NCBI GenBank assembly: GCA_951799425.1
Contig: OX637398.1
Span: forward strand, 22,144,270 to 22,208,269
Direction of reading: 5' to 3'
Length of the DNA: 64,000 nucleotides
Origin: Ilex aquifolium
Lineage: Eukaryota; Streptophyta; Magnoliopsida; Aquifoliales; Aquifoliaceae
The notes under the pieces are model-generated. The model did no database searches and was not told the origin of the DNA. It was given only the letters and a program-made list of their open reading frames with translations. Positions 1 to 64,000 of the stretch are shown in pieces (positions within the stretch are counted from its first letter, which is position 1; the number at the start of each line of letters is the position of its first letter). The translations under genes and the position numbers were made by a program.

Positions 1-722
1 ACTTTCCGGATTTTTTGAAACCAATCATAGCCATAAATCATTGGTAATCCAATTCTATTTCTTAGATAAAGGTATGATTTCTACAGTTCATGGCGGAAAA
101 GTCATAGCTTGTCTTGCTCATCCAATTTAGGGATCCAGAAATGCTTGAGGATTAGGGAAATAGAAATTTTCCTAATCACTAATTTGTTATGATCACAAGT
201 TAACTGATATCAAAGTATACATAGCATTGATGAGAGGGTATGCTGTGACTTTTAGGAAATATATCTGTGAAACTATGTCCTTGATTTGAGCTCCTATAGT
301 CTCCAAAAAAATCAGAAAATATGAAATAGAATTCATAAAAGCATCTATGAGAAATAGAAGCCAGATCCAGTTCTTTTTCCATTGTTTGATTTATTGCTTT
401 TGGAGGTTTGGAAAATTAAGGTACACCCTAGGATTACAGTTGGGGGTCTAACAAGCGCCTGTACAGAAGAAACTATGAAACCAGAAGATAGAGGAAACCG
501 AACACATTACCTCCACAGAAAGATCTCGGAGCAATGCAAAATTGGAATAATAATCAGAGATTATGTAAAATGATAACATATGTGTTCATATGAAGTTACT
601 TTTAGCTTCACTACCGTCCCAATCATTTGCCAGACAAAGAAAGATAGAAAATTTATAGATAACTAAATGAACGAAAGCAAAAATCCTTTATGTAGCATGT
701 CAAAAACAGAATTCTACTTTAC
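1..722 (-). other. intron 2 of WDR26-like gene (partial)
   Basis: Lies downstream, in gene direction, of a clear GT donor at 722-721 (GGAG|GTAAAG on the minus strand). I looked for further WD40 blades on the minus strand and found none, so this is read as intron continuing past the window edge. Short open frames on both strands here have no recognisable family. Confidence 0.5.
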
Positions 723-2499
723 CTCCCATATAATAGCAGTGTAATCCTTTGAGCCTGAAGCTAAGTACTGCCCATTGTTTGAAAACTTTACATACCAAAC
801 TTCATCTTTGTGGCCGCATAGAGTCTGCAATATCAAGAAGCGTATTTATGAGCTAGACACCTCAACAATGCATTTTAATTTAAAGATGCAAATAAAACAA
901 CCATGCTGTTGTATTCAGATCATACTTTATTTGACTTAACGCAAGATGATACACCTATTTGAACAAATCTTGCTTCCATATATCGGCTTATACGATGTTT
1001 GCCAATTGCCATTAATATGGAGCTGGAAATGGTACCCATGTTACCATATTGCCATTTATATGTGGGCTAATCCACACTTAGACCACTGCTAATTGTTAAA
1101 CATAGAAAAATGTTATTAGGAAATCAAAACAGCTGAAAATTTTAAACTTGAGTCGTGCAGTAAATCTGTGACATGATTGCACACAACATTGCCTTTGTTT
1201 TGTAATGTGAACAGTTGTTTTTTGAAGGTCGAAAATTGAGAAGGACAAAATTTGTTCAAGGACTACTCAATATAGGAATAGGAACTACAGCTGATTATTA
1301 TAGTCAAAGGCTCAAACTTATTACAAAATTGGGGGAAAATATTTGGTTAGATGCAGCTTTTTGGTGGTAAGTCCTCATATTGAAGTCTTCAACGCTCCTC
1401 CATCTAGAAGAAAACTTAAATGCTTCTGGTTGTTGTACATTTAATTGAACATTCTACTACCAAAATTAACACCTCAAGCTATCTTACTACACCACTGTTC
1501 ATTGCATATTGGATAAAAGTTAGCAATAGTCAACGCTAGTGAAGGCGCATCTGAAAAGCAACATAATAATACAATTAAGAAGATTCAGCAGCAGATGACC
1601 ATGCTAGCAAGAAGATAAGTAAAAAATAAATAAATTCAATTCTGTTATATGAATGTAATCAAAAGTTACAATAGCAAAACATGCATAAACACAGAGATAT
1701 CAGTGTATGTGTTTGTGTCCAAGTTAAATGACAACTAAACATAATCTAAAGCTGAATTTTGAATTGACGATAAAGATCTATCAAAAAAGAATTGACTAGG
1801 AACAAAACAAGCAGTAAGTTGGGAGAATTTGATGAAACAATTAATAATTCCCCTGCCATTTATCAGAAAAAGGAAAAAAAAATGAAATTTAGCGTCAGAA
1901 ACACAATTTTTTTTTTTTGGAGGGGGAGTTGGGGAGATAAAACCATAAAACTGGTTGGTTAGTTTGGATTTTGGGTCATACATTACCCTAACTTAAATAA
2001 AAAGAAAAGAAAAAATATTACTCTTCTCTAATCAACAAACAACCAATTTAAGCAATTACCATGCATCTGTACAATACTTTACATAAATCAAAAACAAGTT
2101 CTGATTTTCCAATTTAACTTTTCTAAAAATTAGGCCCAGAAAATATGGAACGCAAGCCTGCAGATGCTATAAATTAAGAGAAAATGTACCTACCTGCACT
2201 GTCTCTGTAGGGAATTGTTCTTTAGTACAAATATGGTCTTGGTACAGTGAAAATTTGTCAGTCGAGCAGCCATAGACACAAGAATTTCTCATCGAAGACT
2301 CAATCAGAGTTACCAACTTCCCTCCAGGCCCCCCAATTGCAGGAGAATGCAAATCACTTCGAATACCAGACACTGATTCCAAATCACTTGCTGTGGCAGT
2401 ATAGCCTAATGAATGGAGTGATTGTATCATGAGTGCTACAAAATCGTCTTTCTTTATCAGGCCTTTTGAACCAATCAACACTTGATTATTGTTGTCCAT
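723..2499 (-). CDS. WDR26: WDR26/GID7-like LisH-WD40 protein, 5' two exons
   Basis: Two coding exons on the minus strand, 2499-2194 and 824-723, joined by a GT-AG intron (donor CAG|GTAGGT, acceptor TTGCAG|A). Exon 1 (102 codons) starts [17 protein letters not shown] and carries a LisH motif at about residues 16-45 ([20 protein letters not shown]). Exon 2 (34 codons) is one WD40 blade ([19 protein letters not shown] ... AIIW). Both junctions are phase 0, and the order matches plant WDR26 proteins, substrate-receptor subunits of the GID/CTLH ubiquitin ligase. What is odd: family members carry roughly 100 residues of CTLH domain between LisH and the first blade. Here exon 1 passes directly from a short linker (LHSPAIGG) to the pre-WD segment ([20 protein letters not shown]) with no intron, so CTLH is absent. 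The remaining blades would lie left of the window; a truncated pseudogene is possible. Confidence 0.8.
825..2193 (-). other. intron 1 of WDR26-like gene
   Basis: A 1369-bp interval between a consensus donor (2193) and acceptor (825). AT-rich, with A and T runs near 1876-1920 but no convincing coding frame on either strand. Confidence 0.75.
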
Positions 2500-2940
2500 G
2501 GTTTCTTGAGTTTCTTTGTGAAGTTCTTCTCAGACAGCTTGCTTGATTGAAGGATTTGAACAGAATCGCCAGAAGTGAAAACCACAAATGTAAGAGACAA
2601 AAATGAAATGAAAAAAAGAACAATAATGCAGAGACAATCTGTGAGACCCAATGAAGAAAAAGTATTGAATTCAGAGGAAATGGGATAGAGAGTCAAGGGA
2701 CCAAGAAATATTGAAAACCCACATCAAGAACGGCCACTAAACAAAGAAAAAGTAGACTTGGAGAGAGAGAGATGGAGCAGAGGAGGTGTAATGAATAGAT
2801 TTCCAACAAAATGGAAGAAGTATGAAATAAGTGAAAGAGATGAGTGGTATTCAGAGTATGCCAAGAAGTCTGGGCGTTTTGATCTGATATATATGTAGAG
2901 AGAGAGAGCAAAAGTCAGAGCTCTTTAGTATTGAAATCAT
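2500..2940 (-). promoter_or_regulatory. 5' leader and promoter of WDR26-like gene
   Basis: Sequence upstream of the WDR26 start codon. A TATA-like stretch (ATATATATC on the minus strand near 2890-2900) is followed by pyrimidine-rich sequence on the transcript strand (GA-rich on the plus strand, near 2761-2790). Open frames crossing it do not resemble proteins and are read as leader. The transcription start is not determined. Confidence 0.35.
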
Positions 2941-3007
2941 CTTCAGAACAACGAACTTACCCGCCAACGAATATTGGAAACGAAAAGACGGAAAAACCTT
3001 TTTTTCT

Positions 3008-3215
3008 TGGCCAAAATACAACAGCGGCCCCTGAATATTGATCCTTGTTTTAATTAAGCCCTTAAATATTTTTGTTTTTAAATTTTAGCACTTAACTTTT
3101 AACGTTGTTCTAGTGTGGCCCTTCTATGTCATTTGGTCTCATTTATTGACAAAAGTGCCTCACATTCAAAGGGAATCGAGAATAAATGCTTTGCTCACGG
3201 TTTTAAATATCTACG
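3008..3215. repeat. dispersed non-coding plant repeat
   Basis: Text of the type '..gcccttaaatatttttg..' followed by '..ttattgacaaaagtgcc..' is typical of dispersed non-coding repeats in plant genomes. A block of the same style but different sequence lies at 51912-52115. The parent element could not be assigned. The rest of the interval up to 3538 holds no recognisable gene. Confidence 0.4.
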
Positions 3216-3538
3216 TGACATAGCTTTCTGTGAGTCTCATTTTTATTGCACTTCCACCCCTTGACCCCCACCACCAATAATTCTCCAAAATAATAAGTTG
3301 TAGTTTCAATAGAAAAATCTAATATTTACTTAATTTAAATCTCAAAAGACACATAACGAATGAATATACTAGAGTGAAAATGGACTAGGGTGGACTTACA
3401 TGTTTTTGCAAACTAGATATGGGCATTTAGAGCCAAGAGCTAAAGATGTCTTACCGGTTCTTCATTTTCTCTAATTATTATTTAACTGGATAAATTATAA
3501 TCGCATCTCTTGATATTTATCAAAAATAATAAGAGTAC

Positions 3539-4258
3539 TGACGGGAATTTAGGCGACTCAGCAGCCCTCTAGTTGACACGTGGATTGATACAATTGTCAT
3601 AAAGCTCAAAAGACGTCGGGAGATGGCGCCGAGCAGTTATTACTCAGAAGAGTCGTGTGAGCGGGCTGGGATCAGCATTTAAGGAGATACGACAGCTCAT
3701 TGAATGAGGATCTGACTGATTGTGACAAGGCACTTAATGAGCCTCTGCATTCTCGAGACCCCAAACTGACAGTCATAATTGCAAGGCATTAATGATCGTT
3801 GTGCTGACCACATGTCCTCGGCAAACCCCTCGGCAATATACCCTGAGCACTAAACATTCGGAAATAAGTTTCAGGCGCCGACCAGAGAAACTTGAGTGCC
3901 CGGTGATAGCCATAAGTTCTCGACGTGCCCCCAAGTATTAAAAACACGAGGATCTGAGTGGAGAACACTCATTGCGCATGAATAAGAGTGCAAGTCATTA
4001 AATGTCGAGATGAGACTCCCTACCCTTGCACTCATTGCTAATTTAGGTATAAATACTCCTCAGAAAAATGAACAAAGGTACGCAAACTAGACTGAGAAAA
4101 AGAAATACACTATACTCAAACCTCCAATTCTTACTGACTTAAGCTTCGGAGGGGATAAGTGGGGTGTTGACCCGGCCCCTTTTCTGACCCTTTGGTTATT
4201 TCAGGTTCATCATCGAGAGGATCGCTATCTCTATTCATTGCAGGAAATCTCCCGTGCA
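3539..4258 (+). repeat. 5' LTR of the Tat-like gypsy fossil
   Basis: Begins TGACGGGAATT and ends CCCGTGCA, directly before the PBS-like motif. It holds a TATA-type box (GGTATAAATACTCC near 4046) and a typical leader. About 720 bp. The partner LTR is absent from the window, so the borders rest on the TG...CA ends. Confidence 0.75.
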
Positions 4259-4280
4259 ATTTGGCGCCGTCTGTGGGAAT
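4259..4280 (+). promoter_or_regulatory. primer binding site-like motif
   Basis: TTTGGCGCCGTCTGTGGGA directly follows the LTR end. The TGGCGCCG core is common just inside the LTR of Tat/Athila-type gypsy elements, where it pairs with the 3' end of a tRNA. Which tRNA is not decided here. Confidence 0.65.
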
Positions 4281-5097
4281 CATACGAGCTTTCCCCGTAG
4301 CGATTGCTTCATAGTGAACCCACGATCCCAAGGTGATTGGGGGGGAGGCCTACTCGTGAGAAAACGCGGAAGCTACCCGGCTCCCAGCAGTCACGGAGTC
4401 AAACTCCTTGAGCCAGTCAGAAGGAGGCGAGCACGCCTCACAGCGAACGTTCCCCGTGGATCAAGGTCTCGGGGGGCAAGGCCTTTTGGCTCGTGAAATC
4501 GTTGAGTTGGTGGAAAAGCGGATGAGGGACCACCTTAAGCAACTTGAGAAGGATAATGCCAAGGTACAGGATTGGCTTGATGATTTCGAGCAATCGGGAA
4601 GTGCCAGTTGGTGAAGCAGCAAGCGGCAAGACCGAAGTTCCAGCCAAGGCGATTCCACGGGCGCAAGGCTAGGTGCCCCCGGGAGGAGCTTGTGCAGGCG
4701 TACAACTTAGAAGCGCTACCCACGTAGCTGGGGAAGGCCTTCTCGTGGGACCTCCATCATGGACTGTTAGGAGCTGCCACGGCAACCGAGTCCCGTACAG
4801 AGTCCACTGCGAGGGGGCCTGGAAGAGTAAGGCCCCGAGAAGACCTTCGAACGCGTTTGGATGCCAAACGCTGAAGACCCAACCCCGAGGAGGATGAGGA
4901 TAAGGATGAGCAAATCATCTCCCCGTTCGTACTAGCTATCTGGGAGACCAAGATGCCAACGAAGTTCACCAATTCAAGGTTTATGATGGGAGAATGGATC
5001 CCGAGAGCCATCTGCGACAATACAAACAACTGATGTCCATTTATGACACTAATAAAAAATTGTTGTGCCGAGTTTTCCCCATGAGCTTGAGGGACAC

Positions 5098-5130
5098 TGT
5101 AACACCCCGAATTTTCTTTTATATATTTAT

Positions 5131-5161
<31 letters not shown>

Positions 5162-7623
5162 GTAAATAATATTTGAAAAGATGTAGATATATGTAGTGAT
5201 ATAAGAATAAACCGTAGGAATAAATGCTATGGAGACAATTTGATTGGAGAAGTTACGTGTCGAAGATGTTTAAACTTGGAAAGGGTGATTAGACAAGTTT
5301 CTAAAAGTTTGTAGGTAAAAATAATGATTTCATTGAATCCGGAAGGTAGAAAAACATTGGGAGTGGTAATATGGGGGTATTGGAAGTTAAGAAGTATTTT
5401 GGAGTTAAAACACATTTTAGAGAAAATTTGGGTATAAAGGATTTTGGACACGGTCTACTATTTCGATCATAACTTTTTATTCTTAATTCCAAATGACCTG
5501 AAATTTTGACAGTAGATATTAGACATCTAGAGCTACAAAAGTGTATCTAATGGAAATTTTCCAATTCGACATCTAAATGGGTCAAAAATGGCATTGGAAG
5601 TGGAAGTAGAAAAATCTGGGTAGTGACTACCGGTAGCCAAAATAAGCTACCGGTAGCCAAATTCAGCTACCGGTAGCCAATGGTCCAGTAAGAATCAGCT
5701 ACCGGTAGCCAACCGGTAGCCGATGGTCCAGTAAGAATCAGCTACCGGTAGCCGAGGGTCCCGTGTGTCCGAGCTACCGGTAGCCAAAAGCAGCTACCGG
5801 TAGCCACTGTAAAAATCCGAATTTTCTGTTCGCGAACCCTCGATTTTTCCTCCACTATAAATACATTTTGTCACCTCCTTAGCCTTCATTACACCACTCC
5901 AAACCCTAGCTAGCTTGAGAGGAGAAGAGAGGAAGAGAAAAACACATCCAAGAGAGAGAGATTTACATCATTTGTGAAGATCAAACCCTAGATTTCTCAA
6001 AAATCTCACTTCCCCACCCATTTCTTTTCTTCTATTCTTCAATTACTCACACCCAAATTTCTTGAAACCCTAGGAGGACGAAATTAAGCGGAAAAAGGAA
6101 GGAGAATAGGAAGATTTTGAAGCTTGGGTCTTAGATTGAAGCTACAACTAAGAGGTAGGGGTATTTCTCTCATTTCTCATACATTGAGGCTAGGGTTGTA
6201 TATTTATGTATGTCTCTCACTTGTCTTCTCATATATATGATATGTAGTACATGATTCTTGATATTTTTGCAATAAAGGACATGTTTCAAACATTTTGGTG
6301 GTTGGGTAACCATGGAACCATTCTTTTTCACAATCCAACCCGAGTTTTGAAGAAAATGGATTTTTCCTCTTAAATTCCTTTTGTCTTGGTTACCAAACTT
6401 TAGTGTTTTATCTTGTACAACAAAATGATGTTGCTAATGATCTCTTGTTCATTTTCTTAAAATTATGCTATGGTACATGGCTTGGGAAATTGGGGAATTT
6501 GATAATTTCTTGGGATTGTTTGTGAATAGAGATATTCTTGGTTTCCTCTTTTGTATGGTTGCTTGTGATGGACTTGAATTACTTACGAGATATGCCGTAG
6601 AGTGTAAATGTCAGTCGAACCCAGTGGGGGGAGATGGTTTCTTGCATTCGTAGTGGGTTGGTGTTTGTCAACACAACCGCTATCGTACGCCTGAAGTTCG
6701 AACTAGGGATGGTATACCTTTCCTGGGGAGGGATTCGGCAATGCCATGGGTATGGTATACGCCCCTTTCCAAATGTGCTTGTGATTATTATGGGTGGACT
6801 AGGTATAATCGTTGAGAAGATTCAAGAGAAACGATCAACATACATGGCCTTGAGGATGAACTAGAATACATGGGATTGTTATAGTATCTCTTGGGGGTTA
6901 TTGTTCATTCTACCAGAAACGATTTCGACAAGAGTTTTGGGGTAGTATGGGATGCCCCAAGAACTTGTGAGAAATAGTTTATGGTGGACATGGATTATAA
7001 ATTATATATGAGTATTGTTCATTGCACCAGATACGGTTTATGTTTTGGAAATCGATTATTAATTATATATTGGTTCCACTCACTCATGAATTATTCTTGA
7101 TGCGTAAACTTGAGATCTGATAAATTGTCCATGTTTTCCTTCAAAAGCTCTATATTATATTTGTGAAACGAGACCGACCCGTTTTATATGTTTTTTTTAA
7201 ACCTTGTTGGGTTTGGGAGAAATTTTCTACAGAGCTTCGTGCTCACCCCCTACAGTTGAACATTTTTCAGATTATACTCTTGAGGAGGATTTGGGAGTCT
7301 AGGAGCCCGCACATTAGGAGACTCCGATCGACAGGAGCGTGGATCTCGAGGTGGACGCTTAGAGCGACCCTCTCTTTTGTACTAGACTAGAATATTCTTT
7401 TGAACACTGTAAAGTCTAGTTTAATTTTGCTACTTTCCGCTGCGCTATAATAGTTAAATTATTGGGATGTAAATGCCATTGTTGGGCATATTCTTTTGGA
7501 TGTTATTGTATGTGCTTAAATGATGAAGTAAATTCTTTTGGATATTAGGTTGTGTAGTTGCTCTCATGATTGTAAATGGTTTTAGTATGTAATGCCGTCC
7601 AGGGTGTGTTTTGGGGCGTTACA
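5098..7623 (+). mobile_element. solo LTR inserted in gypsy gag
   Basis: A 2526-bp segment beginning TGTAACACCCCG and ending GGGGCGTTACA, flanked by perfect 5-bp target duplications GACAC (5093-5097 and 7624-7628). Gag similarity of the host element stops at one edge and resumes at the other. Inside are a TATA box (CTATAAATAC near 5863), a CT/GA-rich leader, a (TA)n run near 5136-5160 and a palindrome cluster. There is no internal coding region, so this is a solo LTR, probably of a gypsy element with long LTRs. Confidence 0.85.
5626..5806. repeat. cluster of GCTACCGGTAGC palindromes
   Basis: The perfect 12-bp palindrome GCTACCGGTAGC occurs six times, plus two partial copies, in about 180 bp at irregular 20-40 bp spacing. 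It lies just upstream of the TATA box of the solo LTR, the usual place for LTR enhancer repeats. Confidence 0.85.
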
Positions 7624-7628
7624 GACAC

Positions 7629-9190
7629 CGCCATAAAGTGGTACGAGAACTTGGCCCCCGAGAGTATCAAATCGTGGAAGCAAATGACTGAGCTCTTTGT
7701 GGCTCGGTTCATCACCAGTAGCAAAAGGCCAAAAGATATCGGCGCGTTGCTGAATCTCAGACGAAGGAGTGGAGAATCCTTTCGGCAATACGCGATTAGG
7801 TACTGGGAGGAAGTTAATGAGGTTGAGGCCTGCTCAGAAGCAATGGCTGCAACGACATTTCGGCTGGGATTGTCCCGAGACACCGACCTGTATAGATCCC
7901 TTACCAAACAGGTCTCGGGAGACATGAAAGACCTGATAGCTCGGATAAACAAGTACGCCAGGGTGGAAGAAGAGTCTGCGGTGCCCAATAATAGGGCCTC
8001 GGTGCCGAGGAAGAGGGAGAAGGAACCACCTGCAAGGAGAGGGGCGCCCATCCCACCTCCGAGTTGTATGTCCTTCCAAGGAGTGAACACGGTCTTCAAA
8101 GAACCCATTTACAAGATGCTGCACAAGATAAATGAGAAGTCTTTCTTTAAGTGGCCGCCAAAGATGCAAGGGGACCCATCGTTGAGGGATTCGACATCTC
8201 GGTATGTGGGACACTTAACTGAAGATTGTAGGGTGTACAAGTCCTTCTTGGAGCAATTGGTCCAAGATGGGCATCTTGGGGAATTCATTGAAAAGCCTGC
8301 CAGAGGCTCAGCGGAAGGAGGTTTGAATGTATTTCAGGAAGCGACAACCGTGATTGAGGTAATACACGCTTGCATAATTGAAACACCAACGTATAAGTCC
8401 CTCCGGGCCGACCTCCAGAGGGTCTTGCAAGCAGTTAAAGTGGAGAGCAGTCATCTAAAAGGCCTCGGACCAAAGCTGAGAGGATAAGCTTTTTCGATGC
8501 CGGCCTCGGAGGGTTAGTACTCCCACATGAAGACGCTTTAGTGATCACCCTCCGAGTCGACAAGTTTGATGTTTGGAGGATCTTGGTGGAATTGGGTAGT
8601 TCGTCTGAGGTTATGTATGACAATCTCTTCCGTAAAATGGGTTTCGCTCAGAAAAACTTGAAGCAAGTGAGGACCCCCCTCATAGGTTTCAACGATTTCA
8701 ACGTCTTTCCCCTCGGGAAGATCACCCTCATGGTCAGTGCCGGGATCGTCACTGTCCCAGTCGAATTCGTGGTGATAGACTCTGATTCGCCATATAATGC
8801 CATCATGGACAGGACGTGGTTACATGCAATGAGGGCAGTGCATTCGTCCTATCACCATAAGATTAAGTTCCCCACTCCCAGGGGGGTTATGGAGATTCGT
8901 GGCGATCAGACATCATCGAAAAACTGCTTTTACGCCGCTGTGAAGACTGGGGTCAACAGCCGAGCTCAGGAGCGTGATCCCAAGGTGGTGGTGGCTAAAT
9001 AACAATCACAGTTTAGTCGGCCTGGTGTGGACGACCCCATTACAAAACCAGCCGATCGATCAACGGAGGCCCTGGTCAAAGTTTTTTTAAATCCCGGGGA
9101 TGAAGAGAGGTCTTTTTTAATAGGGGCGACATTAGGCGGCGCCGAGAAGTCTGACCTGGTATTGTTCTTGCATCAAAACGCCGACGTCTT
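7629..9190 (+). mobile_element. gag and protease region of the gypsy fossil
   Basis: The frame starting near 7629 matches the retrotransposon gag core (WYENLAPESI, then FRQYAIRYWEEV), running to about 8487. From 8541 to 9002 follows an aspartic protease-like region (LVELGSSSEVMY, then VVIDSDSPYNAIMDRTWL). After it comes the short lead-in that normally precedes reverse transcriptase (about 9110-9190). This is part of the fossil described above; gag is split by the solo LTR. Confidence 0.8.
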
Positions 9191-9195
9191 TGCAT

Positions 9196-9319
9196 ATATT
9201 GATGTATGTACATATATATGTATATACTGCAGGTGTTTATACTGGATATATATAACAGATGCTGCAATTATAAAATCCAAAAAACAAAATAACAGAGAAA
9301 TAGGGTCTAAATGACTAAA
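9196..9319. other. junction between gypsy fossil and Ulp1 gene
   Basis: AT-rich stretch with TATATA runs immediately after gypsy similarity ends. It doubles as the 3' flank of the minus-strand HMG-Ulp1 gene. No target duplication or terminal repeat was found at the junction. Confidence 0.5.
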
Positions 9320-12300
9320 TCAAGCATATGACATCATTTTTCCACCATTAGCAAATCGCATACGTGCCTTGGAAACAACTTGGTTTCTTAATCTGTTTTC
9401 AATGTGGGTGACCAGTTGAACAGCTAGCTTCCGGCGCATATCATTCGAATCATCCTGACACCAATAATATTGTTAGTGTATGAAATACGAAAAGTGGTGA
9501 AATAAGTGCAACGTAGGTGTCCATCTGTTTTATTACCTTTACCATCCAGCCAGGACCTAACAAAGGTTCCTCCATGAATTTAATAACAAACATACCACAG
9601 TCGTGTCCATTATCTTGTCTTGGAGCCCATCCGGCTTCTATCAAAGGGAATGTGTGGAGAATTGGCTTGTACAAACAATCAATACACTGAAGTAAAGAAT
9701 CAAGATACGCAACCACCTTCTTCACGTCGAGTTGTCGACGGTTGCTGTCTGTTAATGGCATAGAGTCAAGCAATACAACTTCACGCTCAACTACATCGAT
9801 CATGCATAAGTACCAATGTAGATTGTTGTCGTTCATGGAAATAAAAATCTGCATTAAAAATTCAATGACCCAATGACAGTAAATGAAAGTAAGATACATA
9901 TGAAGAACCTTGTCACAATCTTCAAATTTGTTTATGTAATCAAACAGGTTAAGAAATGAATCATTTGTGTATTGTACACCTGGATTGGACGATACTCTTC
10001 CAATTGCTTGTTGTTGAATATATTCACAAATATTAGTCCTAACAAAAGTCAATTTATGGTTGATGCATTGAAAATCACGATAATGCCGTTCACAAGGGGT
10101 GGATGCATTACCAAAAAGTATGTGGGCAGAAATCATCTACTCTTTAGATTTAACGGATTCGTCTTCCTCCCTTGGATAGTAATGTATGCAGCAAGATTTA
10201 TTATATTTACAACCAATATACGAATACAGACATTTCAATTAAGAGTTTTTTACCATATTTATTAATCTAAAAACATGAATATTCGATGTAACTCACCTCA
10301 GCACAAATCCATTGAAAATTGCATAAACTCATCATTGACTTTCTGGTTGCGAACTCGTGACTGAATTTAACCAAGACCTCACTGTCCGGCAACACAATTA
10401 TATTATGGTATTATATATGACAAACAATTTCAAACGTGTATATGTGTATGACAATTTTATACCTCAAATCTAAAGAAGCATAAAAAATGTATGCCAGTAT
10501 TGATACCGTATCAACGGTAGTAATTTCGTCAATATCTGGATAATCCACGATTACTGGTGGTAGACACGCACTCGAATCTGAAATCTGGTTAACGGAACAA
10601 ACTTTTAATGTGCAATAATAATCCATGGGTATCTCTAATACAATACCACTACATACCAACCTTATGAATCTCTGCAACACTGGTGCTTTCCTTTTGGACA
10701 AACTTTAATCTTTTCTCAATTGTACTCTCTGTATGCAGTATAGGTTCAATGTCATTCTTCCTTCCATCAAGTAACTACAAAAACAATAATTATTTTAGGT
10801 ACATTTGAGTTAACTACATTAATGGGTTTGTGTGACGTGATATGTAATTGGAACATGACCCGTTACCTTAAAAAACGCGTCCGTTGAACTGCTATGATCC
10901 TTAAAAATGCACTTTCTGCTTAAATCATTATTCACTTCATCATTCACATCTTTGTCCGCAACATTCATCTGCGATCGACTAGTCTATTAGAATAACTATG
11001 TCAATAATGTAAATGACATTTGATGGTGATTTTAATTAGCGTGAACAATTGACAACCTACCTCGGCTACTTCATATGGTGACTTCAACCAATTACTTATG
11101 GCATCAATGGACGCTGCCAACTGTCCTTCTTTCTTTACATTCTTATTCAACCGACGATGCTATACATGAAATAAGCACAAGGATAACAAAGCATACATGT
11201 TAAATTATAAAATATAACAACTATCATACCTTCGGGAGTACATAGGGTGACTTCAACCATTTACTTGGTTTTCTTTTAGAACCTCTACAAACAATCTTTG
11301 CCATTCCTGACTTCTGTGTACATGAGTATGATGCCGATTGAGGATAATCAATATATGTGGGTTGAAACAATGCAAGTGCATTTGAATCAAGTTTGTTACA
11401 ATCTGTCGCCTGTATACTTTCAACCAACTTCACAGCAGAAAACAGTGTTGCAATATGATTATGATTTTCAGATCCATGTATGGCCCACGCATTCAATCCA
11501 TTACTCCTACCATTACCATCCTTCACATTAGTGTGACCTTGTGGTATGCCGTCAAAATTGGAACTATCTCCTGATGTGGTTTCCATCATTTTTTTCAGAG
11601 TGGAAATCAATGAATTGAATTCTACAATCATTTCAGTTAAGTTTGACTGCATTTTGCACACAACGGCGTCGACATTACAAAGTTTTTGTTCAATGGCCTG
11701 TGTCAATCATTTACATATCATTTCACACATAACAAATTAAATTTGTATTGTGGTAAAGTATCAACAACACTTACTGTAAATCTTTCATCGCTATTTATTT
11801 GAGAAGCCTGAATTGTCGATATTTCTTTCACATGTGTGTTTGATAAACCATGATTGGTATCTGATAATGGAACCTATAATGAACATTTCATAAAATTATT
11901 TATTATGTATTACAAGATAATTGCATAAATGAAAAAATGATACTCGAATATATTGTAGCCAGCCTGACTTCTTTAAAAGAATCATACGGTCATTAATTTC
12001 TTTATCACCCCATGCAGCAATTCGGGGAAGGGTTCGACCCATGTATGGAACATCCACAACTCCATATGGTGTCACCCGCTCAAGGAAAAACAGCTTCACA
12101 TAAAAAATGGTGAATTTGCCAAACTTTTTTTTCATGACCATTTATGCTATTAATACTAGAATGCAAATGTGTAGTAAACAATTAATTACCATTAGGACAA
12201 GTATGCACCCACTGATATTGTGCTGATTATTCAGCTTGTACTTCTGCACTCCTGTAATAACGCCATCATACACAAGCTTCACCCAATTCTTCTTGCCTAA

Positions 12301-13307
12301 ACCTCCAACATCTATTATCGAGTGAATGGAAGATGTGCTAACCGTGGTCCTCATTGTGGGAAGCAATAAATAATCAAGTACAAATAAAACAAATATACGC
12401 TTGAACTCAACAGAATTATCCTTCATTTCAAATAATCTACCCTCTAGAACTTTCAAAGGAATAACCTTGAGTCCCTTGAACAACGATTCACATAACTCAA
12501 TTATTCTATCAGGGGCCCCGCTCCTCTCCACATCTAGCCCTTCATTTTTTTCAGTCCCATTATCAACTCAACATTTACAGGAGAGAACTTCAACAATTTT
12601 CCATACACATTGAGTGCACAACCTTCCGGATCAAAGCACTCCACTAACCATGCACACAAATCTCTCTTTATTTGTTTACATTTAAGGTTTAACACTTCAC
12701 CCAAACCAATTTCTTCAACACCACGTCGTTGTTCTTCACTTAACTTTTCTATTATCTTGATGACCATGTTTGGTGAACATCTTGTGCTCAGCTTGACCTT
12801 CATAATATCAGAAAAATACATATACATATTATGTACTGTTTTCTATGTATAAGTGCACATATATATGCCTTTCCAAACAAAATTCAAATTACCCCATTGC
12901 AGTTCTTCATGTTTCCTTTCAAACGCTCGTATTCCAACTTTGATGAATTCGCCAAATCTATGTATTTTCCTTTGTCAACATCAGTCATCTTACGCCATTG
13001 CAGAGCACAATCTTTCATTACCTGAAATTACTTCCATTACACTTGATAAACATGACTTCGCCAAATTACAAAGACTAACACGTTAAATATACATACCTGA
13101 TTTTTTGTTTTCGCTTCTTCCCCACCTTCTTTTCTCTTTAAATTCTCTTTGCTGCATATGGAAGCAAATGTTAAAGATTTAATCTACATCTTTAACCTAC
13201 ATCCACGTCGATCATTATGCCAAATACCAAGTGACTCACCAGTAATAAATCCAGGCGGTTGATGGCCGATGTATTTTATTTGCATCCCTTTTACATTCGA
13301 TGTACAT
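9320..13307 (-). CDS. HMG-box / DUF1985-like / Ulp1 (C48) protease gene
   Basis: I read 15 exons on the minus strand with GT-AG borders: 13307-13240, 13151-13097, 13021-12893, 12797-12190, 12093-11944, 11873-11775, 11697-11230, 11159-11061, 10968-10867, 10774-10661, 10584-10463, 10381-10297, 10136-9909, 9848-9537, 9454-9320. Phases agree throughout except in exon 4, which is one base short in an A7 run at 12545-12551. Predicted product is about 924 aa. Exons 1-3 form an HMG box. Exons 4-5 resemble the DUF1985/plant-mobile-like region found in plant Ulp1-type proteins (RDLCAWLVECFDPEGCALN, then TLPRIAAW). Exon 7 is a polar linker ending KRKPSKWLKSPYV. Exon 14 is the Ulp1 cysteine protease. Such genes are often spread by DNA transposons, but no terminal repeats were found, so host or transposon origin is open. 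The first ATG is the least certain point. Confidence 0.75.
9537..9848 (-). other. Ulp1/C48 protease catalytic exon
   Basis: Encodes 104 residues with the full catalytic set in order: His in NLHWYLCMIDV, Asp in VVLLDSMPL, Gln and Cys in PRQDNGHDCGMFV. This H-D-Q-C arrangement defines Ulp1/SENP peptidases, which cleave SUMO or related modifiers. All four catalytic residues are present, so the domain looks competent. Confidence 0.85.
12893..13307 (-). other. HMG-box domain over three exons
   Basis: Exon 1 encodes the basic start of an HMG box (KRDANKIHRPSTAWIYY), exon 2 a charged helix (KENLKRKEGGEEAKTKNQ), and exon 3 the long C-terminal helices (VMKDCALQWRKMTD, then KYIDLANSSKLEYERLK). Junction phases 2 and 0 join cleanly, with one codon split as TG|C. 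The length of about 75 residues and the W/K/Y/EY pattern fit HMGB-type boxes, which bind and bend DNA without strong sequence preference. Confidence 0.72.
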
Positions 13308-13680
13308 CTTCTTTACCCTGAGTATAATATGTCTTCTATTACAACTTGAATATGTCCCAATGTTACACAGCATAACAGAAAAAAAATTTCGGTACTTACA
13401 TGGATATTGCTTCAATCGAATGCACATACACGATTATAATGTATCAAACTACCGTCAAACGCGACTAACAACAACAATGGACTGCTCCGGCATCGCTTAC
13501 AGTCGTCGCCCTGCTTTTGGAAGGATTTGGTGGGGGAGTATAGCGTAGTGATGAAGGTAATAGTGTTGTTGGCGGGATCATCTGGGCGGGATACATTCAA
13601 AGTGGGAGGGAAAACAATTATTTAATAATTTTGTTGTCCATCATGCTGGGGTCCACATTTCCCTCTACAGGAGTAGCAAA
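13308..13680 (-). promoter_or_regulatory. 5' flank of the HMG-Ulp1 gene
   Basis: Upstream region of the gene. An acceptor-like TACTCAG|GG at 13319-13317 precedes exon 1, so a non-coding first exon may lie further upstream. A short frame at 13412-13600 (minus) has no recognisable domain. No clear TATA box was chosen. Confidence 0.35.
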
Positions 13681-13689
13681 TCATGTGGG

Positions 13690-13775
13690 CAAAATAAGAT
13701 CGATCGTTATTAAATAAGATCGATCGTTATTAAATAAGATCGATTGTAACTAAATAAGATCGATCATACGCTTCC
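13690..13775 (+). repeat. 22-bp direct repeats with GATCGATC
   Basis: Four consecutive near-copies of AAATAAGATCGATCGTTATT, the third and fourth diverged, at the left edge of the block. Confidence 0.85.
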
Positions 13776-13989
13776 TTATTTGATATCACCAATGCAATGT
13801 ATATCATGTTAGGATCGATCTTTATTATTATGATCAATCCCAATTCCCCATTCCCCCCTATGAAAGACGCCCCCCCCAGTAAGGTTGTAACACAAATAGG
13901 AAAAAAAAAGCCCCCTTAGATCGATCATGTAAATTTATGATCGATCGTCTTTGCCCTTTCTTGTAATAACCTTGTCTTTATTTTAAAGG

Positions 13990-14760
13990 GTAACTTTACC
14001 ACTATAGGTGTTAATCATATTCTTACGAGTGGTAATCCTACCTCAAACGGTACTAACCTTACATCAACATGTAGTACTCTTACATCAACTTGTTGTAACC
14101 TTACTACAAAATGTTTTAACCTCACCCCTAAATATTACAACATTACCTCTCCATGTAGTAACCTGACAACAATTTGTTATAACCTCACCCATAACGATTA
14201 CATCTTTCCCACCTACACGAGTAATTTTACCTTTATCCATTGTAAGTGTTCCTTTTTTGTCAATAAACTTACTTTTCTTTCTATTGGTAACTTTACCTCA
14301 ATAGGTGGTAATCTTATTATTAAAATTGTAATCCTACCTACAAACGTAGTAACCTTACCTCTCCATGTTATAACCTCACCCCTAAAGGTTACCTCTTTGC
14401 CATTGACAGCAATTATTTAACCTTTATGCATTGTAACGCTCCCTCAATAGTGGATACACTTACCTTTCAATGGGTAACTTATCCTAAGTAGGTGATAACT
14501 TTATTTTTAATATTGTCATCTTCCCTGTAGCATTTGTAACCTTACATCAATGTGTAGTAACCTTTCATCAAAATGTTATAACCTCACCCATAACAATTAC
14601 CTCTTTGCCACTGATTGGAGTAATTTCACCATTATTTGTAATAACCTTCCCTCTATTATACATAACCTTGCCAATTAATGGATAACTTATTTCACATCAC
14701 CTGTAAACCTACTAATCAAACTTGTAATCTTTCCTACAAAATTGTAACCTAACTTTTAAT
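13990..14760 (+). repeat. 21-bp minisatellite, first copy
   Basis: Degenerate units of the form AACCTTACATCAACATGTAGT follow one another at a strict 21-bp period between about 14050 and 14210, with looser copies on either side. Because 21 is a multiple of three, one frame stays open and reads as a heptapeptide repeat of NLTxxxx type. This is taken as a by-product of the period. Confidence 0.75.
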
Positions 14761-15116
14761 GTCCATAACATTCAATCATAAGATCGATCTTACATAATTT
14801 AAATAGAACACGGACCTAAGATCGATCGTACATATTTAAGATCGATCATAGTATTCATTATTTTGATCTCAACATGCACTGTATATCCTTTTAGGATCGA
14901 TCTTTTTTTGTTCATGATTGATCCCAATTCCACATTCCCCCCATAACTTACCTCTACCGGTATGATCGATCATGTGAATTTACGATCGATCTTATATACC
15001 CTTTCTTGTAACCTCACCACTAAATGTTACCTCTTTCCAACCGAGAGGAGTAACTTTACCTTTATGCATTGTAAGTGTTCCTTTTTAGTCTATAAACTTA
15101 CCTTTATTTTAATGGG

Positions 15117-15895
15117 TAACTTTACCTCTATAGGTGTTAACCTTATTTTTACGAGTGGTAATCCTACCTCAAACGGTACTAACCTTACATCAACATGTAG
15201 TACCCTTACATCAACTTGTTGTAACCTTACTACAAAATGTTTTAACCTCACCCCTAAATATTACAACATTACCTCTCCATGTAGTAACCTGACAACAATT
15301 TGTTATAACCTCATCCATAACAATTACATCTTTCCCACCTACACGAGTAATTTTACCTTTATTCATTGTAAGTGTTCCTTTTTTATCGATAAACTTACTT
15401 TTCTTTCCATTGGTAACTTTACCTCAATAGGTGGTAATCTTATTATTAAAATTGTAATCCTACCTACAAACGTAGTAACCTTACCTCTCCATGTTATAAC
15501 CTCACCCCTAAAGGTTACCTCTTTGCCACTGACAACAATTATTTAACCTTTATGCATTTTAACTCTCCCTCAATAGTGGATACACTTACCTTTCAATGGG
15601 TAACTTACCCTAAGTAGGTGATAACTTTATTTTTAATATTGTCATCTTCCCTGTAGCATTTGTAACCTTACATCAATGTGTAGTAACCTTTCATCAAAAT
15701 GTTATAACCGCACCCATAACAATTACCTCTTTGCCACTGATTGTAGTAATTTCACCATTATTTGTAATAACCTTCCCTCTATTATACATAACCTTGCCAA
15801 TTAATGGATAACTTATTTCACACCACCTATAAACCTACTAATCAAACTTGTAATCTTTCCTACAAAATTGTAACCTAACTTTTAATGTCCATAAC
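15117..15895 (+). repeat. 21-bp minisatellite, second copy
   Basis: Near-identical to the array 1126 bp to the left. An open frame of 194 codons (14962-15546) runs through it with repeats such as NLTSTCS and NLTTKCF. It has no known domain and no gene-like context, so it is annotated as repeat, not gene. Confidence 0.75.
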
Positions 15896-16012
15896 ATTCA
15901 ATCATAAGATCGATCTTACATAATTTAAATAGAACACAGACCTAAGATCGATCGTACATATTTAAGATCGATCATAGTATTCATTATTTTGATCTCAACA
16001 TGCATTGTATAT

Positions 16013-16480
16013 CCTTTTAGGATCGATCTTTTTTTGTTCATGATCGATCCCAATTCCACATTCCCCCCCCCCCCCCCATAGGCAAGCCGCTCCCCCAGTA
16101 AGGTTGTAACATATGTACAGGAAAAAATTTTAATTAGATCGATCATGCTCTTGTATGATCCATCTTAATTATCCTTTTTTAAGGATCGATCTTTTTTGTT
16201 CATGATCGATCCCAATTCCACATTCCCCCCCATAGGCAAGCCGCTCCCCCAATAAGGTTGTAACATATGTACAGGAAAAAAATTTAATTAGATCGATCAT
16301 GTTCTTGTATGATCCATCTTAATTATCCTTTTTTAAGGATCGATCTTTATTGTGTATAATGGATCCCAATTCCCCATTCCCCCCGTAGGCAAGACGCTAC
16401 CCCAGTAAGGTTGTAACATAAGTACAAAAAAAAAATTTATTTAGATGGATCATGTGTATGTACGATCGATCTTAAATATC
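16013..16480 (+). repeat. about 160-bp tandem repeats with poly-C box
   Basis: Three successive units, each with AGGATCGATCTTT, a GATCGATCCC-like site, CCCAATTCC, a C-run (longest at about 16064-16078), AGGCAAG, AAGGTTGTAAC and TAGATCGATCATG. The third unit, from about 16338, is the most diverged. Confidence 0.8.
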
Positions 16481-16886
16481 CGTTTACTCACCGGCTAAGC
16501 AAGTTATAGGTTTACAACACATGCTGACCAAAAAAAAAAAAAAAATTTAAATCATCATATCAATGGTTCTGCACTAATGACCAGAACATCAACGGCTCCC
16601 AGGAGATATTCGGTACCGTACCGCATTTTGACCAGGCGGTACCATAGCCTGCGCCTTTTTATATACAATGGGGAGAAGAAAGGAAGAGGAGTCATGACCC
16701 ATTGTCTACTCAATTTACCTAACTGAATATATTAATTAAATGGAGGATATGAAAAGGTGGGAAAATATATTACCATATTATAGATTATAGTTATGGAGTT
16801 ATTAAATGATACATAATTGTCTTTATATATTTTTATAAGGGTAATATAGGAATTTAAAGGTTTTTCATGTATCTTGACATTTAGAA
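16481..16886. other. spacer without recognisable gene
   Basis: Contains a poly-A run (about 16530-16546), a patch with GGTACCGTACC and GGCGGTACC near 16610-16645, and AT-rich sequence. No coding frame or terminal repeat was recognised. Confidence 0.5.
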
Positions 16887-16962
16887 GTAGTATAGATAAA
16901 CAACTATAAAAGCTATGTTTGTCAATCGAGTAGGTGATCACCAATTAGCTCTTGGAATTTCA

Positions 16963-17009
<47 letters not shown>

Positions 17010-17300
17010 TAAAGAAACGATGAGTATTTTATTCATTGCAAATAGGAAACATCATGTAGGAGGGTAGGTATTGCTTTTCACAGGTGTCAATTCCTTTCTG
17101 GTTTATACACTTTTAGGAGGATAAACAACTATAAAAGTTATGTTTTTCAATTGAGTAAATGATCATGAATTAGCTCTTGGAATTTCAAATTGTCTTACTC
17201 TCATTTTTTTTTTGATAAAGAAACGATGAGTATTTTATTCACCGCAAATAGGAAGCATCACTACAAAAAATATGGACACACATCCCTCTATGTACAAGAA
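16887..17300. repeat. tandem duplication carrying a LINE 3' tail
   Basis: Two copies about 232 bp apart share GATAAACAACTATAAAAG, then ATTAGCTCTTGGAATTTCAA, then the reversed LINE tail AAAGAAACGATGAGTATTTT. In the left copy the T-run is replaced by a (CT)n tract at 16966-17006. Confidence 0.75.
16966..17006. repeat. (CT)n microsatellite
   Basis: About 20 uninterrupted CT units. Confidence 0.95.
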
Positions 17301-17447
17301 TCTGTAATAACTATATCAGATTTAGCTACACAATTGGCAACATTGTTTTCTATTCTTCAGGTCCACGATGCCGAGAAGCTGGCAAAGCTATTTGCATAAT
17401 TGTTGATTTGATCCACAAACTTGCCCTCTTCTGATAAGTCAGCCTTA
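17205..17447 (-). pseudogene. LINE RNase H end and 3' tail
   Basis: The minus strand reads RNase H-terminal text of L1 type (for example ENNVANCVAKSDI) followed by 3' UTR and a poly-A tail. It continues the RNase H fragment that resumes at 23904 beyond the gypsy insertion. Confidence 0.75.
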
Positions 17448-17452
17448 CCACG

Positions 17453-17733
17453 TGATGTAGATTAGAAAATGAAGAATTAGGGATGAGAAGAGAAGAAGAA
17501 GAAGAAGGGATGAAAAAGAGAGAATTTGAGAAGGAAGCAATGTCAATATTCAGTAATAATCAAAAGTCCCCAAAACAAATATCATATCCCCTATGTATAT
17601 AAGGGAAGTACAAACCCTAAAGCAAATAAATAGTCAAAAATGACCACTAAGCCCCTGAAAAGCAAAAATGACAAATAACTCCTAATCCTAACGTCTGCAC
17701 CTACTATAACGAAATACAATCCAATTTCTATCA
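17453..17733 (-). repeat. 3' LTR of the gypsy element
   Basis: Begins TGATGTAGATTAG and ends TTTCTATCA on the plus strand. It pairs with the copy at 23624-23898. The element is in reverse orientation, so this is its 3' LTR. Confidence 0.9.
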
Positions 17734-18280
17734 TTTCCTCCGGCTGAAAGAACTCACATCCGAAGAGATATAATCATGATAATGCTCTAGAAGATTAGGG
17801 TCAAGCTGACGAAACTCCTCCTTAGTAATCCATGAAGCATTAGTCTTTGGACTGTCTCGCCACCGAACAAGATAACGACAATACCCTCCATCCGAAGAGC
17901 TAACAATTTGATCCTTAAGTACATCTGCAATCTGGTCATGCAACTGTGGTGGAAATGGTGGAAGAACAAGAACTGTAGGTGATGCTGATGACGAAGTGAC
18001 TCCACCTGTAGGAACACCTGTTGGCAACATGGGAAGGCTCAAAAGTACCATGATAAAGAACCAAGTCCTACACGTTGAAAATAGGACTAATACTCATATT
18101 CGAAGGTAAGTCAAGGTGATATGCATCAGGTCCAAGCTTACGAAAAATACGAAAAGGGCCAGTGGCTCGAGCATGTAACTTTTTGAAGAAATTTTTAGGG
18201 TAATGTTCAGGACGCACACGAACCATGACATAATCTCCCATAATAAATTCTTTATTCCTACGGTGAACATCATCAGTCAA
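17734..18280 (-). mobile_element. integrase C-terminus and chromodomain-like tail
   Basis: Contains CRYLVRWRDSPKTNASWI, a chromodomain-like pattern usual at the integrase C-terminus of chromoviruses, and upstream the typical VMVRVRPEHYP segment. Part of the gypsy fossil. Confidence 0.75.
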
Positions 18281-18299
18281 TTTAAAATTCTCATTATTT

Positions 18300-19400
18300 A
18301 ATGTAATTTTTTGTCTTATGTCGGCACGTAGATCACGAATATGTTGGGTAAAAGCTTTGGCAGAGTGTGAAGGGCGGGAATCAGGAGGTAAAGGTAGTAA
18401 GTTAATAGGCTATCTAGGGGAATGGCCTAAAACAATCTCAAAAGGGGATTTACCAGTCGACCTATTGACAGAGTTGTTATAGGCAAATTCAGCAATAGGC
18501 AACAACAAATCCCAATTTCCCATCTTCTCACCCACTAGACACCTAAGTAAATCCCCTAAGCTACGATTGACAAACTCAGTTTGTCCATCAGTTTGGGGAT
18601 GAAAGGAAAACTTATGACTAGCCCCAAAGAGCTTTCAAAGTATCTTCCAAAAATAACTCACAAACTTGACATCCCTATTAGACACAATAAAAATAGGCAA
18701 CCCATGTAGTCAGACGACCTCTCTAAAGAATAACTTTGCTACATGTGAGGCATCAGTAGACTTAGTGCAAGGAATAAAATGGGCCATCTTATAAAACTGA
18801 TTCACGATAACTAGAATGGAATCATGACTACGGGTTGTTTTAGGCAATCCTAAGACAAAATCCATACTAAGGTCTCTCCATGGTGTGTGTGGAACTAGAA
18901 ATGGTGTGAACAACCCAATGTTTTGTTTCCTAGCCTTTGCTAATTGATAAATGCGACACTGTTACACTATCCTAATAATATCATGTCTCAAAGTGGGCCA
19001 ATAAAACCTATGCTCAATAACTGCAAATGTCTTATCCGTACCAAAGTGTCCTGCTAGACCTCCCACATGTAATTTCCAAATTAAGAATTCCTTAAGTGAA
19101 GTACGGGGAATACATAGTCGTAACCCTCGAAAAAAGTGACCATCTTTAAGGAGGAAGTCAATGTACTCATGATGGTTATGAGCCTGAACATCTTGAAAAA
19201 TGATACCAAAGTCAGGACAAAAGGTATACTCATCTCTAACCCTATCAAATCCGATCACTTGGACAATCATAATCTGTAAAACAACAACTACACGGCTAAG
19301 AGCATCCGCAGGCTTGTTTTCTATGCCCGCTCGGTGGTGAAGAACAAAAGTATATTCCTGAAGGAACTCCACCAACCTATCGTGGTTAACACTCAATTTT
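18300..19400 (-). mobile_element. integrase region of the gypsy fossil
   Basis: Zinc-binding lead (HVGGLAGHFGTDKT ... FYWPTLRHDI) and the start of the catalytic core (PWRDLSMDFVLGLPKT). Fossil, broken. Confidence 0.8.
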
Positions 19401-19605
19401 CTCTATGAGTGAAGGTATTTTAATGTCTGATGATCAAAATATAACAAAAACTCATATGGCAATAGATAATACCTCCAATGGCGGAGAGCTTGCACAACCG
19501 CATAGAACTCTTTATCATATGTAGAATATTGTTGTTTAGCTTCATTGAGTTTTTCGCTGAAGTAAGCAATAGGATGACCCTCTTAACTCAAAACTCCACC
19601 TATCT

Positions 19606-20520
19606 TTACACCAGATGCACCACAGGCAACCTCAAACACCTTAGAAAAATTTGGGTGCTGAAGGACGGGTGCCTCTTCCATCTTGTGCTTAATTTCTTGA
19701 AAGGCTCTAATTGTAGCAAAAGTCCATTGAAACTTCTATTTTTCTTGCACTCTGTGATGGGTGCCATAATGAAACTAAACCCCTTAATAAATTTTCTATA
19801 GAAGGTGGCCAAGCCATGAAAGCTTCGAACCTCATAAATTGTTCTTGACTCTGGCCACTTCCTAATATCACTAATTTTTTCTGGGTCAGCTGCAATATCA
19901 TGTGCAGAAATAACAAATCTAAGGAAAAGAACTTGAGTTTTTATAAAAGAGCATTTCTTAAGGTTCACATAGAATTTTTCCACACGTAATGTCTGCAAAA
20001 CCTGTCGAAGATGATCCAAGTGCTCTTCGTTAGACTGACTGTAGATCAAGATGTCATTAAAATAGACCACCACAAATTTCCCTAGGAAAGGACGTAGTAT
20101 CTGAGTCATAACCCTCATAAATGTGCTAGGTGCATTAGACAATCCAAAAGGCATGACCAACCACTCATAAAGTCTATCCTGGGTTTTAAATGTAGTTTTC
20201 CATTCATCTCCTGGTCTAATTCGGATTTGATGATAACCACTGTGCAAATCAATTTTGGAGAACCAAAGTGCACCGGCCAAAAGGTCAAGCATATCCTTAA
20301 GTCTCAATATAGGAAATTGATACTTGACTGTAATTTTGTTAATGGCACGACAATTAACACACATTCTCCAAGAGCCATCTTTCTTAGGGATCAACAAAGT
20401 AGGGACAACACATGGACTAAGACTAAGATGAACAGATCCCTTTTGCAAAATTTCGTCTACTTGATTTTGTAGTTTAGTACGCTCAGTGGGATTCATACGA
20501 TAATGGGGAAGGTTAGACAA
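19606..20520 (-). mobile_element. reverse transcriptase region of the gypsy fossil
   Basis: Gypsy RT signature in order: [63 protein letters not shown]. RNase H follows. Part of the broken element. Confidence 0.9.
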
Positions 20521-20838
20521 CTAAGACCCTAGAACTAAGTCAATGGCATGCTGAACATCTCTCATAGGTGGCAACTCATCAGGTAGTTCCTTAGGAATCA
20601 CATCGTGGAGCTCTCTCAATAAACTATCAACCTTAGGCAAAAGATCGTCCTTAGGCAAAAGATCGTCCTTAGATTCCAAAGGACTCTGGAAAACTTATTT
20701 GACAACTAGAACTACCACTATGCTAGACTTTTTTCTCTCTTTTTCAAACTCCCTATGGGTCAAGATGTGAAGATCTTTCTTGTGAATTTTCTGGGAAGAT
20801 GACCTATGCTTTGAATTATTACCTTCTGAGGGTTTTAG

Positions 20839-22231
20839 CTAGATGGTTTTCCCATTGTGATTAAAAACATAGGTATTTTCTCTCTCATAGTTTGTCACAT
20901 CTAGATCAAAAAGCCACAGACGACCTAACAAGACATGAGCAACATCCTTGGGTAACACATCACACCATATATGATCAGAGTAGTCACCCATCTGAATAGG
21001 GACCAAACATCTCTGTGAGACTAGTAAGGAGGTCTTATCAACCCATGCAACCTTATAAGGTTGTAGGTGTGGCTTTGGCTTAAGTTGCAACTGAGCGACA
21101 ACCAACTTAGAGATGACATTTAATGAACTTCCCCTATCAATGCCGACCTTGCAAACTTGACCGCCACATTGGACTAAAGCATGGAAAATGTTGGTGGTTT
21201 CCATGTTTTTGTGCTTGACAGGGTGGATAAGATACATCACATGACACTAACACGGGTGTCGTCATTCTGCCATTCTTCCTCATCTAAATGATCAATTTAT
21301 TGGTCAACATCCTCTCCTTCAAGTGAATCCCCTAACCATTGGTAAATGGTCAAGGTACACTAAGGGCACTGTGAAGTAATATGACCCTTGTCATGACAAC
21401 GTGACACTCTATGGAAGAACTATCCTGGCGAGAACCTGTCAGTGTAGAGTCTCGACCCCTAGTGGCATTACCTCTCGAGTTGGGGTAAGTGTTACCCCTA
21501 GATGTGATACGCCCCGATTGGGTGACGCCTTGAGACCTATCAAATGAGACTGACCTTAATGGTTGAAACTCTTCAGTTTGAGAAGGCATGAGCTGCTGAA
21601 AGGGTGGCCTAAGGTATTTTTCAATCTCTAAGGTCTTATAATATGCTTCCTCAACCATTTCAAGAGAGTGTAAGTTAATCTCTCTTTTAATCTCAAATCT
21701 CAAGCCATTAATGAATTTTATAACTGTTACCCAAGGCTCTTCCTTTATGTCACATCTCATAAAGAGCTCCTCAAATCGAGCTAGATAATCAGTCATACTC
21801 GAGGTCAATTGACGCAAGTTCATCCACTTGTCCAAGAGTTGGCGCTTATAGTAACTAGGGAGATATTTATATTGCAATCTTTGTTTCATCTCAGCCCGCA
21901 AAGTAATGGGTTGTCCCTCTAAGCGTTCTTGTTCTCGTTAGACTCCTTGCCAATATCTCTTAGCCGAACCAACGAGTTTTATTTTGGCAAAACGAACCCG
22001 ATGGTCATCAAACATATCATACCAATCAAAATAGCCATCCATTTCATCCAACCAATCTAAGGAAACAACAGGATCTAACCTACCATCAAATCTAGGAGCA
22101 TCCACTTTGACTCTTTGCGTGATATCCCTAGATTCTTCATGGACATGCCTATGTCGAGGATTATGGTAACGCGGAGGGGAAGGCTTGTTGTATCTGACAT
22201 GTGGTCGTAAGGGCTCACGATAACCATCCAT
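20839..22231 (-). mobile_element. gag and protease region of the gypsy fossil
   Basis: Protease-like segment with GIDRGSSLNVIS and HVLLGRLWLFDLDV, preceded in element direction by a retrotransposon gag core (LPSYYKRQLLDKWMNLRQ) and an N-terminal piece (PRFDGRLDPVVSLDWLDEMD). Fossil. Confidence 0.8.
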
Positions 22232-23608
22232 ATCACCTCTGCGGAATAGTCAGATATGACTACCTCAGCGAGATCCTCCTAAAAATTCCTACGACCTACG
22301 TTTCATCCAAAAATGACATTAGGAGGTGGCCTCCTATCTGGACACTAAACTCGACTCCCCTGACCTACATGCAGAGTGGGTAGGACACCTTTACATGAGT
22401 CAATTGGATTTATCAGGATAGACAAGTGCCTAACATGGTGTGCCTGTCTGAACTTAGGTGAAACTGGTGACTCCCCTTGGTCATCCTCTATTGGAAGTTT
22501 CTCAATAAACTTAGTCAATTGGGCTATTGAGTAGTAAATTGAGAAAGTCGTTGCCCCAATCCTTTAACTTCATCACGTAATAAGTCGACTAAATGTTTAG
22601 TGTCGATCATATCAATGGTGATTCCAATGCAGTATGGGACTCTGAAAGCACACGAAGGGTCATAGTGAAAACTATAAATCAATGCATGGTCACACACAAG
22701 AACAAGCTTATTGTGAAGAGACTCAAATAAACGTGAGAAAAGCAACAATGGGTGTAGTAAAGAATTGAACAAGCTAAGTTATGAAGGCAGTGTATGGGAA
22801 AAACAAACAAAGTAAGTTTGGGTAAGAATGTTTTTATTTTTTTTTGACTTACCAACAAATATAAATACTAGTCAGCAATTGTCAACAAAGAGAACTCATA
22901 CCTGGTGGTATATACAACTCCAAGAGGATACTTTGACAATTTAGAGGATGATCCTGCAAATTCTGGAACTTTTTGGGGTGTTTTTGCAATTTTTAGAAAT
23001 TCTGGAATGATGTTTCTGTAATTTTTTAGAACTTCTGGGGGTGATTCTATAATTTTTTAGATCTACTAGGGATGTTTCTATAATTCTGGAACTTTTGAAT
23101 AAAATTTCTATGATTTTTAGAACTTCTGGGGGTGATTCTGTAATTTCTACAACTACTGGGGATGTGTTCTGCAATTTTTGAGACTACAGGGGCAGTTCTG
23201 CTTTTCGGCTAACACAAACCTGGGATTTCTAGAAATTTTTTTTTTTTATTAGAGATGGGTCAAAATCAAATGGATCTAGATCGGGTTGCTCCAATTTAAA
23301 ACCTGGAGGTTTCTTCTTCACGAAGCTTAAAGGGTTACAGTGTAACCCTAGATGCTCTCTCCACACAGATGATGCAGTGGTGGCAAAGTAGCAGCAAGAT
23401 TAAATGGTGACCCAGACTCCAACGAATTCCAACAGCGACGACGAATTCCAACCTCGTGATTGATTGTAACTGATGATGAAGATGGCACACAATGAAGATG
23501 GGAGATGATAAACAGTGCAGACGATGACGACTACAAAAATTTGGGTTTCTGATTTGGTGACAAAAATGACTGAATTTATTTGGAGAATGAGTGGTGGATT
23601 GAAGTTAG

Positions 23609-23623
23609 GCTCTGATACCAAAT
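23609..23623 (-). promoter_or_regulatory. tRNA-iMet primer binding site
   Basis: The minus strand reads TGGTATCAGAGCC three bases inside the LTR. This is the classical initiator-methionine tRNA PBS and confirms the element's orientation. Confidence 0.9.
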
Positions 23624-23898
23624 TGATATATATTAGGAAGGGAAGAATTAGGGATGAGAAAAGAAGAAGAAGATGATGAGAAAAGAAAGAATTTGATAAG
23701 GAAGCAATGTCAATATTCAATAATAATCAAAAGCCCCCAAAACAAATACCATATCCCCTATATATATAAGGGGAGTGCAAACCCTAAAGCAAATAAATAG
23801 TCAAAATGACAACTAATCCCCTGAAAAGTAAAATGACAAATAACTCTAAATCCTTACGTCTGCACCTACTATAACGAAAAACAATCCGATTTCTATCA
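23624..23898 (-). repeat. 5' LTR of the gypsy element
   Basis: Partner of 17453-17733; ends TATCA before the CCACG target duplication. Confidence 0.9.
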
Positions 23899-23903
23899 CC
23901 ACG

Positions 23904-25633
23904 CCACACAACATCAGTAACAACTTAAAAATCTCCTTCAAGCAAGATCCTTTCATAACCTGATTCCATAGAAATTTTTATTGTAGTTGCAGTTGCTAGA
24001 GCCTCAACATGCTCAACCCTTAATAAACCTTTAATTTTATAACAATAGCCCATCACAAAGTTCTCATGCCTGTCTCTAATAGCAATGTCAATGCCTGAAC
24101 ATTTGCTTTCTCAAAGGTAACTCCATCGAAGTTTATTTTCAGAATTTCTTCAGGGGGAATAGACCATATAACTGGATTGGCTGGGAGCTGCGATAGTACT
24201 ATACATTTAGACCCCATACATTCCGTGAATTGAGCGTGATAACTTTACACAAAATCAAAAATCTATGTAGGAGAATTGGCCTCTTCTCCAACTCTCATTT
24301 TTTTCCTATTAAACCACAATGCCCACACCATTGTGATTATGAGACCCATTTTCTGAGATTGTACAAGACCCGAAATTCCCAGCAACCAATCTATTAATGA
24401 GTTAATGTCTCCACGTAAAAAATGCCTACAAGTTGCCATACCACTACCACGAAGGGCATTTGAGAAGAATATGAGCGCTTGTTCAATATGAAGAATCACA
24501 CGAGAAGCATTTAGTGTCCAACTTGATGCCTTTCTGCTGCAAGTTACATTGAGTGGGTAGTATGTCATGGATGACCCTCCAAGCAAATTTTTTTATTTTA
24601 TTGGGAATCTTTAAAGACCAAATAAAATTCCATGTCCACTTGGTTTTGTTGTTGCTTGGTTCCCCTCGTCCATTCTGTCCATTGTGCATGCCTTGGTCCA
24701 TAATAAGGTGATATGCACTCTTAACAGAAAAATCTCCCGAGCTTGTATAATGCCACACTATTCAATCCTCTGGAAATTGATCACATATGGGTATGGCTAC
24801 AATGTCATCCAGATTGCTGCAATAATTCAAAATTTCAGCCCCTTCAATCTTGATCAATTAGGGAGCTGACAAAAGTGTTCTCGCCCACCTCTAGTGCAAT
24901 GCTTATTAGCCAAAATGAATTAGGCCTGGGTATCCATTTATCCAACTTCACCTTTACACTTTGCCCATTACCAATCCTCCATCTCATTCCAACTTCAATA
25001 ACTTTATTTGACTCCAATAAGCTATGCCAAGTAAGAGATAGAGAAGAACCCGACTTCCTTTCCATGATAGATGATGATGGAAAGTATTTGGACATTAAAA
25101 CTTTAAACAACACTGAGTCAGGGTTTTGAACTAAGTGCCAGAATTGTTTGGCCAACATTGCCAAGTTAAAAGCATTCAAATTGCGAAAACCAAGGCCCTT
25201 TTTGGATTTTGAGGTACACAACTTCTTCCAACTTACCCAATGGATTCTTCTTTCGTTCGTCTGTTGTCCCCACCAAAACTTAGATACCATACTATTGATC
25301 TCATTACATAGGGAAGAGGGAAGCTTGAAGCAAGGCATTGCATACGTAGGGATTGATTATGCCACTATTTTGATAAGAATCTCTTCAGTGGAAAGGAATT
25401 TCTCTTTCCACCTTGTACTTTGTTCCAGATCTTTTGGCAAATGGAGTCAAAATTTCTCTTTTAAACCTTCCCACTATTGATGGAAGTCTCAGATATTTTT
25501 TATGGCTTTCGATTTCAAGAAGTTATAAAATTTCTAGCATTCTGCTCTTTTCTCCCATGGCCACATTACCGCTAAACACAACATCAAATTTAGATAGGTT
25601 TATTTTTTGTCATGATGCTTTCTCATAGAGCTG
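23904..25633 (-). pseudogene. LINE RT C-terminus, zf-RVT and RNase H
   Basis: Minus strand: RT thumb-type text (MPCFKLPSSLCNEINSMV, then SKFWWGQ ... IHWVSWKKLC) at 25338-24844; zf-RVT (WTWNFIWSLKIPNKIKKFAW) at 24758-24483; then RNase H start (PPEEILKINFDGV). Stops are present. It belongs to the split L1 element; the copia insertion separates it from the RT FADD part. Confidence 0.85.
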
Positions 25634-25638
25634 AAGAC

Positions 25639-25889
25639 TGATAACTAGTGCAACTAATCTAACTGATTAGGATGTTATAACTAAAACTGTCTCACTAATT
25701 AGTTGTAACTAATCAGTTGTTATTTGTCATGTTGGCATTCTGTTAGATTCTAGCTATACCCTCAATGTCTTCATATAAATTCTAAAGGCATTCACTTGTA
25801 AATGGATGAAGGGATTTACAATGACAAATGCATCTGTTGTTTCTTCTCTTTGTCTTCTGTGTGTTTCTCTCTAACTGTGAAACACTTCA
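25639..25889 (+). repeat. 5' LTR of the copia element
   Basis: TGATAACTAGTGC ... CACTTCA. It is followed by TAGTATTAGAGCC, a decayed form of the tRNA-iMet primer site. Confidence 0.9.
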
Positions 25890-25925
25890 TAGTATTAGAG
25901 CCTTGAGAGACAAAAGTCTTCATCA

Positions 25926-27089
25926 ATGGCAAACTCATCATCTTCAGGTTCAATAACTTCACCAGTTTCTACTACCACTTCATCGAATCTTCCTTTCCAA
26001 TCTCCCATATATCTTCTGTCTAATATTTGCAATTTGATTTCTCTTCATTTAGATTCCACAAACTATATTTCTTGGAAATTTCAGATCTCATCACTATTAC
26101 GAACTCACTCTCTACTAGGTTTTCTTGATAGATCAAATCCTTGCCCTCAAAGGTTTTTACCAGATGCAACTGGAGCTCCTACCACATAGATTGATCAAAG
26201 TTATCAACAATGGCAGATTCAAGATCAGGCCTTAATGACACTGATTAATGCTACTCTGTCGCCATCATCAATTGCTCATGTTGTTGGTTATAATACATCA
26301 CAAGATGTCTAGTTAGCTCTGGAAAGATGATTCTCCTCACAGTCTGGAGCAAATGTTCTTCAACTCAAAACTAGTTTGCAATCTCTTACCAAAGGAACAA
26401 ATTTAGTTGATGATTATGTGCAGAAAATCAAAGTAATCTATGATAAACTAGCAGTAGTTTCAGTATTTGTTGAAGAAGAAGATATCCTATTGTATACGTT
26501 GAATGGCTTGCCATAAGAGTACAACTCTTTCAAGATAGCAATTGGGACTAGATCTCATCCTCTATCTCTTGAAGAGCTTCATGCTTTACTGAAAACAGAA
26601 GAAATTTTTGTCAATGTTGTTCAAAAAACACAACATACTCAGTTCTCACCTACAACAATGCTTGTTACACAGTATAAATCATATAGCAATCAACACAATC
26701 CAGGTAGGAACAATTTTAATCAAGGACGAAGTGGCAATCAAGGTCGATATGGTAATAGAGGAGGAGGTAGAAATCAATATGGAGGAAGATCTAATTCTCA
26801 GCATCAGGGTTCTCATAAGCAGTTTTCTAATCAAGGCAGGAATCAGTCTTTCAACTACAACAAACCACAAATAACTTGCCAGATCTGTAACAAATTTGGT
26901 CATAGTGCTACTAACTGCTATCATCATATGAATTTCTCCTATCAAGGTAGTCACGACCAGTATCAGTCTTCCTCTTCTCTAAACTCTGCTATGATGGCCT
27001 TTTCAGATTCCTCTTCCTATTCTCTAGTGGATCATCTATCTGATAATCAGTTCCCTGCCTCTTTTGGTTCACAAAATTCGAATTACTAG
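25926..27089 (+). mobile_element. gag region of the copia fossil
   Basis: Copia gag text from 25926 and, near 26870-26925, a CCHC zinc knuckle (CQICNKFGHSATNCYH). Between them is a Gly/Asn/Gln/Arg-rich stretch. Fossil, broken. Confidence 0.85.
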
Positions 27090-28740
27090 TTGACTGACTC
27101 AGGAGCATCGCATCATCTCATTTCAGATCTTGATAATCTCACTCTTGCTTCTCCTTATCAAGGAGATGCAAGCGTTACTGTTGGTAATGGTCATGAACTT
27201 CACATTACTCACTCAAGTCACTCTCTTCTTGTCACTCCTTGTTATTGTTTTAAACTCAATAATGTACTCAAAGTTCCTGCTATTTCTGCTAATTTGATTT
27301 TTGCTAAGAAGTTTTGTTAAGATAATCATTGTCTATTCATTTTTTATTCTAACTCCTTTGTTATTCAGAACAAGGCCCCCATGCAAGTCCTCTATCAAGG
27401 CAAATGTAGCAATGGCTTGTATCCAATCGTTGGTGTTCAACCTTCATCTTCGTCCCCTGTTGCTTTTCTTGGCACCAAAGTAACAGCTGACATATGACAT
27501 GATCGATTAGGCCATCCATCTTCTCCAGTTCTGCATCAAATTTTGTCTAAGTCTAATATTCCTTACAATAAATCTAGTTTTCATTCTTGTCAATGTACTC
27601 AGTGTTGGTATGGAAAAATGTCCAAACAACTTTTTCTTGTTTCTACTACATTTTCAGCTTCTCCTTTACATATTATGCATAGTGATGTTTGGGGTCCAAC
27701 CCCTCATCCTTATATTCATGGATATAAATACTATGTTTCATTTGTTGATGATTGTACTAGATTTACTTGGATATTTCCCTTGCTTGTCAAATCAGATGTG
27801 TATACTGTGATTACTCAGTTCAAGCCCTATATTGAGAATAAACTGTCTCATACTCTTAAAACTCTGCATTCTGATGGAGGTGATGAATACAGTAGTCTTC
27901 AACTCAAGCAGTATCTTACTCTTAATGGCATTCATCACATCAAATCTTGTCCTCACACTCCTCAACAAAATGGCATCGCAGAAAGAAAACATAGACACAT
28001 TACAAAAATAATCATTGCTCTTCTTACAAAAGTCTCTTTACCTTACTCTTTCTGGTTTCATGCTTTTGCAGCAGACACTTAATTTATTAATGGAATGCCT
28101 AGTAAAGTCACATCCCATAAATCACCTTATGAACTTCTTTTTCATGAAATTCCTTATTACTCTTCTCTCAGAGTGTTTGGTTGTGCCTGCTATCCCCTTT
28201 TGAAACCTTACAACAAACATAAGCTTGAACCCAAGACCACTTAGTGTATTTTGATTGGTTATCCTTTTGACTACAAGGGATACTTGTGCTATGATCCTCT
28301 CCATCATAGAATCTATACTTATAGACATGTTATTTTTCATGAGAATGTGTTCCCTTATGCAACTCAGTCTTACACATCTTCCTTTGTTTCTCCAGATTCA
28401 ACTCGTTGGTTTCCCTCTACTATATCCTCTTGCTATGTTTTTGTTTTGGGCTCTTCTTCTTCCACTTCTTCTGCACCCACTCCATATATAAATCATTTGT
28501 TTCTTCATGTGTCTTCTTGTGTTTCTTCTTCTCTAGCCCCTCAATCTGAGATATCTTCTTCTATCTTTTCCACTCCATCTTTACCTACTTCCACTCCTAT
28601 AGTTTCTGGTCCAGTTTTAGTTCATCATATGCAAACCAGATCCAAGTCTGGCATCTTCAAACCCAAAACATATATGGCTACACCTTCTTCCTCTATCTCA
28701 AAACCCACCTCTTATACAACTACTTCTAAATCCCCCGAAT
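27090..28740 (+). mobile_element. protease and integrase region of the copia fossil
   Basis: Protease motif DSGASHHLISD at its start, then integrase: HSDVWGPTPHPYIHGYKYYV, a DDCTRFTWIF stretch and SCPHTPQQNGIAERKHRHI. Fossil. Confidence 0.85.
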
Positions 28741-30100
28741 AGAGGAAAGCTATGGCAGAAGAGTTTACTGCATTACAGAATCAGGGTACTTGGTCTCTTG
28801 TTCCACCTTCTCTCACTCATAATGTTATTGGCTGCAAATGGGTTTATAGAATCAAACAGAATTCAGATGGTTCTATCTCTAGATATAAAGCTCGTTTGGT
28901 GGCAAAAGGATTTCATTAAGAGGAGGGGATTGATTTTTCTTAAACCTTTAGTCCTGTGGTGAAGCATGCCCCTGTTAAACTCATTCTTGCTTTGGCCACT
29001 CAATTCAATTGGAAGATGGATCAATTGGATGTTAAAAATGCATTTTTACATGGTACAATCATTGAGTCTATTCACATGTCCCAACCTCCTGGCTTTATTG
29101 ATCCACAGTATGCTAAACATGTGTTTCAGTTACATAAATCTATCTATGGTTTGAAGCAGGCCCCTAGGGCCTGGTTTTAGAAGTTCACATATGGTTTTGT
29201 TTCTTCTTCTTCAGATCCTTCTTTGTTTCTTAGAAAGGTCAATGGTTCTCTCACTGTACTCCTCTTGTATGTTGATGATATAATTCTCACAAGAAATGAT
29301 CCTCAATTCATTGTCACTCTAAAGCAAAAACTAAACCTTCAATTTGAAATGAAGGATTTACGTGCACTTCATTTCTTTCTTGGTCTTCTAATTCAATATA
29401 CTTCTAGTTGTTAGTTTCTCAGTCAAGAAAAATACATTGCTGATCTTCTTCAGAAAACCAAAATGTCTGCCTGCAAACCTTGTAAAACTCCTTGTGTAGC
29501 CTCATCTAGATTGAGTAAGACTGTTGGCACACCTCTTGCAGATCCATCCTTTTACAAAAGTGTTGTTGGTTCCCTTCAGTGCCTAACATTTACTAGACCA
29601 TATATCAGTTTTTCAGTAAATCAGGTTTGTCAACATATGCAAGCTCCCACAGATGTTCATTTTGCTATTGTAAAAAGGATCTTAAGACTCAAAGGTACTT
29701 TTGCATTTGGTATTTCTTATCAAAAGGATGGTCTAAATCTTTCTACTTTCAGTGATGCAGACTAGGCAGGAGATCCTGATGACAGAAGATCTACTACTGA
29801 GTTTATTCTTGCTTTGGGTAATAATCCCATTCACTGGGGTACTAAGAAGCAAACTATTGTGTCTAGGTCCTCCACAAAAGCAGAATTCAGGGCCCTAGCA
29901 TCAAATCCAGTGTTTCTTGGTCGTATGAAGCACATAGATATTAACTTTCATTTTATCCGAGAGAAGGTTCAAAGCAAAGATCTTGTGGTTCATTATATTT
30001 TTTCTATTGATCAGTTTGCTAATGTTTTTACCAAGGGCCTTGCTTTTTCTAGATTTCTTCAACTGCGAGACAAACTTCTGGTTGGATCACCACCCATTAG
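28741..30100 (+). mobile_element. RT and RNase H region of the copia fossil
   Basis: RT motifs QLDVKNAFLHGTI, YGLKQAPRAWF and LLLYVDDIIL, then RNase H text (SRSSTKAEFRALA). Fossil. Confidence 0.85.
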
Positions 30101-30112
30101 TTTGAGGGGGAA
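30098..30112 (+). promoter_or_regulatory. polypurine tract
   Basis: GAGGGGGAA directly before the 3' LTR; the usual plus-strand priming site. Confidence 0.8.
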
Positions 30113-30364
30113 TGATAACCAATGCAACTAATCTAACTGATTAGGATGTTATAACTAAAATTGTCTCACTAATTAGTTGTAACTAATCAGCCTCTATTTG
30201 CCATGTTGGCATTCTGTTAGATTCCAGTCGTACCCTCAATTGCTTCATATAAATACTGAAGGCATTCACTTGTAAATGGATGAAGGGATTTACAATGACA
30301 AATGACATCTGCATTTTCTTTTCTCTATCTTCTTTGTGTTTCTCTCTAACTGTGAAACACTTCA
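30113..30364 (+). repeat. 3' LTR of the copia element
   Basis: Partner of 25639-25889, ending CACTTCA before the AAGAC duplication. Confidence 0.9.
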
Positions 30365-30369
30365 AAGAC

Positions 30370-31247
30370 AATCCTTTATGGCTCTACCATTTTATGTTGA
30401 AACATGTGCGAACAGAAAGCTATCATCAGCAAAAAATAAATGAGAAATAGTTGAGCCACCACGTGCAACCGCTAGCCCCTTTAATTTACTATTTTTGTTC
30501 ATAAATTGATGTTCCCGCCATCCAGAAGTCAGAATTCTCCTCTAATCGCCTTCTTGCACTCTTGGTCCTTAGTCCACATGGACTCGAATTTGAAACACTT
30601 CTTCCTAACCTTGTTGGGGGTTGAAATTATTGCATTTTCCACATGAAGAAGCAATTGGCAGTGGTCTGAATCCGTGGTGGGTACATGAATAACTCTATTA
30701 TTTGGAAATCGAGAAACCCATGAAATGGATCCCCACACTCTGTCCAACCTCTCCCTTATAGTGAACGGGTGAATACTTCATTTGCACAAAGTGAAAGGTT
30801 CACCTCGAAACCCCAGATCCACTACATGTCAAACCGTGTATGCAACCTGGATAGTAACACCAAAGATCTCTTCCTCATAGTAGTATAGGGTGACCATAAA
30901 AACCCACGAATCTCCATTATGATTCTCTGCCTTCATGTAGAATTGCCTCAATATGAAAATCTAAAGAACTTTTTATACTAACCTTCATACCTCGTCTCCA
31001 TAATAAAGCCAAGCCTCCAAATCTGCTTCTAGCATCAACAATCAAGCACTAAGTGAGTCCATTGTGTTGAATGTTCTCAAATTCCGCTGCTTGTAACCTC
31101 ATCTCCATTAAGAAGATAAAGGTGGGAGCTTCCCTTTTCACCAAATCGTGAAGAACACAAACTGTCCAAGGGTTCCCAAGCCCTCGGCAGTTCCAAACTA
31201 AACCTATAATGGCTGTTGGCGAGACTGAAGATCCATCTCCGCTGTTA
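30370..31247 (-). pseudogene. LINE endonuclease and RT FADD fragment
   Basis: Minus strand from 31215: LVWNCRGLGNPWTV, the start of an L1 AP-endonuclease, then RFGGLALLWRRGMK and, at 30747-30529, WVSRFPNNRVIHV with TTDSDHCQLLL. Immediately after this, at 30520-30370, the frame jumps to the RT motif ISHLFFADDSFLFA. The RT fingers and palm start are therefore deleted between about 30530 and 30520. The fragment ends at the copia insertion. Confidence 0.85.
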
Positions 31248-31528
31248 GAGCAACTCCAACTGACTCAACAAAGGCCATCTTTTAGCTATTTTGCTGAGCC
31301 AATCCAAAAAATTTCTCTCCAACCGGCTCTCTATTCCACTGGCTATTTTGCCTCCCCCCATTCTCACTCATCACTTCTGGCTAGCAAGGCTCCCTCTCTA
31401 TTTGCTCTTTGCGCCAATTTTGGGTTGTTCTTCATCAAAGCTCGTCTTCACTGTGCTTTCATCATCATTTTCATCAGAGCTTGTCTTCACCCGGTATGGA
31501 TCTCTCTCTATCTCTTTCTTTCTCTCTC

Positions 31529-31578
<50 letters not shown>

Positions 31579-32583
31579 TGATTCGACAGAAACCCTAATG
31601 CCCAAATAGAAACCTGAGATAATTTTGATACCTTAAATGATGAAATCAAGAACTCAGAAGACCATTGGTTTGCAACTTGTATTTTTTCTGCTTTTGTTGT
31701 CGTCGAACTGGACTCAGAAGACCACTTGACTTGCCGCCAAACTGTATTTTTTCTGCTTTTGTTACCACCGAATTGGACTTGTTGCTGCCGAACTGGACTT
31801 GTTTAAATGCATTGCTCTTCTAGTTTATTATTTGAGTTGGCTTCACTCAACACTGTCTATTGTTTTCTCTTCAGATTTCAATTTGCTTTTCATTTGGTTG
31901 TATGGATTGGGGAAACAAATTAGGGGTACAAATTCACTGATAGATATGAATTGGGAGACTTGAGGAGTATAATAGAGTATATTAAGATTCTCCTTCATTG
32001 CATAATAGAGGTCGTACTCTGTTTATACCTTAACCAAATATGATCTTACTGAGTTGGTTCTTGTTGAATATTTTAGTCACCCCACTGCTGTGAATATTTG
32101 GTGCACCTTTTAGTCCAACTTTTTTGTAGTTCTTTTGTTCTTATATTATCTATAGACTACTTGATCATTGCTTTGCCTATTAATTCATCTGCTTTCTTAT
32201 AGGAATTTTGGTTCTATGGAAGTAAATTATATGGTTGTGTTATGAAATTATTTTCCAAACATGAAGTTGATTTGGTCGTTGAAAATATGGCCGTTGTAAA
32301 TATGGTCGTTGAAAATATGACCGTTGTAAAATTTAAAATTTGAAAATTTGATGACATGGCACAACACATCATCATGCTCCGACATCATTATGGTGCTTAC
32401 GTGTTATGCCACGTGGCATTTTTGAATTATATTATTGAAAGTTAGTTAAAGTTAGTTGAAGTAGTTAGATAAAATAGAGAGCGTGGTTGGAGTGAATTTT
32501 AAAAAGTAGCTAGCTAAAGTAGAGAATTCAATATTTAAATATATTTTGAGTAGCTATTTTGTTGAGTGTGGTTGGAGATGCTC
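31248..32583. mobile_element. PIF/Harbinger-type non-autonomous element
   Basis: Terminal inverted repeats GAGCAACTCCAAC and, on the reverse strand, GAGCATCTCCAACC, with 3-bp target duplications TTA (31245-31247, 32584-32586). The subterminal phrase TAGCTATTTTG occurs at both ends. The interior has a (CT)n tract and short direct repeats (GTATTTTTTCTGCTTTTGTT twice, near 31680 and 31743; GGTCGTTGAAAATATG twice, near 32274 and 32305). No transposase. Inserted in the L1 LINE. Confidence 0.8.
31501..31573. repeat. (CT)n microsatellite
   Basis: Long CT tract with a few TT/TA interruptions. The serine/leucine open frames over it are artefacts. Confidence 0.9.
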
Positions 32584-32586
32584 TTA

Positions 32587-33190
32587 GTATGTTGGTATGT
32601 GAGTATCCATCAGATAACTTCCCCTTTTTTGTAGCTTTGTCAATCGAACAACTTTGGTTTTAGCATTCCTTCACTTTTTTTCAATCGACACTTCCCGGAT
32701 TTTCCCAATTTTCATGCCTTGAAGGATTATTTGAAACCCTATAATGCCTTTCCCTTTCTCACGTCTGGATAGGGTTTTTGGATTTGGAGTTGGTTGGGTG
32801 CTTTGGGAGGGTTCCAGAATAGGAGGAGAAGGTTTGTGGGCCCCTAGTGTGGCTTTTTTTGGACCGGTTCTTGTTACATAGGATTTTGCATTCAACAGGG
32901 AACCCATCTCACTTTAGGCAAGGCCTTGGGTCATATCAGTTATAAGATCCACCTCCACCAAGTTGGATTCATCGGTTAGCATAGAGGATTGGGCCTGGCC
33001 CAGAATATCATTTTGCCCATTAGGTTTTTTTTCCCGCCTCTCTGCATTCAAATCCCTTAAAGCATCATCACATCCTAAATCGTAGATATTCATCCCATGG
33101 TTTCAGCATCTTATATGGGAAGTTGCTCAGAATTCTCCATCACAACCCAATTTCGGTTGCCGCACTTCTGGCGTTACCAAAATGTCCACA
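32587..33190 (-). pseudogene. LINE ORF1 remnant
   Basis: Minus-strand frame at 32907-32671 is proline/serine/lysine-rich and lies just 5' of the endonuclease, the place of the ORF1 C-terminal linker in plant L1 elements. Weak sequence identity; assigned mainly by position. Confidence 0.55.
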
Positions 33191-33198
33191 TTCAGCCC

Positions 33199-33873
33199 TA
33201 GGGGTGGCAATTTTTGACACGACACGATAACTCGACACGAACATGACACGAATAAATGGGTTTGGGTTGACTATTTTTTGGTACAAACCCGTGTATGACA
33301 CGACCCGTCAACACGAAGTGTTAATGGGTCGTGTTCGGGTTCAACCCGCTTAACCCGAATTGACCCGTCAACACGAAGTTTTTAATTCTAAGGAGATTGG
33401 TTTGGCCTTTTCGTTGCATGTATGAGTTTTGTTCTGATGACTTGTTTTTTCTATTATTTCTGATGTTTAATTTAGTTGCGCGATATACGATTAGAACATT
33501 TAATTAGTATTATAGAAATAAAATATTAATTATTTGTAACTGTTTATCAAAAACTGACATAATTATTGTATAAAAAAGATATTATTACTAATTATTATTA
33601 TTATTATTATTATTATTAAGTTAATTTTTAGTTTGTAGAAAAAGTATGAGGAGAGATTCAATTAAGTGAAAATAAAATTTTAGCGTGAAATTTTTTATTC
33701 AAAGTTTATGCGGGTCAACACGAATACGAACACGAACACGACACGAAAATAAACAGGTCAACTCGACACGACACGATTAGTTAATGGGTTGGGTTCGGGT
33801 TGACTAATGTTCGACACGACTAATGTTTGACACGACACGAACCCGACACAACACGACCCGATTGCCACCCCTA
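33199..33873. mobile_element. hAT MITE
   Basis: 675 bp with TAGGGGTGGCAA at one end and TTGCCACCCCTA at the other, and perfect 8-bp target duplications TTCAGCCC (33191-33198, 33874-33881). Subterminal GACACGAC/GTCGTG repeats occur in both orientations, and an ATT microsatellite sits near 33588-33619. No coding capacity. Inserted in the LINE ORF1 remnant. Confidence 0.92.
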
Positions 33874-33881
33874 TTCAGCCC

Positions 33882-34260
33882 CCACCACCATGTTGTCACG
33901 ATTAATCTCGCACCATAAGTTTTGCCGGACTTCCATCGTTCGGCGAGGGGTTGAACGGAGAGTCTCCGTTAGGGTGATATCTCTGGATTAACATGGATTT
34001 TCCAGTAGTTGCACTCATCCAAGAGCCATATAGACTTTCTTTTCGAGCACCCTCTTTCCGTATCCACCTTCAAACACTAGCAGTTCCTCTCTATATGTCC
34101 CATCCTTCTGCCGTAGAAGCATCCCTTCATAGTGGGGATTGAACTGATACTTCAATCCAGAATCGCATGAATCGTTGACCATTACCTCCAAACTTCTCCC
34201 TTAAAGTTTGAGCAGCTTAGACACAACTTTTACTTTGCGTTAAAAAAACTGCTCCAAATT
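33882..34260 (-). pseudogene. LINE 5' ORF1 segment
   Basis: Minus strand reads frames such as HYEGMLLRQKDGTYREELLV, continuing the LINE on the far side of the hAT MITE. The 5' end at about 34260 is approximate. Confidence 0.45.
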
Positions 34261-34298
34261 TGTTAATTTGCTGTCAACACTTGCTAATAACAACGAGT

Positions 34299-34445
34299 AA
34301 TGCTACACTGACCAAATTTATTGACCAAATATCCATCCCAAATGACATGACAACATATTATTTGGAGTCTTTATTGGGGCCCAAATGACATGACATCAAA
34401 TAAAGAAGACCAAGTCAATTGCCATGTCATTTGGGATGAATAACA
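34299..34445. repeat. small MITE-like inverted repeat
   Basis: ATCCCAAATGACATGAC near 34336 is mirrored by GTCATTTGGGATGA near 34426, with a third copy (CCCAAATGACATGAC) at 34380. GTAATGCTACAC at the left resembles the ends of plant MITEs. Precise borders and a target duplication were not found. Confidence 0.5.
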
Positions 34446-34961
34446 ACACTTGCATTCTATGGGCTAATGCTACGCTACAAATAAGTTACCGCCCAGAGAA
34501 ACAGAATTTCCAAAGCACAATTTTTTTCGCAATCAGTAAATCACAACGCATTATCAAGAAATCATCACCCATCACGCATTACCGAACAAATGACACGAGT
34601 CAAAACTTCTCAACACAAGTCACAAACACTCACATTATAGGAAATACAAAATATGTTACTTATAACCTACGACAGCTGACTTTCGTGTTAGTGTACAAGA
34701 TAATGTTACAAAATAGATTATGACTTGGGCGCTAACTGAAAATTTCTAAGCTCCACTGGAAGCAGATGAAGAAATGGAAGCAGATTGATAATATAAATAC
34801 ATTTGACCCGAGCAATAGCCGGCACACTTGTATCAGCCCAACAAATCAGATAGCTTAACATAAATTACACACCGTAATACACACACATAGTAGTCGATAT
34901 TATAACTATCACTTGATCCACAGTGCAGTGAAGGTCCCTCCCAGCATTCCAACGTCCAGTA
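34446..34961 (-). other. 3' flank and UTR of the CPR5-like gene
   Basis: Follows the CPR5 stop codon in gene direction. AT-rich, no gene-like frame. The exact polyadenylation site cannot be chosen from the sequence. Confidence 0.5.
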
Positions 34962-37900
34962 TCAATCAACTCTGATTGGCAGGAGATCCATGACAAGCAA
35001 AGAGAAGTGATTTTTCCATTCTCCTGGGCTTGCAAAAGGCATGAAACCGCATAACAAAGGCAGAAACAGAAGAAGAGTGGTATAGAACATGACCCGCCTA
35101 AGCCAGTATGGAAATACTGTACTGCCTTTTGCCCTTTCAGACACATTGATGGGTCCATGGAGAACAAGAAACAATGCTGAGGTACACATACTTGAAAAGA
35201 AATGCAATAAACATAAAGCTTCCCAATAAAAGAGCCAATGGTATCCACTGCCCCCCAATGTGTCGATGCAGAGTTTTCCCGCAAAGCCACATGCAATTCC
35301 TAATAGCAACAGTATTAAAGTAACTGGCATCGTCTGTGTTGAAGTTGCAGAACGCTGGAGAAGCAGATAACTGATAGCCAGGATCATGAACGCACCAAAC
35401 AACATACGACTCACAGCTTGAACCTGACACTTTAAAATCTGCAGACCCGAATTAAAAGATGACATTGGCTTTGGCATCCACCAAGACTGGGACTCCTGCA
35501 AGTGAAACAAAGCATCATAAGACATTTTAAGCAATTACAGACCTACACATCGACATCCTCACACGCACAAACACATACAACAAGAACAGAAAAAGAGCAA
35601 GCTTTGCAAGAGTCTCAGCAAATCATACATAATCAATGGCAAATAACACTAGCAGCAGCATCAATCAACGAAACAACTTTTGGCAACAAAAGGAAACTGA
35701 AGGGGAAAATCGATCCTTTTCCCCAAATCGGCAAATCCCAAACACCTAATAACAAACAATCAAATACACATACAATGGTATCAATTTTTCATATTTTTCT
35801 GGAAAAAGGAAGAAAAGCCTTTTTCCCCTAGTTCATTTAATCAAGATTCATCATTGTTTTGGATCTTGCACGACGTTGAAATCATCAGATAAATTTCTGC
35901 CTAAAAAAGTTAGATCCTGCATTAAAAGTTCGATAACATACGGATCTCCAGGTCTAAGATAGACATCACCTAGGTATAATATTCCTCCAACCCGCCTAGT
36001 CTGTACTGTCCTGTAGAGAATACTAATCCAAAATAGAACATAAACTTACAGTCTACGAAGATAAGGGATTTTGAAATTTTTCTTTTTAAAGGTAACATTA
36101 AGTTGCATATTTATTCAATAAACATTTTTCAGGAGATAATCAACACAAATAGGTAAGAAGATAGACCATCATTTCTCAAAAAATTCAAACCATAGGCTAC
36201 AGTATGCTTTAGACATAATAGATCAACCAAATCCAGAATGAAGGTGGCACTTACCTTGCTAGGTATACAGGATGCAGTAGCTTCAGTAATCCGTTTGTGA
36301 GAATAAACATAAACCCCATATCCAAGGCAGGCCAACATTATAAGCATCCCAGCAACAAGACTGTCGATACACGTTTTAAGCAGCTCAGCATGCCTAGTGA
36401 CTTCTAATTCATTTCTGAATTTGTCGGCTTTAAAGGACGCCTTAGAAATACCCATTGATAATTTGCACCTCTCCAAAAAATTGAGATCAGAGTCCAGCGC
36501 CAGCTGTGTTTCTTTCAATCGCAACTTTTTCATGGTAAGACCAATCTCAATTGTCTTGAGATCATTAGAACGAGCTTGCTCCATGATAGATTTTTCATAA
36601 GTAGAGAGCACGGATTGGTTAATAACAGAAAGCACTGTGCTTGAAGGAACACAAGCCAACTGTTGGTTTAGGTGTCCATCATGCAGGGCAAGCTGCTGGT
36701 TTATTGGATTGGCCTGCATGTGCTCTTCTGTCCCTTCAAGACTGCTCAGTTGTTCATGACTCCTGATAGAGCAAGGCACTGCTTCGGACTCACAATCTTT
36801 TACACTGGAATTGCAACTAAGGTCTCCTTCTATGCTGGAAGACACTGGTTGCATAGATGTTGAAAAATGACTTTCTTCCTTTAAATGTTTATGGTTTTCT
36901 TCTCCGTTGTTTTGAGAAGTCTCATTGATTAATCTAAGAGTCATCAAGGTGCTCCGAAATGATTTCTCAAAGTTCCTCGCAAAACAATCAAACTTGTCCC
37001 CAAATACCTGGATCCACACAAAGCAATTAAAAAAAAAAGAAACATATATTCTGGATTTGGCATCTGAATATGTTTGATGTTGACAAGAACTACACGAAGA
37101 AAGTTAACTCGACAACATAGTCAATTGATCAGTCAGCAGGTTAGATAGGGCTTACATTGGCTAAAGACTCCTTGACAGCCAAGGTGCAGATCTGCAGGTC
37201 GAGTGTATAAAGTGAGAATCAATGAATGCCATACTTCAAACAGATAAACCCAAAAGACAATTAAGCATAATGAAAACAAAAAAATTACAAATGTTTCATC
37301 AGACTGAATGGAGCAACAGCTGGATGATCCACAGCTAAAACGGTTACTAGTGGGGTTATTACAACCATATAATCTCTCAGCTTTCTTGGCAGGCAGCACA
37401 TGTGTAGTGACAATCATACGTGTGCAAACAGGCATAAAAGGCTAGGAAAAGAATACATTAATGGATTACCATGGTCTATGACTGGCTGCATTTGGACAGA
37501 GTTTCAAACATATGATCTTAAAGGAGGATATAGAAAATACCATAGAAAGATGGTCCACTGTCATCGTTTCCCCAGCTGCATCTTTCCTTTCCAGGACCTA
37601 CAATCAATATGTACCAAACACCACCACCAACCAACAGCTACTTAGAGCTCATTGAAGAAAACAAAAGATCACAAAAATATTGGTCCACAGCTATTAAGAA
37701 TTAAAATGGATATGAGATGACAAAGACACGCCAAATGTAAATCCTTCAAAAGCTAAAGATAAAACGTCAAATTAACATCTATTCCAAAAAACTTGTATGC
37801 CAAGTATTACCCTGTGATTAGCATACTTACTATTCGACCAAATTAACATCAGATTTTCATTAGTAATTATCAGTAATCATCCATTTCAGACCCTAAAGAC

Positions 37901-40880
37901 ATTTAATCAACTTGTTTAACCTGGTTATGCATGTACTTATGTTCAAACAAAATACATCATCGGCCAGCATGTCCGAAAAAAAAAAAAAAAAGGTGGACAT
38001 GAAAAGGGAGTCATTTCCCCAATTTTTTTTTTTAAAGTCACTAAAATGTTGTGTGTCCACAAATCACCTGGCCATGTAATATATATTCTTACATTACAAT
38101 AGATTGGTTTAATTGATGGGAATGGTAGAGGGAATTTGATTTCTATAAATTTTATTTGGCGCGAGTTGTTGAAACTAGTGAGGAAAATTGTTTCTGTGTC
38201 GAACGCTTCCAAATCGCATAGGCGACGATCGATCGCTAGATCCATTAATTGGAATGGTCCTACATTGTTTTCTGGAAAGTTCAAGAGTAATTCCTACCTG
38301 TTGTGGGTTGAATTGAATTCCAATAGGAATGGGAAGTTTTTGACTATCTCTAAGGTTTTTAATTCATGAAAGAGAGTTTTATTAGTGATACCTCAAGTGG
38401 TTGATAGTAGTGGTTGGAGTTGTTTTTTAAATTGTTGGATGGTATTTTGAGGCATGGTATTAAGTTTGAAAGTAGAAGGTGTTAGAGAGTTTAGCTTATT
38501 ATTAGGGATAGTTTAATCATTCTCTTTAGTTTATGTAGTCCTACTATATAAAGGGGCTTCCATTGTGTATCTTGTTTAACGTTCTGGCAGATTATTGTGG
38601 CTGATATATATTTTCTCCTTTTCTCTCCTCTCTTCTTTGTTTTTGATTAATATTCTCATGGTATTAGAGCAATTACGATTCTAAACACAAAAACAGTACA
38701 GTCATGTTCATCGGAGGAAGAAACTGAATGTATTTAGGGCTGACGTCAGCAACGAGAAGCCACCGGAGACACCCATCTGCTCGATTTTTTATGGGTAACA
38801 TCATCATACCACTTGTTTTCTGTTTTGAGTTCAGATTGTTAGACTTCTGATTTTTTGAAGATTTTCACAAATATTCTTGCGATTCCTACGATTTGAAACT
38901 ACGACTGGATTTCCTTGAGTTTTCTGGTTCGAATCTCTTCTACAAGGTGTGATTTAGGGTCTATGGGTGCTTGGTACAGAGATCCAAAGCTTGATGAAGT
39001 GTTTTGGTTCCCAGATCTGCCTCCGGTCCTCCTCACTGCACAGAAGCTTCAAGATTCTTCAGTCTGTTCTGTTCTTCTGCTCGTTTTCTCGCTGCACAAA
39101 GGTTTCTTCTTCCCGTTTGGTGCTTCTCGAATCTGGGTTGGTGGTTCCCAGTTCGAGTTTGCTATTGGTTTGCTGATGTGTCTCGAGTTTGCTTCTTGTT
39201 GCTCATTAGTTTACAATTTAATTAATTGGTCTGCCTTATATTCTGGTTTATTCAATTGTGCCCTTCGATTTGTTTGGTTGGAGAATTGCTTATTTTATTT
39301 GACTGACTAGATATTGGTTAATCAGATAGTCTCGATTTTGATTTTGATTTTGATTTTGTGTGATCTGGCCATGGCGAGTGAAAGTTCAAATTCTCTTCAG
39401 GCTATCAGTGTAAAATTTTTTGGACCTATGTAATGAAAAAAAAATTGTTTGGTAAAGAGATGTGGAGTTATGTTGATGGTGTGGTGATAACTCCAACAGA
39501 TACCAATGCAGAAAAGTACGTTCATTTGAAGAACCAGTGGTATGTCAATAATGCCAAGATTATTACTTTGATTAACAACTCTGTAGATCAAACTATTAGT
39601 GTTCATTTGGCTAAGTTTACTACTGCAAAGGAAATTTGAGATTATTTAGCCACATTGTTCGTAGAGTCAAATTTTGCGAAAAGATATCAACTTGAGCTTG
39701 AAATTAGAGCTACACATCAAAGTGATAAATCCATACAAGAATTGTACTCAGTTATGACTGGCTATTGGAATCAGTTGGCACCTACTAAACCCACTAAACT
39801 GAGTACTAATAAGGCATAACGCACTTTTAGGGAAGAGCAGAGGTTGGTGCAATTCTTGATAGCACTCAGAAATGACTTTGAGAGACTTCGTGGTTTGATT
39901 CTCCATCGTCATTCATTACCATCAGTTGATGCAGATGTAGTTGTTAATGAGCTTTTAGCTAAAGAGGTTCGTCTTAAGACTGTTTCTGGAAAGGATCTTC
40001 TTTCATTAACTAATCAAATTGTATTGGTTGTACTTGCTTTGTTTTGCTCCTTAGTGCTCTTCATACCAAACTTTCTACTCGCTTAGTTTTATGTGTCTTT
40101 CTTGGTTATGGTTAGAGTCAAAAAAGGTATCGTTGCTATGATCCTATTACCCATAAACTTTATCTCTCGCCATGTTATCTTTATGGAGTATATTCCCTTC
40201 TTTTCAATTCCATCTAGTTCTTCCCCACTGAATAAGTCCGACCTTCTATACATTGATCCCTTTCCTGCTGATGTTCCTCATGACACATTTGGTGATTTAA
40301 CTGTGTCTGATCATTTCCCTTCTGAGTTGACTGTTCCTTGTCCCCCTATTGTGTATACATATGTTCGCAGGATTCCAGCTATCTCGTCTACGGATGCGGT
40401 GACTCCCTTCTCTCCTCCTACCACCCAATCCGGTTTAGACACCATGGATCATACCCCACGCTATCCTCAGTACTCTCACAAATGTCCAGACAGAATTGGT
40501 TAGAGTAACACTTACTACTCTCTTAACTTTTATTCTTTCTTTACTTCTATTTACTCCCCCTCTAAACTCACTTCCTACAAGGAGGCTTTACTTAATTCAC
40601 TTTGAAAACAGGCTATGGATGAGAAGTTGTCTGCCTTACATAAGAACAAAGCTTGGGAGCTAGTGCCTTTACCACCCGATAAACGCACCATTAGTTATAG
40701 GTGGGTTTATAAGATAAAAACTAAGTATGATAGTTCTGTGGAACGATATAAATAGGGGTGTCCATAGGCCCAGTCGGGCGAGCCTAAGCCCTTACCCGGG
40801 CGACTTATCGGGCCGAGCTTCGGATAAGAGTAGGCTATCTGCAGCCCAACTCGCCACTCACTGGACAGGCCTGGAGAGCA

Positions 40881-40948
<68 letters not shown>

Positions 40949-43900
40949 TTCATTTAAAAAAATTTAAACTTAATATTTTTGTAAATTATATTTTTGAATT
41001 AAAGTAGAGTCAAAATGGACAAAAAGTAAATAATTAATAATTTTATTTATGAACAGGAGAGGAACCTAACTTTTTTTTTTGAATTGAACTTTTTTTTTTA
41101 AGACAGATATTTCTACCAAACTTTCAAAGTTTCAATAGTCAACTTTTTTTCATATAATTGTGTGGAAGGGCGGGCAGGCTATTGGGCCGGATTTTTGCAG
41201 GCGAGCTCATTGGTCGAGTAATGGGTTTGAGTGTAAGTCCAAACCCTCTCTTGAAGGATATTAGGCTTAGGCTTGGACGAACCAACTATCAGGCTTATCA
41301 AGCTTTGGGTCTATTTTTCGGGTCGGATAAGAAGACCTATGAGCCAACTCGATCCATAGACCCCCCTAGGAATAAAACTCGATTAGTAGTCAAGGGTTTT
41401 ACTCAGAAGTATAATCTAGACTATGATGAGACTTTTGCCCCTATTGCGGAGATGACTACTGTTCGCACCGTAATTGCAGTTGCTGCCATTCACCAATGGA
41501 GTTTGTCTCGGATGGATGTAAAAAATATATTTCTTCATGGAGATTTAAGTGAAAAAGTTTGTATGACTCCTCCTCCTGAATTGTCTCATAACCCTGGCTA
41601 GGTATGTCGACTTCACCGAACTTTATATGACCTTAAATTGGCTCCCAGAGTATTGTTTGCCAAATTTCTTCAGTTCTATGTGACTTGGGTTTTCGCGCTA
41701 GTGACCATGACTTTGCTTTTTTTTTTTTACGCCTACTTCCTCAGATTCTATTATTTTCTTACTATATATTGATGATATAATTATTACAGGTGATGAGCGT
41801 ACTGGTATATGTTTATTAAAAACTCAGTTACAGGACCATTGTAAGATGAAGAATTTAGGGTAGCTTAGGTATTTCTTAGGTATTGAGATTGCTTCCTCCT
41901 AAATGCTATCTTTTCTCTCAGTCCAAGTATTCATCGGATATTATTTAACGAGCTCGTTTATTAAATAATTGGACAGTTGAAATACCTTTAGACATCAATG
42001 TTCGTTACTCCTCTTCTGATGGTACTCTCTTGTCTGACACTACACTCTAGCGCGCTATTGTTGTGAGTTTAGTATATTTTACCGTCACTCATTCGGATAT
42101 CTCCTATGTTGTTCATATTGTTAGCCAATTTTTTGCCAAACCCACCACTGTTCAATGGGTTGTTGCTCTTCATAGTCTTTGGTATCTTTGAGGTATTCTA
42201 CATCAGAGTTTATTATTTTCCTCCTCCTCTTCCATGGAACTCATAGTTTATTCTGCTGCTGACTAGGCTAGTGACTTTATGGACCGTGAGTCCACCACTG
42301 ACTTCTACCTTTTTCTTGGTGATTCTCTTATTTCTTGGAAAACCAAGAAGTAAGCTGTTGTTTCTCATTCATCTACTAAAGCTGAATATCGTGTTATGAC
42401 ATCTATTACAGCTAAGATAATTTGGTTATGATGGCTCCTTGCTGATCTTGGCATCATGTTATATGCACCAACTCCTATGTATTGTGACAACACCACTACT
42501 ATTCAGATTGCTCATAACTCAATCTTTCATGAGCGCACAAAGTATATTAAGATTGATTGTCACTTTGTGCGCCATCATCTTCAGCTAAGCATCATATTAT
42601 CTGTACCGACTCCTATGTATTTTGACAACACCAGTGCTATTCAAATTGTTCATAACTCAGTCCTTCATGAGCACACAAAATATATTGAGATTGATTATCA
42701 CTTTATACGTCATTATCTTTAGTTGGGCACCATCTCTCTTCCTTTTCGGCCTTCAACTCTGCAGTTAGCGAATTTATTTACGAAATTTCATACCATTACA
42801 CGTTCTCACTTTCTTCCTAGCAAATTTTTGATGTTCTTTATTGCCACATCATGAGTTTGAGGAAAGGTGTTACAGAGTTTAGCTTATTAATTTATGTAGC
42901 CCTACTATATAAAAGGGCTTCCATTGTGTATCTTGGTTAACGTTCTGACAGATTATTGTGGTTGATATATATTTTCTCCTTTTCTCTCTTCTCTCTTCTT
43001 TGCTTTTGATTAATATTGTCAGAATAGAGCCTTTAGATGATGATGGAAGGGTACGACAAAATATAGGTAGTGGTGGAGATGCTTGTTTACAGAATCTCGT
43101 TCCTCTCAATCAAGATAGAGTGTCGAGACATACTCTATTTTTGGCAAATGGAAAAGAGACGTCATATGTATCAAAGAGTCTTTCCATTCCTTGGGGGTGG
43201 ATTCAACATGCTTGGATAAAAGCACTAAAGTTTCATGTTGTTCTGAGTCCTTTCCTAGTTGATAAGGCGGGATTATTTTGTAAAGATGAGAACCATGTTG
43301 AGGCGGTAGGCAGCAAAGGTATGCTTAAGATGGAGGAGGTTGGCAAGATGAGATTACCTAAATGGACTGCTGAGTCAAACACAGGAAGGGATAGGATGTC
43401 ATTGTTGGGAGGGTGGATTGGAATCGAAGGCTTACCCTTCCATTTGTGGAAAGAAGATGTATTTAGGAAGATTAGACATTGGTGTGGAGGATACGTGAAG
43501 GTGGCTTGTAGTACGCTGATTCAACACAATCTATTCCAGGCCAAAATTATGGTGGATAGGAGTGACAAAGGTATGATTCCATCATTATTGAAAGTTGATT
43601 TCAAGGGAAGAGACACTTGATCAAATTAGGGCACTTTGAAACTTGGTATTCCTGCTATTGATAGTTCAAAGTTGAAGAAATTGTATGGTAGCATGAAATC
43701 TTCGTACTCCAGTCTTGAGGTAGAAGATGATGATGACATGGCAAGGATTACCTCAAAGAGGGTCAAAGATAAAGGTGTTTTATAGAGAATCAATGCACCG
43801 GATGTGGGAAGGCATAATTTTGGGATGGAAGGACGAAATAACATACCAAAAATTGGGTCTTCCAGTAATGATAGGGGCGGTAATTAAGGATGCAGTTAAT

Positions 43901-46900
43901 ACTAATCCCCTGTTATTAAGGGCTTATTCAAATTTTGAAAAAACACGAATGTTAATGGGTTTGGAAAGGTTATTATAGTAGTTAATGACATGGGTTGTAG
44001 CAGTGTATTGGATTCTGAAAGTGGTCCTGTGGGCTTTCAAAAATAACTTGGGCTTTCTATCTCTAAGCTCAACAAGGCCGAGGTAACTCTTGGATCAATT
44101 AATTTGTCTACTGATTTAACTGTTCGAAGCCCATTAAGGGTGGGCCATTTTAAGGCAAAAAACAATTGGAACATTTTAAAGTCAGGGCTGCTCCGATTCA
44201 AGCCCATTTACCATTAGACCCGAGTAAAAGATTCTATAAGAAATGCTAGTGCAAATTCGGATATTCTGACAGAGGAGATGGTGGTCTCTCCTGTTGACGA
44301 AGACGATGAAGATCAGGGGTTGCAGTGCTTGGATGATCCAATCGAAAAGACTGCTTTAGTAAATGGAAACTACTATCATAGAGAAGAGAAGGAAGACCTT
44401 GATGTGCTCTTTGAGTTCAAACTGAATTTGCGACTGCCAGTTGGATCTAATGGCTTTGATGATGTCAAGACAGCCTGCTTGTTTTCCGGTGGGAGTGTTC
44501 AACGACATGAATGCTCAACTGAAAACTCCCGAAATGAAGATTATGCTTCAGAAAGAAAACCTAAAGGGCTGGAGTCAAATTATTATATTGGGGATTTTTT
44601 CGATAAAGGCGGAGAATTGGGTTGTGTGGTGACACATGCAAGAGGTTCTAATCTAGAGGCAAATCAGCATGTATGCCTTTCTCTTGTGCAACAATCTAAT
44701 GTTTTTTCTTGCATTCAAAAAGGGCTTGGAAACCATATTCAATCAGGAGAGTTGGGGTCAGTTTCTGGGTGGGGTGTGAAACTATTCGATAAACCTGCTC
44801 AATTTTTGAGAGGGATACAACTTTTATAATGATCTTATTTGGTCAGGAAGGGAGCTGCCCATCTTTTCCAAGTTATATGGATGGCATGGGTTGTGGGAAA
44901 TTTTTCGAATCAAAACTGTTAGGGGAACTGAATGTGGGTTCATGTAATTCATTGATGTGCATTGAGAATGAAGGTGTCATTGGTAATTTTGTTTCTGGGG
45001 ATCCTATAGCCTTGCCAACTGAAGCAATGGATTGTCATCACCAAGAGAGACTTCATTTTATCTCATAAGTAGACGAAAATTTGAGAAGAGAAAGACTGGA
45101 AACCATTGATAAATTGAAATTAGAAGATGGTGTGATTATTAAGAGAAAGGTTGTGGAATTCTTTGCCTAGTTATATTCATCTTTGTGTGTGTGTGTTTTT
45201 TTTTTTTTTTTTTGGGGGGGGGGGGGGTTGGAGGTTGTCAAACCGAGATTAGAAGGTTTGGAGTGGAGTCCTATTAATGAGAGTAAATCTAGATGGTTGG
45301 AGAAACCTTTCGAGGAATGAGAAGTGGAAAGTGCTATTTTTTAGCATAGTATGGATAAAGCCCTAGGTCCGGATGGATTTACTTTAGCTATTTATCAAGA
45401 GTTTTGGGATCTAGTAACAGCATCTCCAACCTTAACTCAAATTTAAATTTGAGTCAAAATGGCCTAAAAAGCTTCTCCAACCTTGGACTCAAACCTATAC
45501 CAAATCAAGGCAGAACTTATTCTGTACCCAAATTGAAGCAAACTCAAATTCTATACCAAATTTCTAACGATAACTTTTTAACCTATTCAAAACTAAAAGA
45601 CTTCTTTGACTATTTGTTATCTGCCTCTTCTTACCTTTCTCTACTACACTGCTTTCATCGCCGACCACCACCGAAGTTTTCACAAATCATTTGAAGGCCT
45701 GTAGGTAAGTTTTTTACTTTTCATCTTCCATCTTTTTAATTTCTTGTATTTTTCAAAACTCTAATCTCACCCATCTTTCATACTATATAAACCCTAAGTC
45801 TACCCATCATATTTTTCTTTGATTTTTTCGAGTTAAACACTATCGGTAGTACAATTTCAGACCACCGATTCTTCCTGAAATTTTAAACCTTCGGTACCCA
45901 CAAATTTAGAAAATTTGTCATTTTATTTCTTCAATCTTTCATTTTTGTTAAAAACGTATGTTTTTGTGTTCTTCAGACCATGTCCATGTTAACTATTTTT
46001 TTTCTTTATTTGGATTTATAAAAAATGATAAGAGATTAGAATAATCTTAGAATTCCTGAGTGGTTTCTTTATTTTCATGTAGTGTTGTATACATATTTAT
46101 TTATTTTTTTGAATTATTCATTTGTGGAGAGATGAAAGTTTCATTTATTTTATCAAATATTATGATTTGAATGACAAAAAAAAAAATGAGTTTTGGGGTA
46201 ATAAGAGAATTTTTTTAAAAATTTGAGTAGATATTTGAGTTTGCCCATTGGAGTACTCTATACCAAATCAAGTTTTTTACTCAAATTTAGACTCAAATTT
46301 GAGTCTAAATTTGAGTCATGATTGGAGATGCTCTAAAGGGGAATTTAATGAATGCTTTTAAGGATTTTTTCCAAATTGGAGTTGATAATGCAATTACTAA
46401 TTCTACTTTATTTGCTTGATCTCTAAGAAAGACACCTCCATGAAAATGAAGGATTTTAGGCCGATGAAACTCGAAGGGGGATTAACAATAAGGTAAAAAT
46501 TTGGAGAGAGACACTTGAGTCAAAAGGGTTTAAAATAAGTGGAAGTAAGACTGAATACATGCAATGTAATTTTAGTAATAGAAGAAATAGACATAGTGAA
46601 GAAGTTAAGATTAAAATCAAGAAATACCAACGAGTAAACGATTTACATATCTAGAATCGGTCTTTAAAAATGATTGAGAGATTAGAAACGATGTAACTCA
46701 TAGAATCAACGCCGGTTCATTTAAGTGGAGGAAAGCCTTTAACATATTATGTGATAGAAAGATATTAATAAAATTGACAGGTACGTTTTACCGAACAGCT
46801 ATAAGGACAGCAATGTTGTATGGGATGGAATGTTGGGTAACTAGGAAACAACATAGTGACAAAATGAGCATGGCGGAAATGAAAATGTTAAGGTGGATAT

Positions 46901-49490
46901 ATGAAAAAACTAGAAATGATGGAATACAAAATGACTGTATTAGAGAAATGGTAGAACTCTAATTGAGGATGAGTTAAGAAAAAATAGATTAAGATGGTTT
47001 AGTCATGTCCAATAGAGGCCGATAGAGGTACCAGTTAGAAAAAGTGATAAAATTTCTCTTAATGATACTAAGAGTAGAGATAGACTTAAATTAACATTGA
47101 ATGAAATAATAAAAAAAGATATGAAAGTATTTAGCTTAAATGGACGTATAGTGCATAATCGAAATAAATAGCGAAGACGGACTCATATAGCCGACTCCAA
47201 AATGATTAGGACATAAGACTTGGTTTGGTTGGTTGATAAGCTTGGTATCTAGTCTCTATAAAATTATTGGGAAAGTATTATCGTTGAGATTATGGGAGAT
47301 TCTTAGTGACACTATTTCTAAGTGTCAAGGAGCCTTTGTTAAGGATAGGCAAATTCTTGATGTTGCTCTGATAGCTAATGAGGTTGTGGAGGATTATAGA
47401 ACTAGAGGAAAAGAGAGTTTTGTTTTTAAAATTGATTTTGAAAAGACCTATGACTATGTGGAACGGGATTTCTAGGACTTTGTCTTGGAAGTTGAAGGAT
47501 ATGGATGTAGATGTAGAAGGTGGATTAAAGGTTGTTTACATTCGATGAACTTCTCTATTATGCTAAGCTTAGGGGAAGATTTAAAGCGTCTAGAGGATTG
47601 AGACTGGCCCCTTTTATCTCTTTTTCTTTGTACTTTAGTTACAGATGCACTTAGTAGATTAGTGAGAATGGCTGAGAATAGTAATCTTGTGGAATGATTT
47701 ATTGTAAGGAAGGGCAGGATATCTGTTTCTCACTTATAGTTTGTTGATGATACAATTTTCCTTTCTGTGGGGATGAGAAAAAGATTTTAAACTTCAAGAT
47801 TGTTGTGGATTTGTTTCGGCTGGTATTGGGATTGAAAGTGAATATGGATAAAAGCTTGAGATTATAAATTTGCAATACGATAAGATCAATAGAGTGGCAG
47901 GACTTCTGGGGTGTAAAGCAGGGGCAGTGGCCCATGGAGTATTTAGGGTTGCCTTTAGGCCGAAATTCATTATCGTCATCTTTTTGGGATCCAGTAGTAG
48001 AAAGAGTGGATAAAAGACTTGATGGTTGGAAAAGAGCTTTCATATCCAAAAGGGGAAAGTTAATTTTAGTGCAGTCAGTCTTAGCTAGTATTCCCACATA
48101 CTTTTTGTCGTTATTTAAGTTGCTAGGAAAGATTGACATGAAGATTGAAAAAATGATGAGGAATTTCTTGTGTGAAGGATGTGGTGATGGAAGGAAGGAT
48201 CATTTAGTAAGTTAGGGGGTGGTTTTGAGAACTAGAGATAAGGGTGGTCTTTCAATTGAAAATTTGAAGGCAAGAAATATTGCTCTAGTGAGTAAGTGAC
48301 TTTGGAAGTTTCCCGTTGAACAAAATTCTCTTTTGCATTTAGTTATCAAGAACAAATATGGTTTACAATCCAATGGATAGGATACTAATAAGATTGAAAA
48401 GGGAAGTTTTGAAACCTGTGGAAATTTATATCTCAGGGTTTGACAAGATTTTCTCAAAATCTTAAGTATGTAATGAGTAATTGGGAGAGAGCACGTTTTG
48501 GGGAGAATATATGGGTGGGGGAGTCATCTTTTTCATCTTTGTTTCTCCGCCTATATCAAAAAATTTGGGTGATAGAGTCACATGAGAACTGATTCCACTT
48601 TCTGTACTTAATGATTCTTTATTGGATCAAAATTCATGTGATAAAAGAAAGTGGGCTTTTGAGTCTTCAGGATTCTTTTCCAGTAAATCTTTCTTTGATT
48701 TCTTGGTCAATGAATCTTCTAATCTCATCTTTCACCCAGTTTTGATGATATGGAAGGCCAAAGTGCCCATTCAAGTACAGGGTTTTGCATGGACTGTTGC
48801 ACATGGTAAGATAGATATCAATGACATGCTTTAAAAGAGAAGACCTAGTTTAAACACAAACAACTAAGTCTCTTACTAAAGTCCCAAAATTTACCCATAG
48901 AAACAAACAATGCATTTGTAAAATCACCCAACTCTCCACGGCACCACTTTCCACAACCAGCTTCATTCATATATTCTTAAAAATCCTCTCTTTTACACCC
49001 CCCCCCCCCCCCCCCAAATTAAAAATTTTCCATAGAAACGACTGAGGCATATAGACATTGCAAATATTCAACACATACACGGAAAAATACAAGAACAAAT
49101 TGATCGAACCTGAGAGACAACAGCGGCGATTGACATTCCAAGAGGAAGCGCGAGAGCCTCGACATCGTTCTCATTTTGCCGAGCCGAACCAATCAGGACT
49201 CTAGGGTTTCGGCGACTATTCGAAACACGAATGCCTCTTGGTACTGAATGTGAATACGACGACGTACAACAAGACAAAGTTGATGATGAGGACACTTGTG
49301 CTGGGTCAGAGATGTCTGTAATAGGTTTCTTCTTCTTTTTCTTCTTTTTATCGATGAGGGTAGTGGTGGGCTTTGATTTTGGAGGAATTTCGGCCGTTCC
49401 ATTGGAATCGTCGGTGGCTGCGATTGGAGAGGTAGTTTGGGTTGGTTCAATGGAAGTAGTGGATTGCAGAGAAGATGGAGTGGCATCCAT
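34962..49490 (-). CDS. CPR5: CPR5-like transmembrane nucleoporin
   Basis: Five exons on the minus strand: 49490-49110 (127 codons), 37597-37541 (19), 37191-37156 (12), 37007-36255 (251) and 35495-34962 (177 plus stop). All are phase 0 with GT-AG borders; total about 586 aa, close to the 564 aa of Arabidopsis CPR5. Exon 1 is polar, with a Lys8 run (nuclear localisation type), a Ser-rich stretch and the conserved EALALPLG. Exon 4 has [20 protein letters not shown] (coiled-coil type) and TM1 ([20 protein letters not shown]). Exon 5 has four more TM helices, with [38 protein letters not shown] and [14 protein letters not shown]5 sits in the nuclear pore and restrains effector-triggered immunity, cell death and senescence. 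No stop interrupts the model, so it looks functional despite an 11.5 kb intron full of transposons. Confidence 0.93.
37609..38080. other. intron sequence without gene
   Basis: AT-rich part of CPR5 intron 1 between exon 2 and the LINE. A poly-A run at about 37978-37991 and a T-run at 38022-38034. Nothing else recognised. Confidence 0.6.
38480..38658 (+). repeat. 5' LTR of intronic copia
   Basis: TGTTAGAGAGTTTAGC ... TATTCTCA, with TATATAAAGGGGC as core promoter. It pairs with 42868-43021, which lacks about 25 bp. Confidence 0.88.
39370..40740 (+). mobile_element. gag and integrase-end region of intronic copia
   Basis: Gag text ([15 protein letters not shown], then [11 protein letters not shown]) to about 40000, followed closely by integrase C-terminal text ([17 protein letters not shown] in the family pattern) and a serine/proline-rich linker. 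Fossil. Confidence 0.75.
40753..41368. mobile_element. hAT MITE inside copia RT
   Basis: 616 bp with TAGGGGTGTCCAT at the left and ATAGACCCCCCTA at the right. The 8-bp duplications GATATAAA (40745-40752) and GGAATAAA (41369-41376) differ at two positions. Interior has GGGC-rich subterminal phrases and a (TA)n tract (40885-40945). No coding capacity. Copia RT similarity stops at one edge and resumes at the other. Confidence 0.85.
40885..40945. repeat. (TA)n microsatellite
   Basis: About 30 TA units inside the hAT MITE. Confidence 0.95.
41377..42860 (+). mobile_element. RT and RNase H region of intronic copia
   Basis: RT motif [13 protein letters not shown], then a [10 protein letters not shown]-like motif and RNase H text. 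Near 42456-42722 two copies of the SMYCDNTxAIQIAHN-type segment lie in tandem about 130 bp apart. Fossil. Confidence 0.8.
42868..43021 (+). repeat. 3' LTR of intronic copia
   Basis: Partner of 38480-38658; ends ATATTGTCA. Confidence 0.88.
43022..45068 (+). pseudogene. LINE ORF1 (DUF4283-type)
   Basis: The longest clean frame, 42958-43620, carries [19 protein letters not shown] and [15 protein letters not shown], the DUF4283 pattern of plant L1 ORF1 proteins, which bind element RNA. Its 5' part lies at 38120-38479, before the copia insertion. Downstream frames (44278-44829, 44829-45068) are acidic linker with no recognisable domain. Shifts and stops break it. Confidence 0.75.
45140..45417 (+). 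pseudogene. LINE RT N-terminal fragment
   Basis: Near 45320-45410 reads [20 protein letters not shown], the opening motif of L1 reverse transcriptase, with stops nearby. A T18-G14 homopolymer tract at about 45196-45227 lies within it. The frame runs straight into the PIF-type MITE. Confidence 0.8.
45418..46333. mobile_element. PIF/Harbinger-type MITE in LINE
   Basis: 916 bp; ends CAGCATCTCCAACC and GATTGGAGATGCTC are inverted repeats, with TAA target duplications (45415-45417, 46334-46336) that restore the LINE reading [13 protein letters not shown]. The left subterminal region holds the 20-bp perfect palindrome ACTCAAATTTAAATTTGAGT, and the right one ACTCAAATTTGAGT-type copies. No transposase. 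Confidence 0.88.
46468..47234 (+). mobile_element. RTE-type LINE, 5' truncated
   Basis: Carries the C-terminal end of plant RTE reverse transcriptase: [20 protein letters not shown], then [15 protein letters not shown] and RLRWFSHVQ. It ends with the family's 3' phrase (CCGACTCCAAAATG) and a TTGG-type simple tail. Short duplications GATGA and GATAA flank it. Same strand as the L1 it interrupts. Stops present. Confidence 0.85.
47235..48865 (+). pseudogene. LINE RT core and zf-RVT
   Basis: L1 RT text: [50 protein letters not shown], then a decayed FVDDTIF motif and, at 48622-48834, zf-RVT ([20 protein letters not shown]). Frames shift repeatedly between 47480 and 48620. RNase H and 3' tail are absent. 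Confidence 0.85.
48866..49109. other. rest of CPR5 intron 1
   Basis: Contains a C-run of about 18 (48998-49015). No gene or element end recognised. Confidence 0.6.
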
Positions 49491-49850
49491 CGTAAATTTG
49501 AAGAGGAGAGAAGGGCATAATGGAGAGAGGAGAGAGGAGAGAGACAGAGAGACAGAGATGGGCGCTCAAAATATCTGTGGCGGATATTGTTTCAGACTTT
49601 CAGTGAAGAAAGTCCGTCAACGGTCCAATTCTTTTGGTAGATTTCACCGTACAATTTTTTTTTTATCAAACAACGGAGAATATATTCTTTCTTTTTCTTT
49701 CGGAAAGTATATTCTTTCTTTTTCTTTTTTCTTTTTTCTTTTTTATCAAACAACGGAGAATATATTCTTCTTTTTTTCAAAATATTCTGAAGGATCTATT
49801 CTATTCTCTTTTTTTTTTTATTAGAGAAATATATATCGCTTATCATTAAT
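49491..49850 (-). promoter_or_regulatory. 5' leader and promoter of CPR5-like gene
   Basis: Immediately upstream of the start codon the transcript strand is CT-rich (GAGAGAGGAGAGAGG on the plus strand near 49520-49560), as in many plant leaders. Further upstream is a 78-bp-spaced direct repeat (ATCAAACAACGGAGAATAT at about 49665 and 49743) in a TTTTC-rich tract. No single TATA box stands out. Confidence 0.5.
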
Positions 49851-50220
49851 GTAACACCATCTCCGATAAAAATTCAAATTTTTAATCAAATTTAAATAAA
49901 AAAAAGATAAAAAGTTTGATTTGATACAGACCTCTCTAATGGAAAAACTCAAATTTAAAGAAAGAGAATCTCAAATTTAAATTAAGATAAATTCAAATTT
50001 AAAATAAGGTAAAATATGAATATTAGATCTGTAAAGGAGTGTAAAATCTCACCATTAAAAATTTGTGTATAAATTTAAGTCTCTTTGAATTTGAAAAAAA
50101 AAAATCTCCCTTGATTTGATATGGGTATGGATTTAACATTAGGGAAGGTTTTTAGCAATTTTTTACCCAAATTTAAATTTAAATTTAAAAAAAGTAAAGA
50201 TTAGAGATTCTCTAACGGGT
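49851..50220. repeat. decayed AAATTTAAATTT MITE-like repeat
   Basis: CACCATCTCCGATAAAAATT at the left and AGAGATTCTCTAAC at the right, with TCAAATTTAAATT-type internal phrases like those in the MITE at 45418-46333. Probably a diverged relative; the terminal repeats are poor and no target duplication was read. Confidence 0.45.
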
Positions 50221-51187
50221 ATATTTTAAATTGAATTGATCTTATAATTTTTATATTTTAAATAATAATTTAATTTTTTTTAATTATGTAATTTAAAAAT
50301 AGAATGAGGAGAAAAGTATTTTAAATTGAAAATAATTGCAGTCGTAGAAAAAAATTCAAAACCAATCTAATCACCATCACTAATTCCACACAAAAAAAAT
50401 AAATAAATATACAATTCATAAATAAGACCTTCAAGCTGTTATTCATACCAAAAATAAATCAATACTGCAAGCACCAAAAAAATAAAAAAAAATTAAAGTC
50501 AAGCCAATTATCAATAAAAAAATAACAAGCGACCAATATAAAAAAAATACATGAAACCAATTGCACCAAATGTTAGTGGTGTATGCTTTGACAAGAGTTT
50601 ATTGGTTTTAATATTTAATGTTCATGTTGGTTTAGTTGTAGATGCTTTGACATTAGCTGATTGTTGTTAAATATTATATATTACAACTGTATTGTTTATA
50701 TCTTGATTTAGGTTGGTTTTATTACATTTCTTAATTTACAATTGTAAATTTGATTTCATTCTTTTAGAAACTGGTAAAATTTCAAATAGCAAAAAAAAAA
50801 ATTTTATAGCATTTGTTAACTTATTTTTCTTATATAGATGGTTGCATTTGTGGGCAGTTTTTTATTTGAGATATTTATTAGATGGGTGGATTGAGTTTGT
50901 AATTATGTTCTATTATTGAATTGAATGATGGTAATGGTGATGAATACATGATTCTTATAAATGAGAAATATTTTATTGATTTCATTTATTACTTAAAGAT
51001 TGTAAATTTGATTTGGTTCTGTTAGTATTTTTTTCTAAGGTAATTGTATATGTGGTGTTGCTTTGGAGATTTTTTTGTTCATTTTTATGACAGTTCCAAT
51101 AATATGGGGGCAAATAATTTTAAAAGAAGAATTAATATGAATGTTTTTGGATCATTTTTTTTAATTGAGCAATGACTAGTTCTTATT
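50221..51187. other. AT-rich spacer
   Basis: Strongly AT-rich with A and T runs. Short frames have no family resemblance and no element ends were recognised. Confidence 0.6.
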
Positions 51188-51192
51188 AAAAT

Positions 51193-51806
51193 TGATGGGT
51201 CAGGCCCAAAAGGCTCAAATCCAGGCTCAAGCCCAATTACAATTAAAGATTCAAATTTATAAAGATCCAGCAGGCCCAATGAAGCCCAAAGAGCCCAACC
51301 ATGCAAAAACCTACCAAATCCAAGTTCAAGTCCAATCCAGCTGGGGCCCTCCTCCAAAGGAATTGGAATACGAGGGAGGGAAATGCAGCGCACGGAGAAA
51401 CCCTACCAAATTTGTAATTACCAAAACAAAGTAAGAAACCCCTCCCTCACGTCACCGCCTCACCTCCAAACCCTAACTCTATAAATGTAAGCCCTTTCAT
51501 CATCTAGGGCACGCCTCCCAAAAAACCTCATCTCCTACCTTGCACAACATTGTTGTTCCCCTCTCCCTCAAAGCACTGTAACTCTCCAGTGTAAACCCTC
51601 CGGTGACGATTATTCATTAATAAAGAACACCAAGGCCACCGCTGCCATTCAAAAGTGGACGTAGGCCACGGCCGAACCACTATAAACTTCCGTGTTGATC
51701 CTTTATTTGCTATTTTGGTCATTGATTGTTTGTTTACTGCACATTGATTATACCTATTCACCTTCTTGACTGTTGAACTTGCACGAAACCGATTTGTGCA
51801 TCATCA
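51193..51806 (+). mobile_element. solo LTR, 614 bp
   Basis: Begins TGATGGGTCAGG and ends GTGCATCATCA, with perfect 5-bp duplications AAAAT (51188-51192, 51807-51811). It has a TATA box (CTATAAATGTAAG near 51480) and a poly-A signal-like AATAAAG near 51619. No internal domain; family not assigned. Confidence 0.85.
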
Positions 51807-51911
51807 AAAATAATTAATGACAACATTGTCATTCAATACTCAAATAGACTGAAAATTTTCTTACTATGTATAAGTACAAAAGCTTGTAATGTCAAGATAT
51901 TTAATAACTTT

Positions 51912-52115
51912 AGGATAAATTGCACCAATGGTCGCTGAGGTTTAACATTTATCACACTTTAGTCCTCAAAATTTTAATTTCATCAATTTAATCCTTAAAG
52001 TTTAAACTTTCAGTGGATGTGATTCTTAACATTAACTGTCATAAAAAAAAGAGACGGAAAATGCCATGTGCCTGGCACATGAGAGTATTGATGGGCATTT
52101 TTGTCATTGGGCTGT
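51912..52115. repeat. dispersed non-coding plant repeat
   Basis: Phrases such as AATTGCACCAATGGTC, TTTAGTCCTCAAAATTT and TTAACTGTCATAAA are of a type repeated widely in plant genomes. Comparable in style to 3008-3215. Family not assigned. Confidence 0.4.
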
Positions 52116-52259
52116 TAAAAACATAAGGTACATATTGAAAAACACAAGCACTCCCTCTCCCCTGCCCCTTCACCCCTAAACACCGAAGCTTTTGACTAAA
52201 ACCAGTCTCCCCACAAACTTTATTCCCAAATCCAGCCAGTTTAAATTATTTCCCAAACC

Positions 52260-52515
52260 CAAACTCTTTTTAAAAACGTCATTCCGAATGACGCCTTCAT
52301 GGTTTAAAACATCATTTCAAATGCGTCTTTAACCTTGACAAAACTGAACAAAGTTTGTAATAATAATGAATAAAAACGTCATTTAAAGTGATGTCTTTTA
52401 AAAAAGTCAGTTTCAATGACGTTTTTAATTTAACGGTTTTGGTAACGGTGTTAAACTTAAAAACATCATTTGGAATGACGACTTTAAATGTGTCATTTCA
52501 AATGACGATTTAGGC
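52260..52515. repeat. cluster of TGACG/CGTCA inverted repeats
   Basis: Five to six units of the form CGTCATTnnnAATGACG or close variants occur in about 255 bp (for example ACGTCATTCCGAATGACG near 52277 and CATCATTTGGAATGACG near 52465). Each can fold on itself and carries the TGACG core known from bZIP/TGA-factor sites. Element or regulatory origin is open. Confidence 0.7.
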
Positions 52516-52569
52516 AAATAAAATCAATTTCTACTTTCCTAAATCACAAATCTCTCTTTCACTTTTTCA

Positions 52570-52960
52570 GATCCCTATCTCAGATCCCTCTCTCCACTCC
52601 TCCAACCACTCACCCACCATCTTCTCCAACGATGAAGACTTCTTCGACGACGAAGAAGACCACTCTGGCGTAGCAGCCTCCAACCAGTCACCCACCATCC
52701 AATGAAGAAAACCTCTCCTCCGACGAAGACCTCTCAAATCGCTATCTCCTCTCCTCCAACCAGTCACCCACCATCTTATCCGACGATGAACACCACTCCG
52801 ATAACGAAAACCACCATCTGCTCTGGCTACTATCGAGGTATTTTCCCCTTCTCTCTCTGTTTGTTTCTTTCTCTATCTTTCTCTCTCTGTGAGAGCTTGC
52901 CTAATACCACAAATACAAAAAACCATCTCAAGTGATTAGGGTAGGACGTACAGGATTCCA
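52570..52960 (+). repeat. short direct repeats, possible decayed exon
   Basis: CTCCAACCA(G/C)TCACCCACCATC appears three times (near 52600, 52680 and 52755) together with GACGA-type repeats. A frame of about 77 codons at 52702 is proline/serine/threonine-rich and then runs into CT-rich sequence. No family recognised. Confidence 0.45.
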
Positions 52961-54179
52961 ACCTTTGTAATCGCTCATAAACGATATGAATTGAACAACA
53001 TTGGGTTTGGTTTGCACTGGGGACTTTCAGTTGGTAAGCCTTGAGAGATCATCCTATTCAAGCTACCTGACAATTTCAACATAAAATATCAATAGGGGGG
53101 GACATAGATAGAGAGGTATCATTAAAGAAAAAGGCATAACAAGCAACCTTTCTATAAGCTTATATCATTCTTTTCGTGTCTCTAATCTCCATTGACAATT
53201 TGGGTGTGAAAAGAAACAAAGAACATTATTATTAAAACCTTAAAATTCTGCATGTATCATTGTCATTGATAACAACTTGGAACAATTTTATAATAAAGAT
53301 ACTAATAGAAAAGATTGTTTGGTGCTTTGAATGAAGTAATGATATTAATGAGGTCTGCAGCAACCACCATTAGTTGTTATATGAAATTTATTTATCCTTT
53401 AAACTGTCTATCTTTAGGGGTTGTGTTCCTTTCATGGTACCGTCATTGAAGATGCCTAGTTTTTTTTTTTTTTGTAAGATGCATAAAAAACATAGAAGTA
53501 TGGTGTGTTTTTTGAGTTTGAGCACACCCTAGACTAATTGAACTTGTAATAAGGGATGAGTAAAGCCCACGAGCCACAAGTAAGGGGGGGTCGTAAGCTC
53601 AAGCCCTTTGAATTGGACTTATAGTGGGCCGGGGAAAATAGTTCCACTGAAGCGTAAAGTGAACATGTCAATTGACTACCTGTCTTTGTATGTCTTTGTT
53701 TTCTGTTCTTTTTAGGAAGTCCGTCCATAATTGTGGACTATTTCTCTCTCTGTCTCTCTCTCGGTGTGTCTCTCTCTTTCTCTGTATGTATATATAAAAA
53801 AATTTGTAAATGGTTTGATTCAGTGAAAACAGTTCGATTCAAAAACCCTAAATTGTATCTATAAATTTCAGAAACCCTAAATTGTATCCAGAAACTCTTG
53901 AATCGTCCTAGTATTTGAAGGCATTAAGTTCAGAAAATCTAAATTTCAAAAACCCTAAATTTCAGAAACTCTTGAATCTTCCTAGTATTTGAAGGCATTA
54001 AGTTATGTCTTATAGAATCCTATAGTGTGAAGTACATTACTTAAGATGATAGTGAAAAATGGAATTGCATTAATTTTTCAAAATTGGGGAACACTCATTC
54101 TGGGTGTAAGCCAAAAGAGTGCACAGTGACTGCTATGCAAAGTTTGAAAAACTCATTTGCGTTCTGTGTGGGCTACTTT
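52961..54179. other. spacer with a small tandem repeat
   Basis: No gene recognised. At 53893-54003 the phrase TCCTAGTATTTGAAGGCATT occurs twice about 76 bp apart, flanked by AAACCCTAAAT phrases. A CT-rich microsatellite lies at about 53743-53785. Confidence 0.55.
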
Positions 54180-54640
54180 GGTATGTACTTGATTGCATTG
54201 GATGTCTTGAATGTTAGGGCCTATTTTGCCTACTCGTGAGTTGCTCCATTGGCTTCTCTGTATGTATGAGTGATGTTCCAGTCCATTTGCTGCTTGAGTA
54301 CGTGTTGTATGTCTTCGATAAATAGCTAGATGTTCTATTGTGGTTTAGTGTGATTTAACATGGCAGAATGAACTATTGCTTCTGAATTACTCTCCAGGAT
54401 AACATAATTCCAATTATTCCGCTTTACCCATCTTACTGCTTCACTCATTGCCAATGTTTCTGCCTGCAGTGGATCTTTTGTGTCTTGAATTCAAATCTTT
54501 GCTCTCAACACTGTGCCTTGGTGGTTTCTACTAATTGCTATTGTGCATGAATTTTCCTTTCCAATTGCTGCATCTACATTGAGTTTTAATCCTCCTTCAC
54601 TTGGTGGAATCCATTGGATTTGTCTTTTGAGATCTAGGAC
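54180..54640 (-). pseudogene. LINE RNase H remnant
   Basis: Minus strand reads IQWIPPSEGGLKLNVDAA, then LQAETLAMSEAVRWVK and NYVILESNSEAIVHS, the RNase H domain found at the end of plant L1 ORF2. Stops are present, and neither RT nor a tail was recognised next to it. Confidence 0.75.
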
Positions 54641-54841
54641 TTTTTATTGCTTTGATGTTTTTTCTTGGTAAAGAGAAGAACTGTTAAGAACTCTTCAAAA
54701 TCCATGTTAATCTCTTTCATGATTTGCTGGGGTGTCAGCTTTATATGTCAAACATTATGACGATGAAATTAACCTAACCTAACATCTTTGTAAATGACAT
54801 CTAATGTTACTTTTGATGTCTTTATTGTAGAATTATTACCA

Positions 54842-57390
54842 ATGGCTGGAAGACGTGCATTTGTGATGGTTTATTGGAGTGGTAAGATTGTTAAGAACGA
54901 TGATGATTTAAGGTATGATAATGGTTATAAGCGTGTGACAAAGGTTGCTAATGACACAAGTCACTCGATTTTGGTGGATAGGATGCATGATGTGACGGGG
55001 ATAGATAGGAATAAATACAACCTTAAACTCATCTGTAGATTCCCTATTACATTGACAACTAGCCTCTTTTCATATATGGAATTAGAAGTTGTTGACAACG
55101 ATGGTGTGGAGGCAATGTTGGATGTTGTATTTGACAATCAAGATGTCAACATAATTGATTTGTATGTGAGTGAAGAAGATAGGTCCGATGACATTGGTTG
55201 TAGTCAGGAAGGTTGGTTTGATGGTGGTCCATACTCTTCCCTACTCAGTCAACAACTATATATCCCAATGGTTGGCCCTTCAACAAATGTGAATGATTAT
55301 TACACCCCTGTAACAATGCAGTGTATGGAAGAATACAATCGATATACACATGCATAGTCAAAACAGGGCCCAGTTCTTTTCCCGAATGCTCATCTCAGCA
55401 ACACTATAGTGGTACTATTAGTAACGAGCGGATGGATATGACATGGTTAGCCCGAGGTTGGCACCATTGGACCCCATCCAAGAACTTGTAATGCATCAAA
55501 TTACTAATAATACATATGAAGGAATGTGTGCTAATGACCGGAATGAGTACTATGAACAAGAAGAATTGTTAGAAGAATTATTAATTGATGAGTCTAATGA
55601 TGATGATGATGGCGTAGGAAATTCTGTCGAGGATGATGGTGAGGTTCCTATGCACCAGCCCGAGTCAACATTCTTCACAAACATGGAATCAGACACCCAG
55701 AATGAAGTTGACAGATTTTGTAATTTGCATGAATTTAAAATATGGGATCCATTAGGACCTGAATTGTTGAAGGGTGTGGTGTTCAGGAATAAACAAGAGT
55801 TGGAGATGGTAGTGAAATTGTATTCATTAAAGATGCACCAATAATATGTTATTGTTGATACAAACAAAACGCGCTGGGTTTTGAGGTGTAAGATGCATGT
55901 AGAATGTGGATGCAAATGGAAGTTACAGGCGATTTTGAAGGCGAAACACGGAATGTTTGAGATCACAAAATATGAGAGACCTCACACTTGTTTCTACCCA
56001 AGGTTGAACCAGGACCACTGTTAGCTTGATGCAGGCTTTATTTCTTGATGGATTGAGGGTTTGGTTCGAGTTACACCAGATATCAATAGAAATGGTGAAA
56101 AAATAGTATCAATATTTGATAACGTACAAGAAGGCGTGGAATGCGAAGAATAAGACTATAACAAAGATTTTCGGTGACTGGGATAGTTCTTACAACATCT
56201 TGCCCAAGTTTATGGGTGCTCTTGTGAAATACAACCCCGGAATGATTGTGAGGTGGCAGTACGAAGTTCGTGCTCCCACATTCGACATATTTGGCAAGGT
56301 GTTCTAGGCATTCAAAGCTTCTATAGATGAATTTGTTCATTGTCGGCCTGTAATTAGTATTGATGACACATTTATAAATGGCAAGTATAAGTATAAGCTT
56401 CTGATTGCTACTGGAATTGACCCTTAGAAGCAGATTTTTCCTCTGGCATTTGCGTTTGTTCATGAGGAGACTCGTGAAATTTGGGATTGGTTCCTATATC
56501 ATCTATGCCACTTTGTTGTGCCGAATTGAGTTGGTATATGTTTAATATCAAATCAGCATAAATATATAATCTCAGCGGTTAAGCAAGCTGATTCTGGGTG
56601 GAATGAGCCATACGCTTATCACTGTTTTCTGTCTTAGGCATGTAAAAATCAATTTCAACACAACTTTCAAAAACACGTATTTAAAAGATCAAGTGTGGAA
56701 GGCTGGGTAGCATATCAGATTTGCAAGTTTAATTTGATAATGGAAAAAATTAAAAATGCAGACCTAAAAGGTGTGGGAGTGGTTAGATAAGATTTCAGTA
56801 CAACAGTGGACACTTGCCCATAATGGTGGCTGGCAATATGGAACAACCACAACCAATGTTTTCGAGGTGTTCAATGGTGCACTCAAAGGTGCAAGGATGT
56901 TTCCCATCACTGCATGTGTGAAATTCATATTTTATCGGCTCACAAAATACTTTTGTGAGTGTCGTGAGCATGCACAACACTGCATAGGCAATGGTATGGA
57001 GTACTCGCCTAATGCAATCGAATTTATGCGACCCAACCAGATCAAAGTAGGAATGTGCAATGTTACACCATTTCACATGCGACGGGAAGTTGTAGAAGTG
57101 GTCACTAATAATGGTAATACACATGTTGTGTGTATTAATGACCAGACATGCACTTGTGAGAAATTTATAATTTATAAAATGCATTGTTCCCATGTTATGG
57201 CCTCTTACTCTCATTTTCATGTTAGTTCATGACATTTAATCGATCCAGTATTCAGCATCCAGGCACTTGGGCACTTGAACTTCAGCCTCTGCACCAACAA
57301 GATTATTGGGATGATACCGACGGTTCTACATTATTTCATGATAGGTCGTTGCATTGAGGAATTAGAGGACGTCTACAGACATTGCAAATA
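54842..57390 (+). pseudogene. Mutator-like (MULE) transposase, decayed
   Basis: Plus strand. N-terminal MuDR-type segment (RRAFVMVYWSGKIVKNDD) from 54842 to 55357, an acidic linker, then LKGVVFRNKQELEMVVKLYS and the CxC-type FLYWCH/FAR1-like zone (CKMHVECGCKWKLQAI). The DDE core follows (VISIDDTFINGKYKYKLLIA, then FAFVHEETREIWDWFLYH), and near 57150-57215 a SWIM finger (TCTCEKFIIYKMHCSHVMAS). Stops interrupt it at, among others, 55843, 56023, 56047, 56307 and 56426, so it is dead. The last part of the gene lies beyond a solo LTR. Confidence 0.85.
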
Positions 57391-57392
57391 CA

Positions 57393-59294
57393 TGATGAGC
57401 GCGTAATATTGCATATTTAACGGTCTCATTACATGTATTTTAACTCAACTTTGCATTTAAGTACTTAGAGTTAGCCGAATTTATGAATAATGTTGAAATT
57501 TTGATGTTGCAGGTAATTATAGTGTAAATCATGGATTTTGGAACCTTGAAACTAAGTGTGGATGAGTGGTGAAGATATGGACACATTACATGAGAATTTG
57601 GAGGCTTAAAAGTGAAAGAAATTAAGGAGGTATCGGTGCTTGGTAACATAGGCACTGGCACCCGCACCATTTGGTAGTAGTACCTCGATTTTTTTCTTTT
57701 TTTACCATGATCCACTTAGAATTTGAAAAAGTTCAAAACATAAAAGTTGTAGATCTGGATATCCTCTGTATTGTGTCAAAACTTTAGCTCAATCAGATGG
57801 TTGGATCAAAAGTTATGGCAAATTTACGAAGACTGGTCCTAAGCTTGAATCCCCCTTTCAACCTACCGGTAGGTTTTGCTCACTGGAGTAAAATCTACCG
57901 GTAGGTTTCATCGTTCTATCGATAGGTTTCGTCGTTCTATTGATAGGTTTTGCCTAGAAGTGTCAGAACGTCTGCAACTCATGCTCCACTTGCTTGGGGG
58001 TTCCACCTATGATTCTCCCACTTGCCCCCTGACATATTCTACATATATACATGCCTCCTACACCCTAAAGTCAGCCTTGGAAGATGGAGGATGGGAGAGG
58101 AGGAGAGAGAAAGAGGAGGCATGGTGGGTTGCAGGCTAGCCTTGTCCTAGCCTGTCCAAGCATCAAATCACTTCCTATGGATGGGAAGCCTGCATGCACA
58201 GGCTATGAGGAGCCTTATGGACGAAAATGCATCATTCTTACACCATATATTCAGCATTCACACTCACATTGGAAAGGGAGGCTACCTAAGCTTAGGAGTA
58301 ATTTTAGAGAGATAAGTTCCAAGGAAGAAGATGAAGTTCTAGAGAGATAAATTTATGTTTTTGCATTTTCTTCACCCATTTTGTTGCAGTAAGTTGTAGT
58401 TCTCTTGTAATCTTTATTTCTTGCATTGTGATCTCTTTTAATTCTAGTGTAATCAAGTTTAATTCAAATGTTCTTGCACTTTTATTTTTCTGCTGGGTTT
58501 TCCTTTTAAGCTTTAGTTATGTTTATGAAATGAATTCTTCTTTGTAGTCTACTTACTTGTAGCATCAATACAAGTTCCAAACTTCATTTCTCCTCTATTT
58601 CATTGCTATTTCATCTACATGTTGCTTTACATTATGAATGCTTTTACTTTAAACATGAGTAGCTAAGCTTTAAGTTGGCTAATCCATGGGAGAATTCCTC
58701 TTGGGTGTGCTAATTCAACTCTTTTTCATTCTTCCTCGTAGTGTACGTTGATTTGGTTTGACTAGGTTGAGTGTGGACATGATTGTGAGTTCTTGATACA
58801 CTGTAGACTTGTCACGGTGTATGCTTGAATCCTCACCTCCATTTTAGTCCCGCGCTTCCTATGAATCAATCAAACATCTAGACACCATTGGATGAAGGTC
58901 TTGAGTTGATTTGACATTCTCATTAGAATGACCTCTTCGGATTAGCCAACACTTGTTTTCATTTCACTTTTATCAAAAATTTCACTCACCAAAACACAAA
59001 CTCAAAGATTTTACACTTTTCCATTTTCACAAAATCACCTTCACACAATTTGACCACCTTCCCTGAGGAGAAGACCTTGGAATACGAATTCCAAGTAAAA
59101 CACGACATTGCAAGATTCTCTCTATGCTTGGGGAGAAATTTTGCAAACACACACATTTCATTCCCACACTATTCCATTTACCCCATTTCTTGCATCATTC
59201 CGAGGGAGAGTGACACTCCCCTATCCGTATAAGCCATACACAAACTACGGGATGATGTTCAGAGATTAGGGCATTCAACGGAAAACATCAAGCA
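57393..59294 (+). mobile_element. solo LTR inside the MULE transposase
   Basis: 1902 bp, beginning TGATGAGCGCG and ending ACATCAAGCA, with perfect 5-bp duplications ATACA (57388-57392, 59295-59299). MULE text before it ends LQIH and text after it resumes NEMDFW. Interior has the palindrome CCTACCGGTAGG at 57862-57873 with further copies nearby. No internal coding domain. Confidence 0.85.
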
Positions 59295-59429
59295 ATACAC
59301 AATGAAATGGATTTCTGGAGAGAAGGGTACAAAATAAACCACTGCAGTATTTGTTTGCAACCAGGGCACGATCGTCGAACATGTCCAGCAAAGAACCAAT
59401 CAGCTTCTGCAATGGCTCATTCACTATAA
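59295..59429 (+). pseudogene. MULE transposase zinc-knuckle end
   Basis: Reads NEMDFWREGYKINH then the CCHC knuckle CSICLQPGHDRRTC, and ends at a TAA at 59427-59429. This is the usual C-terminal knuckle of MuDR-type transposases, separated from the SWIM finger by the solo LTR. Confidence 0.8.
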
Positions 59430-60009
59430 ATATGTTGTGTTGATGTTGTTATTTAGATTTGACTTATTACGTTATGAAATGTATAAGTGAATTCCAAACT
59501 TTGTATGTTGTGTTCACTACAAGAATAAGGGGTTTTTGTGACAAATTTTTTACGGCGGATGTGTTCGCCGTCACAAAAGACGTATTTGAGACAATTTTTT
59601 GTGGCGGCTGTGTTTGCCGTCACAAAAAGCGTGTTTGTGTTAATATTTGTCGCAGTTATTTTTTTTGCCGTAAATAGTGTCATAAACTCAAAAAAAAAAA
59701 ATTGTATTTGAGACAACTGTTTTTCCTGCCTCAAATAATATTTATAAATTCAAAAATTTTTTTATATTTATGGCAACTATTTTTCCCGTCGTATATAATA
59801 TTTCATAAAACATTAAAATGCTGTTTTAGATTAAAAAACAGTTTATAGTTTAAAAAAGAAAAACTCTAAAAAAAATTTGTATTGACAACAACTATTTTTT
59901 ATGTTACAAGTAATATTTTATAAAATTACGTAGTTTAACATCAAAAAACAATTTCTAGTTCAAAGAAAAAAAAAATTAAACTCTACAAAGTCAAGTTTTT
60001 ATATCAAAA

Positions 60010-60220
60010 TTAGGAGTGTCAAAATATGACACGACCCGTTAACACGACATAAAATTAGTGGGTTTGAGTCTTCCTTAAATCACCTATTTAGTAAACGAGT
60101 TGACCCGTCATGATACGATTATAAACGAATTAGGTATTGGTGAAACCAATTATAAGAAATGTATACGATATGACTCGTTTAGATGTCATTTACATAATTT
60201 GACAAGCCGTTCAGAGAAAT
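60010..60220. repeat. hAT MITE-like fragment in CACTA
   Basis: TTAGGAGTGTCAAAATATGA followed by ACACGACCCG and GAGTTGACCCGTC phrases like those in the hAT MITE at 33199-33873. The right end was not recognised. Confidence 0.55.
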
Positions 60221-60552
60221 ATTGCGTGGCCCTCTGTTGATGTATATTCTAACTTCTTTTAGTTCTTTATTGTATATATATGTATATAAATATTATTTCA
60301 GTATAGTAACAAAAATTTTAAATTTTTTTCAAGATATTACTGAGAGAGTAGATGGTTCGGGAAGGATGTTCAACTTTTTGCATTAATTTCTTGTATTCAT
60401 AGATCGTTGTTTTATAAAAGTGCATACTTTACATTTTGTTTAACTCGTGAGATTGTTTTTTTTTGGATATGAAAATATTTCTATGTTTTTGAAAATGTTG
60501 ATTATATTTACTTTTGTGTTTATCTATATATTAAATTGGGTAGTTGTATGGA

Positions 60553-60660
60553 TACCAATGAGCCTTTGGTCTAATGGTATTTCTTACATTGTGAAAGCTT
60601 TGCCTTCTTGAGGTCAAGGGTTCAAGCCCCCTTCCTCCCTCCCCCACCAAAAAAAAAAAA
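60553..60660 (+). mobile_element. tRNA-derived SINE
   Basis: About 108 bp with an A-box (GGTCTAATGGTA near 60569) and a B-box (GGTTCAAGCCC near 60619), ending in a poly-A run. Flanking 11-bp duplications AGTTGTATGGA (60542-60552) and AGTTGTTTGGA (60661-60671) differ at one base. It lies inside the CACTA element. Confidence 0.82.
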
Positions 60661-61055
60661 AGTTGTTTGGAGTGTATATATGCACAGGGTATATAACATT
60701 GGTTACCAACGATCTATAATAATAAATTTTTTTTTTTTGTGGCGGCATCGTTGCCGTCATAAATATATCTTCTATTTTTTACGACAGCCAAATATGGTAT
60801 TTAAGGCAGCACTTTTGCTGCCGTGATAAAAACAAAAGTGTCGGATTTTTTGTGACAACTTATTTACGACAGGGTTTTGTTGCCGTAAATACTATTTGAA
60901 ATAGACTATTGCTGCCGTAAAAACCTTTTGAGACCACACTTATTATGGCGAGACAATGGCGCCACAATGGCGCCACAAAAAGTATTTGTGACGGCAAATA
61001 GACATTTTATGACAGCACTTTACCGCCGTAAAAACCCCTTTTTCTTGTAGTGGTT

Positions 61056-61263
61056 ATTTATGTATTAACAATGCACTCTAATGTTGTGTGTAGGGTGTAT
61101 TGCATTTTTTTTTGTCCCTGTGAGCATTATTTATTCATATGATAATTATTGACGTTACCAAAATGTTTCTGAGTAGGATGTATTAACAGTGTTACTTCAT
61201 CTATATATTAATGATGTTATTTATATATGTTAACTCATGTTTGTATATTGTATGTTGATGCAG
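61056..61263. other. spacer before the plant mobile domain gene
   Basis: AT-rich; ends in an acceptor-like TTGATGCAG at 61263. No gene recognised. Confidence 0.5.
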
Positions 61264-63110
61264 GTTGTGGACACGGATCGTGATCCGAGGTCATTACTAC
61301 ATCCAGGTCCCGATGATGCATTTGTACTATCATTACAGCGTGAGCATCGCACGACTACTATTTGGGAGGGCATTGAACTACCACCATTACATTGTAGATG
61401 ATTTCAGGCTCTACTTCGTCGAGTTACCATCATTGACGAGCGGGTTATTCAGCATCTATGCACAACTGGATTTTATGAGGCATATCGCCTTAGGTGCATT
61501 CAGCTGGACTAACATCTTATTACCACATTTGTTGAGTGTTGGCACGTTGAGATACACACATTTCACCTGCCAGTTGGTGAGACCATCATCACACTTTAGG
61601 ATATAGCTATATTACTCGGCCTGCCAGTTGATGAGATTCCTATATGTGGTGTGGACACCATGCGTGAAGTACAATAGTGGACTCTCATGTGCACTGAGTT
61701 GCTCGGGTTCACACCAGTAGATGGAGCGATAGATAAGTCCACACTGCGACTTAGTGCACTTTTCGGGCATTTGGGCCATGCAATTCTAGCTGATGCGACT
61801 GAGTAGTTTGTAGCATGTTACGCCCGATCGTACATGCTATTGTTGATTGGGGGGTTTTTGTTCGGAGATAAGTCATCTAGTAGGGTTAAACTTATGTTCT
61901 TACCATTTGCTCGTGGACCTTGATGTAGCCGACACTTTTAGTTAGGACATGCGGCCCTTTCATGGTTGTACCGGGAGATGTGTCTCGTTACAAAACGGGA
62001 TGCGAAGGATATTAGCGGTCCACTTATTATGATTCAGGTAATGGCTTGCAGTATTCATTGTGCTTACGTATTTTATTGTAACTGTATATATTTGAAATAA
62101 ACGTATTGTGTATGTAGTTATGGGCATGGGAGCGTCTATCACACATTGTTCCACAGCGTGTGCTTCCACGACAGCACGTGGTCCATGGTGTAGCTGCATT
62201 TCATGGGCAATAGGATGTTCTGCCTGTGCACAATGGGGATGATGCATTAGGAGATGGAGCTGATGTAGATGTGAGCGCTGCACATGACGATGTTGAGGCA
62301 CACATAGTACATGATGGTCCCCTTAGTTATAGGTGCGTAATAACGATCAGAAGTTAAATAGATATTTTACGCAATATTTTGTCTTTATAAATTTGTTGAA
62401 ATTTATAGATGGGATGTAACATTTTCGGAGCAGCACACTCCTACCCATGTATATGTCACTATCGGCACCAGATTGACCAGATGAGAGACGATCAGGTATA
62501 TTAGTTTAACCATATCTTACTTACCTGGATGTTCGGTTTTAAAGTTTATTATTGTTTTTTGGGATGATTGCATTGAGTTGGGTGGAATTAGTGAATGTTG
62601 AGATGATGGGATGTTTTTATATATTACATGTCTGCCATTGAGTTAGGTGTGTTGTATACAGGTTGAAATTTTTTGGAAAAGTCCAATTTATAAGGGAAAC
62701 TTTGCCCAATTTTTTTAAAAATACTTGTTCATTTATTAATGAGTGCCCAGAATTTGTATTTCAGATGATATGAGAGCCGTATACTGCTGAGGTAATGAGT
62801 CTTCTGCTAGATTATTCCCTTATTGGGCAAGTTATTTGACGCAGAGTGGCATTTTTCAAATAGAGTTACTCGACAGTTCAGTCTTATTCAGCGCATACCA
62901 CAACCATGCGATACCAACAGAGCCTTGCATGCTGTCAACCATCGCAGTAGATTGGGTTGGGATTAGACTGTCGTTCATCAGTTGTACATGGAGATGTGGG
63001 CACATCGTCGGGATACCATTGTTATCGGAGACCTGGCTACTGCACTGATGGATCTGACCGACGCATACATGCAATGGTATCGTCGCATCCCTCGCTAGGC
63101 CTACTGTTGG
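61264..63110 (+). pseudogene. plant mobile domain (MAIN/PP7L-like) gene, decayed
   Basis: Plus strand. After the acceptor the frame reads DDAFVLSLQREHRTTTIW, LPPLHC, FYEAYRLRCIQLD, FHLPVGETIITL, DIAILLGLPVDE, LSALFGHLG and HAALSWLYREMCL. This is the plant mobile domain (aminotransferase-like) of MAIN, MAIL and PP7-long-form proteins. A donor at 62037/62038 and an acceptor at 62117 lead to LWAWERLSHIVPQ, the next conserved block; later pieces read LHAVNHRSRLGWD and YMEMWAHRRDTIVIG. Several stops in exon 1 (for example near 61400, 61602 and 61674) show it is dead. It lies just 3' of a MULE transposase on the same strand, a linkage known for this family. Confidence 0.82.
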
Positions 63111-63319
63111 TTTTCAGCCAGTTTGGAGCATCATAGAGTTGCTAGTAAGATGTTGTTAAATGATTTACTATTGGATTGGAAGACAAAAAAGTGGAATTGT
63201 TTACTATAATTAATAATATCATGTAATATTTTTGTAGGAAAAGACGTTTACACTGATATATCACACTTCACGTTCTACATATGAGGGCAGTCTAGATTTG
63301 ACATTTTGCATGGAGACTC

Positions 63320-63958
63320 TTGGGGCATATCACAGATATGAGTTCCTCATGTTTGACATCCATCCGTGAGCAGCGACGACTTGTCGACGCTTTAGTCTTG
63401 GAAGTTGATGTTCCGTCTACATCTGCGCATCCATCGTCTTCTGGTGTTTGGACTACTCATTTTTCTTCACCGCCGTCATCCACATTTGTACTATCATCAC
63501 CAGGCTGCCCATCGCCACTAGTATTGACCTTGACATCACCATCAACGCCGGCACCGGCACCTGTGTTGACACCGACACCAACACCGACATCAGCACCCAC
63601 ACTGACCCCGACATCCACACCCACATCGGCACCCACATCGACATCGGCACCCACACCGACCCCGACATCCACACCCACACCGGCATCCACACCGACCCCG
63701 ACATCCATACCGACACTAGCATCCACCTTGACACCGACTCTAGTAGTGACACAGATTCCAGCACTGACACCATCACCAGTCATCTCAGGAGTACGGACTC
63801 CTACATTTATAGTGACACTTTCTCCTATACATGTGGATGTTCCCATTTCCACCCCACCAATAGTGTTAGCAGGTGTTACCATGGGGTCATCGTACACATT
63901 CCCTCCTACCTTTTCTGTACAGCCTCCCTTACCAGATCCATTGTTAGATGATGAATGA
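63320..63958 (+). pseudogene. threonine/proline-rich tail of the mobile domain gene
   Basis: A 212-codon frame with an ordinary start (SIREQRRLVDALVLEVD) followed, at 63530-63740, by Thr-Pro-Ser repeats (TPTPTSAPTLTPTSTP) encoded by an ACACCGAC/ATCCACACC minisatellite. The repeat leaves several other frames open on both strands. Low-complexity tails of this kind occur after the domain in this family. It runs to the right edge. Confidence 0.55.
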
Positions 63959-64000
63959 GTGACACAGGATGCTACACTTGTAGGTATAGGTCATGTGCGA

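Follow-up and report, generated by a model that had tools for sequence, protein, structure and literature searches.

A predicted HMG box and Ulp1-type protease gene carried by a FAR1-type Mutator-like transposon of Ilex aquifolium

The closest described systems are transposon-borne genes of plants. Two papers describe VANC proteins of VANDAL elements, which have a DUF1985 region, recognize short motifs arranged as tandem repeats in the noncoding DNA of their own family, and cause DNA methylation to be lost at these places (PMC5735166, PMC10398659). Some VANC-type or related VANDAL genes also carry a Ulp1 domain, the precise function of which is given as unknown (PMC13317346), and the reason for the recurrent uptake of Ulp1 by transposons is an open question. 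In grape, ULP genes are located within Mutator-like and CACTA elements, according to excerpts of PMC2528002.

The holly gene analysed here resembles VANC genes in its DUF1985-type region, in its variable many-exon organization with internal repeats, and in the short-motif tandem repeats found in noncoding DNA of the element. It differs from them by the addition of an HMG box and a Ulp1 domain, by the FAR1-type transposase of the element and by the remoteness of its DUF1985 match, and an anti-silencing role is ascribed to it by analogy. With the Kaonashi elements (KI/KIU) of Arabidopsis and the ULP genes of melon, rice and grape it shares a C48 peptidase domain inside plant Mutator-like elements as well as a high copy number, but no HMG box is mentioned in the excerpts that describe those genes. 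The term HMG is absent from the grape paper (PMC2528002) and likewise from the two VANC papers (PMC5735166, PMC10398659). KI elements are described as being of the non-TIR type, with the ULP gene opposite mudrA, whereas the holly element has inverted ends and carries the HMG-Ulp1 gene on the transposase strand, with a partner gene opposite. Ginger1 and Crypton also bring a Ulp1-type protease onto a DNA transposon; their transposases are, however, integrase-like or tyrosine recombinases, and the excerpts describing them mention no HMG box. HMGB-type proteins have the HMG box in common with the holly gene, where it is instead fused to a protease and borne by a transposon.

Ulp1 in transposons is already known, and the HMG box joined to it is what sets the present gene apart. 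The initial annotation of the locus, made from the letters alone, knew of no HMG box described on such a polypeptide, and our search agrees with it insofar as no description of an HMG-Ulp1 fusion was found in the open-access literature, a coverage outside which most subscription papers lie.

Gene structure and encoded domains

The window, a stretch of 64,000 nucleotides (C8:22144270-22208269) from an 800-Mb assembly, carries on its minus strand a gene of 15 exons (9320..13307) that encodes an HMG box, a region resembling DUF1985 and the plant mobile domain (PMD), and a Ulp1 domain. Comparisons between plant loci were all made within this single genome. The initial 15-exon model could be rebuilt with GT-AG borders throughout, and the exon phases agree everywhere except in exon 4, where the frame of the window copy is broken in a homopolymer of seven A. 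Past this break, the 12 exon pieces that follow provide 757 codons closed by a terminal stop and interrupted by no internal one, as against 82 and 57 stops in the other two sense frames of the same pieces. The introns are short (60–160 bp) and have a lower GC content than the exons (0.291 versus 0.383). An additional 5′ exon upstream of 13307, giving a split start codon, is possible.

The HMG box is encoded by exons 1–3 (13307–13240, 13151–13097 and 13021–12893; overall 12893..13307, minus strand). In profile searches with the window protein, HMG_box PF00505 matches this region well above its cut-off (E 1.8e-8, 35.1 bits versus 25.4), the match spanning both splice junctions, and HMG_box_2 PF09011 matches it as well (E 1.3e-6). 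The closest solved sequences are those of HMGB1 (E 3.5e-8). At the other end of the gene, exons 11–15 (9320..10584, minus strand) encode a Peptidase_C48 region matched by PF02902 over profile positions 79–216 of 217 (E 3.4e-15, 56.9 bits versus a cut-off of 20.7), and alignment with yeast Ulp1 (1EUV) places the H, D, Q and C columns in register. Both profiles that had been proposed as a check of the spliced product, PF00505 and PF02902, therefore score above cut-off. Exons 6–10 (10661..11873, minus strand) form a linker, part of which is basic; in it the motif WLKSPY occurs twice, once where exon 7 ends and once where exon 8 ends.

The middle region, encoded by exons 4 and 5 (12797–12190 and 12093–11944; overall 11944..12797, minus strand), is more difficult to classify. 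In searches admitting E values up to 10, the DUF1985 profile failed to match the window protein, and with a limit of 1 it likewise failed to match the protein of an intact copy of the gene (copy A, described below). The relationship emerges through the partner gene of the same element, whose corresponding region is 44% identical to that of the intact copy over 237 residues. The DUF1985 matches of the partner gene and of diverged relatives (E 8.3e-7 to 1.2e-4, 22.5–29.5 bits) stay under the cut-off of 35.1; in the partner gene DUF1985 and PMD are both matched below cut-off, and PMD exceeds its own cut-off in a single diverged locus, L065 (E 2e-9, 37.5 versus 34.9 bits). Since support comes by way of a 44%-identical paralogue and of diverged relatives, none of them over the DUF1985 cut-off, the term 'DUF1985-like' is valid solely as the statement of a distant relation. 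The domain order of the initial annotation accordingly stands for the HMG box and for the C48 domain with its H, D, Q and C residues, its middle part being reduced to this remote relationship.

The Mutator-like element and its copies

A query stretch consisting of the HMG exons and exon 4 occurs in at least 41 places of the genome, at least 36 of them near-full-length (84–100% identity, the window's own copy included); these counts are lower bounds, 40 of 164 candidates having been scored. Thirty-six other copies were examined, of which 35 are near-full-length and one belongs to the five partial matches. Exon 4 has a length divisible by three in 29 of them, which indicates that the frame break is a defect of the window copy and a few others. 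The HMG reading proceeds without stop or gap in 24 of the 36 and contains a stop or gap in the other 12. Relative to the window, 8 indels fall in the HMG exons (252 bp) and 41 in introns 1–3 (258 bp), in a tally made per copy, so that events in common are counted once for each copy. Copy A (C3) has an intact HMG-Ulp1 frame of 926 amino acids, with GT-AG borders at 14 of 14 introns and an HMG box that lies barely over the PF00505 cut-off (25.8 versus 25.4 bits); in copy B (C5) the frame contains one internal stop.

Alignment of copies A and B, both of them complete, delimits one common unit some 23.4 kb long. On either side of copy A stands the 9-bp target-site duplication ATTAGATTA, identical at 9 of 9 positions, and this copy ends in short terminal inverted repeats (36 of 40 bp); the flanks of copy B, AATTCTTAC and AATTATTAC, match at 8 of 9 positions, as judged by eye from the printed flanks. 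In the orientation of the window, copy A contains a PF20167 gene (plus), a transposase gene (minus), the partner Ulp1 gene (plus) and the HMG-Ulp1 gene (minus). The 822-residue stop-to-stop frame of the transposase matches FAR1 (E 9.8e-23), MULE PF10551 (E 5.5e-26) and PF00872 (E 1.1e-7), with FAR1 and MULE above cut-off and SWIM below. It may belong to the FAR1-related (Jittery-like) branch, whose members combine a FAR1 DNA-binding domain with MULE and SWIM domains. The transposase of copy B has one in-frame stop. The PF20167 gene corresponds to a 'putative plant transposon protein' (E 1.4e-30), and no HMG box was found in the partner DUF1985/PMD-like Ulp1 gene.

The window holds a truncated copy of this element (9193..16655, minus strand). 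Its right terminus at 16655 is common to all three copies compared, whose flanks differ beyond it, and at 9193 it is cut against gypsy-like sequence, where two other copies continue. The window thus retains only the last ~7.5 kb of the element, which explains why the transposase of this element is absent beside the gene. The loss of the left end likewise leaves the window copy unable to show a target-site duplication, and the candidates looked at around it were unconvincing. No paired CACTA ends were found around the gene, and a CACTA element was rejected. Owing to its broken frame and its truncation, the window copy makes a weak case for a functional host gene. The gene almost certainly belongs to a FAR1-type Mutator-like transposon as one of its accessory genes; the initial suggestion of a DNA-transposon accessory protein is strongly supported by its multiple copies and by the target-site duplication, inverted ends and transposase of the element.

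Upstream of the gene, the window contains nested tandem repeats (13692..16485, no strand assigned) made up of 23 occurrences of GATCGATC, a 1126-bp unit in about two copies (977 bp aligned at 97%), three copies of a 154-bp unit, and units of 20 and 21 bp. All 23 occurrences of GATCGATC lie within 13640–16500, with two more in the remaining 61 kb of the window. A chance origin of the array was rejected by first-order Markov resampling of the region (mean 0.008, maximum 1 in 500 runs). The motif occurs 30 and 31 times in copies A and B, always inside the element, in two 26-kb stretches of each of which just ~2–3 kb lies outside it. These occurrences are confined to the outermost ~1.5 kb on the left and the outermost ~2.8 kb on the right, so that the intervening ~19 kb is free of the motif. 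The arrays might serve as binding repeats for the transposase.

Diverged loci and selection on the HMG box

A six-frame search of the genome yielded eight HMG_box matches, three of which sit 64–66 bp upstream of a match to the exon 4 region on the same strand, and a fourth (L062) about 140 bp upstream of an exon 4-type region. Close copies of the window gene are omitted by this search, their box being split over three exons. Five diverged loci were chosen for analysis: L061 and L062 for an HMG match near C48, L063 and L064 blind from the C48 list, and L065 as a locus of the partner type near L064. L061–L064 each display an HMG exon, then the TRCSP-type exon of the same middle region, then C48, with similar spacing, and no HMG match was obtained in L065. 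The order of domains is thus kept at other loci of this genome. Homologues containing both domains, on whose presence in related species the initial annotation had made the fusion depend, accordingly occur within the genome itself.

HMG exon 3 of L061–L064, taken alone, passes the cut-offs of both PF00505 and PF09011 in all four cases and is 44–47% identical to that of copy A. L061 and L064 are close kin (88% identity in the HMG box and 92% in C48), so the four loci represent three lineages besides that of the window. Searches for relatives in viral contigs and in bacterial and archaeal genome contigs found none.

Ratios of dN/dS were obtained by Nei-Gojobori counting, pairwise without a tree and on chosen subsets. 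For HMG exon 3, the comparison proposed by the initial annotation, carried out here between lineages of one genome, gives values below 1 (0.17–0.70) in all 10 pairs of five sequences, with Fisher p<0.05 in 6 of the 10; the exon has 32 codons and the pairs are non-independent, having branches in common. Close copies show a different picture, with a pooled dN/dS of 0.75 for the HMG exons (55 pairs of 11 chosen copies) and of 0.47 for exon 4 before the break (chosen close copies). In pairs of 10 chosen copies, the p-distance is 0.060 in HMG exons versus 0.068 in introns. Between copies A and B, the HMG-Ulp1 gene taken whole has a dN/dS of 0.77, the PF20167 gene one of 0.85 and the transposase one of 0.40. 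Because the HMG exons diverge at close to the intron rate and with high dN/dS among close copies, constraint on the HMG box is clear between lineages only. The recent copies are in almost free decay, and the conservation between lineages suggests that the HMG-Ulp1 product has very probably been under selection as one protein.

Predicted function and alternative readings

On the best reading, reached by analogy, the protein would resemble those VANC anti-silencing factors that bear Ulp1, and would carry an HMG box in addition. The best overall explanation of the locus, to which we give about even weight, is that of an accessory gene of a FAR1-type Mutator-like element with a VANC- or Kaonashi-like anti-silencing role and, in addition, the HMG box. 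The anti-silencing mechanism itself, modelled on VANC, is put forward with a confidence that falls a little short of even. HMGB-type HMG boxes bind DNA with little sequence preference, and a tie between the HMG box and GATCGATC is for this reason conjecture. The HMG box and the DUF1985/PMD-like region would together hold the protein on DNA, most likely at the GATCGATC/TAACCT arrays near the element ends, where the Ulp1 domain would act on silencing factors, histones or the transposase and strip them of SUMO or a related tag. Removal of the tag would open the chromatin of the element, which could then be transcribed and become mobile. A deSUMOylase-like enzyme directed to chromatin, as the initial annotation also suggested, would have to be set against the published view that SUMO is an improbable substrate of transposon ULPs (PMC6117577).

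The same domains might serve transposition itself, the HMG box bending subterminal DNA and thereby allowing the transposase to bring the two ends together, and the Ulp1 domain clearing SUMO from the transposase or from a repair factor. Such a co-factor has parallels in two papers, in which Sleeping Beauty transposition is said to have the HMG-box protein HMGXB4 as a host factor (PMC10138897) and Ulp1/OTU domains are proposed to act in the transposition of Ginger and Mutator elements (PMC2836005), and it would suit the presence of GATCGATC arrays at both element ends; the relationship to DUF1985/PMD and the rearranging arrays are nevertheless more VANC-like, and we regard this role as possible but rather doubtful. 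The HMG box could also be a captured fragment of a host gene, without function for the element, as gene pieces are frequently captured by Mutator-like elements according to excerpts of two papers (PMC13317346, PMC2528002) and constraint is weak among close copies. Such a passenger is nonetheless improbable, given that the fusion is kept in four lineages at ~45% HMG identity and with dN/dS below 1, and that L061, L062 and L064 have, further upstream, a helix-1 exon whose motif is similar, as noted on visual inspection and from weak tblastn matches.

In the gene model, intron 3 (12798..12892, minus strand, 95 bp) links the HMG exons to the remainder. If this intron were left unspliced, exon 3 would run into a stop directly after G-V-I, and there are upstream ATGs in the frame of exon 4, as would be expected if the HMG exons and the protease were two separate adjoining genes; the acceptor of intron 3 is moreover weak, 73 of 223 unused AGs outscoring it. 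Two genes would, however, have to accommodate a terminator and a promoter within the ~56 bp that separate this stop from the first ATG. The GT and AG of intron 3 are both retained in 29 of the 36 other copies, and in the diverged loci the domains follow one another in this order at similar distances, all of which makes separate genes very improbable.

Returning to the anti-silencing reading, the element could exemplify a widespread class of plant Mutator-like transposons with a two-gene protease system, in which an HMG-guided Ulp1 and an HMG-less, partly divergent partner would jointly recognize their own subterminal arrays and remove ubiquitin-like marks from silencing chromatin. This would constitute a third anti-silencing architecture beside plain VANC and VANC-Ulp1, a generalization from sequence that we offer as speculative. 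The joining of a protease to a DNA-bending box across diverged families renders the question of Ulp1 uptake testable, since tethering to element DNA predicts the enzyme's site of action. A built-in comparison is available in the partner gene of the same element, which lacks the HMG box. The element is also an example of a unit of more than 20 kb with four genes that is still multicopy in a plant genome.

Paired Ulp1 genes of the element

Each element of this Mutator-like type apparently contains a pair of Ulp1 genes in convergent orientation, as judged from copy A, the complete copy on C3 (read as L041), and from L065, a diverged partner-type locus. In copy A, the partner gene, which lacks the HMG box, occupies positions ~3700–6670 of L041. 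By eye, this gene has a K at the position of the catalytic Q of the HMG-type gene, and the Q is retained in L065. The genome match list holds several places where partner-like and HMG-type-like sequences lie convergently, ~14–36 kb apart; the one pair read comprises L065 (C4:9484316, + strand) and L064, a locus with the HMG–Ulp1 order (C4:9508876, − strand).

Exon structure of the HMG–Ulp1 gene

The ends of exons 7 and 8 can be aligned as DNA, with a score of 51 as compared with at most 40 in 300 shuffles, and these two exons are apparently the product of an exon duplication. A WLKSPY motif is encoded twice, once at each of these ends (window 11320–11060). Counting an additional upstream exon, the gene may comprise 16 exons in total, as far as its sequence indicates. 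A candidate intron read by eye at 13401–13317, running from a GTAAGT donor to an acceptor further downstream, would join the upstream exon to the gene and split the start codon.

Neighbouring sequences in the window

A gypsy-type fragment (7576–9192, + strand; Retrotrans_gag, E 2.2e-10) adjoins the element fragment at its cut left side, and its terminal portion, to ~9190, resembles gypsy pol by eye only. Other transposon-like sequences include a Ty3/gypsy-type sequence at 19606–21937 (RVT_1, E 1.4e-38; gag, E 3.2e-9), a copia-type sequence at 26517–28082 (rve, E 3.2e-9; gag_pre-integrs) and, at 54794–57229, the apparent remnant of a further, separate Mutator-type transposase, whose SWIM match (E 0.0049) falls short of the cut-off. 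A Pfam search of the reading frames at 34962–37103 (− strand) returned no family over the cut-off; these frames presumably resemble the plant protein CPR5.
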